Program-made: the position numbers and the translations under genes | Notes under the pieces: generated by a model | What the model was told of the DNA's origin: nothing | Databases searched by the model: none | The model's input: the letters and a program-made list of their open reading frames with translations, nothing else | Assembly: GCF_017349355.1 (NCBI RefSeq) | Contig: NZ_JAFMPM010000007.1 | Span: forward strand, 248,001 to 312,000 | Direction: 5' to 3' | From: Thiothrix fructosivorans | GTDB taxonomy: Bacteria > Pseudomonadota > Gammaproteobacteria > Thiotrichales > Thiotrichaceae | Length of the DNA: 64,000 bases | Shown here: piece after piece, positions 1 to 64,000 of the stretch | Layout of the letters: each line of letters begins with the position of its first letter | How positions within the stretch are numbered: position 1 is the stretch's first letter

Positions 1-261
1 GAAATTCGACCAACCGTGTACCAAATGGCGGATCAAGGAGTGCGCCTTGTACTGCGTCAACACCCCGATTTTGCGGATACCGGAGTTGACGCAGTTGGAC
101 AGCGGAAAGTCGATAATGCGAAATTTCCCACCAAAGAAAACGGCAGGCTTGGCACGGCGGTCGGTCAGTTCATACAAACGCGAACCGCGCCCCCCCGCCA
201 ATACCAACGCTAACGTATCGCGAGTCAGCAAACTGACAAAGCGCGGATTATGAGTTGACAT
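1..261 (-). CDS. glgC: Glucose-1-phosphate adenylyltransferase, N-terminal part (cut by window edge)
   Basis: The enzyme makes ADP-glucose from glucose-1-phosphate and ATP, the committed step of glycogen synthesis. Only the first 87 codons lie in the window. They start [20 protein letters not shown] and contain the nucleotidyltransferase loop AGGRGSRL, then [20 protein letters not shown] and a CVNSGI segment, all typical of GlgC. The ATG at 261 follows a GGAGG Shine-Dalgarno at 265-270. It lies just downstream of pyruvate kinase on the same strand, so glycogen storage sits at the distal end of the sugar island. The product name is well supported, but the rest of the protein cannot be checked here. 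Confidence 0.93.
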
Positions 262-288
262 ACTTCCTCCTATAGCGATCGACTGTAG

Positions 289-1734
289 TTAACCGTTTTG
301 ATGTTCGCCGACGCGCAAAATTTTGAGCTGATTCGTGCCGCCTTTGATACCCGACAGGTCGCCTTTGGTAATAATCACCAAGTCGCCTGAGCTGACAATA
401 CCGACTTTTAATAACAGCTCAACGGCTTCGCGATTCGCCGTTTTGGAATCCTTAAACGGCGTAGGCAATTTAACCGGATATACCCCACGGTACAAGCTAA
501 CCCGTTGCGCCGCCGCATCATTGGTGGTTAAGGCATAAATGGGAATGCCCGCCCGTACTCGCGACATCCACAACGGCGTTGCGCCCGATTCCGTCAATGC
601 CGCAATCGCCCGTACCCCCATGTGGCTAGCCATGTACATACTCGCCATTGCCACGCCTTCATCCATGTAGGCAAACGGCTGGTCTAAGCGGTGATCAGGT
701 TTGTGCGCATTCGCTTGCTCCGCTTCTTTGCAAATCGTGGCAACCGTTTCTACCACGCGCACGGGGTGTTTACCCATCGCGGTTTCACCGGACAACATCA
801 CCGCATCCGTGCCATCCATGACCGCATTGGCTACGTCAAATACTTCGGCACGGGTCGGAATAGGATTTTCAATCATGGTTTCCATCATCTGCGTTGCCGT
901 AATGACGGCACGATTCAGGTAACGGGCGCGTTTGATCAGCGTCTTTTGGGCTTTGGGCAACTTGGCATCGCCAATTTCCACACCCAAATCGCCACGCGCC
1001 ACCATAATGGCATCGGAGGCGAGAATAATTTCATCCATCGTCGGCTGTTCGACCGTTTCCGAGCGTTCCATCTTGGCAACAATCGCCGCACTACCACCAG
1101 CAGCCACCATCAAACGGCGAGCCTTATGCAAATCGTGGGCGCTGCGTGGGAACGATACCGCCAGAAAATCCACTTTCATCGCGGCAGCCGTTTTAATGTC
1201 TTCCTTGTCTTTATCGGTCAAGGCAGCCGCCGACAAACCACCACCACGACGATTCAAGCCTTTGTTATTGGAAAGCACGCCGCCATTAATCACACGGGTA
1301 TGAATTTCTTGACCTTGCACAGCCGTGATGGCCAAGACAATGCGCCCGTCGTCCAACCACAACTCATCACCCGCCACCACGTCGTAAATCAGTTCCTTGT
1401 AGCCCAACCCAACGCGCTGCTGGTCGCCCGCATCTTTATCCAATGCCGCATCCAGAATGAAGGTGTCACCGGCTATCAACGTAATATAGCCGTCACGGAA
1501 GCGCGAAATACGCAGTTTTGGACCTTGTAAATCGCCGAGAATCCCCACGACGCGCCCGGCTTTTTGTGCCATTTCACGTACCAGTTCCGCCCGTGCAATG
1601 TGTTCCGCTGGTGAACCGTGGGAAAAGTTTAAACGAACCACATCCACCCCTGCGCGGATAATGGCTTCAATCGCCTCTGGCGTGCTGGTGGCAGGGCCAA
1701 GGGTTGCTACAATTTTAGTGCGTCTCACATACAT
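289..1734 (-). CDS. pyk: Pyruvate kinase
   Basis: Cytoplasmic enzyme converting phosphoenolpyruvate and ADP to pyruvate and ATP, the last step of lower glycolysis. The 481-residue length is normal. The start MYVRRTKIVATLGPAT, the substrate region VVRLNFSHGS, GDLQGPKLR, the signature around MVARGDLGVEIG and the segment ITATQMMETMIENPIPTRAE are all diagnostic. Next to Entner-Doudoroff genes and ABC sugar importers, it would process the glyceraldehyde-3-phosphate branch to pyruvate. The 34-base gap to the upstream ABC ATPase allows cotranscription with the thu operon. Confidence 0.97.
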   Translation of the reverse strand: MYVRRTKIVATLGPATSTPEAIEAIIRAGVDVVRLNFSHGSPAEHIARAELVREMAQKAGRVVGILGDLQGPKLRISRFRDGYITLIAGDTFILDAALDKDAGDQQRVGLGYKELIYDVVAGDELWLDDGRIVLAITAVQGQEIHTRVINGGVLSNNKGLNRRGGGLSAAALTDKDKEDIKTAAAMKVDFLAVSFPRSAHDLHKARRLMVAAGGSAAIVAKMERSETVEQPTMDEIILASDAIMVARGDLGVEIGDAKLPKAQKTLIKRARYLNRAVITATQMMETMIENPIPTRAEVFDVANAVMDGTDAVMLSGETAMGKHPVRVVETVATICKEAEQANAHKPDHRLDQPFAYMDEGVAMASMYMASHMGVRAIAALTESGATPLWMSRVRAGIPIYALTTNDAAAQRVSLYRGVYPVKLPTPFKDSKTANREAVELLLKVGIVSSGDLVIITKGDLSGIKGGTNQLKILRVGEHQNG

Positions 1735-1768
1735 ACCTTTTCATTATATTATTCGGCAAACCGTTGAT

Positions 1769-2776
1769 TTATTGACGCATCGGTTTACCCTTAACATCAA
1801 AACGGTGTAAATTTTCAGCCTGCGGACGTACCCCAACGGTACTGCCCAACGGTAAACGCACTTTACCATCAACACGAACAATGATGGGCATTTCCTCGCC
1901 AATCGCCACAAACAAGTAATTGTCCGAACCGAGGTTTTCAAAATGCACTACCTCACCCGACCAAACCGGATTCGTATTATCCATTACCAAATGTTCTGCA
2001 CGGATACCCAGCGTATGGCATTGAAACGCCTCCGCCTGCTTGCCCGTGAGGAAATTCATTTTCGGTGAACCAATAAACCCTGCCACAAACAACGAGTTCG
2101 GTTGGGCATACAGTTCCTCTGGCGTACCCACTTGTTCCACGATGCCATCGCGCAAGACGCAAATCCGATCTGCCAACGTCATCGCTTCCACCTGATCGTG
2201 GGTCACGTAAATCATGGTGACGTTGTTCATATCGTGGTGCAACTTGGCGATTTCCAAGCGCGTTTGTACCCGCAACGCCGCATCGAGGTTGGAAAGCGGT
2301 TCGTCAAACAAAAATACTTGCGGGTCACGCACAATGGCTCGCCCAATCGCGACACGCTGGCGTTGTCCACCGGAGAGCTGCTTCGGCAAACGATCGAGTA
2401 AATGGTCGATTTGCAACATTTTCGCGGCTTTCTCGACGCGGGTGCGAATGTCATCCTTGCCCGCCTTGGCAAGCTTCATTCCAAACGCCATATTGTCGTA
2501 CACCGTCATGTGCGGGTACAACGCATACGATTGGAATACCATCGCGATACCGCGTTTGGATGGTGCTAACGCATTCACCCGCACACTATCAAACAACAAA
2601 TCGCCAGAAGTAATGTCTTCCAACCCCGAAATCATCCGCAACAACGTGGACTTACCGCAGCCGGAAGGCCCCACAAAGACCATGAATTCGCCTTTCTGGA
2701 TGTCGAGATCCACACCCTTGATCACATCCACCGCGCCAAAGGATTTACGCACATTCTGTAACTGGATACGTGCCAT
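1769..2776 (-). CDS. Sugar ABC importer ATP-binding subunit (MalK/UgpC/ThuK type)
   Basis: Cytoplasmic ATPase that powers a binding-protein-dependent sugar importer. Visible motifs are Walker A GPSGCGKSTLLRM, signature LSGGQRQRVAIGRA, Walker B VFLFDEPLSNLDA and the H-loop YVTHDQVEAMT. A C-terminal regulatory TOBE-like region (about residues 235-335) includes LGIRAEHL. At 335 residues it is somewhat short for the MalK family. The start follows a GGGAG motif. It is the last gene of the thuE-F-G-K order. This operon and the gts operon each carry their own ATPase. The exact sugar is inferred only from the binding protein. Confidence 0.9.
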   Translation of the reverse strand: MARIQLQNVRKSFGAVDVIKGVDLDIQKGEFMVFVGPSGCGKSTLLRMISGLEDITSGDLLFDSVRVNALAPSKRGIAMVFQSYALYPHMTVYDNMAFGMKLAKAGKDDIRTRVEKAAKMLQIDHLLDRLPKQLSGGQRQRVAIGRAIVRDPQVFLFDEPLSNLDAALRVQTRLEIAKLHHDMNNVTMIYVTHDQVEAMTLADRICVLRDGIVEQVGTPEELYAQPNSLFVAGFIGSPKMNFLTGKQAEAFQCHTLGIRAEHLVMDNTNPVWSGEVVHFENLGSDNYLFVAIGEEMPIIVRVDGKVRLPLGSTVGVRPQAENLHRFDVKGKPMRQ

Positions 2777-2792
2777 AGCAAAAACTCCCTGA

Positions 2793-3617
2793 TTAACCTT
2801 TCACGCCGCCAGCCGTCAGACCTGCAACGATTTTCCGCTGGAACACCAGCACCAGAATCACGATAGGCACAGTTACCAGCACCGATGCCGCCATAATAAT
2901 GCCCCACGGGGTTTCATATTGGCTCGCCCCCGACAGCATTCCAATCGCCACGGGCACGGTGCGTGTCTCGGTTGACGAGGTAAACGTCAGCGCAAACAGA
3001 AACTCATTCCATGCCCCGATAAACGCCAGCAACCCCGTCGTCACCAGCGCAGGCCACATCAACGGCATGAACACTTTGGTAATGATTTGCCACGGGGTTG
3101 CGCCGTCAATAATCGCCGCCTCTTCAATTTCAATCGGCAAATCCCGCATAAACGTGGTCAACACCCACACGGTAAATGGCAAGGTAAAAATGGTGTACGA
3201 CAAAATCAGCGCCCATGGCGTATTGTAAATCCCGATAAAGCGCACCATTTCAAACAAGCCCGACAGCACCGCAATCTGCGGAAACATCGACACCGCCAAA
3301 ATCGTCATCAATAACAAACCGCGCCCACGGAAACGTACCCGCGCCAACGCATACGAAGCCGTCACCGCCAACAATAACGACAAACACACCGTCACACTGG
3401 CAATCAGCACCGAATTCAGGATATTGCGGAAAAACCCACCCTGATTAAACACATCACGGTAATTGTCCAGACTAAATGTCGTCGGCCAATAATCAATTTG
3501 AAATAATGCCGTACCTGTTTTGAAACTGGTAATAATCGCGTAGTAAAACGGGAACACTGCGATAAACACAATGAACGCCACCAACAAATAAAATGCAGCA
3601 GATTTTAACGCTTTCAT
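2793..3617 (-). CDS. thuG: Sugar ABC importer permease (MalG/ThuG type)
   Basis: Inner-membrane permease half of a disaccharide ABC importer, 274 residues with about six hydrophobic segments. The cytoplasmic coupling EAA loop is visible as EEAAIIDGATPWQIITKVF, which contacts the ATPase. It ends GLTAGGVKG, the usual MalG-type C-terminus. Its start overlaps the end of the partner permease by four bases, so the two are translationally coupled. Trehalose/maltose specificity is an inference from the linked binding protein. Confidence 0.88.
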   Translation of the reverse strand: MKALKSAAFYLLVAFIVFIAVFPFYYAIITSFKTGTALFQIDYWPTTFSLDNYRDVFNQGGFFRNILNSVLIASVTVCLSLLLAVTASYALARVRFRGRGLLLMTILAVSMFPQIAVLSGLFEMVRFIGIYNTPWALILSYTIFTLPFTVWVLTTFMRDLPIEIEEAAIIDGATPWQIITKVFMPLMWPALVTTGLLAFIGAWNEFLFALTFTSSTETRTVPVAIGMLSGASQYETPWGIIMAASVLVTVPIVILVLVFQRKIVAGLTAGGVKG

Positions 3618-4549
3618 TGCTTATCCCCGCTCAAATCGACTTTACCCAGCCAAATATACAAGGTAACAAACAGCGCAATCATGAGGAATAACAAGGTCGA
3701 TTGGGCTGAACCGTAGGCAAATTTGTCGAATTCAATCAAGTTTTCACGGCTAATCACCGACATAGTTTTGGTCGCTGCCGAATTCGGCGTTAACACATAC
3801 ACCAAGTCGAAGATACGCAGCGCATCCAACATGCGGAAAATAATCGCCACCATTAAGGCAGGTTTTACCAGCGGTAAGGTGATTTTGAAAAAGACTTTGA
3901 TGGGGTGTACACCGTCGATTTTCGAGGCTTCGTATACATCACGCGGAATCATTTGCAACCCCGCCAAACACAGCAACGCCATGAACGGGGTGGTTTTCCA
4001 AATATCCACCATCAGCACCGCCCACATCGCAGTATCGACATTGGCTGTCCACGCAATTTTTTCGGAAATCAGCCCAATATTAAACAGCATGTCGTTAACA
4101 ATGCCGAATTGGTCATTCAACATCCATGCCCACATTTTCGCGGAAACGATGGTCGGAATTGCCCACGGAATCAGAATCGCCGCGCGTACCAAGCCGCGCC
4201 CGTGGAAATTCGCATTCAAGACCAGCGCGACCATTAAGCCCAAAATGGCTTCAATCGACACGGAGACAAACGCAAAGCGCACCGTATTCCACACGGCATT
4301 CCACCACGCAGGGTCAACCAAAGTGCCACGGTAAATCGTGCGCCCCGACGGTAAGGTGCGCCAATTGAGGTAATTATCGAAACCGACCCACTGCCCCGTA
4401 TACAAACTGGTCAAGGTCGTGTCGGTAAAACTGAAGTAGATTGAGCGCAGTAAAGGGTAAGCCGCCACGAACGCTAAAGCAGCGATCATCGGGAGGAGAA
4501 ACCACATTGCCGCACGAATACGTTGTGCTTGAAGTTCAGCCTGTTGCAT
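3614..4549 (-). CDS. thuF: Sugar ABC importer permease (MalF/ThuF type)
   Basis: Second inner-membrane permease of the thu-like importer. The chosen ATG at 4549 follows GAGG six bases upstream. A GTG at 4561 in the same frame is possible but overlaps that Shine-Dalgarno. The protein is about 311 residues with a first membrane segment near residues 15-35 and an EAA loop YEASKIDGVHPIKVFFKI near residue 210. It overlaps the next permease by four bases and lies 68 bases after the binding-protein gene, with a hairpin in the gap. Confidence 0.87.
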   Translation of the reverse strand: MQQAELQAQRIRAAMWFLLPMIAALAFVAAYPLLRSIYFSFTDTTLTSLYTGQWVGFDNYLNWRTLPSGRTIYRGTLVDPAWWNAVWNTVRFAFVSVSIEAILGLMVALVLNANFHGRGLVRAAILIPWAIPTIVSAKMWAWMLNDQFGIVNDMLFNIGLISEKIAWTANVDTAMWAVLMVDIWKTTPFMALLCLAGLQMIPRDVYEASKIDGVHPIKVFFKITLPLVKPALMVAIIFRMLDALRIFDLVYVLTPNSAATKTMSVISRENLIEFDKFAYGSAQSTLLFLMIALFVTLYIWLGKVDLSGDKQ

Positions 4550-4573
4550 AAGATGCCTCACAATTCAGCAGAG

Positions 4574-4603
4574 AAACCACCGCATTGTCTGCTACGGTGG
4601 TTT
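4574..4603 (-). repeat. Intercistronic hairpin after the thu binding-protein gene
   Basis: A perfect 9-base stem (AAACCACCG / CGGTGGTTT) with a 12-base loop lies between thuE and thuF. No T-run follows in the transcribed direction, so it looks like an mRNA-stabilising or processing hairpin rather than a full terminator. Confidence 0.75.
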
Positions 4604-4617
4604 GGAGGAACTTATTG

Positions 4618-5904
4618 TTACCAGCCTTTGCCTTTCATTTCGGTCAAATCAGCTTCCAGCACTTCCAGATTTTCAGCCGCCGTGCCTTTACCAGACAAGG
4701 TGCTGTGTACCGCTGACCAGAATTTGGAAGACACTTCGTTGTACTTCACTTTGGTCGGGGCGGACGGGCGTGGGACAGCCTGCATGAATACGTCTTTCCA
4801 GCGGGGAATAATCGGCTGTTGCGCTTTGATGTCGGCATCGTCATACAGGGACACGATGGTCGGTAATTGTGAGCCTTTCAGCGCCCGTTGTTTTTGCGTT
4901 TCTTTGGAAGTGAGGAATTTAGCTAAAGAAATCGCGACATCGGGGTTTTTGGAGTATTTGGAAACTGCCACGTTCCAGCCCCCCAAGGTTGCCGCTGACT
5001 TGCCATTGTCACCACCAGAAGGCAGCGTGGTTACGTCGAATTTGTCTTTCACCTTGCTGTCATCGCCATTGCCGAGTGCGTAAGCGTAAGGCCAGTTGCG
5101 CATAAAGACCGCATTGCCGGTTTGCCAGATGCCGCGTGATTCTTCTTCACCGTAAGACAATACGCCAGCGGGGGAAATGCCGCCGACCCAGCTTTTTGCC
5201 AAATCTAACGCCGCAACCGCTTTGGGATTGTTCACGGAAATTGTGCCATCCGCCTCAACGATTTGACCGCCGCCAAAGGATTTGACCCACTCCAGCGCAT
5301 CACAGGTCAGACCTTCGTAAGCATTGCCTTGGAACACGAAGCCCCACAGGTCTTTGCTGCCCGCTGCACGTTCGGCTTCCTGAATCTTTTTCGCGGTGGC
5401 GGTCAACTCTTCCCACGTTTTCGGTACGCTTGCACCATACTTTTCCAGCAAGTCTTTGCGGTAATACAGCGCGGGTGCATCAGTAAACAAGGGCAAGGCA
5501 ACCAATTTGCCATCAGCGGTTTGCGACTCAATGATGGAGGGGAAATGGTCTTTCACCACATCTTTGGCGGCTTCGGTCAAATCCAAAAACTGATCGGCTA
5601 ATTGGGGTGCCCAGATAACGTCGGTTTGGTACACGTCGACATCGGTATTGCCTGCTGACAGCCACAGGCGGTATTGCGCAAACTGGTCAGTGGTGGATGA
5701 TGGCATTGGTACGATTTTAACGGTATTGCCTGTGTCTTTTTCCCAAGGCTTGACTAATTCTTTGAAGATTTCAATATCCTTGCCGACCGCACCGGATACG
5801 AAGTTAATTTCAGCCGCGTAAGCACTGGATGCCAACAAGGCGGACATCACTGCACCCAATAACACCGCTTTGTTTAAGCCCGCTTTTTTAACACTTTTCT
5901 TCAT
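4618..5904 (-). CDS. thuE: Trehalose/maltose-type ABC importer substrate-binding protein
   Basis: Periplasmic solute-binding protein, about 428 residues, that delivers sugar to the ThuFG permeases. The ATG at 5904 follows GGAGG; a start 30 bases upstream in the same frame has no support. A signal peptide (MKKSVKKAGLNKAVLLGAVM, cleavage near AYA-AE) precedes the mature start EINFVSGAVGKDIE. WLSAGNTDVDVYQTDVIWAP, LPLFTDAPALYYRKDLLEKY and LGGWNVAVSKYSKN are typical of the trehalose/maltose branch of extracellular solute-binding family 1. Sugar specificity is by family resemblance only. The promoter carries a LacI-type palindrome. Confidence 0.85.
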   Translation of the reverse strand: MKKSVKKAGLNKAVLLGAVMSALLASSAYAAEINFVSGAVGKDIEIFKELVKPWEKDTGNTVKIVPMPSSTTDQFAQYRLWLSAGNTDVDVYQTDVIWAPQLADQFLDLTEAAKDVVKDHFPSIIESQTADGKLVALPLFTDAPALYYRKDLLEKYGASVPKTWEELTATAKKIQEAERAAGSKDLWGFVFQGNAYEGLTCDALEWVKSFGGGQIVEADGTISVNNPKAVAALDLAKSWVGGISPAGVLSYGEEESRGIWQTGNAVFMRNWPYAYALGNGDDSKVKDKFDVTTLPSGGDNGKSAATLGGWNVAVSKYSKNPDVAISLAKFLTSKETQKQRALKGSQLPTIVSLYDDADIKAQQPIIPRWKDVFMQAVPRPSAPTKVKYNEVSSKFWSAVHSTLSGKGTAAENLEVLEADLTEMKGKGW

Positions 5905-5983
5905 GATCCCATCCTCCACAGATCGAATTAACAAACAGGAAAAACCTGCATATTTTCAGTTGTCTCTCTCAACTTTCACACTT

Positions 5984-6010
5984 ATCCAAAGCGCTTTGGA
6001 TTTTTAACAA
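5984..6010 (-). promoter_or_regulatory. thu operon promoter with LacI-type operator in its spacer
   Basis: A perfect 18-base palindrome ATCCAAAGCGCTTTGGAT spans 5984-6001. On the minus strand a -35-like TTGTTA (6010-6005) and a -10-like GGATAA (5987-5982) are exactly 17 bases apart, so the palindrome fills the spacer. The central CG and symmetric arms match operators of LacI-family sugar repressors. No LacI-family gene lies in the window, so the regulator must be elsewhere. Confidence 0.8.
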
Positions 6011-6082
6011 AAGTACACCGACTGACGGATAAAATCAAATGTTTGTTGCTGATTTTTCACTATATTGCAAAATTCACAGCGC

Positions 6083-7186
6083 TTAAATCGCCAAACCGGA
6101 TGCGGGGTCAAACAACACCGCTTTTGCCGTATTGAAATACAGCGGCATTTTGTCGATGCTGTGCTGCAATGCCGTTTCTGGCGTGACCCGACACACCACT
6201 TTGACCTTGTTCAAGGTGATGAATAACAAGGTATCGGGACCCGTTGGTTCAAGAATATCCACCTTGCAAGGAATCGCTTCCTGCGCTCCCACCTGTTCCG
6301 CGTAATCGGTAATATGTTCGGGGCGAATCCCAAACATGAGGTTCTTACCCAACCAGCGCGAATAATCCTTACCCGTTTGCGAGAGCCGGACAAAGAAACG
6401 GGTGGTATGCCCTTGCAAATACACGCCCACTTCCCCGCCCACTTCGGTCAATTGACACGGGATGAAATTCATCGACGGCGACCCCATGAACCCCGCCACA
6501 AACATATTATTCGGGTGGTTGTAAATCTCACTGGGTGTGCCAAATTGCTGGATAATCCCGTCCTTCATCACCGCGATGTAATCGCCCAACGTCATGGCTT
6601 CCACCTGATCGTGGGTCACGTAGACCACGGTAGTTTTCATGCGCTGGTGCAATTCCTTAATCTCGGTACGCATGTCCACGCGCAATTTTGCATCAAGGTT
6701 GGAAAGCGGCTCGTCGAATAGGAAAATCGCGGGGTCACGCGCCAAGGCTCGCCCCATCGCCACCCGTTGACGTTGCCCGCCGGAGAGTTGCGCAGGTTTG
6801 CGATCCAGCAAGTCTTCAATGCGTAACATTTTAGCAACGCGATCCACAATCTGTTGCTGTTCGGCTTTCGGCACTTTGCGGATATTCAAACCAAACGCAA
6901 TATTGCCGCGCACCGTCATGGTCGGGTAGAGCGCATACGACTGAAACACCATCGCAATATTGCGATCTTTCGGGTCGCGGGAAATCACATCTTCCCCGGC
7001 GATTTCGATGCGACCCGTAGTCGCGGTTTCCAACCCGGCAATAATGTTCAGCAAGGTGGATTTACCGCAGCCCGAAGGCCCAACCAGAATCAGAAACTTC
7101 CCGTCAGCAATTTCAACATTAATGTCTTTGAGGACATTGGTTTTGCCAAAGGTTTTACTGACATTCGTAATTTTTAAACCATTCAT
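6083..7186 (-). CDS. Sugar ABC importer ATP-binding subunit (UgpC/MsiK type), glucose operon
   Basis: ATPase of the gts-like glucose/mannose importer, 367 residues, normal for the MalK/UgpC family. Motifs are Walker A GPSGCGKSTLLNIIAG, signature LSGGQRQRVAMGRALARD, Walker B FLFDEPLSNLDAKL and H-loop VTHDQVEAMTLG. A C-terminal TOBE-type domain includes FGIRPEHITDY. It follows permease gtsC by 21 bases and ends the glk-gtsABC transcription unit. It is clearly a separate paralogue of the thu ATPase, with more residues in the regulatory domain. Confidence 0.9.
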   Translation of the reverse strand: MNGLKITNVSKTFGKTNVLKDINVEIADGKFLILVGPSGCGKSTLLNIIAGLETATTGRIEIAGEDVISRDPKDRNIAMVFQSYALYPTMTVRGNIAFGLNIRKVPKAEQQQIVDRVAKMLRIEDLLDRKPAQLSGGQRQRVAMGRALARDPAIFLFDEPLSNLDAKLRVDMRTEIKELHQRMKTTVVYVTHDQVEAMTLGDYIAVMKDGIIQQFGTPSEIYNHPNNMFVAGFMGSPSMNFIPCQLTEVGGEVGVYLQGHTTRFFVRLSQTGKDYSRWLGKNLMFGIRPEHITDYAEQVGAQEAIPCKVDILEPTGPDTLLFITLNKVKVVCRVTPETALQHSIDKMPLYFNTAKAVLFDPASGLAI

Positions 7187-7207
7187 AATTCATCACCCTA
7201 TCAAAAG

Positions 7208-8083
7208 TCAGCCTTTTACTGAGCCTGCGGTCAAACCACGCACAAAATATTTACCAGCAACCACGTACACAAACAAGGTCGGCAAGGCAGCAATAATCGC
7301 ACCCGCCATATCCACGTTATAACGTTTCACACCCGTGCTGGTATTTACCAGATTATTCAGCGCCACCGTAATCGGCTGTTGTTCACCCGATGAATAAATC
7401 ACGCCGAACAGGAAATCATTCCAAATCTGGGTAAATTGCCAAATCGTCGATACCACAATAATCGGCGTAGACAGTGGCAAAATGATTTTGAAAAAGGTTG
7501 TCCAAAAACTTGCGCCATCAATTCGTGCGGCATTGATCAATTCATCGGGAATGGTAATATAGTAATTGCGGAAAAACAGCGTGGTAAACGCCAAACCATA
7601 AATCACATGCACCATCACCAACCCCGGCAATGATCCCGCTAAACCCACCATGCCCAACACTTTTGCCATTGGCAGCAAAATGACTTGGAAGGGGATAAAA
7701 CAACCCACCAGCAACATGCTAAACACCACATTAGAACCAGGGAATTTCCACTTGGTCAGCACATAACCGTTCATTGCACCCAATAAGGTAGAAATTAGCA
7801 TGGCGGGTATTACCATGATCATGGAATTGTAGAAATAACCTTGCAAGCCATTGCATTGCACGCCCGTACACGCGCTATTCCACGCAATTCCCCACGCCTC
7901 AAACGTCGGCTGCATCGGCAACGAGAGTAAATTCCCGCTACGGATTTCATCCAATGGCTTGAGTGAAGTCACCACCATCACAAACAACGGAATCAGGTAA
8001 TACAGCGCAAATGCACCTAGCATCAAATAAATAAACGCCCGACCCAACACATGATTCCAACGAATCGTTCCTGAATTAAGCAT
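7208..8083 (-). CDS. gtsC: Glucose-type ABC importer permease (GtsC/MalG type)
   Basis: Inner-membrane permease, 291 residues, with six predicted hydrophobic segments. The EAA coupling loop reads LINAARIDGASFWTTFFKIIL, and the protein ends RGLTAGSVKG. An insertion near residues 70-85 containing NSACTGVQCNGLQGYFYNS gives a periplasmic loop with two cysteines, seen in GtsC-like glucose permeases. Its start overlaps the end of gtsB by eight bases. The specificity call rests on the linked binding protein and glucokinase. Confidence 0.86.
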   Translation of the reverse strand: MLNSGTIRWNHVLGRAFIYLMLGAFALYYLIPLFVMVVTSLKPLDEIRSGNLLSLPMQPTFEAWGIAWNSACTGVQCNGLQGYFYNSMIMVIPAMLISTLLGAMNGYVLTKWKFPGSNVVFSMLLVGCFIPFQVILLPMAKVLGMVGLAGSLPGLVMVHVIYGLAFTTLFFRNYYITIPDELINAARIDGASFWTTFFKIILPLSTPIIVVSTIWQFTQIWNDFLFGVIYSSGEQQPITVALNNLVNTSTGVKRYNVDMAGAIIAALPTLFVYVVAGKYFVRGLTAGSVKG

Positions 8084-8954
8084 GACGTTGACTCCTCAAT
8101 TCGGAATACAAGTAAGGCACGATCACCGCCATCACAGTCATTAGCATCATCATCGCACTCGCCGCACCAATACCGATTTGCCCACGGGTAAACGCAAACG
8201 TATACATAAACGTCGCCGGTAAATCCGAGGAATAACCAGGACCACCACCCGTCAAGGCCATTACCAAGTCAAAACTCTTAATCGCAATGTGAGCCAGAAT
8301 AATAAAGGCACTGAAAAATACCGGACGCATTCCGGGAATAATGATTTTGCGGTAAATCGTGGGTAGGGATGCGCCGTCAATTTGCGCTGCTTTAATAATA
8401 GACTCATCAATTCCGCGCAAACCGGCCAAGAATAACGCCATGACGAAACCCGACGACTGCCACACGCCCGCAATCACCACGGTATAAATCGCCATCTCAG
8501 AATTGACTAACCAATCAAACTGGAAGGTTTCAAAGCCAATATCATGCATGAGCTTTTCAAAACCCAAGCCCGGATTCAAGATCCACTTCCATGCTGTGCC
8601 TGTCACGATAAATGACAATGCCATCGGATACAGGTAAATCGTGCGAATCACACCCTCGCCCCGAATGCGTTGATCCAACAAAATCGCCATCAACAAACCA
8701 AGGAATAAGCAAATCAGAATAAACAGTGTTGCAAAAATGAATAGATTGGTCGCAGCGACCGCAGTACGTTCATTCGCAAATAAACGTTCGTATTGAATAA
8801 AACCTGCCCAATCATATTTGGGCATTAAATTAGAACTCGAAAAAGACAACCACGCATTCAGCAAAATAAACCCGTGGATAAACACCAATGCAATCACAAA
8901 GGTGGGTGCAAGCACCAGCCGAGGCATGATGCGCTCTAGCCATTTCGTTACCAT
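8076..8954 (-). CDS. gtsB: Glucose-type ABC importer permease (GtsB/MalF type)
   Basis: Inner-membrane permease, about 292 residues. The ATG at 8954 follows GAGGTG; an upstream in-frame start at 9011 would begin inside the intercistronic hairpin and is rejected. The N-terminus MVTKWLERIMPRLVLAPTFV leads into the first membrane segment. The EAA loop IIKAAQIDGASLPTIYRKII lies near residue 200. It overlaps gtsC and lies 74 bases after the binding-protein gene. Confidence 0.87.
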   Translation of the reverse strand: MVTKWLERIMPRLVLAPTFVIALVFIHGFILLNAWLSFSSSNLMPKYDWAGFIQYERLFANERTAVAATNLFIFATLFILICLFLGLLMAILLDQRIRGEGVIRTIYLYPMALSFIVTGTAWKWILNPGLGFEKLMHDIGFETFQFDWLVNSEMAIYTVVIAGVWQSSGFVMALFLAGLRGIDESIIKAAQIDGASLPTIYRKIIIPGMRPVFFSAFIILAHIAIKSFDLVMALTGGGPGYSSDLPATFMYTFAFTRGQIGIGAASAMMMLMTVMAVIVPYLYSELRSQRHA

Positions 8955-8971
8955 AAGACACCTCAATAGAA

Positions 8972-8999
8972 GGGGAAGGCAGAGGAACATGCCCTCCCC
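8972..8999 (-). repeat. Intercistronic hairpin after the gts binding-protein gene
   Basis: A 10-base stem (GGGGAGGGCA / TGCCTTCCCC on the transcribed strand, one G-U pair) with an 8-base loop lies between gtsA and gtsB, 18 bases before the gtsB start. No T-run follows. Same placement as in the thu and frc operons. Confidence 0.72.
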
Positions 9000-9028
9000 C
9001 CGTTTCAACACACCAGTAGGTTAGTGGT

Positions 9029-10294
9029 TTACTTGGTTTGCGCGGCTTTAACCGCACTGGCTAAAGCTTTTGCCGCATCTTTGGAACTCATCGCATCATC
9101 GTTATAGAACTTAGTAACCGTATCGTATACCGCGCCCTGCACTGCCGAGAACATTGCCATACCGTGCGCCATACTTGGCACTAAGGTTTTATCCGCCGCA
9201 CTTTTCACGAATTCCGCACTGGAATCTTTCGCGCAAGTATCAAACTTCGCCATATCCATATTCAAACGTGCGGGGATTGAACCTTTATTCAGGTTAAAGA
9301 CTTCTTGGAAACCCGGTTCCATAATGGTTTTGGCCAAATCGACTTGCGCGGCTTTGTTCTTTTCATCCTTCAATTCAAACATCGCAAAGCTGTCAATATT
9401 GAAAGTGAACATACCCGCTGTACCCGGTGCTGGCATACACAGAAAATCCTTGCCCGCTTCTTTTTTCGCAGCGGTGAATTCGCCTTTTGCCCAATCGCCC
9501 ATGAACTGAATCGCCGCTTTGTCGTTGATCAACATGGCCGTTGCCATGTTCCATTCACGACCCGGTGCATCTTTATCGGTGTAACCCTTGGTTTTGCGCA
9601 GCATATCGAAGGCTTTGACCATCGCTTCGCTATCCAAACTTGCCGGGTCAAGATCAACAAAGGCTTTACGGTAGAAGTCTGCACCCGCTGTACCCAATAC
9701 AATGGATTCAAACGTGGTGGAATCCTGCCAAGGTTGACCGCCGTGTGCAATCGCGGTCAAACCCGCCGCTTTGATTTTATCCGCAGCCGCGAATAATTCA
9801 TCCCATGTTTTGGGAATTTCTGCACCGGCTTTTTTGAAGACCGCAGGGTTTAACCACATCCAGTTAACCCGATGCACATTAACGGGTGCGGCAACGTAAT
9901 TGCCTTTGTATTTCATGGCATCAGCCACCACACTGGGCAATAAATCATTCCATTTTTCAGATTCGGCAACACTGTTTAAATTGGTTAATACGCCTTCATC
10001 ACCCCATTCCTGAATGGTTGGCCCTTTGATTTGCGCCGCAGCAGGCGGATTACCGGAAACCACGCGGGATTTCAGTACCGTCATGGCATTTTCACCACCA
10101 CCACCCGCAACCGCAAAATCTTTCCAAGTATGCCCTTTGGCTTCGAGCATTTTTTTCAATTCGGCAGCCGATTTCGCTTCACCACCGGAGGTCCAGAAAT
10201 GTAGAACTTCCACTTCACCCGCATGAACAACAGCGCTGGCACTCATCGCTAACAAGGCAATCGCAATGGATTTGCTTAAGATTTTCTTCAACAT
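9029..10294 (-). CDS. gtsA: Glucose/mannose-type ABC importer substrate-binding protein
   Basis: Periplasmic binding protein, about 421 residues. The ATG at 10294 has GGAGGAGT upstream; an in-frame start at 10318 is less likely. The signal peptide MLKKILSKSIAIALLAMSAS ends near VHA-GEVEVLHFWTSGGEAK. NPPAAAQIKGPTIQEWGDEG and PAPGTAGMFTFNIDSFAMFE match glucose-binding GtsA-like proteins. It starts seven bases inside the end of glk, so sugar capture and sugar phosphorylation are directly coupled. Glucose is the likely ligand. Confidence 0.9.
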   Translation of the reverse strand: MLKKILSKSIAIALLAMSASAVVHAGEVEVLHFWTSGGEAKSAAELKKMLEAKGHTWKDFAVAGGGGENAMTVLKSRVVSGNPPAAAQIKGPTIQEWGDEGVLTNLNSVAESEKWNDLLPSVVADAMKYKGNYVAAPVNVHRVNWMWLNPAVFKKAGAEIPKTWDELFAAADKIKAAGLTAIAHGGQPWQDSTTFESIVLGTAGADFYRKAFVDLDPASLDSEAMVKAFDMLRKTKGYTDKDAPGREWNMATAMLINDKAAIQFMGDWAKGEFTAAKKEAGKDFLCMPAPGTAGMFTFNIDSFAMFELKDEKNKAAQVDLAKTIMEPGFQEVFNLNKGSIPARLNMDMAKFDTCAKDSSAEFVKSAADKTLVPSMAHGMAMFSAVQGAVYDTVTKFYNDDAMSSKDAAKALASAVKAAQTK

Positions 10295-11286
10295 GTTCCT
10301 ACTCCTCCAGTAATACAATTAACACCCAATCGAATAAATCGGCTGTCCAATGAATGGGCTGCTCCTCTCAAGGCAGCCTGATCCGCGTGGATCACGTACA
10401 CCGGCACGGCTTCTAAATACGCACGGAAACGTCCGTGGGCTTCAAACGCTTGCCGAAAGGTCGAATTCACAAAGAAATCACCTAATTGGGGAATAATGCC
10501 ACCGCCAATATACAAACCGCCGGTTGCCCCCAAACTCAACACTAAATTGCCTGCGACGACACCGAGGCATTCACAAAATAACGCCATGACTTCCGCACAG
10601 ACAACGCAGCTCTGTGCTATGGCTCGCTGCGAAATCGCCGCAGCGTCCAAGGCTTCCGCAGGCACACCATCCAGCGCACACACCACTTGATAGACTTCCA
10701 CCAAGCCCGTGCCGGACAGCAGGCGTTCCGCTGACATATGCCCATACTTCGCCCAAAAATGACTGAAAATCGCCAATTCACGGGCATTTCGCGCTCCCAA
10801 GGTGACATGCCCACCCTCACCCGACAGCGGATACCAGCCTTCGGGCGTTGCCACCAAACCGGATACCCCTAAGCCCGTGCCAGCCCCTAACAAACCAATC
10901 ACGCCAGCCGCATCCGCCTCACCCCCGCCGATTTGCTGTAATTCGTGCGGATGCAATAATGGCAAGGACAACGCCAATGCCGCAAAATCATTCACCACTT
11001 TTAAACGTTGCCAACCGAATTGGGCGCGAACTGCTGCAATGCTGAATTGCCAGCTATGATTCGTTAGTTTGATGTAATCCCCCATCACGGGGGTTGCTAC
11101 TGAAATAGCCGCGTCTGTTATTTGATGGGCGGGAGCGCTCTCCAAAAATAAGGCAATCACATCCGCTAAATGCGCGAATGCATTAATCTTATAAGCTTGA
11201 ATATAGGTAGGGATATATTCACCTTGTTTTAATAATCCTAACCGAATATTTGTTCCGCCAATATCCATCACTAATGCAACAAACAC
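10288..11286 (-). CDS. glk: Glucokinase
   Basis: Cytoplasmic ATP-dependent phosphorylation of glucose to glucose-6-phosphate. The 332-residue protein is of the Glk (COG0837) type: phosphate-binding DIGGTNIRLGLL, VVNDFAALALSLPLL, LGAGTGLGVSGLV and the sugar site LSGEGGHVTLGARN are visible. The start is a GTG at 11286 with AAGGAG six bases upstream; the nearby ATG at 11291 is out of frame. It is the first gene of the glk-gts unit. Its Shine-Dalgarno lies only about 25 bases after a terminator-like hairpin, which hints at attenuation. Confidence 0.93.
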   Translation of the reverse strand: MFVALVMDIGGTNIRLGLLKQGEYIPTYIQAYKINAFAHLADVIALFLESAPAHQITDAAISVATPVMGDYIKLTNHSWQFSIAAVRAQFGWQRLKVVNDFAALALSLPLLHPHELQQIGGGEADAAGVIGLLGAGTGLGVSGLVATPEGWYPLSGEGGHVTLGARNARELAIFSHFWAKYGHMSAERLLSGTGLVEVYQVVCALDGVPAEALDAAAISQRAIAQSCVVCAEVMALFCECLGVVAGNLVLSLGATGGLYIGGGIIPQLGDFFVNSTFRQAFEAHGRFRAYLEAVPVYVIHADQAALRGAAHSLDSRFIRLGVNCITGGVGTC

Positions 11287-11324
11287 GTCATTCTCCTTAT
11301 CGCTGCTTGAGAACGCCCTCCTTT

Positions 11325-11350
11325 AAAAATCCCTCCCCCATGACGAGGGA
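11325..11350 (-). terminator. Second terminator or attenuator just before glk
   Basis: On the minus strand TCCCTC (11350-11345) pairs with GAGGGA (11335-11330) and is followed at once by TTTTTAAA. The stem is short but GC-rich. Because glk begins about 40 bases further on, it may act as an attenuator for glk as well as backing up the first terminator. Confidence 0.6.
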
Positions 11351-11381
11351 GGCAAGACTTGAGGAGTTGCGTGAAACTGTT

Positions 11382-11425
11382 AAAAAGACCCTTCTTTTAC
11401 GCATGACTCAACGTAAAAGAAGGGT
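11382..11425 (-). terminator. Rho-independent terminator of the frc-zwf-edd-eda operon
   Basis: A perfect 14-base stem (ACCCTTCTTTTACG, 11425-11412, with its complement at 11401-11388) and a 10-base loop are followed by CTTTTTAA on the minus strand. It lies 92 bases after the eda stop. The arms are symmetric; a weaker plus-strand function is possible but no plus gene ends here. Confidence 0.85.
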
Positions 11426-11516
11426 TAACAGGAGCGCCGCATTCACAACTAAAACCTGACGCTCCGATGTCCAGAAAAGTAGAGGAGTCGACTCAATACT
11501 TTGCCAGAAACATTTC

Positions 11517-12143
11517 TTACTGCGTTTTAACCAAATCAACGTTAAAACGCGCCATCGCTTCAATACCTGCCCAATCTTGCGCAGCTATTTTATCGGCAGG
11601 GGTTAACCACGAACCGCCCACACACAAGACATTCGGTAATACCAAATAATCGCGGAAGGTTTGTACGCTAATCCCACCTGTTGGGCAAAAACGCACATCC
11701 GGTAACGGGCCGTGAATGGATTTCAACATCTTCACCCCACCCGCTGCTTCGGCGGGGAAGAATTTCAAGGTATCGAAACCGCGTTCCACCAACTTCATCA
11801 CCTCGGATACCGTGGCAACACCGGGCAACAACGCCAAACCTTCATCTTCAGCAGCCGCTAACAAACGCTCGGTTGCACCGGGGGAAACCGCAAACGCTGC
11901 GCCCGCTGCTTTCACTGCTTTCACATCGGCAGGCGTTAATACCGTCCCCGCGCCAACAATGCTACCGGGGACTTCGCTCATGCGGTGGATCACCTCCAGC
12001 GCTACCGCAGTACGCAAGGTTACTTCCAACACATGCAAACCGCCGTTCACCAAGGCTTGCGCCAAGGGTTGGGCAATGCTGACATCGTTGACGACTAACA
12101 CCGGAATCACCGGCACTTGCTGACAAATACTTTTAACTGACAT
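11517..12143 (-). CDS. eda: KDPG aldolase (2-keto-3-deoxy-6-phosphogluconate aldolase)
   Basis: Splits KDPG to pyruvate and glyceraldehyde-3-phosphate, the last step of the Entner-Doudoroff pathway. From the ATG at 12143 (GGGAGAG upstream) it is 208 residues, normal length. Visible are VIPVLVVNDV, the catalytic glutamate region LHVLEVTLRT, VGAGTVLTPADV and the Schiff-base lysine in TLKFFPAEAAGG, then FCPTGGI. An in-frame start 96 bases upstream would run inside edd and is rejected. It begins two bases after the edd stop and ends the operon before tandem terminators. Confidence 0.96.
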   Translation of the reverse strand: MSVKSICQQVPVIPVLVVNDVSIAQPLAQALVNGGLHVLEVTLRTAVALEVIHRMSEVPGSIVGAGTVLTPADVKAVKAAGAAFAVSPGATERLLAAAEDEGLALLPGVATVSEVMKLVERGFDTLKFFPAEAAGGVKMLKSIHGPLPDVRFCPTGGISVQTFRDYLVLPNVLCVGGSWLTPADKIAAQDWAGIEAMARFNVDLVKTQ

Positions 12144-12145
12144 GG

Positions 12146-13978
12146 TTAAGCTCTCCCTGTATCTGAAAACAGGGCACTTGCCCCACTGGCGGCAGCGCTG
12201 GCATGAGCGCGGAACACTTGAAACAGTTCCCGCCCACAACCGTGCGCATTCGCACGTAAATCAGCCGTCACGGGTGCGCGTTCGGCAAACCCGTCCGCCA
12301 ACACCTCCAGATGACCGTTATTAGCATCCAAACGGATCAGATCGCCATCGCGTATTTTCGCAATCGCGCCCCCGTCCAAGGCTTCGGGGCTGACGTGAAT
12401 CGCAGCGGGGACTTTGCCGCTTGCCCCCGACATTCTACCATCCGTGACCAATGCCACGACTTGACCGCGATCTTGTAATAAGCCCAAAATCGGCGTTAAA
12501 CCGTGCAATTCCGGCATTCCATTGGCTTTAGGGCCTTGGAAACGCACCACGCACACAAAATCCCCATCCAGTTCCCCCGCCTCAAATGCCGCTTTCACCG
12601 CTGCTTGATCGTGGAAAACCTTCGCAGGCGCTTGAATCAAGCGTTTTTCCGACTTGACTGCCGACACCTTAATAACAGAATCGCCCAAGTTGCCCTGTAA
12701 CCGCACCACACCACCGGAAGGCTGGAACGGCTGAACAACTGGGCGTAAAACGTCCGCGTCATGGCTGGTGCTTGCACCCTCACGCCATGCCACGGTTTGA
12801 TCGGCGGTTAAAAACGGTTCTTGCGTGTAGTGATGCAAACCCGTCCCCGCGACGGTTTCGACATCCTCGTGCAATAAACCCGCTGCCAACAATTCGCGCA
12901 TCACAAATTGCAAGCCACCCGCCGCATGGAAATGGTTCACGTCCGCCACCCCATTCGGGTAGACCCGCGCCATCAGCGGGGTAATGGCAGACAAATCCGC
13001 AAAATCTTCTGGCGCAATCAGAATCCCAGCCGCTCGCGCCATTGCCACGATATGCAGCAATAAATTGGTCGAACCACCTGTCGCATTCAGCCCGACAATG
13101 CCATTTACAAACGCTTTCACGCTGAGGATAGCGGCAGCAGGCGTATAGCTTGCCCCTTTAGCCGTCATTGCCAAGGCACGTTGCGCCCCCGCCACCGTCA
13201 AGGCTTCGCGCAAGGGCGTACCCGGATTCACAAAGCTGCTGCCCGGCAATTGCAAGCCCATGAACTCCATCAACATCTGATTGCTGTTTGCCGTGCCATA
13301 AAACGTGCAAGTGCCCACGCCGTGGTAGGATTGCATTTCCGCTTGCAGCAACTCATCGCGCCCGACTTTGCCTTCCGCGTATTGCTGGCGCACTTTGCTT
13401 TTCGCATCATTCGCCAAACCGGATACCATCGGCCCTGCCGGTAAGAAAACGCACGGTAAATGCCCAAAACTTGCTGCCGCAATCACCAAGCCGGGCACGA
13501 TTTTATCGCAGACTCCGAGGAAAACGCTCGCATCGAAGACATTATGCGACAACGCAATCGCCGCACTCATCGCAATCACATCACGGGAAAACAAGGAAAG
13601 TTCCATGCCCGCCTGCCCTTGCGTCACGCCATCACACATTGCCGGAACACCACCGGCAACTTGTGCCGTACCACCGACTTCACGCGCTGCCGCTTTAATC
13701 ACATCGGGGTAATACACAAACGGTTGATGCGCGGAAAGCATGTCGTTATAAGCAGTGACAATGCCGATATTGCCTGCCGTCCATTCCACCAGTTTCAACT
13801 TATCGGCGTTGGGAACAGCGGCAACCGCGTGTGCCAGATTGCCGCAACTCAGCTTGCTGCGCGGGGTCACAGGGTTGGCAGCCGCAATTTGCTGTAAATA
13901 CGCGCTACGGGTTGCCGCACTCCGCGCTTCGATACGCTGGGTGACGGCGACTAATTGGGGGTGAAGAGGTGTATTCAT
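12146..13978 (-). CDS. edd: Phosphogluconate dehydratase
   Basis: Iron-sulfur enzyme of the IlvD/Edd family that converts 6-phosphogluconate to KDPG. The 610-residue length is normal. Visible are [14 protein letters not shown]-type N-terminus (here [19 protein letters not shown]), [43 protein letters not shown], and [15 protein letters not shown], with cluster-binding cysteines in the CD motifs. [18 protein letters not shown] near residue 520 is the family signature. It overlaps the zwf end by four bases and is tightly followed by eda. Confidence 0.96.
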
Positions 13979-15447
13979 GCTTCAATCTCCCGCCAGCGCC
14001 GCCCGTCTCGTGCCATCATTTCAATCGCGGAAATCGGCCCCGAACTGTTGGGTTCGTAGCCTTCCGGTTTGCTACCGGATGCTTGCCACGCGTCGATAAT
14101 CGGGTCGATCCATTGCCATGCCGCTTCGACTTCATCGCCGCGCATGAACAAGGTTTGGTCGCCGCGCACCACGTCCATCAGCAAGCGTTCATATGCATCC
14201 GGCATCCGCCAACCGGCATCCTGCCGTTCCGCAAACGCCATATCCAGCGGGATGTCGTGCAAACGGAAACCACCAGGCCCCGGCTCTTTGGTCATGATGT
14301 GCAGGCGCAGCCCTTCATCGGGTTGCAAGCGCATACTCAACACATTCGGGAAAATCGGCGTGGGTAATTCGCCGAACATGAGGTGCGAAGGCTTCTTGAA
14401 AACAATGGCAATTTCAGCCGATTGTGCTTTCAAACGTTTGCCAGTACGCAAATAAAAGGGCACGCCTGACCACCGCCAACTATCAATCTCGACTTTCAGC
14501 GCAACATACGATTCGGTCATACTGGCAGGATTCCCCACTTCTTCGGTGTAGGCAGGGGATGAGGAACTCGCCAAGTATTGTCCACGTACCGTATGGTCGA
14601 GAACTTTCCGCCCGGAGAGAGGGCGTAGGGAACGCAGTACCTTCAACTTTTCATCGCGGACTGCATCCGCCTCAAAACGATAGGGCGGTTCGATAGCGAT
14701 CAGGCAGAGCAACTGTAACAGATGGTTTTGCACCATATCGCGGATAGCACCCGCAGTGTCGTAATAGCCACCACGCGAACCCACGCCCAACGATTCAGCG
14801 GCAGTAATTTGCACATGATCAATGCATTGCGCATTCCAAATCGGCTCAAACAAGGCATTGGCAAAGCGCAACGCCATGAGGTTTTGCACCGTTTCCTTAC
14901 CGAGGTAATGATCAATGCGGTAAATCGCGTGTTCGTCAAACACATCGCCGACTTGCGCATTCAAGCGGGCGGCACTGGCGTAATCATGCCCCAAGGGTTT
15001 TTCCATGACCAAACGGGCATTTTTACCGGTTAAACCAGCGGTCGCTAAACCGTGGGAAATATCGTCAAACAAAGCAGGCGCAACCGCCAGATAATAGACA
15101 CGGATACGCTCAGGATAAGCCGCCAGCACCTCCGCCAATACCTGAAAACTGTGCTGACTCATCACATCCGTCGGATAATAGTCTAAACGCCCCAGAAAAC
15201 GTTCCAACGCATCCGTTTGCCGTTCATTGGCATCTAAATGGGTGTACAGGGCATCAGCGACTTGCGCACGGTAATCCTCGACGGTTTGTTGGTTCAGGGC
15301 TAAACCAATAATGCGGGCTTCCGCTGGAATTTGCCCCGCTGCATCACGGCGAAACAGGGCTGGCAATAACTTGCGCAATGCCAAATCACCCGTGCCACCA
15401 AAGATGACCAGATCAAACGCTGCGACAGGAATAATGATATGACTCAT
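13975..15447 (-). CDS. zwf: Glucose-6-phosphate 1-dehydrogenase
   Basis: Oxidises glucose-6-phosphate to 6-phosphogluconolactone with NAD(P)+, feeding the Entner-Doudoroff and pentose phosphate routes. The ATG at 15447 overlaps the fructokinase stop as ATGA, giving 490 residues. [20 protein letters not shown] is the dinucleotide-binding start, [14 protein letters not shown] is the active-site signature, and FYLRTGKRL is also typical. A longer in-frame ORF upstream lies inside the kinase and is rejected. The lactonase that should act next (pgl) is not present between zwf and edd. Confidence 0.97.
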
Positions 15448-16403
15448 AGCGTTAACTCCGTTAGGGCTTGTTGCACCTCTGCCGCGTTCGGCAAATCCGC
15501 ACCCTGACGTGAACAGGTAAGCGCTGCGGCGCATACCGCTGTTTGCCCGATACGCTGCAAGGTTGTTTCTGTTAACGCTGATGCCCAATCAGCCGTATTG
15601 GCTTGTAAATCCAGCAGGCTATTCAATAATGACGCTTGGAACGTATCCCCCGCGCCGACGGTATCCACCACGTTCACACGCGGTGTCGGCAGCGTAACCT
15701 GCGCCTGCTGACTCCACAGTGACGCACCTTCGCGACCACGCGTTAATGACGCAAGTTTTACGCCACGAGCTAACCAATCGGCGATAATGCTTTCTGGCGC
15801 AACGTCCGGGTATAACGCTGCCAAATCTTCGTCACTGACTTTGACAACATCCATAAAGGGCAGCAATTTAGTGATACGCTCGCGCCATTGCTGCACATCC
15901 GGCTCGACGTTCAGACGAATATTCGGGTCAAGCGAGAGTAAACACTTGCCCGACTGCTGCCGAGCAAGTGCTAACAGCGCATCGGCTGTGGGGGGTACAA
16001 CAAGGGAATAAGAACCCATGTGAATGCCGCTGACGGCTTTACCATCCAAATTAATATCGGCGGTGGTCACTAAACGATCCGCAGCGCCTGTGCCATAAAA
16101 CGCATAGTTGGGTACACCAACCGCATTTTTTTGGATGAAACCTAAGGTGGTCGGTGCTGCTTTACGCACAATGCATTCGGTAGAGACCTGTTCCGCTTGC
16201 AGCACCGCCATCAGTCTGTCACCCAAAAAGTCGTTGGAAACCCCTGTCAATAACGCCACGGGCTGCCCCAAACGGCGCAAACCAATTGCCACATTGAACG
16301 GCGAACCACCCGCCCGTGCCACAAACGGCACAGCGAATGCTGATTGACTCACCCCTTCTGGGACGAATACATCAAACAGGGCTTCACCACAGACAACAAA
16401 CAT
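15444..16403 (-). CDS. PfkB-family fructokinase
   Basis: Sugar kinase of the ribokinase/PfkB family, 319 residues, probably making fructose-6-phosphate from the fructose taken up by the upstream importer. Visible are the N-terminal CGEALFDVFVPEG, substrate motif ARAGGSPFNVAIGLRRLGQP, and the second PfkB signature VVDTVGAGDTFQASLLNSL with the catalytic Asp. It lies 12 bases after the porin gene and overlaps zwf by four bases. 2-keto-3-deoxygluconate kinase is an alternative function in this family, but gene context favours fructokinase. Confidence 0.82.
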   Translation of the reverse strand: MFVVCGEALFDVFVPEGVSQSAFAVPFVARAGGSPFNVAIGLRRLGQPVALLTGVSNDFLGDRLMAVLQAEQVSTECIVRKAAPTTLGFIQKNAVGVPNYAFYGTGAADRLVTTADINLDGKAVSGIHMGSYSLVVPPTADALLALARQQSGKCLLSLDPNIRLNVEPDVQQWRERITKLLPFMDVVKVSDEDLAALYPDVAPESIIADWLARGVKLASLTRGREGASLWSQQAQVTLPTPRVNVVDTVGAGDTFQASLLNSLLDLQANTADWASALTETTLQRIGQTAVCAAALTCSRQGADLPNAAEVQQALTELTL

Positions 16404-16415
16404 GGGTTAAATTCC

Positions 16416-17402
16416 TTAAAAACCGTAGTTAAAACGCACACGCACGGCATTCACCGATTCGTCTTTCGCAACGTTGCTGGCACGCGATGCATTCGCGGCG
16501 AACGTCACGGATGCATCTTTGCTGCCAAACACAGGGACAGTATACGTCGCGTAAACAGTGTTCACTTTAGGTTTGGTAGCTGAACCGTTATCCGTGGTGG
16601 AATTGACCAAGCCTGCACCGAAAGGGCCACGCTGCATGTTCAGACCCAACGAGGTAACATCCACATCGGCTTTGCCAGTGGCTTTTTCACTCAACGAAGC
16701 AACACTGGCATTCACATTGGTTGCACCCAGCTTAACCCCTGCACCAACGCCCACGCCGGATTGTTTCAGTTCAGTGCCATCGGTAGCTTTGTCTTTGACG
16801 GTTTCAAAACCGGCGTGCAGCGTAGTGTTACCCATGTTGTAAGACACCGCCGGACGCAATGCCGTAAAGCTATCGCTATCGGCTTTGCCGTTCATCACGC
16901 CAAGTTCCAGCTTGAGTTTATCGGAAGGGTTGGAATGCAGTGCGACGTGCAGCACATCATCTTTACGACCACGTGCTTTATTGGCTTCGTAGACTTTAGC
17001 TTCACCCGCACCGGCATGGCTCACGATAGTATCTTTACCCAGCGGAAACAGGTTGGCTGCTTCAAAGCGACCGATTTGTACATCCCACTTGTCGCGACCC
17101 ATTTGCAGGAATACGTCGTCGTAACCCAAGCTGCTACCTTTGAATGGCACGAGCGGTTGGGCAACGCCTTTAATGAAGTAGTTGTCACCTTTGGTTTCAC
17201 CCACGGCGTTGAGCTTAATACGACCGCCATGCGTGAAATTATTGCCTGCGTCACCGCCATCGTCAGCCGTGATGTCCAATTCCACATCACCACCGAAGGT
17301 GAACGTTTTGGGGGAAGCTGCTGCATCTGCCGCCATTGCGCCAACACTCAGGGACAGCATAGCAATGCCGCTAATCACACTTAACCGAATACTCATTTTC
17401 AT
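16416..17402 (-). CDS. Outer-membrane porin, probably sugar-selective
   Basis: A 328-residue protein with a signal peptide (MKMSIRLSVISGIAMLSLSV, cleavage near AMA-AD) and alternating beta-strand pattern throughout. The final residues VNAVRVRFNYGF, ending in phenylalanine, are the classic outer-membrane barrel targeting signal. Location between the fructose importer and fructokinase suggests it admits sugar through the outer membrane. No close named family is certain; it resembles general gammaproteobacterial porins. Two stable hairpins lie in its 5' leader. Confidence 0.82.
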   Translation of the reverse strand: MKMSIRLSVISGIAMLSLSVGAMAADAAASPKTFTFGGDVELDITADDGGDAGNNFTHGGRIKLNAVGETKGDNYFIKGVAQPLVPFKGSSLGYDDVFLQMGRDKWDVQIGRFEAANLFPLGKDTIVSHAGAGEAKVYEANKARGRKDDVLHVALHSNPSDKLKLELGVMNGKADSDSFTALRPAVSYNMGNTTLHAGFETVKDKATDGTELKQSGVGVGAGVKLGATNVNASVASLSEKATGKADVDVTSLGLNMQRGPFGAGLVNSTTDNGSATKPKVNTVYATYTVPVFGSKDASVTFAANASRASNVAKDESVNAVRVRFNYGF

Positions 17403-17430
17403 CGCACTTACCTACTGTGTTAATATAAGT

Positions 17431-17448
17431 GCGCTCATTGCTGAGCGC
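17431..17448 (-). repeat. GNRA-type hairpin in the porin leader
   Basis: On the transcribed strand GCGCTCA-GCAA-TGAGCGC forms a perfect 7-base stem closed by a GCAA tetraloop, 29 bases before the porin ATG. GNRA loops make unusually stable hairpins; likely an mRNA stability or ribosome-control element. Confidence 0.7.
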
Positions 17449-17455
17449 TAAGGGC

Positions 17456-17525
17456 GCAGTTCGCCTCGGTCAAGCTAGCGGGAGTACCAGTCCCAGTAGC
17501 TTGGTTCAACACCGGAGCGAACTGC
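17456..17525 (-). ncRNA. Long structured leader or processed RNA between frcA and the porin gene
   Basis: A 70-base element whose ends GCAGTTCGC and GCGAACTGC pair over 9 bases. Inside, CAAGCTA pairs with TAGCTTG over 7 bases and GGGA with TCCC at the top, with an imperfect helix between. On the minus strand no T-run follows. On the plus strand ATTTTTA follows, so an antisense terminator cannot be excluded. It resembles an intercistronic stability element or a small RNA precursor; function is inferred. Confidence 0.5.
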
Positions 17526-17563
17526 CATTTTTACGAAAACTTCAAAATTTCATCACCTGACGG

Positions 17564-18382
17564 TTACATTGCCCCTGCGGGTAATGCGTATGCCCCTGCT
17601 GGGTGATCATTCGGATCCATTGCCCCCGTCATGATCGCCACCCCTTCCGACATGGTGTGTGTCGACGGCTTGATCACGGCATGGCGTTTGCCCAAACGGT
17701 GTACATGGATACGATCCGCCACTTCCCACACATGCGGCATATTGTGACTAATCAGCACCACTGGCATTCCCCGATTACGCACATCCTTGATTAAATCCAA
17801 AACACGGCGGGATTCCTTCACCCCCAAAGCAGCCGTTGGTTCATCCATAATGACAACCTTGCTGCCAAACGCGGCGGCACGCGCTACCGCGACCGCTTGA
17901 CGTTGCCCACCCGACAGGGTTTCCACCGCTTGGTTGATCGACTGAATCGTGAGCAAACCCAGCTCGGACAATTTGTCGCGGGCAATTTGCTCCATTTTCT
18001 GATGATCTAACATGCGCAACCACTTACCGAGAAAGCCGGGTTTCAAGAGTTCACGCCCTAGAAACAGGTTGTCAGCAATGTTTAACGAGGGGGAAACCGC
18101 TAGGTTTTGGTAAACGGTTTCAATACCGGCAAGACGACCTTCCATTGGATTTTTGAAATTCACCAATGCGCCTGCCAGATACACATCACCAATGTCGGGT
18201 GGTGCTGCACCTGTGAGGGCTTTGATCAGGGAGGATTTGCCTGCGCCGTTGTCGCCGATGACCGCCAGCACTTCACCGGGGTAGAGGTCGAAATCGGAGT
18301 GATCCAGTGCGGTGACACGCCCGTAGCGTTTCACCATATTGCGACCTTTGAGGATGGGTTCGAGTTTGGTAACAGCATTCAT
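17564..18382 (-). CDS. frcA: Fructose-type ABC importer ATP-binding subunit
   Basis: ATPase of a ribose/fructose-class (CUT2) importer, about 272 residues. This is a single nucleotide-binding domain, unlike the doubled RbsA. The ATG at 18382 follows AGGAGGG; the longer frame upstream is inside the permease gene. Walker A is GDNGAGKSSLIKALTG, signature LSGGQRQAVAVARAAAF, Walker B VVIMDEPTAALGVKE, and H-loop VLISHNMPHVWE. It starts two bases after the frcC stop. Fructose is inferred from resemblance to FrcA and from the downstream fructokinase. Confidence 0.87.
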   Translation of the reverse strand: MNAVTKLEPILKGRNMVKRYGRVTALDHSDFDLYPGEVLAVIGDNGAGKSSLIKALTGAAPPDIGDVYLAGALVNFKNPMEGRLAGIETVYQNLAVSPSLNIADNLFLGRELLKPGFLGKWLRMLDHQKMEQIARDKLSELGLLTIQSINQAVETLSGGQRQAVAVARAAAFGSKVVIMDEPTAALGVKESRRVLDLIKDVRNRGMPVVLISHNMPHVWEVADRIHVHRLGKRHAVIKPSTHTMSEGVAIMTGAMDPNDHPAGAYALPAGAM

Positions 18383-18384
18383 GA

Positions 18385-19437
18385 TTACGCCCTCCTGATC
18401 CATTGGTCGACAGCAACGGCTACGATAATCAGCAAGCCAATCGAGAACTCTTGCCACAACACATCGACCCCCGCTAATGCCAGACCGTTACGGAAAACGC
18501 CGACCACCAGCGCACCAATCAACGTACCGACAATCGCCCCACGCCCACCAAACAAGCTCGTGCCACCGATAACCACCGCAGTAATGCTGTCGAGGTTGGC
18601 GGATTGCCCTGCTTGTGGGCTAACTGAGCCGATACGTCCGATCAATGTCCATGCCGCAAAGGCACAGATAACCCCAGCGACGATGTAGACGGATAGCAAC
18701 ACCTTTTCGGTATTAATCCCCGCCAACTGCGCCGCTTGCGGATCATCACCAGTTGCGTAGACATGCCGACCCCACGGAGTATGATTCAGCGCGTACCACA
18801 TCCCCGCAAACAGCGCGAGCAAACTCAATGTGCCCGTGGTGAAACGTGCGCCCAAAAATTCAAACGAAATGCCCATGAATTGCAGCAACGGAGCTTGCGC
18901 GGCAATATCTTGTGAACGAATGGTTTCACTTTCGGAATACCACAGATTCAGCGCGAAAAAGATGCTCCACGTCCCTAACGTCGTAATGAACGGTGGTAAA
19001 CGCAGGCGGGTAATCAGAAAACCATTGATTGCGCCACACACCGCCCCCGCCAATAAACCGAGCATTAACGCCAGTTCCGCCGGAAGCCCCAGCGTAATCG
19101 CGGTGCGCCCCATGACCACGGAACACAGCACCATGATCGCCCCAACAGACAAGTCGATACCGGCGGTTAAAATCACGAGGGTTTGTGCCACACCGATCAT
19201 GCCGATGATGGTGACTTGCTGGAATACCAGCGATAGATTAAACGGGTCTAGAAATTTACCGCCGATAATGGCGTAAAAGAAGGCGACTGCCATCAGCAAC
19301 ACAAATGCTGGGGCAGCAGTCGGGTAATTGTGTAAAAAGCGTTGGGTACGTTCACCCAAGCTCACATTTTCAGGCTCAAAGGAAGCAACACTTCCCCCCG
19401 CGCTCGCAGCAACGGCTTCAAAATTGTCTGTGGCCAT
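18385..19437 (-). CDS. frcC: Fructose-type ABC importer permease
   Basis: CUT2-class inner-membrane permease, 350 residues with eight to ten hydrophobic segments. FQQVTIIGMIGVAQTLVILT followed by AGIDLSVGAIMVL is the family signature, and LDSITAVVIGGTSLFGGRGA near residue 285 is the BPD-type conserved motif. The N-terminal 35 residues are hydrophilic and cytoplasmic. It lies downstream of frcB with a hairpin in the 96-base gap and two bases before frcA. Confidence 0.88.
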   Translation of the reverse strand: MATDNFEAVAASAGGSVASFEPENVSLGERTQRFLHNYPTAAPAFVLLMAVAFFYAIIGGKFLDPFNLSLVFQQVTIIGMIGVAQTLVILTAGIDLSVGAIMVLCSVVMGRTAITLGLPAELALMLGLLAGAVCGAINGFLITRLRLPPFITTLGTWSIFFALNLWYSESETIRSQDIAAQAPLLQFMGISFEFLGARFTTGTLSLLALFAGMWYALNHTPWGRHVYATGDDPQAAQLAGINTEKVLLSVYIVAGVICAFAAWTLIGRIGSVSPQAGQSANLDSITAVVIGGTSLFGGRGAIVGTLIGALVVGVFRNGLALAGVDVLWQEFSIGLLIIVAVAVDQWIRRA

Positions 19438-19475
19438 GTCAGTCTCTCCTTCTCACAAAGCCCAGCCTATGTAAC

Positions 19476-19503
19476 GGTGTCTGAGGTTGCGCCACCAGAC
19501 ACC
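19476..19503 (-). repeat. Intercistronic hairpin after the frc binding-protein gene
   Basis: A perfect 8-base stem GGTGTCTG / CAGACACC with a 12-base loop lies between frcB and frcC. An alternative pairing CTGAGG / CCTCAG overlaps it. No T-run follows. Third example of the same arrangement in the island. Confidence 0.68.
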
Positions 19504-19533
19504 ACTCGACCTCAGCAACTCAATGTGTGCGGA

Positions 19534-20553
19534 TTAACCCCAGCACTTTTTCAGACCGTCTTCGGATTTGATCGATTCAATACCGTCAGCAGGCTTATCC
19601 GTGATCAGCTCAACACCGGTATTGAAGAAATCCAGCCCTTCACTGTTAGCAGGCTTTTTGCCTGATTTGGCAAACTCAGCAATCGCCTCGATACCTTTGG
19701 AAGCCATCAGCAGCGGGAACTGCATGGAGGTTGCGCCGATGACGCTGTCCTTAACGTTTTTCACGCCAGGGCAACCACCGTCAACGGATACGATCAGCAC
19801 GTCTTTTTCTTTACCTGCGGCTTTCAAGGCTTCATACGCACCTGCTGCCGCCGGTTCATTGATGGTGTACACGACGTTGACACCTGCATCTTTTTGCAGC
19901 AGGTTTTCCATCGCTTTGCGACCACCCTCTTCCGAGCCTTGAGTCACATCATTGCCCACAATGCGCTTATCGTCTTCGTCACCCATTTTCTTGGCATCTT
20001 TCAGGTCAATACCGAAACCTTTCAGGAAGCCTTGGTCACGCGCTACGTCAACCGAGATTTGGTTAGCATTCAAATCCAGCAGGGCAATTTTGGCGTCTTT
20101 GGCTTTGTCGCCCAGTGACTTGGCTGCCCACTGCCCAATCAGCTCACCCGCTTTGAAGTTGTCCGTCGCGAATGTTGCATCCGCTGCACTGGCAGGGTCT
20201 AACGGCGTATCCAATGCAATGACCAGCAAGCCCGCTTTACGCGCTTTTTCAATCGCTGGGACAATCGCTTTGGAATCGCTAGGGGTGATCATGATGCCTT
20301 TTGCACCCGCAGAGATCAGATTTTCAACTGCTTGTACTTGGGAGTCGTTGTCACCATCCACTTTACCGGCGAAACTGCGTAATTCGATGCCCATTTCCTT
20401 GGCTTTCGCTGCCGCGCCTTCCTTCATCTTCACGAAAAACGGGTTGGTGTTGGTTTTGGTAATCAGACCAACAATCATGTCTTCTGCGTGTACCGCAGCA
20501 GGCAACATGAAGCTAGCAGTCAACGCCAAAACCATCGCACTTTTCTTGAACAT
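19534..20553 (-). CDS. frcB: Fructose-type ABC importer substrate-binding protein
   Basis: Periplasmic CUT2-class binding protein (periplasmic binding protein fold type I), 339 residues. The ATG at 20553 has GGAGGAATG upstream. Signal peptide [20 protein letters not shown], cleavage near VHA-ED. Typical features are [49 protein letters not shown], and [18 protein letters not shown], the last strongly FrcB-like. It is the first gene of a long operon reaching eda and is served by a near-consensus promoter. Ligand likely fructose, possibly also ribose or mannose. Confidence 0.88.
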
Positions 20554-20651
20554 CTTACATTCCTCCACCACTCGACATATTAAATTTACCTGCGACTAAA
20601 CAAACGCTTACTGGCTTGTTGGGTCGCGGCATCTCTCTTCCTATTCACAAA

Positions 20652-20680
20652 ATAGTAATGATTCAGTGAGTGCCTGTCAA
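20652..20680 (-). promoter_or_regulatory. Sigma-70 promoter of frcB
   Basis: On the minus strand a perfect -35 TTGACA (20680-20675) and a -10 TACTAT (20657-20652) are separated by exactly 17 bases. The frcB start is about 95 bases downstream, giving a long leader. Confidence 0.82.
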
Positions 20681-20681
20681 T

Positions 20682-20707
20682 AATTAATTCAAGTTTATTT
20701 ATTAATT
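20682..20707. promoter_or_regulatory. Inverted repeat between frcB and the ROK gene, candidate operator
   Basis: AATTAAT (20682-20688) and ATTAATT (20701-20707) form a 7-base inverted repeat with a 12-base AT-rich gap, abutting the frcB -35. AT-rich dyads of this kind are bound by NagC/Mlc-type ROK regulators. Assignment to the adjacent regulator is an inference. Confidence 0.5.
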
Positions 20708-20732
20708 GCTTCGGACTAATCTAACGACAAAA

Positions 20733-20762
20733 TCGACCACCTAGCACACGATTGGATACAAT
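20733..20762 (+). promoter_or_regulatory. Probable promoter of the ROK regulator gene
   Basis: A -10-like TACAAT (20757-20762) is preceded by TCGACC (20733-20738) with an 18-base spacer. The regulator ATG follows 51 bases later. Moderate match only. Confidence 0.4.
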
Positions 20763-20812
20763 GCCGCAAGCATTGCCAACCATTGATAAATATTGAGGTC
20801 AAGATCTAGCCA

Positions 20813-22075
20813 ATGAAGCACAAAACCAGTCCATCAGTTGGGGGCAGCAACCTCTCAGGAATCGCTCAATACAACGAGCGACTTGTTCTTCAACTCATCC
20901 GCCGTGCCGGTAGCCTGACCAAAGCCGAAATCGCGCGTATCACCAACTTGAGCGCTCAGACTGCCTCGGTGATCATTAACCGCTTATTGGATGAGAAGCT
21001 ATTGCGCAAAGAAGAGCGCCGCCATGAAACCGGCAAAGTGGGGCAACCCGCCGTACCGATTGCCCTCAACCCGACTGGCGCGTATTCATTAGGGGTAAAA
21101 ATTGGGCGCAGTGGGCTGGATGTGGTATTGATCAATTTTACGGGGCAAATCTTGCAACGCTGCGGTTACACCTACGCCTACCCCGACCCTGATTTCATTT
21201 TTCCGGCCATTCGGGATGCCATTACCACGCTCACCGCCCACTTCAACGCAACACAAGACAAGCGTTTGATGGGTATTGGGGTCGCCGCACCGTATGGCTT
21301 GGGTGGCTGGCAACAAGAGGCTGCCATTCCTGACCACATCACCACGCGCTGGAACAGCATCGACATCAAAGAAACCATCCAGCAAGACCAAACACTCCCC
21401 GTGTGGCTGGTCAACGATGCCACGGCAGCGTGCATTGCTTCGCTGGAATTCGACAATAGCGAGAAATTTAACAATTACTTGTACATCTTTGTGGGCACAT
21501 TCATTGGTGGCGGCATCATCATGAACCGCACTTTGTATTGCGGCAGTTTCAACAATGCCGGAGCGGTTGGTTCAATGCCCGTACCGAGTAGCTATGCCGC
21601 CGAAGATATGCGCAGTGGTGCAACGGTACAACTCATTAACTGCGCCTCCCGTTATTTATTGAATAAGCGTTTTAATGCACTGGGTTTAGAAACCGATACC
21701 ATGCTCAACGGCTTGGCAAACAACCAAACCGAAGCCCCGTTTGACCAAGCGCAAGCCATCTTTGATCAATGGCTCAATACGGCAGCCCCCGCCATTGCCT
21801 ATGCGATTGTCGCAGCAGTCAGCGTCATTGATTTTGAAGGCGTGATTATTGATGGCTTGTTCCCACCTGCCTTAACCAAAAAACTCACGGATGCGGTGCA
21901 AGTGTCCATGCAGCAGTTGGACTTGGAAGGTTTAACCCTGCCTAAAATGACGGCAGGCACTATTGGCAACGATGCCCGGGCATTGGGTGGCGCATTCCTG
22001 TCGTTCTACACCAATTTCACGCCGGATCGGAATATTTTAATCAGTGGGGAACAGAACGTTTCCCACGCTTTTTAA
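20813..22075 (+). CDS. ROK-family transcriptional regulator of the sugar island
   Basis: A 420-residue protein with an N-terminal winged-helix DNA-binding region (residues about 18-75; LVLQLIRRAGSLTKAEIARI and SAQTASVIINRLL) joined to a ROK sugar-kinase-like domain. It keeps LGVKIGRSGLDVVLINF, WLVNDATAACIA and FVGTFIGGGIIMN. The usual ROK zinc motif (CxCGxxGCxE) is not visible after residue 245, so kinase activity is doubtful and a sensor role is likely. Divergent from frcB across 259 bases, it probably represses or activates the frc operon in response to a sugar. It is followed eight bases later by a SemiSWEET gene. Confidence 0.88.
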   Translation: MKHKTSPSVGGSNLSGIAQYNERLVLQLIRRAGSLTKAEIARITNLSAQTASVIINRLLDEKLLRKEERRHETGKVGQPAVPIALNPTGAYSLGVKIGRSGLDVVLINFTGQILQRCGYTYAYPDPDFIFPAIRDAITTLTAHFNATQDKRLMGIGVAAPYGLGGWQQEAAIPDHITTRWNSIDIKETIQQDQTLPVWLVNDATAACIASLEFDNSEKFNNYLYIFVGTFIGGGIIMNRTLYCGSFNNAGAVGSMPVPSSYAAEDMRSGATVQLINCASRYLLNKRFNALGLETDTMLNGLANNQTEAPFDQAQAIFDQWLNTAAPAIAYAIVAAVSVIDFEGVIIDGLFPPALTKKLTDAVQVSMQQLDLEGLTLPKMTAGTIGNDARALGGAFLSFYTNFTPDRNILISGEQNVSHAF

Positions 22076-22083
22076 GGATACTC

Positions 22084-22335
22084 ATGTTTATTGATATGCT
22101 TGGCTCAGTCGCGGGTCTGCTAACAACGATTTCGTTTGTACCGCAGGCTTACCAAACCTTGAAGACACGGGAAACGCACTCGATTTCCCTGCCGATGTAC
22201 ATTATTTTTACATCGGGGGTGTTTTGCTGGTTACTGTACGGGCTGGCGCTGAATGCGTGGCCGATTGTGGCGGCGAATATCGTTACCTTCATTCTCTCCG
22301 CCAGCATTTTGGTGATGAAGATTCGTTATGGTTAA
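22084..22335 (+). CDS. SemiSWEET sugar transporter
   Basis: An 83-residue membrane protein with three hydrophobic segments, the three-helix PQ-loop/MtN3 unit that dimerises into a sugar channel. The PQ motif appears as [20 protein letters not shown], followed by [17 protein letters not shown] and [19 protein letters not shown]. Length is normal for a bacterial SemiSWEET. It begins eight bases after the ROK regulator and is surely cotranscribed, which suggests ROK-linked facilitated sugar movement alongside ABC uptake. Its stop overlaps the stop of miaB on the other strand. Confidence 0.88.
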
Positions 22336-23693
22336 ACCGCTTCCATCACCATCCGCCCAACCACACTTTCCACCGCGACGATCTCGCCACGCAGGGAATT
22401 GGGTTGGGCTTCGGTGATGCGCACATCGACGAACCGACCGATCAAATTCGCCTGCCCGTCGAAATTCACCACACGATTATTTTCGGTACGCCCCGCCATT
22501 TGCTCATGCTTGCGTGAAGGGCGTTCCACCAACACCCGTTGCACCGTGCCCACCATTGCTTCGCTAATGGCGTTGGCTTGCGCCAAAATACGGGTTTGCA
22601 GGTGTTGCAAGCGGTCTTTTTTCACCGATTGTGGCACATCATCCGGCAAACTCGCAGCGGGTGTACCGGGGCGTTGGCTGTAGATAAAGCTGAAACTCAG
22701 GTCGAAATTCATTTCTGCAATCAGCTTCATGGTATCGGCAAAATCCTGCTCGGTTTCACCGGGGAAGCCAATAATGAAGTCGGATGACAAGCTCAAATCC
22801 GGGCGAATCTTGCGTAATTTGCGGATTTTGGCTTTGTATTCAATCGCCATGTGATTGCGCTTCATCGCCATCAAAATCCGGTCAGAACCGCTTTGCACGG
22901 GCAAGTGCAAATGGCTGACCAATTCCGGCACATCCGCGTACACCTCAATCAAACTGTCGTTGAATTCGTTGGGGTGTGAAGTGGTGTAACGAATTCGATC
23001 AATGCCATCGACCGCTGCCACCAAGGTGATCAGCATGGCAAGGTCGGCAATCGAACCGTCGTGCATTTTGCCACGATACGCATTCACGTTTTGCCCCAGC
23101 AAATTGACTTCACGCACGCCTTGCGCCGCGAGTTGCGCCACTTCGGTAATCACGTCATCGAAGGGACGGGAAATTTCTTCGCCACGGGTGTAAGGCACGA
23201 CGCAGAACGTGCAATATTTGCTACACCCTTCCATCACCGACACAAACGCCGTTGCCCCTTCCGCACGCGGTTCGGGCAAATTGTCGAACTTTTCGATTTC
23301 GGGGAAGGAAATATCCACCACCGCATGGTGTTCCGTGCGTACTTGGCGAATCATGTCCGGCAAGCGGTGTAAGGTTTGCGGGCCAAATACCACATCCACC
23401 ACGGGGGCACGTTGGCGTAAGGCTTCGCCTTCTTGGCTGGCAACACAACCACCCACGCCGATGACAATGTTGGGATTTTTATCTTTGAGTTTTTTCCAGC
23501 GCCCTAATTGTGAGAACACTTTTTCCTGCGCTTTTTCGCGGATCGAACAGGTATTCATCAATAACACATCCGCTTCCGCCGGATTGTCGGTGAGTTCCAT
23601 ACCCTGCGCATGATGCAGCACGTCCAGCATTTTGGCTGAATCGTACTCGTTCATTTGACATCCGTGGGTTTCGATAAAAATTTTGCCTGCCAT
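22332..23693 (-). CDS. miaB: tRNA-2-methylthio-N6-dimethylallyladenosine synthase
   Basis: Radical-SAM methylthiotransferase that adds a methylthio group to i6A37 of tRNAs reading UNN codons. It has 453 residues. The N-terminal UPF0004 domain supplies three cluster cysteines ([21 protein letters not shown]), the radical SAM motif is [18 protein letters not shown] with CxxxCxxC, and a TRAM domain follows from about residue 380 ([20 protein letters not shown]). The start ATG has only a weak Shine-Dalgarno. It is convergent with the SemiSWEET gene, overlapping by four bases. Confidence 0.97.
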
Positions 23694-23845
23694 TGTGTCC
23701 GTTCTATCCGTCGTATCAGCGTTGGAAAGCCGACCATTATCCTCGGTCTACCGAATCCAAACAACTTTTCGTGAAAACGAACTAAAATCGTAGGTGTAAT
23801 GCCTAACTAAAGGCAGGCTAACAATCAATGACACAGGACTTCATC

Positions 23846-24322
23846 ATGAAAACGTTTTCATTCTTCTCGGCAATCGCCTTAGCAACGACCTTAAACGTCG
23901 CTCCCGTACACGCTGCTACCGATGTGTATGTCGTCACCGGCGTACCGTCTGGTGAATTTTTGAATATGCGCAGTGGCGCAGGCACGGGCAATGCGATTAC
24001 CGGCAGAATTCCATTTAATGGGCAAGGTGTCGTCACCACGGGCGAAGAAAAAAAGGTCAATGGCACGATCTGGGCAAAGGTTTATTCAAACGGTGTCGGC
24101 GGCTGGGTCAACAAACAGTATTTATTGCCCGAAGGTAAACAAGCGACGGTGACACCAGCAAAACCGGCAAAACCCGCCGTCACACCGCGCAAAGCCACTC
24201 CGGCAAAACCCGCCGCACCAATCACAACACTCACCCCGCGAGCAATCACCCCGCGTGCTATTATTGTGCCGCCCATAAAAGTACCGTCCTACATCACGCT
24301 ACCCAAACCTGCCGAAAAATGA
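23846..24322 (+). CDS. Secreted SH3b-domain protein with proline-rich tail (paralogue 1)
   Basis: A 158-residue exported protein. The chosen ATG at 23846 (AGGA upstream) gives MKTFSFFSAIALATTLNVAP, a signal peptide cleaved near VHA-ATD. Residues about 28-90 form a bacterial SH3 domain (GEFLNMRSGAGTGNAITGRI, then GGWVNKQYLL). After residue 95 comes a low-complexity K/P/A/T tail with PAKPAKPA repeats, probably a wall-spanning or disordered linker. It is a tandem duplicate of the next gene, sharing the first 95 residues almost throughout. No enzyme function can be assigned. Confidence 0.8.
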   Translation: MKTFSFFSAIALATTLNVAPVHAATDVYVVTGVPSGEFLNMRSGAGTGNAITGRIPFNGQGVVTTGEEKKVNGTIWAKVYSNGVGGWVNKQYLLPEGKQATVTPAKPAKPAVTPRKATPAKPAAPITTLTPRAITPRAIIVPPIKVPSYITLPKPAEK

Positions 24323-24362
24323 TAAACCAGCGTAAGGTAATAAAGGATTGAAGGAATATACC

Positions 24363-25046
24363 ATGAAAGCGTTTTCATTTTTCTCAACAATGGCGCTGGC
24401 ATTGACCTTGAGCGTCGCCAGCGTCCACGCCGCCACGGATGTGTATGGGGTCACAGGCGTACAATCCGGTGAGTTCTTGAATATGCGCAGCGATGCGGGT
24501 GTCAGCAATGCGATTACGGGCAGAATTCCATTCAACGGTCAGGGCATCGTCACCACCGGCGAAGAAAAAAAGGTCAGTGGCACACTCTGGGCAAAAGTGT
24601 ATTGGAACGGGGTCGGTGGTTGGGTCAGCAAACGCTATTTGTTAGCGGAAGGTCAAACAGCCACAACACCCACCAAGCCCGTCACGACGCGCCCACTCAC
24701 CGTGCCGCCCCCAAAGGTCGTTGTGCCTCCCGCAAAGCCATCCGCCAACAAATTGGTGTGCAGCGGCACAGAACCCTTCTGGAGTGTGGAAATCAGCGAT
24801 ACCAACCTCATCGTCAATATGATGGATGGCCCACGATACAGCGTTCCGGTGACGTTCCGCCAAACGTCCGCGAACAATACCACCATCGCGGTGATCGGCG
24901 GGGCATCAGGCACTAACAACACCCAAGCTTTCATGCAAAAGGTGAACAGTTGCAGCGATGGCATGTCCGATATGAGTTACCCCTACAGCGTCACTGCGGT
25001 GCTGAATAACAGCAAGGTTGTGTCAGGCTGCTGCAAGGTGCAGTAG
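24363..25046 (+). CDS. Secreted SH3b-domain protein with C-terminal EPFWS domain (paralogue 2)
   Basis: A 227-residue exported protein with GAAGGA before the ATG at 24363. Signal peptide MKAFSFFSTMALALTLSVAS, SH3b domain at residues about 28-92 (GEFLNMRSDAGVSNAITGRI), a proline-rich linker (TTPTKPVTTRPLTVPPPKVV), and a domain from about residue 133. That domain begins LVCSGTEPFWSVEISDTNLI and ends with paired cysteines (SGCCKVQ). The CSGTEPFWS start resembles the COG3650-type putative lipoprotein domain; this is from memory. Relative to paralogue 1 it has swapped or gained the C-terminal domain. Role unknown, presumably periplasmic. Confidence 0.78.
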   Translation: MKAFSFFSTMALALTLSVASVHAATDVYGVTGVQSGEFLNMRSDAGVSNAITGRIPFNGQGIVTTGEEKKVSGTLWAKVYWNGVGGWVSKRYLLAEGQTATTPTKPVTTRPLTVPPPKVVVPPAKPSANKLVCSGTEPFWSVEISDTNLIVNMMDGPRYSVPVTFRQTSANNTTIAVIGGASGTNNTQAFMQKVNSCSDGMSDMSYPYSVTAVLNNSKVVSGCCKVQ

Positions 25047-25114
25047 CAGCATGGAAAAAAGGGGCAATGATGGGTACACTCTGCCCACATTGCCCTTTAA
25101 CCCCCTTGCTGTAA

Positions 25115-26248
<1,134 letters not shown>

Positions 26249-26252
26249 CCGC

Positions 26253-26741
26253 TTATTCCCCCACCCGCGCTAGCACTTGCTTAATTACAGTGGCGGAAAT
26301 GCGAAAATCAGACTGGTGCAGCACATCAAACACCGCACGGGCAGAAGCAATCAGCCCGTGTTGTTTGGCTCTGCCAATAATCGCAGCAGTACCAATGACC
26401 TGTAACCCGTATTCTTGTGCAACTGCTCGTCCGGCGCGTTCGTCCATGATAATGAGAACGGGAAGAGGATGATCCAGTGCCAAGCTAATGCACGCACTTT
26501 CACCTTCATCCAGATCAAGACCAGCCAATGCGGGAAACGCTTGATCCCATACTTTCAACCAACCTGCATCCAATGCTGCTTGAATATCTGCCTTACCCCG
26601 TGCTGGTTTGCTAGGCAATACCTCGCGGTAGACCTCAGTGGGTATCCAAACCTCACCAAATAACAAGGGCAACCACGTCAGTCCATTGACGATACTCAGC
26701 CCAATCAATGGACTGGCATCGGAAATTACAACGAGAGCCAT
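26253..26741 (-). CDS. PIN-like toxin, DUF3368 family
   Basis: A 162-residue protein with a VapC-like PIN fold. SDASPLIGLSIVNGL at the N-terminus holds the first acidic residue, LDEGESACISLAL the central acidic pair, and IMDERAGRAVA the third acidic site; these fit a metal-dependent ribonuclease. RISATVIKQVL at the end is typical of DUF3368 proteins. It overlaps the upstream antitoxin-like gene by 16 bases, the usual order for this toxin class. RNase activity is inferred from the family. Confidence 0.82.
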   Translation of the reverse strand: MALVVISDASPLIGLSIVNGLTWLPLLFGEVWIPTEVYREVLPSKPARGKADIQAALDAGWLKVWDQAFPALAGLDLDEGESACISLALDHPLPVLIIMDERAGRAVAQEYGLQVIGTAAIIGRAKQHGLIASARAVFDVLHQSDFRISATVIKQVLARVGE

Positions 26742-27070
26742 TGATCCAGCGTATCCATATCACGGTCAACTTCAGCAGCCGTTTGATTAATAACAGGTAT
26801 ACCCAACCGTGACACATGCACAATGAAATCCGCCAATACCATGTTCGCCAACCGCGCAGAACGTGCCAACGACAATGCCCCATCTTTGAACAATGACGTT
26901 GCCAATGCAGCCCGTACCCCAGACATATCCAATATTCCACCCGTTTGATTCAAGCCCACCATCAAAGCATCGGGCTGGTCACGATTCATCACCAGCACCA
27001 TGCCATCGTGCGCAAATCGTAAAGCTTCACTGGGGTTGTTCTTTAAACTACTCACGTTAACCGTTTTCAT
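26726..27070 (-). CDS. Antitoxin-like protein with UPF0175 C-terminus
   Basis: A 114-residue protein. The first 45 residues (MKTVNVSSLKNNPSEALRFA, then MVLVMNRDQPDALMVGL) look like a Phd/YefM-type DNA-binding antitoxin start. Residues about 57-105 (ALATSLFKDGALSLARSARL, then ADFIVHVSRLGIPVIN) look like the UPF0175 helix-turn-helix family that usually pairs with DUF3368 toxins. The combination within one short protein is unusual. The gene precedes and overlaps the toxin and has a palindrome at its start, fitting autoregulation. Confidence 0.8.
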   Translation of the reverse strand: MKTVNVSSLKNNPSEALRFAHDGMVLVMNRDQPDALMVGLNQTGGILDMSGVRAALATSLFKDGALSLARSARLANMVLADFIVHVSRLGIPVINQTAAEVDRDMDTLDQWLSL

Positions 27071-27077
27071 GCCTATA

Positions 27078-27108
27078 TTTCCTAGGAAAGTATTATAGGA
27101 AGATTATA
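27078..27108 (-). promoter_or_regulatory. Toxin-antitoxin promoter region with palindrome
   Basis: A perfect 12-base palindrome TTTCCTAGGAAA (27078-27089) lies just before the antitoxin start. Two consensus -10 boxes TATAAT occur on the minus strand at 27097-27092 and 27108-27103. No good -35 is seen. The palindrome would overlap the transcription start, as expected for autorepression. Confidence 0.6.
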
Positions 27109-27136
27109 GGGGAATATTGGATTTATTTCTGTGTAA

Positions 27137-27991
27137 TTAAAGCGCGATTCCTTGCTCTGCCACCTTGCGCCCCGCCATTTTCACGGCATGGTGCAAGGCT
27201 TCCTCCAACAACTGCCCCGTCGCCAGCGCGTGTACCAAACCCGCGTTAAACACATCCCCCGCCCCCAAAGTATCCACCACGTTCACCCGTAATGCAGGTG
27301 CATGAAACACCTCCCCCAATTGATCAATTGCCCACGCGCCCTGCTCACCCCACGTACACGTCATCCACACCTTGCCGTGCTTTTCCTGACGATCACGCAA
27401 GAAAATCTCCGCATCCATGAATCCCTGCTTATGCGCATAGGCACGCGAAAACATCACCAAATCCACCTGTTCAATCAGTGCTTCCAACCCTTCGCGGTCT
27501 TTCTCGATTTCCAAGGAAATGGGTTGATCGATGATATTCTCCCGCGCATACGCCAACATTTTTGCCAATTCCGCGACATTGCGCCCCTCGAAGTGCAACC
27601 AATCGTAACGTTCCACCGGAATCTGGCAGAAAGCATCTGCCATCAATTCCTCCACAGCACGGTGATGCACAATCGTGCGGCTACCGTTTTGCTGGTTCAG
27701 GGTAATGTAGGAAACAGGAGATTTTCCCGTCAAACGCGGCGCATAGTCCAAGCCTACTGATTTTTCCGTCAGGGTCGCGGCAATGCAATCCCCAGCGGCA
27801 TCTGTCGCAATGACACCCACAAAATCACAACGGTGTAACTGAGCCGCAAGGATTTTCGCCATCGTGGCAGCATTGCCACCTGTTGCCGTCCATTGCTGTT
27901 CAGCCCGCATTTCCTCATCTTCCTGTGGATAATGATCAACCACATTGACAATATCCAAGGTGGCGTTACCGGTTATTAATAGAAAACTCAT
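27137..27991 (-). CDS. PfkB-family carbohydrate kinase, ketohexokinase-like
   Basis: A 284-residue ribokinase-family enzyme. N-terminal GNATLDIVNVVDHYPQEDEE and TATGGNAATMAKILAAQ bind the sugar. WLHFEGRNVAEL resembles the conserved HFEGRN segment of animal ketohexokinases, and the C-terminal VVDTLGAGDVFNAGLVHAL carries the catalytic Asp and anion hole. It would phosphorylate fructose or another ketose, possibly at C1, giving a route different from the island fructokinase. It stands alone between the toxin pair and a protease gene. Substrate is inferred. Confidence 0.78.
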   Translation of the reverse strand: MSFLLITGNATLDIVNVVDHYPQEDEEMRAEQQWTATGGNAATMAKILAAQLHRCDFVGVIATDAAGDCIAATLTEKSVGLDYAPRLTGKSPVSYITLNQQNGSRTIVHHRAVEELMADAFCQIPVERYDWLHFEGRNVAELAKMLAYARENIIDQPISLEIEKDREGLEALIEQVDLVMFSRAYAHKQGFMDAEIFLRDRQEKHGKVWMTCTWGEQGAWAIDQLGEVFHAPALRVNVVDTLGAGDVFNAGLVHALATGQLLEEALHHAVKMAGRKVAEQGIAL

Positions 27992-28079
27992 AACAATTTT
28001 TCATCCGTGTGCAGTATTTTTTGAAATTTCGTGGTCGTAATCGTTGGGCTAGATGATAACGTTAACAGGGGATTTAAGA

Positions 28080-29024
28080 ATGTATAAATTACTGGGGCTA
28101 CTCTGCTTCTTGCTATTGCACCTGCAACCCGCAAGCGCTGAAGACCTAACCATGCGTATTGTAAACGGTAATCCGGTGGGACAAAACGCATGGCCGTCCG
28201 TGGTTGCCATCAAAACCGCACGGGATGGGCAAATACTGTGCGGGGGCAACCTGATTCACCCGATGTGGGTACTCACCGCCGCGCATTGCATCAAAGGTGA
28301 AGCCGAAGGCTTGTATTATGAATACGGCTCACCGGATTTGATTACGTTCTCAGGGGCAACCGGGCTGGATTCACCGAATGGGCGACATATGCGCATCCAA
28401 CGTATCGTGGTTCACCCCGGCTACAATATGAGCAATGGCGTCAATGACCTCGCCTTGCTGATGCTGGAAGCACCACTAGAAGGGGCAACCATGCCAGTGT
28501 ATGCCGACAATCCACCGCCTGGAACACTTGCCACCGTCGTCGGTTGGGGTGCTCGCACTGCCAAAGCCAATAATGGCTATCCCGGCAATTACCCCAATCA
28601 AATGCAACAAGTCGCACTGCCCATTGTCCCGAATGAGGTGTGCAACGCGCCCAGCTCTTACGGCGGTAAAATCCAAGCCAGCATGTTGTGTGCAGGCTAT
28701 CCACAAGGCGGACGCGATGCCTGCGTCGGTGATAGTGGCGGCCCCTTGATGGTGCAACAGAACGGTGTCTACCGCCAGATTGGGATTGTTAGTCAGGGCG
28801 AAGGCTGCGCGATGCCCGGTAAGTACGGCATTTACACACGTGTTGCCAATTACGCAAGCTGGATTCAGCAATTTGCGCCGCCACCTTACGCACACGCACC
28901 TGTCACGCAATTGAGCAACCCCCGCGCCAATTATCCGGGCGGCGCAGGTATGGTTGACTTGAACTGGATCGGTTTGCTGATGCCTGCCCTGTGGGTGGTT
29001 AGGAAGAAGACTTCAGGAAACTAA
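28080..29024 (+). CDS. Secreted trypsin-like serine protease with GlyGly-CTERM-like tail
   Basis: A 314-residue S1-family protease with AGGGG upstream of the ATG at 28080. Signal peptide at residues 1-20, then the activation-like start RIVNGNPVGQNAWPSVVAI. The triad is intact: His69 in TAAHC, Asp123 in NDLALL, Ser219 in GDSGGPL. Asp213 six residues before Ser219 predicts cleavage after Lys/Arg. The C-terminus has GG at 287-288, a hydrophobic stretch at about 295-307 and RKK at 308-310. This matches the layout of GlyGly-CTERM sorting tails processed by rhombosortase. Its 3' end overlaps the next gene on the other strand by 26 bases. Confidence 0.88.
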   Translation: MYKLLGLLCFLLLHLQPASAEDLTMRIVNGNPVGQNAWPSVVAIKTARDGQILCGGNLIHPMWVLTAAHCIKGEAEGLYYEYGSPDLITFSGATGLDSPNGRHMRIQRIVVHPGYNMSNGVNDLALLMLEAPLEGATMPVYADNPPPGTLATVVGWGARTAKANNGYPGNYPNQMQQVALPIVPNEVCNAPSSYGGKIQASMLCAGYPQGGRDACVGDSGGPLMVQQNGVYRQIGIVSQGEGCAMPGKYGIYTRVANYASWIQQFAPPPYAHAPVTQLSNPRANYPGGAGMVDLNWIGLLMPALWVVRKKTSGN

Positions 29025-30417
29025 CGGTATTATCCAGTTCTACCTGCTTCAAGAGCAGCTTCTTCATGCCCCACGGTACAAATTGGAGCAGTGTGATGCC
29101 CGCGCTGCCCAATAGCAACATACTGCCCAAGATATTGCTCACCAATGCATCGGCAAGCAACAAATTGCCGATGCCCAGTACATCCAGCACAAAACGCAGC
29201 AAGTAAAACATCAAGGATGCCAGTAACAGAATGATCGACAAATGCAGTAACGCACCGCCCGTTTGATTTACCCACGACCAGCGTTGTCGCTCTTTTTCAG
29301 CAACTTGTTCGTAATGGCGCGAACGCAATTGCACTTCGCGAATAATGCGTTGTTCGGATGCGGCAAGAATACGATCACCGATTTGCTGTTCGCGCTGGCT
29401 CAAGGTGACATACGGCAAATGCGTCATGACGTGCTCGTGACGTTCCACCACTTCTTTGAATAATTCACCGGAATCAATTTGATCAGGCAGCGGCAAGCTC
29501 GCCAGCGCGTTCTGCTGCCAATTAGCGTGGACGTAATGCTGAATGCGTTGTACCCGCACGCTGCGTAAGTCGTCTAGCACCTGCATCAGCGCGGGCTTGC
29601 CAATAAAATCCGGTTCGACTTGTGCTTGCACGTAATACAACGAGGAACGCCCAACCACTTGCGCCAATTGCTGTGCAGCGGCTTGGGTATCACCAGCCGC
29701 TGCCAAATAACGCGACATTTCGTAGTGCACTTCCAAATCACCTTGCGCACTGTGCGGCACGACACTCAAGGCAATCTCAGCGGCTTTACCGAAGGCTTGC
29801 AAGCCGTACCACGCATCCGCCAAATGCCGCCGCGCAAAGTGTGCAAACGTGGGATTACTCGCTTGCGCTTGTTGTGCTGCCTTATCCAGATGAAACGTAG
29901 CTTCGGGTAATTTATCCAGTAAAAACAGATACAACCAACCCAACTCAAAATGCGCTCGGTAGTTCTGATCATTCACGGCTAAGGCATCTGTCAGCATCCG
30001 TTCCGCTAATGCCACGCGTTGCGGCGTATCTTGTGCAGAAACCACCAAGGCTTCGGAGAGCTGTTTGCTCGCAAAATCTGCGCCCATGCCCGCCCGATAC
30101 AAGGTGAAATTGCCTTGGCTTGCCGTCAGCAATTGCTTACGCAACTGTGCTTTATCGCGTGACAGCGCCGTGCTTTGCGTAAACAACGTATTGGCTTGCC
30201 ATGCCAACTGCGGGTGTAAACTCGGCAGAATCGCGGCGTTATCGCCTGCGGCTTGCAAGTTACCGCGCATTCCCACTGCCAGCAAACGCTCAATAGCGTG
30301 CGGCTGCATGGTCTGTAAGGCGCTCAAATATTCCAGATTCAGACGATGAAATACGTGATGTTGATGAGCAGGGTAAAAAATACCCTGCATCTGGCGAGCA
30401 ATGAATTCGTCAGACAT
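28999..30417 (-). CDS. Large TPR-type protein with C-terminal membrane anchor
   Basis: A 472-residue protein of unknown function. Residues about 130-280 contain helical repeats of TPR style (AHFELGWLYLFLLDKLPEAT, then RRHLADAWYGLQAFGKAAEI). Residues about 330-385 look like a coiled coil rich in R/E/Q (REQQIGDRILAASEQRIIRE). Two hydrophobic segments follow at about 390-415 and 425-450. The shape suggests an inner-membrane scaffold with a cytoplasmic repeat domain. It stands alone between a protease and hflK. No named family is recognised. Confidence 0.72.
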   Translation of the reverse strand: MSDEFIARQMQGIFYPAHQHHVFHRLNLEYLSALQTMQPHAIERLLAVGMRGNLQAAGDNAAILPSLHPQLAWQANTLFTQSTALSRDKAQLRKQLLTASQGNFTLYRAGMGADFASKQLSEALVVSAQDTPQRVALAERMLTDALAVNDQNYRAHFELGWLYLFLLDKLPEATFHLDKAAQQAQASNPTFAHFARRHLADAWYGLQAFGKAAEIALSVVPHSAQGDLEVHYEMSRYLAAAGDTQAAAQQLAQVVGRSSLYYVQAQVEPDFIGKPALMQVLDDLRSVRVQRIQHYVHANWQQNALASLPLPDQIDSGELFKEVVERHEHVMTHLPYVTLSQREQQIGDRILAASEQRIIREVQLRSRHYEQVAEKERQRWSWVNQTGGALLHLSIILLLASLMFYLLRFVLDVLGIGNLLLADALVSNILGSMLLLGSAGITLLQFVPWGMKKLLLKQVELDNTVSFLKSSS

Positions 30418-30652
30418 GCGGTGTGATCCAAAATAGTGACACTTAGGGTTGTGTTGGTCGATATTATAGCTGATCTTGCTTAAATACTATGATACCCATC
30501 ACGTTATTAATCAAATATACAATATTAATCATAAGTTTAATGTATAAAACTTTATGCGCCTTTCAACACCCTTTTTTAAAAGGTGAGTTGGGAACTGGCT
30601 TTCCGAATCTGTTATGCTTCGCGCTGGAATTTTTTCTGTTAGGAGCTGACAT

Positions 30653-31873
30653 ATGCCCTGGAACGAACCGGGTGGGAATCAACAAGATCCTTGGTCTGGC
30701 AAAAAGCGCGGATCAGGTGGCAATGATCCCGAAGAATTGATCCGTAAACTGAACCAACAACTCGGTAAATTGTTTGGTGGTTCGGGCGGTGGTAGCGGAT
30801 CGGATAATAACAGCGGTAAAGGCATTATTTTACTGGCAGGTTTACTGGTGATTGGCTGGTTGCTATCCGGCTTTTACACGGTTGATGCGCGGCAACAAGG
30901 CTTGGTCTTGCGGTTTGGCGCATATCAAGCCACCACAGGCGCAGGTTTACACTGGCGTTTGCCCTACCCTATCGAAACGGTAGAAGTGGTCGAAGTTGAG
31001 TTAAACCGCAGCGCTCAAGACCGCAGCACCATGCTCACCAAAGACGAAAATATCGTCGAAATTGCCGTGTCTGCCCAATATAAAGTGCGTAGTGCTGAAG
31101 AGTACGCGTTTAACGTCCTCAACCCTGACTCGATGTCCACCGCCGAATCCAGCGAAGGCACGTTGTACCAAGTCTTGCGCGGCACTACACGTGAAATTAT
31201 AGGGCGCAATGACATGGACTTCATCCTCAAAGAAGGACGGGCGCAAATTGCTGGTGACATCCAAAAGCAAATGCAACAAGTATTGGATAGCTACAAAATT
31301 GGTTTGCAAGTCATCACCGTCAACCTGACTTACGCGGAAGCCCCAGCAGAAGTCAAAGCAGCTTTCGATGAAGCCAACAAAGCGCGGGAAGATTCCAACC
31401 GTTACAAAAACGAAGCGGAAACCTATTCCAACCGCATCCTGCCTGAAGCACGCGGTGAAGCAGCACGGGTGAAAGCGCAATCCGAAGCGTACCGTCAAGA
31501 GACAGTTGCCAGAGCCGAAGGTGACGCAGCACGTTTCACCCAGTTGGTAGGCGAATACCGCAAAGCACCGGAGATTACCCGTGAACGCCTCTATTTGGAG
31601 ACGATGGAACAAGTGATGTCTTCCAGCCGCAAGGTCATGATCGACAGCAGCAATAGCAATAACCTGATGTACCTGCCGTTGGATCAACTCGGCATCAAAA
31701 CCGATGCAACCACGAGCGCCGCCACCGCTGCTGCTATGGCGACGCAAGCCGCACAAGCCGCCAACAACGGTGAAGTGCCTGCTGCTGCCCCTGCTACTAC
31801 TGCACCTGATGCCGCTGCCGTACCCAGCGATAGCGAGCCTAGCCGTCAACCTAACATTAGAGAGAGCCGCTAA
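30653..31873 (+). CDS. hflK: HflK, modulator of FtsH protease
   Basis: SPFH/band-7 inner-membrane protein that forms a large cage with HflC around FtsH. It has 406 residues with a Gly/Asn-rich cytoplasmic N-terminus (residues 1-60), one membrane segment (IILLAGLLVIGWLLSGFYTV), the band-7 domain (QGLVLRFGAYQ to about 250) and a long helical region with REDSNRYKNEAETYSNRILP. The last 60 residues are Ala/Thr/Pro-rich low complexity. AGGAG precedes the ATG. Its stop overlaps the hflC start by one base. Confidence 0.95.
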   Translation: MPWNEPGGNQQDPWSGKKRGSGGNDPEELIRKLNQQLGKLFGGSGGGSGSDNNSGKGIILLAGLLVIGWLLSGFYTVDARQQGLVLRFGAYQATTGAGLHWRLPYPIETVEVVEVELNRSAQDRSTMLTKDENIVEIAVSAQYKVRSAEEYAFNVLNPDSMSTAESSEGTLYQVLRGTTREIIGRNDMDFILKEGRAQIAGDIQKQMQQVLDSYKIGLQVITVNLTYAEAPAEVKAAFDEANKAREDSNRYKNEAETYSNRILPEARGEAARVKAQSEAYRQETVARAEGDAARFTQLVGEYRKAPEITRERLYLETMEQVMSSSRKVMIDSSNSNNLMYLPLDQLGIKTDATTSAATAAAMATQAAQAANNGEVPAAAPATTAPDAAAVPSDSEPSRQPNIRESR

Positions 31874-32742
31874 TGGAAATGAAAAATATAGTGGTCGGCG
31901 TGGTTGGCCTTGTTGCAGTGGTATTGGCGAATACGTTGTACACCGTCGATCAACGTGAAAAAGCCATTCTGTTCAAATTCCGTGAAATCGTGAATGCCGA
32001 TCTGCAACCGGGGCTACATTTCCGCCTGCCGTTTGTGAACACGGTCAGTAAATTTCCAGCACGTATCCAAACCCTCACCTCCAAACCGGAGCAATTCCTG
32101 ACGGGTGAGAAAAAGTACGTTACCGTGGATTTCTTCGTGAAATGGCGCATTCAAGACGTATCCGCGTTTTACCGCTCTACCGGCGGTGGGCGCATCGGTG
32201 ATGCCGAAAACCGTTTGGAACAGCTCATGAAAGACGGTCTGCGTAACGAATTCAGCCGTCGCACTATTGAACAGGCACTGTCGGCTGAACGTGGCAATAT
32301 CATGAAAGGCTTGGAAAGCAAGTCCAACGAAGTCGCTAAACAGCTCGGTATCGAAATCGTGGACGTGCGTGTCAGCCGTATCGACTTTCCCGATACCGTG
32401 AGCGATTCCGTGTACGAACGGATGCGCTCTGACCGCAAACGCGTTGCTCAAGACTTCCGTTCACGCGGTAAGGAAGAAGCCGCCAAAATCGAAGCCACTG
32501 CTGACCGTGAAGCCACGATTACTAAAGCGGAAGCTTACAAGGAATCGGAAACTATCCGAGGTGAGGGCGATGCTAAATCTGCCGACATCTATGCGCGTGC
32601 TTACCAACAGGATGCGGAATTCTACGCATTCTACCGTAGCTTAACGGCTTACCGTAATTCGATTGGTAAAAACGGCGACGTCATGGTACTAGAACCCAAC
32701 TCAGCGTTCTTCCGTTACTTCAAAAAACCAACAGCGCAGTAA
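31873..32742 (+). CDS. hflC: HflC, modulator of FtsH protease
   Basis: Partner of HflK, 289 residues. N-terminal membrane segment (NIVVGVVGLVAVVLANTLYT), the band-7 domain starting VDQREKAILFKFREIV, and a charged helical region with SRGKEEAAKIEATADREATI then GEGDAKSADIYARAY, all typical of HflC. The start overlaps the hflK stop (TAATG), indicating coupled translation and near-equal amounts for the hetero-oligomer. Confidence 0.96.
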   Translation: MEMKNIVVGVVGLVAVVLANTLYTVDQREKAILFKFREIVNADLQPGLHFRLPFVNTVSKFPARIQTLTSKPEQFLTGEKKYVTVDFFVKWRIQDVSAFYRSTGGGRIGDAENRLEQLMKDGLRNEFSRRTIEQALSAERGNIMKGLESKSNEVAKQLGIEIVDVRVSRIDFPDTVSDSVYERMRSDRKRVAQDFRSRGKEEAAKIEATADREATITKAEAYKESETIRGEGDAKSADIYARAYQQDAEFYAFYRSLTAYRNSIGKNGDVMVLEPNSAFFRYFKKPTAQ

Positions 32743-32751
32743 ACCCACCCT

Positions 32752-32946
32752 GTGGCGTTTAACTGGAACGATTTGCTCAATGCTATCGCCCTCCTGCTGA
32801 TACTGGAGGGGCTTATGCCATTCTTAAGCCCCTCCCGCCTCAAACAAGCCTACCGCGAATTGCTCGAATTACCGGACAAAACCTTACGAACCATTGGTCT
32901 GGTAGGTGTAATTGCTGGTATCCTACTGCTCTTTTTGACCGATTAG
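32752..32946 (+). CDS. DUF2065 (YjeT-type) small membrane protein
   Basis: A 64-residue inner-membrane protein with two hydrophobic segments: NDLLNAIALLLILEGLMPFL near the start and LVGVIAGILLLFLTD at the end. YRELLELPDKTLRTIGLVGV is the conserved DUF2065 middle. The start is GTG at 32752 with a poor ribosome site, so it may rely on coupling with hflC ten bases upstream. Its place between hflC and hisZ/purA is conserved in gammaproteobacteria. Function unknown. Confidence 0.88.
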   Translation: MAFNWNDLLNAIALLLILEGLMPFLSPSRLKQAYRELLELPDKTLRTIGLVGVIAGILLLFLTD

Positions 32947-32955
32947 CCACAAACC

Positions 32956-34143
32956 ATGCTGAATACTCACCAATATTGGGCACTTCCTGATGGCATCAGC
33001 GAAGCATTACCCGATGAAGCGGAAGCGCTGGAGCAATTACGCCGCCGCTTACTCGATCTTTACGCTACGTGGGGCTACCGTTTGGTCATGCCGCCACTGG
33101 TAGAATTCATGGAATCGCTGCGTACCGGGCATGGCACGCATCTGGATGTGCAAACCTTCAAGCTGACCGACCAGTTGAGCGGGCGCATGATGGGAGTACG
33201 TGCCGACATGACCCCGCAAATTGCGCGGATTGATGCCCACAAATTGCAAACCGAACAGCCGAATCGCCTATGCTACATGGGCACGGTATTGCGCACCCGC
33301 AGTTTCCACGACGGTTCACGTTCGCCCCTGCAAGTGGGTGCGGAACTGTTCGGTCACGCGGGGCTGGATAGCGATGTCGAGGTCATGGCCTTATTGCTGG
33401 AAACCCTGACACATTGCCAGATTCCCGACCTGTTGCTAGACATTGGTCACGTTGGCATTTTCCGCACACTCGCCCGCGAAGCTGGCTTTACCGCGCAACA
33501 GGAAAGCCATTTCTACGACATGCTGGTACGCAAATCGCTGCCGGAAATTGATGCTTGGCTCGCTACAGCCCACTTACCCGCCGACATCAGCATGTGCTTG
33601 CAGCAATTGCCACGCTTGAATGGTGGCGTGGACGTGTTGGATCAAGCCGCGTCCTTATTCACGAATGCGCATCCTGATGTGCAGAATGCACTCACCTATT
33701 TGCGCACTTTGACGGCACGGATTACCGCACACTTCCCCGCCTGCAAGATTCATGTTGATCTGGCTGAATTGAGTGGTTACGACTACCATACTGGCATTGT
33801 GTACGGTGTTTATACATCGGGCATAGGGCGAGAAGTCGCACGCGGCGGACGTTACGACGGCATCGGTGAAGCCTTTGGGCGCACCCGCCCTGCCACCGGT
33901 TTCAGCACCGATTTGCGTACCTTGGCAACGTTTGCCCTGCCACAGAAGCAACGTGCGAGCAACGCCAGTATTTTTGCCCCAGCGGTACAAGATGCGGCAC
34001 TGGAACAACTGATTCGGACATTGCGCAATCAACAGCAACGGGTTATCCGTGCGCTGAACGGGCAAACACATGACGCGGCAGCATTGGGTTGCAGCCAACA
34101 CATCATTCAGCAAGACGGTCACTGGAACGTCGTGGCTGTTTAA
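32956..34143 (+). CDS. hisZ: ATP phosphoribosyltransferase regulatory subunit
   Basis: HisRS-like paralogue that activates short-form HisG in the first step of histidine synthesis. It has 395 residues. The class-II synthetase-like core is seen in RLVMPPLVEFMESL, FKLTDQLSGRMMGVRADMTP and LCYMGTVLRTRS; the later TGIVYGVYTSGIGREVARGG is a histidine-binding-like motif. The C-terminal tRNA-binding domain of true HisRS is absent, as expected. HisG is not in this window. It lies nine bases after DUF2065. Confidence 0.94.
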   Translation: MLNTHQYWALPDGISEALPDEAEALEQLRRRLLDLYATWGYRLVMPPLVEFMESLRTGHGTHLDVQTFKLTDQLSGRMMGVRADMTPQIARIDAHKLQTEQPNRLCYMGTVLRTRSFHDGSRSPLQVGAELFGHAGLDSDVEVMALLLETLTHCQIPDLLLDIGHVGIFRTLAREAGFTAQQESHFYDMLVRKSLPEIDAWLATAHLPADISMCLQQLPRLNGGVDVLDQAASLFTNAHPDVQNALTYLRTLTARITAHFPACKIHVDLAELSGYDYHTGIVYGVYTSGIGREVARGGRYDGIGEAFGRTRPATGFSTDLRTLATFALPQKQRASNASIFAPAVQDAALEQLIRTLRNQQQRVIRALNGQTHDAAALGCSQHIIQQDGHWNVVAV

Positions 34144-34153
34144 TCTTTACTAA

Positions 34154-35478
<1,325 letters not shown>

Positions 35479-35479
<1 letters not shown>

Positions 35480-36237
35480 TGATGGAGATGGATGTTAGCC
35501 GTCGGTTTGGCGGCATCATCCGCACTTACGGTGAGGCGGCGTTTAACCGCTTCACTGTTGCGCATGTGTGCGTGATTGGTGTGGGTGGTGTGGGTTCTTG
35601 GGCGGTCGAAGCCTTGGCACGTAGCGGTATTGGCACACTCACGCTGATCGACCTCGATAACGTTGCCGAATCCAACATCAATCGCCAGTTAGCTGCGCTT
35701 GGCAGCACGCTTGGACGTGCCAAAATTGACGTATTGCGGGAACGTTGCCTCGATATTAATCCTGCTTGCCAATTACATCTCGTTGAAGATTTTGTCGACA
35801 AGGACAATCTTGCGAGCCTCATCAAACCCGAATTCGATTACGTGCTGGATTGCATCGACAATGCCCGCACCAAAGCGGCACTGATTGCGTATTGCCGCCG
35901 CAACAAAATCCGCTTAATTACCGCCGGTGGCGCGGGTGGGCAAAAAGACCCGACCAAAATCCGTCTAACCGATTTGACCAAAACCTTGCAAGACCCGTTA
36001 CTCTCCAAAGTGCGTAAGGAATTACGCCAGCATTACGGTTTCAGCAGCAATCCCAAACGCCGCTTTGACGTGCCTGCCGTGTGGTCGGAAGAAGCGATGA
36101 CTTTGCCTGAGCGGGCGGAGAGTGCAAGCGTGTGTGATTTGAGTTGCGCGGGGGGGATTGGCTCGGTGACAACGGTGACGGCGAGTTTTGCCTTGGTCGC
36201 AGTCAGCCACGTATTAGGCAAACTAGCAGCCCACTAA
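35479..36237 (+). CDS. tcdA: tRNA threonylcarbamoyladenosine dehydratase
   Basis: E1/ThiF-like enzyme that cyclises t6A37 to ct6A in tRNA. It has 252 residues, with the nucleotide loop VIGVGGVGSWAVEALARSGI, LTLIDLDNVAESNINRQ, and FDYVLDCIDNARTKAALIAY. RLITAGGAGGQKDPTKIRLT and SCAGGIGSVTTVTASFALVA near the end match TcdA/CsdL. The start overlaps the purA stop; ATGs at 35482 and 35488 are alternatives. Catalytic and tRNA specificity follow from the family. Confidence 0.94.
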
Positions 36238-36298
36238 ATCAACGAATCGCTTATTTCTGGTGTATTCTCTTCCATAGAAACCAGAGGAGGATTTCGCC

Positions 36299-37120
36299 AT
36301 GTCATCAACAGAAGAAACCAATAATAACACTCATGAATCTGAAGCCACAGCAAGCGTCCGCTTACGACCGTTTATTGCCCCCTGCCGCCAAATTTCCCCA
36401 ACTGCCCCCCTGCGCTGGCTGAAACAGGGTTTTCAGGATTTTAAGCAAGCGCCGCTCCTGAGCATGGCATACGGGGCGATCTTTATGCTCGCCAGTTGGC
36501 TGATTGCCTTGTGGTCATGGGAAGTGGGCAGTTTTACTATGCTCATCGTTTTGTTTGCAGCCTTTGTATTTCTTGGCCCCGCGCTGGCGATGGATTTGTA
36601 TTCCGTCAGTTGCCAACTGGATCGCGGCATGAAACCACGCATCGGGTTTTGCCTGACACAGGGCAGGAAACGTCTCGGCAATCAGATGGTGTTTGCTTTT
36701 GCCTTGTTGGTTATTTTCTTGGTCTGGGCGCGAGCCGCCGCCATCGTCAATATTTTTCTACCGATGGCACGAAGCCCTAATCCCTCGGAATTAATGACGT
36801 TTCTGATCATCGGCTCTGTGGTGGGTTTGCTGTTTACCTTGGTCGTTTACTGCGCTAGCGTGTTTTCCCTGCCTATGATCATGGATCGGGAGGTGGATGC
36901 GATTACCGCCGTGCTGAGCAGTGTTAATGCTGTTCTGAAAAACAAGGTTGCCATGTTGCTATGGGCGCTGATCATTTTGGGGTCGGTGTTGCTGGGCTTT
37001 CTGACACTGTTTCTCGCCTTTGTCGTCACCTTGCCAATCATTGGTTATGCCAGTTGGCGAGGTTATCGGGAAACCATTATCGGCGATGAATGGCAGCAAG
37101 ACCCGAATACAGCCGCCTGA
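36299..37120 (+). CDS. DUF2189 integral membrane protein
   Basis: A 273-residue protein with a hydrophilic N-terminus of about 45 residues, then six or so hydrophobic segments. WLKQGFQDFKQAPLLSMAYG followed by FVFLGPALAMDLYSVSCQLD and DREVDAITAVLSSVNAVLKN are the DUF2189 landmarks. GAGGAGG precedes the ATG. It stands alone downstream of tcdA. No biochemical function is known for the family. Confidence 0.86.
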   Translation: MSSTEETNNNTHESEATASVRLRPFIAPCRQISPTAPLRWLKQGFQDFKQAPLLSMAYGAIFMLASWLIALWSWEVGSFTMLIVLFAAFVFLGPALAMDLYSVSCQLDRGMKPRIGFCLTQGRKRLGNQMVFAFALLVIFLVWARAAAIVNIFLPMARSPNPSELMTFLIIGSVVGLLFTLVVYCASVFSLPMIMDREVDAITAVLSSVNAVLKNKVAMLLWALIILGSVLLGFLTLFLAFVVTLPIIGYASWRGYRETIIGDEWQQDPNTAA

Positions 37121-37291
37121 TCCGGGTCTTGTAACGTTAGGTTTTAGGCAAGGTCAGCCATGTGTTGGGAAGTTAGCGGAACGGGCGTGCGTGTGTAAAG
37201 AAATGTAACAATGCTTCATGATCTTGTCCTTTGGAACAAATAATGCTCACTGCTTTTTATTGAACATTGTTTATTCAAAGAGGAAATAGTC

Positions 37292-37528
37292 ATGACCGAC
37301 ATCCATTTACCATCATGGGCTAAAGTAGTGTTTGCTGTCGCATTAACCAGTATGTTCTTAGCTTCCTGCGGAGGAAGTTCGAGCAGTACGCTGACGACAG
37401 CGGGAGCGACCGCCACTGATACCACCACAGGAACAACGACAGCCGCTGCAATATCGACCCGTAGCTGGAAAGATGTGGCCTATGCCACTACTTCCAACAG
37501 TCAAAAACAGTTGCAACAGGCGACTTGA
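37292..37528 (+). CDS. Short lipoprotein ORF running into the kinase remnant
   Basis: A 78-residue ORF with GAGGAAA before the ATG. It has a lipoprotein signal: basic start, hydrophobic AKVVFAVALTSMFL, lipobox LASC at residues 24-27, then a Ser/Thr/Gly-rich linker. After about residue 70 the frame reads through DNA that in another frame encodes a HAMP domain, and it stops there. It is best read as the 5' end of a lipoprotein gene joined by deletion to a histidine-kinase remnant. It may still be exported. Confidence 0.55.
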   Translation: MTDIHLPSWAKVVFAVALTSMFLASCGGSSSSTLTTAGATATDTTTGTTTAAAISTRSWKDVAYATTSNSQKQLQQAT

Positions 37529-38146
37529 CCCGGCGCGTCGCGCAAGATATTGGAGCGCGGCGCGATGAATTGGCAGATTTGGGCAAAGGCTTTGATTACA
37601 TGGCGACACAACTGCAAAGCTTAGTGGAAAATCAACAACACCTGATGACATTACAACAACGGCTTTTACACGATGTTTCGCATGAGTTACGCTCACTACT
37701 CACACTGGCACGCCTAGAAGCCGGTGTATCAAGCGATATGGATGGCTTTGTGGACATACGCTTACTACTGCAAACATTGACGGCAAGCGTCGAGTTTGAA
37801 GCGCTTGCGCTACAACGGCGTATACAATTCATCCACGACTTACCCGATGAGGGTTATCTGATTCCGGGAAATGCCGAATTATTATATCGTGCTTTAGAAA
37901 ATTTGCTGCGCAATGCTATCCATCACACACCACCGATCAGCATGGTGCTATTGCGTGTATTGGGCTATGCTTCGCCCAAAGTTCTGAAAATTTATGTGGA
38001 AGATCAAGGTACCACCTCAGCACTCCGGCAAACAGCAATAGCCATGAAGGTTATGGTTTAGCGCCATTATTGCTCACCAAGGCAGCATTATTGCTAAAAA
38101 CCGTGCCAAAGGCGGTCTGGTCGTACAAATAATACTGCCTTGCTGA
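37510..38146 (+). pseudogene. Decayed sensor histidine kinase (CpxA-like)
   Basis: Reading from 37510 gives VATGDLTRRVAQDIGARRDE, a HAMP end without the preceding membrane segments. The phosphorylation box LLHDVSHELRS follows, but it joins directly to LLTLARLEAG, so about 40 residues of the dimerisation helices are missing. An ATPase N-box ENLLRNAIHHTPP follows, then VEDQG. After that the frame shifts: the expected C-terminus AIIAHQGSIIAKNRAKGGLV is found only in another frame, ending at 38146. N-terminal loss, an internal deletion and at least one frameshift mark it as non-functional. No response regulator gene is nearby. Confidence 0.82.
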
Positions 38147-38150
38147 ATGG

Positions 38151-38713
<563 letters not shown>

Positions 38714-38717
<4 letters not shown>

Positions 38718-39160
38718 TGACGCACTCCTACCCCGCCTTGGCGTTGGAACGGCACACTGATAAACGGCAATTTCACCGCCCCCGTTAAATCGTATTGCAG
38801 GCTACGCGTCTTCATCGCTTCGGGTGCGAGTTGCAGCAATTGCATGAAATCTAACTTGACGGGGATATTGATGGGCATTTCCTGACGTGCGCCAATACTC
38901 ATACCTTGATTTTGATCACCACTCGCAACCGGATGCCCGTTCAAGCTCAAACCGTATTGGATACCCTGCAAGGGAATCGGGAACGCATTGGGATTGGCAA
39001 CATTCAATGTCACCAAGGCAGTGCCTTGCGTCAGGGAAATATCCTGCAAGGAAATGTTTTCGATGGAAATTTTCGGTTGCTCGATGACACCGGGAACGCC
39101 ACTGGCGCAAGCTTGCAGCAGTACGGCGGCAGAGAATAGCGTTGGAATTCGTTTCAGCAT
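38714..39160 (-). CDS. LEA-14/WHy-domain lipoprotein
   Basis: A 148-residue probable lipoprotein. Signal [20 protein letters not shown] with lipobox LQAC (Cys18). The mature part ([20 protein letters not shown], then [20 protein letters not shown]) has the LEA type 2 (LEA-14/WHy) beta-sandwich pattern including the NPN motif. It is cotranscribed with dcd. The role of bacterial LEA2 lipoproteins is not settled; it is probably periplasmic and membrane-attached. Confidence 0.8.
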
Positions 39161-39199
39161 GGATTGTTCTTCATATAAAGGGACGTGCCGAATACTAAC

Positions 39200-39227
39200 A
39201 AAAAAGCCGTGGCAGATACCACGGCTT
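39200..39227 (-). terminator. Rho-independent terminator after mrp
   Basis: A perfect 9-base stem AAGCCGTGG / CCACGGCTT with a 6-base loop is followed by a T-run on the minus strand, 26 bases after the mrp stop. Confidence 0.9.
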
Positions 39228-39252
39228 AATTACGCTCTCAACGCACAACGTT

Positions 39253-40332
39253 TTACACGTTCATGATCTTAATAGACGGGAACTTCGTGCTGTAATCCTT
39301 AGCCTTCTGTGCCAGACGTGCTGCCGCCTTGCGCGAAATATCTTTGTAGATTTTCGCCACTGCACCATCAGGGTCAGCCACGACAGTCGGATTACCGTTG
39401 TCGACTTGTTCTCGGATTTTAATATCCAACGGCAAACCACCGAGGTAGTTCACGCCGTATTGTTCTGCCATGCGCTGACCGCCACCTTCGCCGAAGATGT
39501 GCTCAACCGTGCCGCAGTTGCTGCAAATGTGCATACTCATGTTTTCGACGATGCCGAGGATAGGCACTTCGACTTTCTCGAACATTTTCAGCCCTTTACG
39601 GGCATCCAACAAAGCAATGTCTTGCGGGGTGGTGACGATGATTGCACCAGAAACCGGAATTTTCTGGGAAAGCGTCAACTGGATGTCGCCTGTGCCAGGT
39701 GGCAAGTCGATCACGAGGTAATCCAAATCCCCCCAATTAGTATCGCCGAGTAATTGTTCCAACGCTTGTGTGACCATCGGCCCACGCCAGATCATCGGGG
39801 TATCTTCCTCGATCAAAAAGCCGATGGACATGGCTTTGATGCCGTGGTTTTGCATCGGCTCTAGGCTTTTGCCGTCGGACGATTCCGGTTGACCACTGAT
39901 ACCCAACATGCGCGGTTGGCTAGGGCCGTAGATGTCTGCATCCAACATACCAACAGTTGCGCCGTCGGCTTTCAATGCCAGTGCCAGATTGACCGCAGTA
40001 GTGGATTTGCCTACGCCACCTTTGCCGGACGCGACGGCGATAATGTTTTTGATGCCGTCTTTGCGCTTTACGCTTTTCTGAACAGCATGAGCAGCGACTT
40101 GGGTGGTAACACTGACATCAGCATCGGCAACGCCTGCCGCAGCCAATGCAGCTTTGATTTCGGCGGCGAGTTCATCGCGGTAGCTACCTGCCGGATAACC
40201 TTGCACAATATGTATGGCTACTTTGCCATTGTCGGTGGTGATGTCTTTCACTTGGTGCAGGCTTACGATGTCCTGTTCCAAATAACGGTCTTTAATGCCT
40301 TTCAGTACGGCTTCAACCTGCTCGCGTGTCAT
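39253..40332 (-). CDS. mrp: Mrp/ApbC-type iron-sulfur carrier ATPase
   Basis: P-loop NTPase that binds and transfers Fe-S clusters. The ATG at 40332 has GAGGAGA upstream; 27 in-frame codons before it are rejected. It has about 359 residues. The N-terminal FSCA/DUF59 domain (MTREQVEAVLKGIKDRYLEQ) is followed by the Walker A KGGVGKSTTAVNLALALKAD, DADIYGPSQPRMLGI, DLPPGTGDIQLTLSQ and a CxxC in HICSNCGTVEHIFG that holds the bridging cluster. A clean terminator follows. Confidence 0.95.
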   Translation of the reverse strand: MTREQVEAVLKGIKDRYLEQDIVSLHQVKDITTDNGKVAIHIVQGYPAGSYRDELAAEIKAALAAAGVADADVSVTTQVAAHAVQKSVKRKDGIKNIIAVASGKGGVGKSTTAVNLALALKADGATVGMLDADIYGPSQPRMLGISGQPESSDGKSLEPMQNHGIKAMSIGFLIEEDTPMIWRGPMVTQALEQLLGDTNWGDLDYLVIDLPPGTGDIQLTLSQKIPVSGAIIVTTPQDIALLDARKGLKMFEKVEVPILGIVENMSMHICSNCGTVEHIFGEGGGQRMAEQYGVNYLGGLPLDIKIREQVDNGNPTVVADPDGAVAKIYKDISRKAAARLAQKAKDYSTKFPSIKIMNV

Positions 40333-40610
40333 ATCGGGGGTCTCCTCAAATGGGCTTGAAAACATGGCAAGCATTCTACACCATCTGCTACCAGACTCGA
40401 AATAAGCACCCATTCAGCGATGGGTATTACCTAGTGGGATACTCAAGAATGGATATAACCAAGCAAAGCATTAATCAAAGCGGTCGCAAGCGGGCGAAAC
40501 TCGGATTCTGGGCGGATAGCGGGAATTGCTGCATTCAAGTGGCTAGGTGGAAGACGACGTAATTAAGCTGAGCAAATAACCCATACCTGCTGCCGTTCTT
40601 TTAAACTTAT
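40333..40610. other. Intergenic region between mrp and tnpB
   Basis: 278 bases without a convincing gene. It should hold the mrp promoter near 40375. A small inverted repeat ACCCAT-N6-ATGGGT lies at 40408-40425. If the TnpB element has a right end beyond its coding region, it lies here. A 37-codon plus-strand frame from 40450 shows no family resemblance. Confidence 0.5.
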
Positions 40611-40636
40611 GCAAACTTAACCAAGGTCAAGTTTGC
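40611..40636 (-). ncRNA. Hairpin over the tnpB stop codon, candidate right-end/guide RNA element
   Basis: A perfect 8-base stem GCAAACTT / AAGTTTGC with a 10-base loop spans the tnpB stop (40617-40619). In IS200/IS605 elements the guide (omega/re) RNA overlaps the 3' end of tnpB and ends in hairpins like this, with the guide just beyond. The role here is inferred from position only. Confidence 0.45.
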
Positions 40637-41849
40637 GGTTAAATTCCTGCTTCATTGGGGCTGGTTTCGTCTTCGGCTTCCGCCCAAGACCAGAGCCTTC
40701 CCCTCCACAGGCCGACACCGTGGAACTCACGGCGTGGTTGCTGAGCGTAGCCGAAGCATACTCTTGCAAATTCTTGGCAGCGTTTACATCACGGTCATGA
40801 ACTGCGCCACAAACGGGGCAAGTCCATTCGCGTACCGATAGTGGTAATTTGTCCACTTTATGCCCACAGCCGGGGGCAGAACAAGTCTTGCTGGAGGCAA
40901 AAAACCGATCAGCCACTACGACCACCGCACCCCGCATTCCCGCCTTGTATTCCAGTTGACGGCGAAACTCGAAAAACCCCATATCACTGATGGCACGGGA
41001 TAAATGGCGATTTTTCACCATGCCCGATACGTTCAAGTCTTCAATGCCGATGGTGTGGAAACGGCGGGTTAAATCCGTAGTGAGTTGGTGCAAACTGTCT
41101 TGGCGGATGTTGGCTATCTTGGCGTGAAGCCTTGCCAGTTTTGCCTTGGCTTTGTGGCGGTTGGCACTGCCTTTGACCTTGCGCGACAGGCTGCGGGATA
41201 GCCGTTTTAGGCGTGAAAGCAAGGCTTTATGCGGCTTTGCTCCTGTAACTTTTTCCCCCGTTGATAACGTTGCCAGTGCGGATACGCCCAAATCCACCCC
41301 CACCGTGCCTTGGTTTTCGGCAGGCGGGAGGTGGTTTTGATCCGTATCCACGGTGATGCTGGCGAACCACTGGTCAGCGGTGCGGGAAATCGTGGCAGAA
41401 AGAATTTTGCCGAAAAAGCGTAACGTTTCCCGTATCCGTACTAACCCAAGGTTGGGAATGCGGATGCGGGAAGCATCAAGCGAAAATTGATCGTTGGTGA
41501 GGGTGAAACTGTCACGGCTCTTGCCTTTCTTTTTGAACTGCGGGTACTGGGCACGTCCGGCAAAAAAGTTGTTGAACGCTTGCCCCAGTTGGATAATCGC
41601 CATTTGTGGAGCGTTTTTGGTGACTTCGAGCATCCACGGGAATTGTTCACGCTTGATGGCGTTCAATTGGCGGCGCAAGCTCATTTGATTGGGTTTGGGC
41701 TGAGTATTGTCGTCTTTCCACGCGGCGTATTGGGTTTGCCATTCCGCCAACGCCCAGTTGTAAGCAAACCGAGCTGTACCTACGGCTTTCGCCAAGTACG
41801 TGGCTTGTTTATTGTTGGGGTCTAGGCAGATTTTGTGGCTGATAATCAT
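40617..41849 (-). CDS. tnpB: TnpB, IS200/IS605-family RNA-guided nuclease, stand-alone
   Basis: A full-length 410-residue TnpB. The RuvC-like triad is complete: Asp186 in VGVDLGVSAL, Glu270 in IGIEDLNVSG, Asp354 in HDRDVNAAKN. The zinc finger has Cys323, Cys328, Cys344 and Cys347. The N-terminal helix-turn-helix-like and OB-like region (GTARFAYNWALAEWQ, PQFKKKGKSRDSFT) is intact. No tnpA is nearby, so it is an IS1341-type solo element or a domesticated copy. The start lacks a clear Shine-Dalgarno, as is common for tnpB. The downstream hairpin over its stop may belong to its guide RNA. Confidence 0.93.
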   Translation of the reverse strand: MIISHKICLDPNNKQATYLAKAVGTARFAYNWALAEWQTQYAAWKDDNTQPKPNQMSLRRQLNAIKREQFPWMLEVTKNAPQMAIIQLGQAFNNFFAGRAQYPQFKKKGKSRDSFTLTNDQFSLDASRIRIPNLGLVRIRETLRFFGKILSATISRTADQWFASITVDTDQNHLPPAENQGTVGVDLGVSALATLSTGEKVTGAKPHKALLSRLKRLSRSLSRKVKGSANRHKAKAKLARLHAKIANIRQDSLHQLTTDLTRRFHTIGIEDLNVSGMVKNRHLSRAISDMGFFEFRRQLEYKAGMRGAVVVVADRFFASSKTCSAPGCGHKVDKLPLSVREWTCPVCGAVHDRDVNAAKNLQEYASATLSNHAVSSTVSACGGEGSGLGRKPKTKPAPMKQEFNRKLDLG

Positions 41850-42159
41850 GAGGGATAGGATGCAATACAGCAGGTTTTGTGTCTAGGGGTGGGTGTTTTT
41901 GATGTTGCTATCGACAGATGAACGGTAGTCTGTGCCTTACAACTTCTCCAAAATGACAAAGATTGGAGAAGTTTGGGTGGGTTTTGTGGTAGCTGCTTCA
42001 AACCCCTCGTTTACTGCTTTTGTAAAGAAAAAGGAAACTTGAAAAATTATGACATAAATCAACTTAAGTCATAAACCAATACGATCGACGCAAGATTTTA
42101 ACTTGTACAAATGTTACCTTATTGATACTTGCATCATACAACAGTAGAGGGAGTGACAC
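41850..42159. other. Intergenic region between tnpB and the GH5 gene, with two dyads
   Basis: 310 bases without a gene. It holds an 11-base perfect hairpin at 41941-41973 (AACTTCTCCAA and its complement, 11-base loop), perhaps the left end of the TnpB element. It also holds a 7-base dyad TTATGAC (42047-42053) and GTCATAA (42068-42074) about 90 bases before the GH5 start. The right half is AT-rich and should carry the GH5 promoter, though no clear -35/-10 pair is seen. Confidence 0.6.
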
Positions 42160-44670
42160 ATGAAAGTGAGCAAAGCGTATTTCTATGCCGTGCCGTTAGC
42201 TATGGCGGTACAAGCGGCGACGGCGGGCAATTTACTAACCGACGGTGGCTTTGAAAGCGGTATCATGCCGTGGACAAGTACTAAATCTATTCTCACACTT
42301 GATCCAGTAGCTGCGTATGCTGGACAAGCTGGGATGAAAGTCGATTCCGCCTATAGCGGGTGTCCTACCGGGGCACTGTACGCACTGAATACTGCCAACC
42401 TGCAAAATGGCACACTCTACGAATTTGGAGCGCGGGTACGCTTAAGCAGCGGCGTGGGCAGTTCTGCCAACCTTTCCCTTGGTTTGATCAAGAACGGCGC
42501 GACCCCGATCACCTTGGACGGTGAACAATCCAGCTACGATGCTGGGGTTTATCCAGACAAATGGACACGGGTTTTTGGCGTTTGGAAAGCCAGTTTTACC
42601 CCTACCGATACGCTCAAAGTCTGTATTAGCGGGGCCGCCAATAAACCGTTCCATGTGGATGAGGCGTTTGTAAAACCGCTGACCACAGAAGAGGTTGGCT
42701 ACCAACCGCCAGCAACGTTGGATACCTCAACGTTAATCTATGCGGATGGCAATCGTTTGGTGATGGGGACGCAGAAAACCCCGTTCCTGATGAAAGGGGT
42801 TAACGTTTACCTGTATGATCTGGGTACTGATGTTGACCCACCACCGCCCCTTGATGATTTCAAATACAAGAATGTTGATGAAGCGTCTTACAAGGAAATC
42901 CGTGACCTCGGCTTCAACAGTGTGCGCCTGATGCTGTCTTACAACCTGTTTGAGAGCAGCACCGCGCCCGGTGTCTACAAGAATGAAGGTTGGGCATTGG
43001 TTGACCGCCACATCCAATGGGCAAAACAAAACGGTTTGCGTCTGATATTGGATATGCATGTACCACCCGGTGGCTACCAAAGCAACGACTTCACTGGGTT
43101 TGGTAGTCGTGCTGACCTGAAAAAACGCTTGGAGGATTTGTGGGTGGCAATCGCTCAGCGTTACCGCAATGAAACCACCATCGCCGCTTATGATCTGATT
43201 AACGAACCGCACATCAATAACTGGTTTACCTACGCCCAAACCCTGATCAACAAAATCCGAGCAGTGGACAGTAACCATTTGATTGACGTGGAAGTGTCTT
43301 TCCATCCCAGCGACATCGGCATGTATAAGCTAGCGGATAATAATATCCTGTACGATGTCCACTGGTATGAACCGTGGAGTTGGGCAGGTTCACATACCAA
43401 CAACACGCCTTACGTGGGTACATTAGCACAGTTCAAACAGCAACTCCGAGAGGGGGAAGGCTTGAGTGAATTCTACGATACCGCCACCGACAGCTTCACC
43501 GTGCCATTCAATATTGGTGAATACGGGGTCACGTTCGAGAAATACGAATTGGCAGGCGTAAACGGCACAACATGGTTGCAACACGCCAATGCCTCGTTTG
43601 ACCATTTCGGTATTAGCCGCCAATTGTTCCACTACAACGAGCCAAACTTCGGTATCTACCGTAGCTGGAACAGCTACCCCAACGAACACACCAAAACTAC
43701 GGTAGACCTCAAGGCGGCATTACCCGCCATTAACGCTGCTGAACCTCCACCACCTCCGGCTGTGAACATAACCTCTACCGCTCTGTCTAACGGAATGGTT
43801 GGTACAATCTACGCAGCACAAGTCAGCGTTAGTGGCGGCACAGCACCATACACTTGGTCATTAGCTGCTGGTAGTCTACCTACTGGATTGTTGTTAGGGA
43901 GTGACGGCAAGATTACAGGCACACCCACCACCGCTGGGACGTTCAATTTCACGCTGTCAGTCAGCGATAAGAACGCCACCACTGACACGCAAGCTATCAG
44001 CATGACCGTAGCCGCCCAGCCAGTGGTTTTGCCGCCGGATATTACCACCACATCCCTGTTAGCAGCGACAGTAGGCACAGCCTATAACGCAACCCTGAAA
44101 GCCAGCAATGGCACAGCCCCTTATGGCTGGTCTGTCAGTAGCGGTAGTCTGCCTACGGGCTTATTACTCAGTGCGGCAGGTGTCATCAGCGGCACGCCTT
44201 CAGCTTCAGGTACAGCCAGCTTCAGCGTGAAAGTGACTGACAGCAAGGGCTTGAACGATACGCAGACACTTAGCATGACTATTGCCACAGCCCCACCGCC
44301 AGCCACTGGCAATGCGGACATGGCACTGACAACCTTCAATTCGACCGCCACCAGCGTTAACAAAGGGAGTTCGATTGGATTCAACTTCGTATTAAAGAAC
44401 AATGGCAATGACCTAGCGAAAAACGCCCGGTTTGTTTTGCCCATGCCTGCCAATACCACTTGGGTATCCGGTGCTGCGGAATGTGTGAATTCCTCCGTAG
44501 AAGTCGTGTGCAGTTTTGGTGATTTGGCTAAGGGGCAATCCCGTAACCGTTACATCTATCTGCGCCCTGCTGTGGCTGGTAGCCTCACCATAACAGGCAC
44601 AGCGACATCAAACACCGGCGACAACAACACCAGTAACAACAGCAAAACTGTTACATTGCCTGTAAAATAA
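42160..44670 (+). CDS. Secreted GH5-type glycoside hydrolase with Ig-like domains
   Basis: An 836-residue secreted enzyme. Signal peptide MKVSKAYFYAVPLAMAVQAA, cleavage near ATA-GN. Residues about 23-175 look like a CBM4/9-type carbohydrate-binding sandwich (NLLTDGGFESGIMPWTSTKS). Residues about 190-525 are a GH5-like TIM barrel with acid/base Glu349 in YDLINEPHI and nucleophile Glu454 in FNIGEYGVTF. Two putative-Ig (He_PIG) repeats follow at about 527-620 and 624-712, each with YGW/YTW...GSLPTGLLL. A DUF11-like domain (about 716-836) ends it. The likely substrate is a beta-glucan or cellulose; this is inferred. GAGGGAG precedes the ATG. Confidence 0.87.
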   Translation: MKVSKAYFYAVPLAMAVQAATAGNLLTDGGFESGIMPWTSTKSILTLDPVAAYAGQAGMKVDSAYSGCPTGALYALNTANLQNGTLYEFGARVRLSSGVGSSANLSLGLIKNGATPITLDGEQSSYDAGVYPDKWTRVFGVWKASFTPTDTLKVCISGAANKPFHVDEAFVKPLTTEEVGYQPPATLDTSTLIYADGNRLVMGTQKTPFLMKGVNVYLYDLGTDVDPPPPLDDFKYKNVDEASYKEIRDLGFNSVRLMLSYNLFESSTAPGVYKNEGWALVDRHIQWAKQNGLRLILDMHVPPGGYQSNDFTGFGSRADLKKRLEDLWVAIAQRYRNETTIAAYDLINEPHINNWFTYAQTLINKIRAVDSNHLIDVEVSFHPSDIGMYKLADNNILYDVHWYEPWSWAGSHTNNTPYVGTLAQFKQQLREGEGLSEFYDTATDSFTVPFNIGEYGVTFEKYELAGVNGTTWLQHANASFDHFGISRQLFHYNEPNFGIYRSWNSYPNEHTKTTVDLKAALPAINAAEPPPPPAVNITSTALSNGMVGTIYAAQVSVSGGTAPYTWSLAAGSLPTGLLLGSDGKITGTPTTAGTFNFTLSVSDKNATTDTQAISMTVAAQPVVLPPDITTTSLLAATVGTAYNATLKASNGTAPYGWSVSSGSLPTGLLLSAAGVISGTPSASGTASFSVKVTDSKGLNDTQTLSMTIATAPPPATGNADMALTTFNSTATSVNKGSSIGFNFVLKNNGNDLAKNARFVLPMPANTTWVSGAAECVNSSVEVVCSFGDLAKGQSRNRYIYLRPAVAGSLTITGTATSNTGDNNTSNNSKTVTLPVK

Positions 44671-44828
44671 CCCGTCTAGTTGTTATGCGAGAAGTTGGGG
44701 GGAACTTAATGTTTCCCCTTTTTTCCGTTCGTATAAGGAAATATCTGGGAATGAATTCCCTCCCCCAATGCGGTGGTTATGCCTCAGCTTTCTCAACCAA
44801 ATCACAACAATAAACGGCTCAATTACAC

Positions 44829-44987
44829 ATGACACAACAGAAAAACAAACCACGTTCGCGCATCCGCAAAACTCAATCACCGTACCAACACCTCGAAACC
44901 TTGGCAAAAGGCATCCTCGCATGGGCAGGAACACTCGGTATTGTGGGGGGATTTTGGGTCATCGCTCACTTCTTATTTCAGAAATGA
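44829..44987 (+). CDS. Possible small membrane protein, 52 residues
   Basis: ATG at 44829 and TGA at 44985 enclose MTQQKNKPRSRIRKTQSPYQ, a strongly basic start, then a hydrophobic stretch LAWAGTLGIVGGFWVIAHFLF and QK. This is the shape of a single-pass inner-membrane small protein. An in-frame stop lies 18 bases upstream, so the start is fixed. The ribosome site is weak and no family is recognised, so it may be chance. Confidence 0.35.
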   Translation: MTQQKNKPRSRIRKTQSPYQHLETLAKGILAWAGTLGIVGGFWVIAHFLFQK

Positions 44988-44994
44988 TCCCAGT

Positions 44995-45312
44995 CTAAAA
45001 TGGACAATTCGTAGTCGTTAGCATCAATGACCATGGCTCATTTAAATCAGGTCGTATCGTGAATTGTTCACGCGCCGCTTGCGTGCCCTCAATATTGACA
45101 TAAAGCACGTGGTATTCGCCGCTTTGGTTGAACACATCCACCATCGCTAGCAAGGTACTGGTCTTACCCGTTTGGCGCGGCGCATGTAACACAAAGTATT
45201 TTTCGGTAGCAATCAAGTGATGCACATCTTCCCAATCAAGACGGTGCATCGGGTCAATGCAGTAATGCTTACCGGGGACGACAGAGCCTGAAGTGTTAAA
45301 ATGTCTATTCAT
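44995..45312 (-). pseudogene. Truncated AAA-type ATPase remnant
   Basis: A 105-residue frame beginning MNRHFNTSGSVVPGKHYCID, with DPMHRLDWEDVHHLIATEKY and a Walker A HAPRQTGKTSTLLAMVDVFN, then VLYVNIEGTQAARE. This matches the first fifth of the AAA-like ATPases often found as accessory genes. After TQAARE the family similarity stops and the frame ends 23 residues later. Walker B and the rest are missing, so this is a deletion remnant. Confidence 0.75.
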
Positions 45313-45395
45313 CGTGACGATTGGCGGTGATAAGGATGCGTTCAGTTTAGCATATTGTGTAGAATAGTCCCTTTCGCCCCCACAGGATGCTCATT

Positions 45396-46959
<1,564 letters not shown>

Positions 46960-47033
46960 GGCTAACTTGAATTATTTCGGTAAACCCTTATCCTCTTTCA
47001 ATAAACAATCAGAACTGGATTTGATAAAACCCT

Positions 47034-47669
47034 GTGGAAGCCAATACTCGCAACCGAACCATCGCCCTTGCCGCCTTATTCCAATGTGTGGAAGGTGTCA
47101 GCCAAATCGCCGCCAATGGCAAAATCGACAGTGAATTGTTTGAAGCGTGCCTCAACAGCGTGTTGACCGAAGACAATCATTCCGCTGAAGCGCTGTATGG
47201 CGGCATTGGCAAACTGCGTACTGGCTTCAAAGTGCTGATGCATCAACTCGGCGCAGGCAATATGACACCCGATGGCAAACCCAAAGACATCGAAGCCACC
47301 CGTTACGCTGTCAACTTGCTGTATCTGGAAAAGAAACTCGCCAACGACCCCGATATGTTCCAAACCCTGCTGAAGAATATCGAAACAGCTCAACAGCAAC
47401 TGGACTTCTTTGCGATGACGCACCCCAATATGGTGGCTCGCCTCGCCGAAATCTATACCACCACCATCAGTACCTTAGGACCACGCATTATGATCAAAGG
47501 TGATCAAAGCCACCTTGCCAATCCAGAAAATGCGGCAAAAATTCGGGCATTACTGCTGGCAGGGGTACGAGCGGCATTACTGTGGCGGCAAGCAGGTGGC
47601 AATCGCTGGAAGCTCATCTTCTCACGCGGCACGATGCAAAAAGAAGCCCAACATCTACTTAGCACTTAA
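47034..47669 (+). CDS. hflD: HflD, high-frequency lysogenisation protein homologue
   Basis: A 211-residue protein of the HflD family, peripheral to the inner membrane, known in E. coli to bind lambda CII. The start is a GTG at 47034 ([20 protein letters not shown]) with a weak ribosome site. [40 protein letters not shown] and [20 protein letters not shown] are family landmarks. It lies 74 bases after mnmA and ends overlapping the pyrF stop by four bases on the other strand. Confidence 0.93.
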
Positions 47670-48355
47670 GCCAAATCGGCGTTAATTTGCACAATCACCG
47701 CTTGCGGATCAACCGCCTGCGTAATCGGGCGTCCCACCACCACGTAACTCACACCGGCTGCCTTGGCTTGCGCAGGTGTCATGACGCGGGATTGATCCCC
47801 CTGATCACTGCCTGTGGGGCGAATACCCGGCGTTACCAATAAGAAATCTTCACCTAACGCCTGCCGTAACATGGCTGCCTCTTGCGCAGAACACACCACG
47901 CCATCCAAACCACTGCTAGCGGTCAGTTGTGCCAAATGTTGCACTTGCTGCACGGGTTCTGCGGATACGCCTGTGCCAGCCAATTGCGCCTGATCCATTG
48001 AGGTCAACACCGTTACCGCAATCAACTTCGGAGGATTTTCCACACCCTGCAAGGCTTCTCGTGCAGCGGTCATCATCTTCGCACCACCAGAGGCGTGTAC
48101 ATTGATCATCCACACGCCTAAACCCGCCGCCGCTTTACACGCCGAAGCGACGGTATTGGGAATATCATGGAATTTCAGATCCAAGAATACGTCGAAACCC
48201 CGTCCAGTCAGTTGCCGTACAAACTCAGGGCCTGCCGCCACGAACAATTCAAAGCCGACCTTGAGCTTGCATTGTGCCGGAGTCAGCGGTGCGACAAACG
48301 CCAAGGCTTGTGCAGCAGTGGCAAAATCAAGGGCAATAATTAAACGGCTAGACAT
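47666..48355 (-). CDS. pyrF: Orotidine 5'-phosphate decarboxylase
   Basis: Decarboxylates OMP to UMP, the last step of pyrimidine synthesis. The 229 residues match short bacterial Pyr[24 protein letters not shown], the catalytic region [20 protein letters not shown] with the DxKxxD motif, and [20 protein letters not shown] are intact. It starts 17 bases after lapB, the usual lapB-pyrF coupling in gammaproteobacteria. Confidence 0.96.
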
Positions 48356-48372
48356 GCAATATTCCTAAAAAG

Positions 48373-49521
48373 TTAAACGTTACTGACCGTATCCCACTGA
48401 TGGCAAGCAGGACAGCGCCACAAATAACCGTGCATTTTATACCCACACTGGGCGCACTGGAAATCCGGTTGGCTGGCAGATAAGCGCTGCAAGGCGGTTT
48501 GCAATTGTGGTATATCGCAAATTTTTTCCTCTTGCCACAAATGCGCCAATACATCGCTGGAATGCACCAAAGTATTCAGCGTGGGCTTGCCCTTGGTTAA
48601 ATGCTCTTCAACCTGTGTGCGCATCTCGGTAATTTTGCCCAATTTACGTGCTAATTGCAGTAAATAGCCAAACAACTTGGCATCCTGCGTTTTGGTAAAG
48701 GCGTGTTGAACAAAGCTATACAGCCGTTCCAGCTCATCTTTATGGTTAAAATTATTCAGCAACTGGTTAAATAACACACCTAGCAAGCGCGTATCTTTTT
48801 CAATCGCTTGGCGGTAAAACTCCAACGCCTCCTCGCGTTGGGCGCGGGCATACGCCAAATCGCCTTTGGATACCAACACACGCGCCGAGGCAGGGTAAGC
48901 CTTCGCTGCTTTTTTAATGGTTTCTTCGACACGAAACAAGTTTTGCTTTTGCAATTCTTGCGTCGCCAATTCGCAATAATAGTGTGCAATCAAACGACTA
49001 CGATCTACTTTACTGCGCTGCTGAGCGTATTGAGTAATCTCAATCGCCTTATCCCATTCGTGCAATTGCTCGTAAATATTGCGCAATGGCTCACATGCAT
49101 CCGCGTGTTTCGGGTCATCTTTGAGCAATTCTGTGAACACACTTTCAGCACGATCCAACAAACCTGCCGCAAAAAAGTCTTCACCCAATGCTAGCATTGC
49201 TGAGGCACGCTGCGCCTTACTGAGATCCGAACGGGCGACTAGGTTCTGGTGTATCCGCAACGCACGGTTGATTTCGCCGCGATTGCGAAACAAATTACCC
49301 AGCAACAGAAAAGTATTGGCGGTGTATTCGTCAATATCAGGGTAATTGAGAAAGACATCCAACGCCTTGTCAGGTTCTTCACTCAATAAATAGTTAATGC
49401 CTTGCACAAAACGCACGGAAATATCCTTGCGTTGTTCTTGGCGCCCTTTGTAGCGCTTACGCGCGGCTTGCCAACCGGAATAAAAAGCGATGGGCAATAA
49501 TAAAAATAGAATTTCTTGCAT
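48373..49521 (-). CDS. lapB: LapB (YciM), LPS assembly regulator
   Basis: Inner-membrane-anchored TPR protein that works with FtsH to control LpxC and lipopolysaccharide amount. It has 382 residues: N-terminal anchor (MQEILFLLLPIAFYSGWQAA), TPR repeats through about residue 320 (INRALRIHQNLVARSDLSKA, ALGEDFFAAGLLDRAESVFT), and a C-terminal rubredoxin-type metal site with CAQCGYKMHG and RCPACHQWD. The usual partner lapA is absent upstream; an ihfB terminator lies in its place. hflKC elsewhere in the window belong to the same FtsH system. Confidence 0.94.
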   Translation of the reverse strand: MQEILFLLLPIAFYSGWQAARKRYKGRQEQRKDISVRFVQGINYLLSEEPDKALDVFLNYPDIDEYTANTFLLLGNLFRNRGEINRALRIHQNLVARSDLSKAQRASAMLALGEDFFAAGLLDRAESVFTELLKDDPKHADACEPLRNIYEQLHEWDKAIEITQYAQQRSKVDRSRLIAHYYCELATQELQKQNLFRVEETIKKAAKAYPASARVLVSKGDLAYARAQREEALEFYRQAIEKDTRLLGVLFNQLLNNFNHKDELERLYSFVQHAFTKTQDAKLFGYLLQLARKLGKITEMRTQVEEHLTKGKPTLNTLVHSSDVLAHLWQEEKICDIPQLQTALQRLSASQPDFQCAQCGYKMHGYLWRCPACHQWDTVSNV

Positions 49522-49534
49522 AATGCCTTAGACG

Positions 49535-49558
49535 TAAAAAAGGAGGCTTAGTGCCTCC
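49535..49558 (-). terminator. Rho-independent terminator after ihfB
   Basis: On the minus strand GGAGGC-ACTAA-GCCTCC is followed by TTTTTTAC. It lies 35 bases after the ihfB stop and 14 bases before the lapB start, so lapB must use readthrough or a promoter overlapping ihfB. Confidence 0.88.
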
Positions 49559-49592
49559 CCTTCCGTGATTGCGGTGTGCAATCGATAGATAT

Positions 49593-49898
49593 TTAATCCT
49601 GAATCGGGAAACCAACCCGCGATTCATTCACGCGTTCCCGCAATTCTTTACCCGGTTTGAAATGGGGCACGTGCTTAGGTGGCAACGCAACCTGATCACC
49701 CGTTTTTGGATTACGCCCCTTACGGGCGGAACGATGATGCAGAGAAAAACTGCCAAAGCCACGGACTTCGATACGTCCGCCACTCGATAATGCTTCACTC
49801 ATTTTTTCGAGCAACAGTTTGACAGACGATTCCACGTCCCGACTGCTAAGATGGCTTTGCTTGCGTGACAAAATATCAATGATTTCAGACTTGGTCAT
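49593..49898 (-). CDS. ihfB: Integration host factor subunit beta
   Basis: DNA-bending nucleoid protein subunit, partner of IhfA. The ATG at 49898 with AGGAGTG upstream gives 101 residues. [40 protein letters not shown] and the DNA-intercalating beta-arm region [20 protein letters not shown] are all conserved, followed by [13 protein letters not shown]. It follows rpsA by 79 bases, the standard gammaproteobacterial order. Confidence 0.96.
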
Positions 49899-49977
49899 CC
49901 ATTCCACTCCTGAACAAGCGACGGGAAGTTAGTAATGTTGGCCATCCTTGGCCTACTTGTCATCCTGACCGATAGGC

Positions 49978-51645
49978 TTATTCGCCCATCTGTTCCTTGA
50001 AGATGTCACCCAAAGAGGTACCAGAGCTGGTAGAACGACCCGTGTATTCACGCATCAAACGTGATTCATCTTCATCATCCTTCGCCTTGATAGACAGGTT
50101 GATGGAGCGAGTCTTGCGATCAACACCCATGAATTTCGCTTCAACGGTATCGCCTTCTTTCAGCAAAGTGCGAGCATCTTCAACGCGGTCGCGTGACAGT
50201 TCGGAAGCACGCAGGATGCCTTCGATGCCTTCGCCCAAATCGATTTTCGCAGCTTTAGGCGTGACTTCAACCACAGTACCTTTCACAACGCTGCCTTTAG
50301 AATGGGCTGCCACGAAGTTGGAGAACGGGTCTTGTTCCATCTGCTTGATGCCAAGAGAAATGCGTTCACGCTCAGGATCAACTGCCAATACAACAGCTTC
50401 AACTTCGTCGCCTTTCTTGTAGCTACGCACGGCTTCTTCGCCAGGCACGTTCCAAGAAATGTCAGACAAGTGAACCAGACCGTCGATACCGCCATCCAGA
50501 CCGATGAAGATACCGAAGTCAGTGATGGACTTGATCTTACCGGAAACGCGGTCGCCCTTGTTGCGAGTACCAGCGAATTCATCCCAAGGGTTAGCTTGGC
50601 ATTGCTTCATACCCAAGGAGATACGGCGGCGTTCTGCGTCGATGTCGAGAATCATGACTTCAACTTCGTCACCCAAGGTAACAACCTTAGCTGGGTTAAC
50701 GTTTTTGTTCGTCCAATCCATTTCGGATACGTGAACCAGACCTTCAACACCGTCTTCGATTTCCACGAAGCAGCCGTAGTCGGTCAGGTTGCTGACCTTA
50801 CCAAAGATGCGCGTGCCAGACGGGTAACGACGTACCAGATCTTGCCATGGATCTTCACCCAATTGCTTCAGACCCAGTGAAACGCGGTTTTTGTCGCGGT
50901 CGAACTTGAGGACTTTAACGTCGATTTCGTCACCGATATTAACGACTTCAGAAGGATGCTTGACGCGCTTCCAAGCCATATCGGTGATATGCAACAGACC
51001 GTCGATGCCGCCGAGGTCGAGGAACGCACCGTAATCGGTGAGGTTCTTGACCACGCCTTTGATGACTTGACCTTCTTGCAGGTTTTCCATCAGCGCGTCG
51101 CGTTCTGCACTGTATTCTTCTTCAACGACTGCACGGCGTGAAACCACGACGTTGTTGCGCTTCTGATCCAGCTTGATGAGCTTGAATTCCAGTTCCTTGT
51201 TTTCCAAGTAAGCAGTGTCGCGAACTGGACGTACATCAACCAGTGAGCCTGGCAAGAAGGCGCGGATATCGCTGAGTTCAACAACGAAACCACCTTTGAC
51301 TTTACCTGTGATGATACCGGTGACGATTTCATCATTGGTGAAGGCTTCTTCCAGAATTTCCCAAGCACGCAGACGACGCGCTTTTTCACGGGACAGGCGC
51401 GTCTCACCGAAACCGTCTTCGACGGTATCCAATGCTACTTCAACCAGATCACCAACCTTAACAGTGACTTCGCCGCGTTCATTTCTGAACTGCTCAGCAG
51501 GAATGACACCTTCAGATTTCAGGCCAGCACTCACGATAATAAAATCGGAGCGGACTTCGAGAACTGTTGCATTCAGCAGAGCGCCGGGCTGCATTTGGGT
51601 GTAGGAAAGGCTCTCTTCAAACAGTTCAGCAAAACTTTCAGTCAT
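49978..51645 (-). CDS. rpsA: 30S ribosomal protein S1
   Basis: Large mRNA-binding ribosomal protein, 555 residues, six S1 domains. The first two (from [20 protein letters not shown] and [20 protein letters not shown]) bind the ribosome. The later four ([80 protein letters not shown]) bind mRNA. It lies between cmk and ihfB. The gap after cmk holds a terminator, so rpsA has its own promoter in 51646-51711. Confidence 0.97.
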
Positions 51646-51711
51646 GAATAAAAATACCTGTAAATAACGTGGTTTATCGTCACGGCATCCTGCGTTGACG
51701 GGTTAAAACGC

Positions 51712-51738
51712 AAAAAGCCCAGACTTCCTGTCAGGGCT
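51712..51738 (-). terminator. Rho-independent terminator after cmk
   Basis: On the minus strand AGCCCTGAC-AGGAA-GTCTGGGCT forms a stem with one T-T mismatch, followed by TTTTTG. It lies 30 bases after the cmk stop and separates cmk from rpsA, perhaps partially. Confidence 0.82.
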
Positions 51739-51768
51739 CCCTAGAAAATAATGTATTCAATGAAATGC

Positions 51769-52422
51769 TTAAGCGATGTAGTGCAACACGGTGGCAAAAA
51801 CTTCGGCTTGATCCAACGAACTGGTGTCGATAACTAACGCATCAGCGGCAGGTTTTAAGGGAGCTACCGGGCGGTTAGTATCACGTTCGTCGCGAGCATT
51901 GATGTCTTGAATCAAGTCACAGAGTTTAGCACTAAGTTCTTGTTGGCTCAACTGTTTCAGGCGACGTTCTGCACGGATTTCCGCACTAGCAGTCAGGTAA
52001 AATTTATGCGGCGCATCAGGAAACACCACAGTTCCCATGTCACGCCCATCGGCAACTATACCGGGGAGCTGGCGAAAGTTGCGCTGCAAGGTCAACAATG
52101 CAGCACGCACAGCAGGCAACGCGGCGATTTGCGATGTCGCACTGGCACAGATTTCATTACGAATATCGCTCGTTACCTTCTCGCCATCCAACCACGCATC
52201 ACCTTCTTTAAACTCAATATTGAGTGTAGGAATCAGCGCAGCGAGGGTATTTTCATCCTGTAAATTCACACCCCGCCGTAACGCTGCCACCGCTGCAACA
52301 CGGTAAATCGCGCCACTGTCGAGCATGTGCCAGCCGAGCTTATCCGCCAACATACAAGCAATAGTGCCTTTGCCAGCCCCAGCCGGGCCATCAATCGTAA
52401 TAACGGGAATCGTGTTGTGCAT
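51769..52422 (-). CDS. cmk: Cytidylate kinase
   Basis: Phosphorylates CMP/dCMP to the diphosphate. From the ATG at 52422 it has 217 residues. The P-loop ITIDGPAGAGKGTIACMLAD, LDSGAIYRVAAVAAL, VADGRDMGTVVFPDA and LTASAEIRAERRL are conserved. A TTG twelve bases upstream is a less likely start. No clear Shine-Dalgarno is seen. It lies 72 bases after an unrelated gene that interrupts the usual aroA-cmk neighbourhood. Confidence 0.96.
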   Translation of the reverse strand: MHNTIPVITIDGPAGAGKGTIACMLADKLGWHMLDSGAIYRVAAVAALRRGVNLQDENTLAALIPTLNIEFKEGDAWLDGEKVTSDIRNEICASATSQIAALPAVRAALLTLQRNFRQLPGIVADGRDMGTVVFPDAPHKFYLTASAEIRAERRLKQLSQQELSAKLCDLIQDINARDERDTNRPVAPLKPAADALVIDTSSLDQAEVFATVLHYIA

Positions 52423-52494
52423 GGAAAAAACCAACGGTCTGAATCGGGGAGAACGAGGATACTACACAATCTCGATGACGCAATACCCGTTCAC

Positions 52495-53007
52495 TTAAGC
52501 GCAGTAAAAAATATGTGGCGTTTGACCATACGTCAGGGTATAGCTTCCCAATGAACTTCCGTCAGCTTTCGAGGTAATCTCCAGCGTCATGGTGTTGCCT
52601 TTGACATTCCCACTGTAGGTGACATCCTGCGGCTTCGGCAGCAATTCGGGGTCAGCGGGCATCACCCCCATACGGCGCGTCAACGTGCCATCCACCGAGA
52701 AATTGCCTTTGGCATTGGTGCGAATCGGTTGATCAATACTGCCGGACGCACACCCAAACTCTAGCGATGCACCGTTTTTGTTGACCGTCATGCCGATTTG
52801 TTCACCGCCCCAACCGCCCGTTTTCACGCTTTTATTGCCGTGACCTTTCGTTTGGCATAACAAGCGCGACACGATGGATTCCATGTTGGCATCATTCGCG
52901 TGCAGGTCACGCGCTTGCAGCTTGGTGGAGGGTGTTTTTTTATCGGCAAGCAAAGCGGGGTTTGCTTGCGAACCTGAAGCGACTACCGCGCTATTCACAT
53001 TGATCAT
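52495..53007 (-). CDS. Uncharacterised protein inserted between aroA and cmk
   Basis: A 170-residue protein with AAGGAGTAG before the ATG at 53007. The first 60 residues look disordered and there is no signal peptide. Residues about 65-170 form a likely beta-rich domain (GGWGGEQIGMTVNKNGASLE, CASGSIDQPIRTNAKGNFSV, then DVTYSGNVKGNTMTLEIT and a final Cys). This pattern recalls uncharacterised exported proteins that share a WGGxxI...EFxCAxGxI motif; that is a memory-based match. A perfect 11-base hairpin lies in its leader. Confidence 0.75.
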   Translation of the reverse strand: MINVNSAVVASGSQANPALLADKKTPSTKLQARDLHANDANMESIVSRLLCQTKGHGNKSVKTGGWGGEQIGMTVNKNGASLEFGCASGSIDQPIRTNAKGNFSVDGTLTRRMGVMPADPELLPKPQDVTYSGNVKGNTMTLEITSKADGSSLGSYTLTYGQTPHIFYCA

Positions 53008-53032
53008 TTTGCTACTCCTTACATCACGCAAA

Positions 53033-53069
53033 CATCCTGTCTGTACTAACACTAGGAGCAGACAGGATG
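53033..53069 (-). promoter_or_regulatory. Strong hairpin in the leader of the uncharacterised gene
   Basis: A perfect 11-base stem CATCCTGTCTG / CAGACAGGATG with a 15-base loop lies 57 bases after the aroA stop and 26 bases before the next start. Only three T bases follow, so it may be a weak terminator, attenuator or processing site. Confidence 0.7.
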
Positions 53070-53125
53070 ATACAGCGTAGCTAATGACTCAAACGGCAGT
53101 GAACCGCTTACGAACGGTGAGCAGA

Positions 53126-54448
53126 TTAAGCTATGGTGATTTTCACACCAGCGTTTGCTGCCAGCGCTACAAAGCCGGGGAACGAGGTATTCACATTGGC
53201 GCAATCATTGATCGTAATCGGCTGAGTAGCGCGTAATGCTGCCATCGCAAACGACATCGCAATGCGGTGGTCGCCGTGACTATCAATCGTGCCGCCCGTG
53301 AAGTTGCCGGGGTTGATGACAATACCATCTGACGTAGGTTGTGCATCGACACCGCACGCAAGCAAACCATCCGCCATTACTTGAATCCGGTCACTTTCTT
53401 TGACACGCAATTCTTCTGCTCCCGTCAGCACGGTCTGCCCTTCCGCAAACGCTGCCGCGATAAACAAAGATGGGAATTCGTCAATCGCTAATGGCACTAG
53501 GGCTTCAGGAATTTGAATACCTTTTAAGGACGCAGCACGCACCCGAATATCCGCCACGGGTTCGCCGCCGACTTCGCGCTCATTCAGCACGTCGAGGTTC
53601 GCCCCCATCAAGCGCAAAATGGCGATCACGCCCGTGCGAGTCGGGTTCATACCAACGTGTTCAATCGTCAGGTCAGAACCGGGGGCAATGCTTGCTCCCA
53701 CCATGAAAAAGGCAGCGGAGGAAATGTCAGAGGGTACATCAATATCCGTTGCAGTCAGTTTGCCACCACCTTGTAGGCTAATGCGATTGCCATCGGTTTT
53801 CACCGCATAACCAAAGCCGCGCAACATGCGTTCAGTATGGTCACGGGTTGGCGCTGGTTCAGTCACCGAGGTTTCACCTTGTGCATACAAACCCGCCAGC
53901 AACAGCGACGATTTCACCTGTGCGCTTGCCATCGGCATGTCGTAATGGATACCGTGCAACGGGCTGCCGCCATGTACCAATAACGGCGGCGTGCCGGTGG
54001 CGGTCGCATCAATCTTCGCACCCATGCTGGCTAAGGGCACTGTCACGCGCTTCATTGGACGTTTGGAAAGTGAAGCATCGCCCGTCATCCGCACATCAAA
54101 CGCTTGCCCACTCATCAAGCCGGACATCAAGCGCATGGATGTACCGGAATTGCCCATCTCCAAATCGCCCGACGGAGCATGCAAGCCATGCAGCCCTACC
54201 CCGTGGATGGTTACTTTGCCATCATCGGTAGGGCCTTCGATGTTCACGCCCATGATGCGAAACGCATTCAGGGTACAAAGACAATCTTCACCTTGTAGGA
54301 ATCCGCTGACGTGGGTTGTGCCTTCCGCCAGTGAACCGAGCATGATGGAACGGTGCGAAATGGATTTGTCGCCGGGAACACGCACCTTGCCTTGCAAGCT
54401 GCCACCGGGTTGGACGTTGAATTGTAGATTGGTGCTGGAATGGCTCAC
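53126..54448 (-). CDS. aroA: 3-phosphoshikimate 1-carboxyvinyltransferase (EPSP synthase)
   Basis: Makes EPSP from shikimate-3-phosphate and PEP. The GTG at 54448, two bases after the tyrA stop with AGGAA upstream, gives 440 residues; an ATG at 54490 inside tyrA is the alternative. GDKSISHRSIMLGSLAEG, GNSGTSMRLMSGLMSGQ and DASLSKRPMKRV are present. So are MPMASAQVKSSLLLAGL, TRDHTERMLRGFG and ELRVKESDRIQVMADGL. The SAQVKS and RDHTE region patterns look like the class II EPSP synthases rather than the E. coli class. That class is my reading from motifs, not a measured property. Confidence 0.95.
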   Translation of the reverse strand: MSHSSTNLQFNVQPGGSLQGKVRVPGDKSISHRSIMLGSLAEGTTHVSGFLQGEDCLCTLNAFRIMGVNIEGPTDDGKVTIHGVGLHGLHAPSGDLEMGNSGTSMRLMSGLMSGQAFDVRMTGDASLSKRPMKRVTVPLASMGAKIDATATGTPPLLVHGGSPLHGIHYDMPMASAQVKSSLLLAGLYAQGETSVTEPAPTRDHTERMLRGFGYAVKTDGNRISLQGGGKLTATDIDVPSDISSAAFFMVGASIAPGSDLTIEHVGMNPTRTGVIAILRLMGANLDVLNEREVGGEPVADIRVRAASLKGIQIPEALVPLAIDEFPSLFIAAAFAEGQTVLTGAEELRVKESDRIQVMADGLLACGVDAQPTSDGIVINPGNFTGGTIDSHGDHRIAMSFAMAALRATQPITINDCANVNTSFPGFVALAANAGVKITIA

Positions 54449-54449
54449 G

Positions 54450-55328
54450 TTATTGTTCCTGCTTTTCAAATTGGGCAACATAATTGTCACGGGCTTGTTT
54501 GGCTCTGGTCATGCACTGATGCAGGGCTTCGCCATCTTGCGCCGCAATCATGTCGTAAAAATTCCCAAGATTGTCTTGGAAATCGGCAATCACCGCGAGA
54601 ATCGCTTCTTTATTGGTCAGAAAAATATCCCGCCACATCACCGGATCACTCGATGCAATGCGGGTGAAATCGCGAAATCCACCTGCTGCATAGCGCAGAA
54701 TATCTTCACGCTGCGGCATGTTCAACAAGGTATCCACCAGCGAAAATGCCAGCAAGTGCGGCAAATGGCTGGTCGCCGCCAATACCTGATCGTGCAATTC
54801 AACGGGCATGGATTCCAACACTGCACCCGTGACGCGCCACATCGCCTCCACCTTCGCAACAGCATCGGCATCCGTGTGCGCCTGCGGTGTCAGAATCACA
54901 CGGCGGTTAACGTACAAATCAGCAATCGCTGCTTCCACTCCGCTTTTTTCACGCCCCGCAATCGGATGTCCCGGCACAAAACGCGTGAAATTTGCGCCGA
55001 ATACTTGCGCCACTTCCGCCACGATACTGCCTTTAGTGCTACCTGCATCGGTCAGAATAGCATCCGCAGGCAACGCTGGTTTGATCTGTTGCAACAAGTG
55101 CCGCATCGCGCCCATCGGCACAGCCAGCAACACCATATCGGCATCGCGTACCGCCTCCGCAGGGTCAAGGCTAAAGCTGTCGATCACGCCCAACTCCACG
55201 GCTTTTTGCAAGTGCACCGCATTGCGACTGCACCCCACCACCGTTTTGCAGAAATGCGCTTCGCGCAATGCCAGTGCCAATGATCCGCCGATCAGCCCGA
55301 CACCAAAGATAACCAGTTTGTTAATCAC
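54450..55328 (-). CDS. tyrA: Prephenate dehydrogenase
   Basis: Oxidative decarboxylation of prephenate to 4-hydroxyphenylpyruvate for tyrosine synthesis. It has 292 residues of the stand-alone (no chorismate mutase) type. The Rossmann start VIFGVGLIGGSLALALREAH, LLAVPMGAMRHLL, LTDAGSTKGSIVAEV, FVPGHPIAGREKSGVEAA and a conserved His/Arg region FRDFTRIASSDPVMW are present. It overlaps hisC by four bases. pheA, often next to hisC, is not in the window. Confidence 0.95.
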   Translation of the reverse strand: MINKLVIFGVGLIGGSLALALREAHFCKTVVGCSRNAVHLQKAVELGVIDSFSLDPAEAVRDADMVLLAVPMGAMRHLLQQIKPALPADAILTDAGSTKGSIVAEVAQVFGANFTRFVPGHPIAGREKSGVEAAIADLYVNRRVILTPQAHTDADAVAKVEAMWRVTGAVLESMPVELHDQVLAATSHLPHLLAFSLVDTLLNMPQREDILRYAAGGFRDFTRIASSDPVMWRDIFLTNKEAILAVIADFQDNLGNFYDMIAAQDGEALHQCMTRAKQARDNYVAQFEKQEQ

Positions 55329-56455
55329 GCGTTAAGAACCTTTTGCAAAGCATTGATACAACGCGTATTTTGCGCTGCTGTGCCGACCGTAATCCGTAAA
55401 TGTTGCGGCAACCCGTAACCCCCGATCGGGCGCACAATCACGCCTTCGCGCAGCAATGCCTCGTATAAGGGCGCTGCTGGACGCTGCATATTGATGGTGA
55501 TGAAATTGCCCACCGTCGGCATGTATTCCCAGCCATTTTCTGCACATGCCGCAAACCATTGCTGCAAACCTGCCGCATTGGTTACCACGCTTTGTTGCAG
55601 AAATTCATCGTCATCTAACGCCGCTTGCGCGGCTGCCAATGCCAGCGAATTCACATTAAACGGCTGACGCACTCGATTCAGCATATCCGCCACTGTGGGG
55701 CTAGAAGCTGCATAACCCACGCGTAACCCCGCCAAACCGTAAATTTTCGAGAAAGTACGCGTCACAATTAAATTCGGGAATTCATCCAACCATGCCAACG
55801 CATTGGGGAATTCAGGGTCTTGCACGTATTCGGTGTAAGCCTCATCAATCACCACAATCACATCGGTCGGTACGGTTTGCAAAAAGCGGTGTAAATCGCT
55901 TGTGTTTAACCACGTTCCGGTCGGATTATTGGGATTAGCAATGAAGACCACGCGGGTGTTATGCGTGATTTTCGCCGCAATATTCGGCAAGTTATGCCCG
56001 TAAGGCATCGCGTGATGCGTGGGTGAATTGGCTCTCGCCATGCGTAACTCAGCGCCAACGGCTTGAATCGCAATCGGGTACACCGCAAACGCAAATTCCG
56101 AAAACACGGCAGAACAGTCTTTATCTAGGTAAGCGCGAGCAATAATATCCAGCACATCGTTAGAGCCATTGCCCAAGGTAATTTGCTTGCTGTTTAAACC
56201 AAACTTCGCCGCAATCGCTGCTTTTAACTGATAACCGCTGCCATCAGGATACAGCTCCAGCGTTTGCAACGCCGCATTCAGCGCCGCTTGCGCTTTCGGG
56301 CTGCTGCCCAAAGGATTTTCGTTGGATGCCAGTTTGAGGATATTGGTAATCCCCAGTTCGCGTTCCAGCTCTTCGATGGGTTTACCGGGCTGATAGGGTT
56401 GCAAGGCTTGCACGCCCGTTACCGCCAGTGTTTTGAAATCAACAGTCGTTTGCAT
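55325..56455 (-). CDS. hisC: Histidinol-phosphate aminotransferase
   Basis: PLP-dependent transaminase, 376 residues, in histidine synthesis; in this tyrA-aroA linkage it may also serve aromatic amino acids. ILKLASNENPLGSSPKAQAA, LGNGSNDVLDIIARAYLDKD, VFIANPNNPTGTWL, VIDEAYTEY and the PLP-lysine region TRTFSKIYGLAGLRVGYA are all intact. The ATG at 56455 begins MQTTVDFKTLAVTGVQALQP. It overlaps tyrA, starting the hisC-tyrA-aroA unit. Confidence 0.94.
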   Translation of the reverse strand: MQTTVDFKTLAVTGVQALQPYQPGKPIEELERELGITNILKLASNENPLGSSPKAQAALNAALQTLELYPDGSGYQLKAAIAAKFGLNSKQITLGNGSNDVLDIIARAYLDKDCSAVFSEFAFAVYPIAIQAVGAELRMARANSPTHHAMPYGHNLPNIAAKITHNTRVVFIANPNNPTGTWLNTSDLHRFLQTVPTDVIVVIDEAYTEYVQDPEFPNALAWLDEFPNLIVTRTFSKIYGLAGLRVGYAASSPTVADMLNRVRQPFNVNSLALAAAQAALDDDEFLQQSVVTNAAGLQQWFAACAENGWEYMPTVGNFITINMQRPAAPLYEALLREGVIVRPIGGYGLPQHLRITVGTAAQNTRCINALQKVLNA

Positions 56456-56541
56456 GATTGGCCTGAATAAGCAAAAAATCAGTCAGGCATTCAATCACAG
56501 CCAGCCGCGCTTGCCAAGAGCAGCGGCTGACAATGCGGGGT

Positions 56542-57888
56542 TTACGCGACCGCTTTCGGCTTGTTCGGGCGACGACGACGCGGCTTGCTCGCTGCGGCAC
56601 CTTCCGCTTTCTTCACCGGCGGCAAACCAGCCGCTTTGCGGACATCACTCTTCTGCGAGCTGCTACGACGGTTGGCGGGGCGATGCTGCGCAGGGCGAGG
56701 ACGATCCGCTTCCGCATCTTTGGCAATCTCGGCGGCAGTCAACGCACGAGTTGGCGCAACGCTGATCGTGGGCAACGGTTCACGTGGCAATTGCTGCTTA
56801 ATGAGCTTTTCAATGCCTTTGAGGAAACCGTATTCTTCCGGTTCGACCAAGGAAATCGCTTCACCCGTCGCGCCCGCACGCCCAGTACGCCCGATGCGAT
56901 GCACGTAATCTTCCGACACGTTCGGCAACTCGAAGTTGATCACGTGTGGCAATTGTTCAATATCCAAGCCACGCGCCGCGATGTCGGTCGCTACCAGCAC
57001 GCGAATATTGCCTTGCTTGAAATCCGCCAGAGCTTTGGTACGTGCGCCTTGGCTTTTGTTGCCATGGATTGCCGCTGCGGTGACGCCATCGCGTTCCAGC
57101 TTTTCCGCCAAACGGTTCGCGCCGTGTTTGGTGCGCGAGAATACCAACACTTGTTCCCACTGATTTTCACGGATCAAGTGGCTCAGCAACGCTGTTTTAC
57201 GCGCTTTATCCACCAAGAAAACCGATTGTGTCACCGTATTTGCCGCTGCATTGCGTGGGCTAACTGAGATTTGCACGGGGTTATTCAATAAACCCTTGGT
57301 CAGCGCCACGATGTCATCGGAGAAGGTCGCGGAAAACATCAAAGTTTGGCGACGTTTCGGCAACAACGCCAAAATTTTGCGGATGTCGCGGATGAAACCC
57401 ATGTCCAACATACGATCCGCTTCGTCCAGCACCAGCATTTCCACTTGGGAAAACTTCACCGCATTTTGGTCGTATAAATCCAGCAAACGCCCCGGTGTTG
57501 CCACCAGAATGTCTAAGCCACGACGTAACGCCATCATTTGCGGGTTGGCACTCACGCCACCGAACACGACGGTAGAGGTCAGTGGCAGGTTTTTGCCGTA
57601 ATTGCGCACACTTTCGCCGACTTGAGCCGCTAGTTCGCGGGTCGGTGTCAACACTAAAGCACGGATGTGGTTGGATTTTGGCTGATTGCCATTAGCTGAG
57701 AGCAAATGCAGCATCGGCAAGGTGAAACCAGCGGTTTTACCTGTGCCCGTTTGCGCCGCAGCCATAATGTCGCGACCGGAAAGGACGGCGGGAATGCCTT
57801 GTGCTTGGATAGGGGTTGGGGTGTCATAACCCTGTTCGCTGATGGCACGCAACAGCGGCTCGGACAAGCCGAGTTCAGAAAATAGCAT
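56542..57888 (-). CDS. rhlE: DEAD-box RNA helicase, RhlE type
   Basis: ATP-dependent RNA helicase, 448 residues. Q motif [20 protein letters not shown], motif [16 protein letters not shown], motif [15 protein letters not shown], motif [13 protein letters not shown], and motif [22 protein letters not shown] are intact. A basic C-terminal tail from about residue 395 (Arg/Pro/Lys-rich, ending [12 protein letters not shown]) is typical of RhlE. It acts in ribosome assembly or cold-induced RNA remodelling. It is followed by 86 bases before hisC. Confidence 0.93.
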
Positions 57889-57895
57889 TGTTTAA

Positions 57896-58381
57896 TTAAC
57901 CTCGTTCCTCAGCCGACCATTGGCTGTAGGGATATTGCGTAAGACGGACGTTGTAATAGCGTTCCAAATGGGAAACGTCTGCACCTGCCCAAACGGGCAT
58001 GGGGATTACGTCGTTCGGTGCATCGAGTTCGACTTCCGCGACAATTAAGCCTGCGTTGTCACCGTGGAATTCATCGATTTCCCACAGTTTGCCGCCAAAC
58101 TCGACGAAGTGGCGGGTCTTTTCAATCAGTGGGCGTTCGCACAACTGATCTAACAATTCCGTCGCGTCAGGCAACGGGATTTCGTATTCGTATTCAAGGC
58201 GTTGAATGCCCAAGGTCATGCCTTTTATATTGAGCGTCGCGGTGTCATCAGCAATGCGCACCCGCACGGAGGCACGTTTGCTGCTGCTCAAATAGCCTTG
58301 GCGGAAGGATTCGGAGCGACTGATTAAGGCTCGCCACGCATCCGATACCAGCAAAAATTTGCGTTCGATTTCGGTCGCCAT
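57896..58381 (-). CDS. CYTH-domain triphosphatase-like protein
   Basis: A 161-residue CYTH/TTM-fold protein. The ATG overlaps the fabH stop (TAATG); an in-frame start inside fabH is rejected. The signature EIERKFLL is at residues 4-11, followed by RQGYLSSSKRASVRVRI, TLNIKGMTLGIQRLEYEYEI and GKLWEIDEFHGDNAGLIVAE. Inorganic triphosphatase activity is common in bacterial CYTH proteins, but the natural substrate is unknown. Confidence 0.9.
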   Translation of the reverse strand: MATEIERKFLLVSDAWRALISRSESFRQGYLSSSKRASVRVRIADDTATLNIKGMTLGIQRLEYEYEIPLPDATELLDQLCERPLIEKTRHFVEFGGKLWEIDEFHGDNAGLIVAEVELDAPNDVIPMPVWAGADVSHLERYYNVRLTQYPYSQWSAEERG

Positions 58382-59349
58382 TAGAACTTCACTAAGGCCG
58401 AACCCCACGTAAACCCACCACCGAAGGCTTCCAGCAAGATGATTTCACCGCGCTTGATGCGTCCGTCACGCACGGCAGTATCCAATGCCAACGGCACGGA
58501 GGCAGAGGAGGTATTGCCATGCGTTTCGACCGTGACCACAACGTGATCCATCGACATATCCAATTTTTTCGCGGTGGCTTGAATAATGCGGATATTGGCT
58601 TGATGCGGCACTAACCAATTCACATCGGCTTTGGTCATGCCATTGGCTTCCAGTGTTTCATCGACAATGCGCCCTAAGGTATTGACGGCAACCTTAAAGA
58701 CTTCGTTGCCGCGCATTTGCAGTTGCGGACCATCGCGTTGCAATACGTCTAAATCGCGCGAAATGCCACCGTTAACGTTTAACAACTGATCGTAAGCACC
58801 ATCAGCATGAACGTGTGTAGACAAGATACCCGGTTCGTCACTGGCTTCAATCACCATAGCGCCTGCACCATCGCCGAACAAAATGCACGTACCACGATCT
58901 TCCCAGTTCATGATCTTCGACATAGCTTCTGCACCCACAACCAGAGCGCATTTGCTTGTGCCAGTGCGTACAAACTTATCAGCAATACTCAAGGCAAATA
59001 CAAAGCCAGCACACGCAGCATTGACATCAAACGCCGCAGCACCATTGCGAATACCGAGCTTGCTTTGCAACAAACACGCCGTACTTGGAAACACTAAGTC
59101 GGGGGTGGATGTCCCGACAATAATCAGATCAACATCTTCAGGGCGTTTCCCCGCCATTTCCAAGGCACGACGGGCAGCGTGTTCTGCTAGATCGGAGGCG
59201 CTTTCCGTTTCGACGACGTGACGTTCACGGATACCAGTACGTTCAAAAATCCACTCATCGGTGGTATCGACCATTTTTTCGAGGTCTTTATTGGTCAGAA
59301 TTTTTTCTGGCAAGTAACTGCCAGTACCAGTAATACGTGAATAGATCAT
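58381..59349 (-). CDS. fabH: 3-oxoacyl-ACP synthase III
   Basis: Starts type II fatty-acid synthesis by condensing acetyl-CoA with malonyl-ACP. It has 322 residues. [29 protein letters not shown], the catalytic Cys in [19 protein letters not shown], His in VPHQANIRI and Asn in [15 protein letters not shown] form the intact triad. It overlaps plsX by four bases. The gene order yceD-rpmF-plsX-fabH is classic. Confidence 0.97.
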
Positions 59350-60374
59350 GCTGTCTGCCTCTGTACGAGCAAATTTTCTAACTGCTTGTGAATACGCTGG
59401 GGGACTTTTTCGATAATTTCGGTGCGGGCAATGCTAATCGCATTAGCATACGCCACACTATCTGCGCCGCCGTGGCTTTTAACCACAATACCCTGTAGCC
59501 CCAGCAAACTTGCACCATTATACCCTCTAGGATCAAATTTGTTGCGGAATGATTTCAACACGGGCAAGGAAATTAACGCGGCTAATTTAGTAAACAGGTT
59601 GGCTTTAAAACCTTGCTTGAGGTGCGCGGAAATCATTTTTGCCAAGCCTTCGCTGGTTTTGAGCGCGACATTGCCTACAAAACCGTCGCACACCACCACA
59701 TCGACATTACCAAGGTAAATGTCGTCTCCTTCCACATAACCGATGTAATTCAAGGGACTACCTTGCAACAGCGCATTGGCAGCTTTAACTTGCTCATTAC
59801 CTTTGATGGCTTCTTGCCCGATATTCAGCAAGCCGACGCGGGGGTTAGGGTTATTGTCGATGGCTTTGGTGAGCTCTGAACCCATGAGGGCGAACTGGTA
59901 GAGGTGTTCCGCTTCCGAATCGACGTTTGCACCCAAGTCGAGCATGTGGGTATGCCCTTTCATTGATGGCAGAATGCTGCAAATCGCAGGACGATCGATA
60001 CCGGGTAAGGTTTTTAAGACGAAACGTCCGGTTGCCATGAGAGCGCCGGTATTGCCTGCACTCACCGCTGCATCCGCTTCACCCGCTTTCACCAAATTAA
60101 TGGCAACCCGCATAGAGGAATCTTTTTTGTTTTTCAGAGCAGTAGCAGGGGCTTCATCCATCTGCACCACTTGAGACGCGTGGTATATGCTGAGATTGTC
60201 CGTCGGTGTGGCTTTATGTTGCGTCAATGCGGCATTGATCTGAGTTTCATCGCCCACCAAGATCAACGCAATATCCTTGTGTTGTTTCAAGGCTTCTAAA
60301 GCGGCAGGTACTACCACTGACAGCCCATGATCCCCACCCATCGCATCCAGCGCGATGCGATACCGTTCAGCCAT
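59346..60374 (-). CDS. plsX: Phosphate acyltransferase PlsX
   Basis: Makes acyl-phosphate from acyl-ACP for phospholipid synthesis. It has 342 residues with [80 protein letters not shown] and [19 protein letters not shown], all conserved. The start has GGAGAGGGG upstream and follows the rpmF terminator by 16 bases. Confidence 0.97.
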
Positions 60375-60390
60375 ACTATCCCCTCTCCTG

Positions 60391-60419
60391 AAAAAAAATC
60401 GCGGGTCAAGCCCGCGATT
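60391..60419 (-). terminator. Rho-independent terminator between rpmF and plsX
   Basis: On the minus strand AATCGCGGG-CTTGA-CCCGCGATT, a 9-base stem, is followed by eight T bases. The plsX Shine-Dalgarno begins right after the T-run, so it probably allows partial readthrough and sets the ribosomal-protein to lipid-enzyme ratio. Confidence 0.9.
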
Positions 60420-60459
60420 CTGTACGATTTCGTTGTGAAAAAGCGTAGCGTGTTACCAC

Positions 60460-60654
60460 TTACGCTTCGTCATCCGCTGCAACCGCCGTTTTAATGATCT
60501 GACGACCACGGTAAAAACCGTCTTTGGTCATGTGGTGACGCAGGTGCGTTTCACCTGAAGTAGCATCCACTGACAAAGTAGGGTTAGAGAGTGCGTCGTG
60601 TGAACGGCGCATACCGCGTTTTGAACGAGTCATTCGAGCTTGACCGACTGCCAT
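60460..60654 (-). CDS. rpmF: 50S ribosomal protein L32
   Basis: A 64-residue basic ribosomal protein starting [20 protein letters not shown], then [20 protein letters not shown]. The N-terminal PxxxxSKxRRxxRR-like pattern and HxxxxxGFYRGR are typical L32; no zinc cysteines, as in other gammaproteobacteria. It lies six bases after yceD and before a strong terminator. Confidence 0.96.
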
Positions 60655-60660
60655 AGTCTG

Positions 60661-61206
60661 TTACTCCGGTTTTTTCCAATTTTTTAACACTGCAAAGGGA
60701 TTTTTTTTGGCACTAGCCGCAACATCCTCTTGCTCATTTTCTGTAACAGGCTCATCCGACGGCAAGGCTTCAATCAACTTGCGCAACGGTTCACACTGCT
60801 CATGCTTTGCCACGAGGGGCAGAGCCAGAAGAATTTCATCTTCAACGAAATCCTGTATAAACAGCCGTTCATCCTCGATCAACCAAGCCTCTAAGCCTTC
60901 TTGTTCGGGACGTTCATCCGACTCAAACGTTGTCAGTGCTACTTGTAGGGGCGCATCAAGGTCAATCGTCACGGGCTGCATACAGCGTTGGCATTCCAAC
61001 AGTAGTTTGCCACGGATATGTCCTTTGATCATTGGGCGACCACCAGCACTGCGGGTGAAGTCCAATGTTACTGCCATATCCTCCGTTCCATCTAAAGCAA
61101 GCGCCGCTAAACGCGGTAATTGCTGCAACGGCACAACACCGGCTAAGCATCTTCCTTGCTCAACCAGTTTAAAGGGATTAACGTCTACGGGTAGTCTGTT
61201 CAACAT
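60661..61206 (-). CDS. yceD: DUF177 protein YceD
   Basis: A 181-residue member of the DUF177/YceD family, conserved with rpmF and linked to 23S rRNA accumulation in plants and bacteria. LLLECQRCMQPVTIDLDAPL holds the family CxxC, and EDEILLALPLVAKHEQCEPL is the conserved acidic C-terminal motif. It starts the yceD-rpmF-plsX-fabH cluster and is divergent from maf across 74 bases. Confidence 0.93.
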   Translation of the reverse strand: MLNRLPVDVNPFKLVEQGRCLAGVVPLQQLPRLAALALDGTEDMAVTLDFTRSAGGRPMIKGHIRGKLLLECQRCMQPVTIDLDAPLQVALTTFESDERPEQEGLEAWLIEDERLFIQDFVEDEILLALPLVAKHEQCEPLRKLIEALPSDEPVTENEQEDVAASAKKNPFAVLKNWKKPE

Positions 61207-61280
61207 AAGCGCGGGATTATATGAATCCAGCCTATAATGTGTAAAGAAATTTCTGTTTTTTTATTGGGATACTCTAAACG

Positions 61281-61868
61281 ATGACGCGAACTTTGATCCT
61301 TGGCTCGACCTCCCCTTATCGGCGCGAACTGATGCAACGCTTGCATTGCCCCTTCGAGACTGCCGCCCCTGACATCGACGAAACCCGTCTGGATGGCGAG
61401 AGTGCGCGTGACATGGTGTTACGCTTATCCTTACAAAAAGCGCAAGCCGTCGCGGCACAACACCCTGATGCGTTGATTATTGGTTCGGATCAGTGTGCAG
61501 TTTTACACGAGCAAGTGATCGGCAAACCCGGTAGCCATGCCAATGCCATGCAGCAATTGCAGCATTCATCAGGGCAAACCGTCGCATTCCTAACGGGCTT
61601 GTGCTTGTATGACAGCCGTGATGGCTCGTATCAGTTGGATGTCGTGCCGTTTGCGGTGGATTTCCGCGAATTGAGCGATGCTGAGATTGATGCGTACCTG
61701 CGCAAAGACCAGCCGTACAACTGTGCAGGCAGTTTCCGTTCGGAAAGTTTAGGGATTACCTTATTTAAGCGTATGCACGGCGACGACCCCAGCGCCTTGA
61801 TGGGGTTGCCGCTGATTCGTTTGAGTGAAATGCTCAAACAGGCGGGCGTGGATTTACTGGCAGCTTAA
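61281..61868 (+). CDS. Maf-family nucleoside triphosphate pyrophosphatase (YceF type)
   Basis: House-cleaning pyrophosphatase, 195 residues; the YceF subgroup acts on m7GTP. LILGSTSPYRRELMQRL, DIDETRLDGES, IIGSDQCAVLHEQVIGKPG and AGSFRSESLGITLFKRMHGD are family motifs, and QPYNCAGSF fits the YceF branch. It is divergent from yceD, its neighbour in E. coli as well. Its last 15 bases overlap the end of aroE. Confidence 0.93.
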   Translation: MTRTLILGSTSPYRRELMQRLHCPFETAAPDIDETRLDGESARDMVLRLSLQKAQAVAAQHPDALIIGSDQCAVLHEQVIGKPGSHANAMQQLQHSSGQTVAFLTGLCLYDSRDGSYQLDVVPFAVDFRELSDAEIDAYLRKDQPYNCAGSFRSESLGITLFKRMHGDDPSALMGLPLIRLSEMLKQAGVDLLAA

Positions 61869-62690
61869 CTCTTCCCGCAATTGCGCCAACACGGGCGCGG
61901 TGTCAGGACGCACACCGCGCCAGATGCAAAACGCTTCTGCCGCTTGCTCAACCAACATCCCCAACCCATCCAAGGCTTGGACTGCGCCTTGCCCCCTGCC
62001 CCATGCCACGAATGCCGTGGGCTTGACGCTGTACATCATATCGTAAGTGCAACCGCCACTTGCCAAACACCCATCGGGTAGTGGCGGTAACTCGCCCTGC
62101 AAGCTGGCAGCCGTACCATTAATGATCAGATCAAATTGCCCACTGATGTCTGCAAAGCCACCGCCGGAGACTTGCCTGAACGCAGCAAAATCGTGCGCTA
62201 ATTCCACCGCTTTATCGGCAGTACGGTTGGCAATGAACAAACTGGCGGGTTGCGCTTCCAGCAAGGGTTGCAATACGCCGCGCACTGCACCACCTGCACC
62301 CAGCAGCAAAATGCGTTTGCCCTGCAAGCCAATACCGTGGTTTTGCTGCAAGTCGCGCACGATACCGATACCGTCGGTGTTATGCCCGACCATCGTGCCA
62401 TCATCGCGGAATGCCAGCGTATTCACGGCTTTGGCACGGGCGGCGTAATCGCTGAGTTCGTCCGCCAGCTCCCACGCTTCTTGCTTGAAGGGCACGGTGA
62501 TATTGCAACCTTTGCCGCCTGCGACGAGGAACATCATTACGTCTTGGGCAAATTCTTCCGGCTCGGCACAGATTGCGCCGTATTCCACCGCTTCGCCGGT
62601 TTGTGCGCCGAATAGGGTATGGATGCGCGGGGATTTGCTGTGGGCAATGGGGTTGCCGAAGACCGCGTAGTTATCAACCGCCTTAGTCAT
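61854..62690 (-). CDS. aroE: Shikimate dehydrogenase
   Basis: Reduces 3-dehydroshikimate to shikimate with NADPH. From the ATG at 62690 it has 278 residues; a TTG at 62702 with GGAG nine bases upstream is a real alternative. YAVFGNPIAHSKSPRIHTLF, VTVPFKQEAWELADEL with the catalytic Lys, VGHNTDGIGIVRDL, LLLGAGGAVRGVLQPLL, and FIANRTADKAVEL (NADP-specific NRT) are present. It is tail-to-tail with maf. Confidence 0.95.
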   Translation of the reverse strand: MTKAVDNYAVFGNPIAHSKSPRIHTLFGAQTGEAVEYGAICAEPEEFAQDVMMFLVAGGKGCNITVPFKQEAWELADELSDYAARAKAVNTLAFRDDGTMVGHNTDGIGIVRDLQQNHGIGLQGKRILLLGAGGAVRGVLQPLLEAQPASLFIANRTADKAVELAHDFAAFRQVSGGGFADISGQFDLIINGTAASLQGELPPLPDGCLASGGCTYDMMYSVKPTAFVAWGRGQGAVQALDGLGMLVEQAAEAFCIWRGVRPDTAPVLAQLREELSCQ

Positions 62691-62752
62691 TATGTTATTC
62701 AATCAAAAACACTCCAATACACCAGATAATCTATCGCAGCATTATCTACTAA

Positions 62753-63091
62753 AAGCCTATCACCATCCATCCCAGCACACAGCATTGCGACCTGTATCTG
62801 GCTTTGGTGTCGGTAGAAGAATCCGGCTATGCGGAATACAGCGGTTCGTATGGGCGCAAAAAACGCTACTGGGAAGAGGACGAAGAAGAAGATGATGGTC
62901 TGCCCCACCGCCTGCATAGCCTTGCTGCCAACCAAGCCAAGCTGGATGTCAGCATGACCACCCTCAAATCGGGGCGGCCTTATACGCTGCGCTTCGTCAA
63001 GACGCAGGCCAGCTATGAGCGCAAAGTGGCACAGCGCCAGCGGGATGAGGCAAATCGGGAATGCTTGCTGGGCTTACGTTTGGGTATTTGA
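62753..63091 (+). pseudogene. C-terminal fragment of an unidentified gene
   Basis: Open frame from 62753 to a TGA at 63091 with no credible start. It reads HCDLYLALVSVEESGYAEYS, then an acidic WEEDEEEDDGLPHR stretch and LRFVKTQASYERKVAQRQRD. The frame is already open far upstream of the first start-like codon (TTG at 62804), so this looks like the 3' end of a gene whose front was deleted. No family is recognised. It ends overlapping the Uma2 remnant by 18 bases. Confidence 0.45.
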
Positions 63092-63589
63092 TTCTGCCCA
63101 AAACACGCGCATGTTGGCGTTATCCACGCGCTCGTAAATGGCTTCGACCGCGACCGTTAAGCCGATGGATTCCAGCGTGACGGTTGAGCCGGGGTAGTAA
63201 TAGGTAGAACGCCATGCCTCGCTGCGCCGTTGTACCACCACTTCGGCAATGTCTTGCTCGATCAGCACGTATTCCAACAAGCTGGGCAAGGCGAGGTATT
63301 CGGCGCGTTTTTCGGTTTTATCCTTGCGGTGGGTGCTGCCAGATAGCACCTCCACAATCAGAATCGGGCTTTCGCGGACATAGGTATCTTGCGAGGGGTC
63401 ATCGTCACACACCACCATCAAGTCGGGGTAGCGAAAACGCTTGGCGGTGGTTTTTACCAGCATGTCACTGGTCATCGGTTCACAAGGTTTGCCGCGCTGA
63501 TGACTCCAAATCAATGCATATAAATTGCCAGCAATACGGTTATGGTTGGCACTTGCCCCCGCCATTGCATACGCTTTCCCATCGACGTA
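63074..63589 (-). pseudogene. Uma2-type (DUF820) nuclease-fold protein, 5' end lost to IS insertion
   Basis: The remaining 170 or so codons begin YVDGKAYAMAGASANHNRIA, the family's usual middle, and include EPMTSDMLVKT, RYPDLMVVCDDDP with the PD-(D/E)XK-like acidic site, SPILIVEVLSGSTHRKDKTE and LIEQDIAEVVVQRR. The family's first 30-40 residues, which normally precede YVDGE, are replaced by translated IS sequence. The rest is intact, so the gene was active until the insertion. Confidence 0.8.
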
Positions 63590-63657
63590 TGATCTAGCCC
63601 AGCAAACCCGGACACCGCAAGAAGTGAGTACACTATACTCGACACTTGAGGTAAAAG

Positions 63658-63954
63658 ATGAAACCAAGCAAACCAACCACCAAGCCTTACACACGGCGTT
63701 CCGCAAGCTACAAAGAGGAAGCCCTGAAGCTAGCCGATCGCATTGGTTACGCAAAAGCAGCACATCAACTGGGTTTACATGAATCGCAACTCTACGGCTG
63801 GCGAGCCAAACAAACGCAGCAGCAAACGGTTAACAGCCGTGAACAAGAGCAAGCGGCTGAAATAGCCAAACTCAAACGCGAACTGCTGATCGCCCAAGAA
63901 GAGGTCGCCATCCTAAAAAAGGCCAGCGCGTACTTTGCGAGACAGCTCAAGTGA
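63658..63954 (+). CDS. IS3-family transposase OrfA
   Basis: A 98-residue DNA-binding protein. TTKPYTRRSASYKEEALKLA, RIGYAKAAHQLGLHESQLYG form the HTH_Tnp_1 helix-turn-helix, followed by a leucine-zipper-like helix REQEQAAEIAKLKRELLIAQ and EEVAILKKASAYFARQLK, the standard end of OrfA in this family. AGGT lies upstream. The frame passes through the A AAA AAG heptamer at codons for LKK, used for -1 frameshifting into orfB. Confidence 0.92.
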   Translation: MKPSKPTTKPYTRRSASYKEEALKLADRIGYAKAAHQLGLHESQLYGWRAKQTQQQTVNSREQEQAAEIAKLKRELLIAQEEVAILKKASAYFARQLK

Positions 63955-64000
63955 AGTACGCGTTTATTCAACAACATAGCCGTGAATTCTGCATTCCCCG
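63915..64000 (+). CDS. IS3-family transposase OrfB, 5' start (cut by window edge)
   Basis: In the -1 frame after the slippery heptamer the sequence stays open and reads into VKYAFIQQHSREFCIP, the characteristic beginning of IS3 OrfB. A GTG at 63951 overlaps the orfA stop (GTGA) and could also serve as an independent start. The catalytic DDE domain lies beyond the window. Confidence 0.82.

Follow-up and report, generated by a model that had tools for sequence, protein, structure and literature searches.

The window, a stretch of 64,000 nucleotides from Thiothrix fructosivorans, carries on its minus strand genes in the order frcB-frcC-frcA-[leader]-porin-pfkB-zwf-edd-eda-like gene, with a divergent gene encoding a ROK-family regulator beyond frcB. 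Resemblance and gene order are the basis of the names frc, zwf, edd and eda, and NCBIfam gave no more than sub-threshold matches for the ABC proteins tested. The porin leader and the genes on either side of it comprise the following features:

16416..17402, minus strand: porin, with Porin_8 (RafY-like glycoporin) and Porin_4 domain matches
17403..17410, minus strand: 3' arm of helix P3, UAAGUGCG, which forms the Shine-Dalgarno-AUG spacer (fold, alignment, accessibility)
17410..17414, minus strand: UAGGU as putative Shine-Dalgarno, 7 nt upstream of the AUG (sequence; invariant in four species)
17426..17433, minus strand: 5' arm of helix P3, CGCACUUA, the anti-ribosome-binding-site strand (fold; invariant in four species)
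17431..17448, minus strand: P2, 7-bp hairpin with GNRA tetraloop, GCGCUCA-GCAA-UGAGCGC (fold, alignment)
17449..17455, minus strand: linker GCCCUUA, joining P1 to P2 (alignment)
17456..17525, minus strand: P1, 70-nt irregular hairpin (fold, column-shuffle z of -7.5, two-sided changes at four pairs)
17564..18379, minus strand: frcA-like sugar ABC ATPase upstream, present only in the window species (G000) and G009 and outside the conserved unit

The structured element is real. Folding of the 95-nt element, as its plus strand, gave a minimum free energy of -49.4 kcal/mol compared with -32.0 +/- 3.3 kcal/mol for dinucleotide shuffles (z of -5.2, with none of 200 shuffles as stable), and the whole 161-nt stretch with flanks, folded as the porin strand, gave a z of -4.1, and here too none of the shuffles was as stable. 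The sequence-only reading had described a 70-base hairpin with 9-base closing arms followed by a second 7-base stem with a GNRA tetraloop ahead of the porin start, and both the coordinates and the arms are correct (17456-17525 and 17431-17448, minus strand). Its term 'multi-stem', however, overstated the architecture of P1, which is one unbranched irregular hairpin: the 9-bp closing arms GCAGUUCGC/GCGAACUGC belong to an outer stem of 9-10 bp, followed by a 4-bp CGG[U/C] stem, a 7-nt asymmetric bulge, a 7-bp upper stem and an apex of GGGA/UCCC closing the 7-nt loop CUGGUAC. Nor does the element end at 17431 as had been proposed, since a third helix, P3, absent from that reading and formed by 7-8 bp between 17426-17433 and 17403-17410, links it to the ribosome-binding site of the porin.

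Regarding the strand, P1 folds about equally well on both and wobble changes do not discriminate between them (3 vs 2), while P2-P3 score better on the porin strand (z of -4.0 vs -2.5). The porin strand was assigned from position, operon direction, conservation running into the ribosome-binding site and AUG, and this P2-P3 difference. The near-palindromic nature of P1 and its equal folding on both strands could also be accounted for by an inverted repeat acting at the DNA level, as a protein operator, cruciform or mobile-element remnant, and not as RNA; this is improbable, however, as the element is present in a single genomic copy and in no plasmid or phage, the arms are broken by an asymmetric bulge of conserved size, and conservation continues unbroken through the linker, ribosome-binding site and AUG. 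A repeated or mobile palindrome (REP, MITE) was rejected, the genome itself having one full match and otherwise chance matches of 14-17 nt.

DNA searches of the genus detected homologues in three other genomes, with 85-92% identity, and in all four genomes carrying the element it adjoins the orthologous porin. A protein-profile search found this porin in exactly those four of the 16 genus genomes, and none of the porin-less genomes among these 16 has the element; the linkage to the porin is thus exclusive. A covariance-model search of relatives, which the sequence-only reading had suggested, was run with model R1 on 63 family and 369 class genomes and yielded the four Thiothrix loci, one chance-level match and nothing else, the class scan scoring 7 candidates per genome, so that weak relatives could be missed. 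The element is absent from the porins of the sister genus and from more distant porins of the family, and porin leaders of the sister genus (G019, G030, G077, G080) and of the more distant G024 have no significant structure (z of -0.2 to -1.5). Rfam 15 gave no match in the window at the gathering threshold and none at E <= 5 in 17380-17580, and no relative of the porin was found in viral contigs. As far as could be searched, the leader RNA therefore appears confined to the genus Thiothrix. In G017, one of the family genomes, at least two porin-like genes of this porin family stand in tandem (C67, 15190-17934; L045, L046, L049).

The position between frcA and the porin, as first described, holds in the window species but is incidental. 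FrcB was found only in G000 and G009, and frcBCA is absent from G011 (T. lacustris) and G015, in which the element still precedes the porin and the nearest gene of annotated size before the leader is miaB, with a gap of about 800 bp in G011. Because two of the four genomes thus lack frcBCA, the element is the porin's own 5' leader and not a 3' or intercistronic element of frcA. A processing or decoupling hairpin setting the relative mRNA levels of frcBCA and porin would suit G000 and G009, where the element lies between frcA and porin and where such hairpins can set stoichiometry, but its position with respect to the porin is unchanged in G011 and G015, and an intercistronic role carries a correspondingly small probability, its standing as the original function appearing largely refuted by gene order. 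In G000 and G009 the frcBCA cassette itself (window 17564-20571) separates miaB from the porin cluster; the other two genomes lack it, so that its gain or loss appears to have taken place directly at the promoter region of the porin.

Conservation of the leader greatly exceeds that of neutral sites. From the linker to the AUG 48 of 53 columns (91%) are invariant in the four species and in P1 50 of 70 (71%), compared with 14% of fourfold sites in the porin, 38% in pfkB, 43% in zwf and 42% in edd; upstream, conservation ends sharply, with 0-1 of 20 columns invariant at -159..-130. The porin coding sequences of G000 or G009 differ from those of the other genomes at 52-62% of fourfold sites, and recent shared transfer of porin and leader is therefore not the cause of this conservation. 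Between G000 and G009 fourfold identity is 40% in the porin (16416-17402) and 59-76% in its operon neighbours, which suggests that the porin may have undergone fast change or recombination beneath a constant leader.

Conservation of pairing was evident from the compensatory changes that the sequence-only reading had proposed as a check and that were found, four of 38 consensus pairs having changed on both sides in a comparison set of four sequences, two of which are close relatives. Across these 38 pairs and four species 98.7% of cells are paired, compared with 34-41% when partners are slid, and the RNAalifold energy of the four-species alignment has a z of -8.0 against column shuffles, none of 300 being as stable. 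In the upper stem of G000 three adjacent pairs differ together (C-G, U-A, A-U vs U-A, G-C, G-C) and may represent fewer than three independent events. The changes lie in P1; the P2 and P3 stems are invariant save for the last P3 position and provide no covariation for or against either helix. The P2 tetraloop is GCAA in the window species and GUAA in the other three, and the linker GCCCUUA is invariant across the four species except for a single G/A column next to P1.

An open reading frame starting at a conserved AUG at the base of P1 (17-26 codons) could in principle encode a leader peptide, as the AUG is present in all four species and 26 codons are open in three of them; such a peptide is highly improbable, however, since the G000 frame stops after codon 17, no Shine-Dalgarno precedes that AUG and variable columns are spread evenly over codon positions 1, 2 and 3 (7, 8 and 6). 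The reading frame was accordingly rejected, changes not being concentrated at third codon positions. An intrinsic terminator or attenuator was also rejected, the sequence after P2 being ACUUAUAUUA, or ACUUAUAGUA in two species, with no uninterrupted U run, and terminator-like matches were no more frequent than in shuffles.

Helix P3 overlaps the ribosome-binding site of the porin. Its 5' arm shares 3 nt with P2 (17431-17433), its 3' arm ends in a base that differs among species (G/A), and the 8-nt complement to the porin ribosome-binding region is the longest among the 48 ORFs of the window, in which set, with start codons picked mechanically, the porin has a predicted mean unpaired probability of 0.08 at -8..-1 vs a median of 0.45. 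In fold predictions a full-length P3 shortens the base of P2 by 2-3 bp: in longer context P3 folds fully and P2 is trimmed to 5 bp in three of the four species, and in the isolated segment the predictions rate a full 7-bp P2 plus a trimmed P3 as more stable than a full P3. Which of the two would be the default state thus differs with the folded context and is uncertain. The P3 3' arm is similar to the ribosome-binding region of sister-genus porins without the element, and its conservation may in part be an ancestral constraint on the ribosome-binding site. Similarity to the P3 5' arm is also seen in the linker GCCCUUA, for which weak pairing with early codons of the porin is predicted; a duplicated anti-ribosome-binding-site sequence in the linker (GCGCCCUUA vs GCGCACUUA) can pair only if a mismatch or bulge is allowed and is therefore not claimed.

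Taken as a whole, the leader is best explained, with a probability of roughly 65%, as a cis-acting structured element of the porin mRNA acting on translation and/or stability, and with four pairs changed on both sides the earlier suggestion of a riboregulator is supported insofar as it meant a structured RNA with a regulatory effect on the porin; no result speaks specifically for a processing site or for an independent small RNA. In this model the leader begins with the strong hairpin P1, which would form a folded domain together with P2, and P3 would pair the Shine-Dalgarno-AUG stretch with bases that P2 also needs, a full P2 weakening P3 and a full P3 trimming P2. We infer a change in porin expression as the likely consequence, in which folding of the leader would hold down or time porin translation, and the 5' hairpins P1 and P2 would in addition shield the porin message from decay. 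The predicted competition between P2 and P3 may be used as a switch, for which a sugar metabolite, a protein or a small RNA could be the trigger, or it may be a simple constitutive setting.

Overlapping helices of which one covers the Shine-Dalgarno-AUG region are a feature of leaders that sequester the ribosome-binding site and of translational riboswitch platforms. The predicted P2/P3 overlap of the Thiothrix leader, with one helix over that region and low accessibility of the ribosome-binding site, resembles such systems, but the leader has no identified aptamer or ligand, has a single hairpin on the sensor side, and is restricted to one gene and one genus with no Rfam match. A riboswitch-type sensor, in which P1 would bind a metabolite such as an Entner-Doudoroff sugar phosphate and P2/P3 would serve as the expression platform, could draw on the predicted overlap, the covered ribosome-binding site and the operon composition (porin-pfkB-zwf-edd-eda); P1, however, consists of one hairpin and has neither a junction nor an evident conserved pocket, its bulge is variable (GUUGAAC/AUAGGAG/AUUGGAG) and the element precedes no second gene in these genomes, and we regard such a sensor as unlikely. 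The wider proposal, a genus-restricted switch responsive to a ligand or protein that would couple sugar uptake by the porin to the Entner-Doudoroff pathway of its operon, is likewise given little weight.

Porin leaders are known targets of small RNAs, for example MicA on ompA, and the single-stranded UAUAUUAACACAGUAGG around the ribosome-binding site is almost invariant, so a leader that is paired by a trans-acting RNA or cleaved to release an RNA was also considered; it is unlikely, as there is no Rfam sRNA in the window and P2 is followed by no canonical terminator but by 5 T in 8 positions interrupted by A and G.

The 5' UTR of E. coli ompA contains mRNA-stabilising elements (PMC2777011, PMC7509114). 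Like the ompA leader, the Thiothrix element is a structured leader upstream of the ribosome-binding site of an outer-membrane protein gene; unlike it, it pairs the spacer of the ribosome-binding site in P3, and no Rfam or sequence relation between the two was found. Of the components of an ompA-type stabiliser Thiothrix has the hairpins and the porin, and for the 5' end of the transcript only promoter-like conservation upstream. A pure stabiliser, with P1 and P2 blocking RNase E entry as 5'-terminal hairpins, no switching and P3 incidental, overlaps the preferred reading, which allows for both effects, and is a serious possibility although short of even odds. The arrangement of a strong hairpin close to the presumed 5' end with the ribosome-binding site after it resembles the ompA plan, and an abundant outer-membrane protein would gain from protection of its mRNA, yet stabilisation needs little conservation of primary sequence and both the loop CUGGUAC and the block from linker through P2 to P3 are invariant or nearly so.

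Among intercistronic hairpins that process and stabilise operon mRNA, SRPS stem-loops are described at the 3' ends of genes (PMC4423207, PMC8219983). In the window species the Thiothrix element resembles these operon hairpins as a stable stem-loop between operon genes; relative to the SRPS hairpins as described there, it differs in being kept without the upstream operon gene and in being the 5' leader of the downstream gene. No Thiothrix paper that also mentions riboswitches was found in the literature library searched. It is well supported that the leader is a conserved and previously undescribed structured RNA of an ordinary cis-regulatory kind, whose function we infer. It has stayed nearly unchanged while the porin diverges fast and the neighbouring ABC-transporter operon comes or goes, and control of sugar porins by their leaders outside enteric bacteria becomes directly testable.

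Regarding transcription of the porin, the region upstream of P1 in G011 and G015 contains GCTTCAAAGCCCG...GGCAGTGTAA, which is comparable to GCTTCAAAGCGCTTTGGTAGTGTGTTTTAAT before the sister-genus porins and looks like an operator and -10 element. In the window species the 3' end of frcA stands in place of this promoter-like region, and the porin may therefore depend on transcription by read-through from frcB. At loci L052 and L053 a short ORF whose beginning resembles a signal peptide (MKFTRLFAAISGAILLASATLAHAATGL...), about 200-390 bp before the porin, is present in G015 and nearly so in G011, and stops shortly before the conserved promoter-like motif. Elsewhere in the window (5986-5999), a perfect palindrome, CCAAAGCGCTTTGG, with no second copy in the genome even when one mismatch is allowed, lies about 80 bp upstream of the start of the sugar-binding-protein gene of a second ABC transporter. 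The same palindrome (CAAAGCGCTTTG) is present ahead of the porin in the sister-genus genomes G019 and G077, which suggests that one shared sugar regulator with a LacI-like operator may act at CCAAAGCGCTTTGG and at the sister-genus porin sites.
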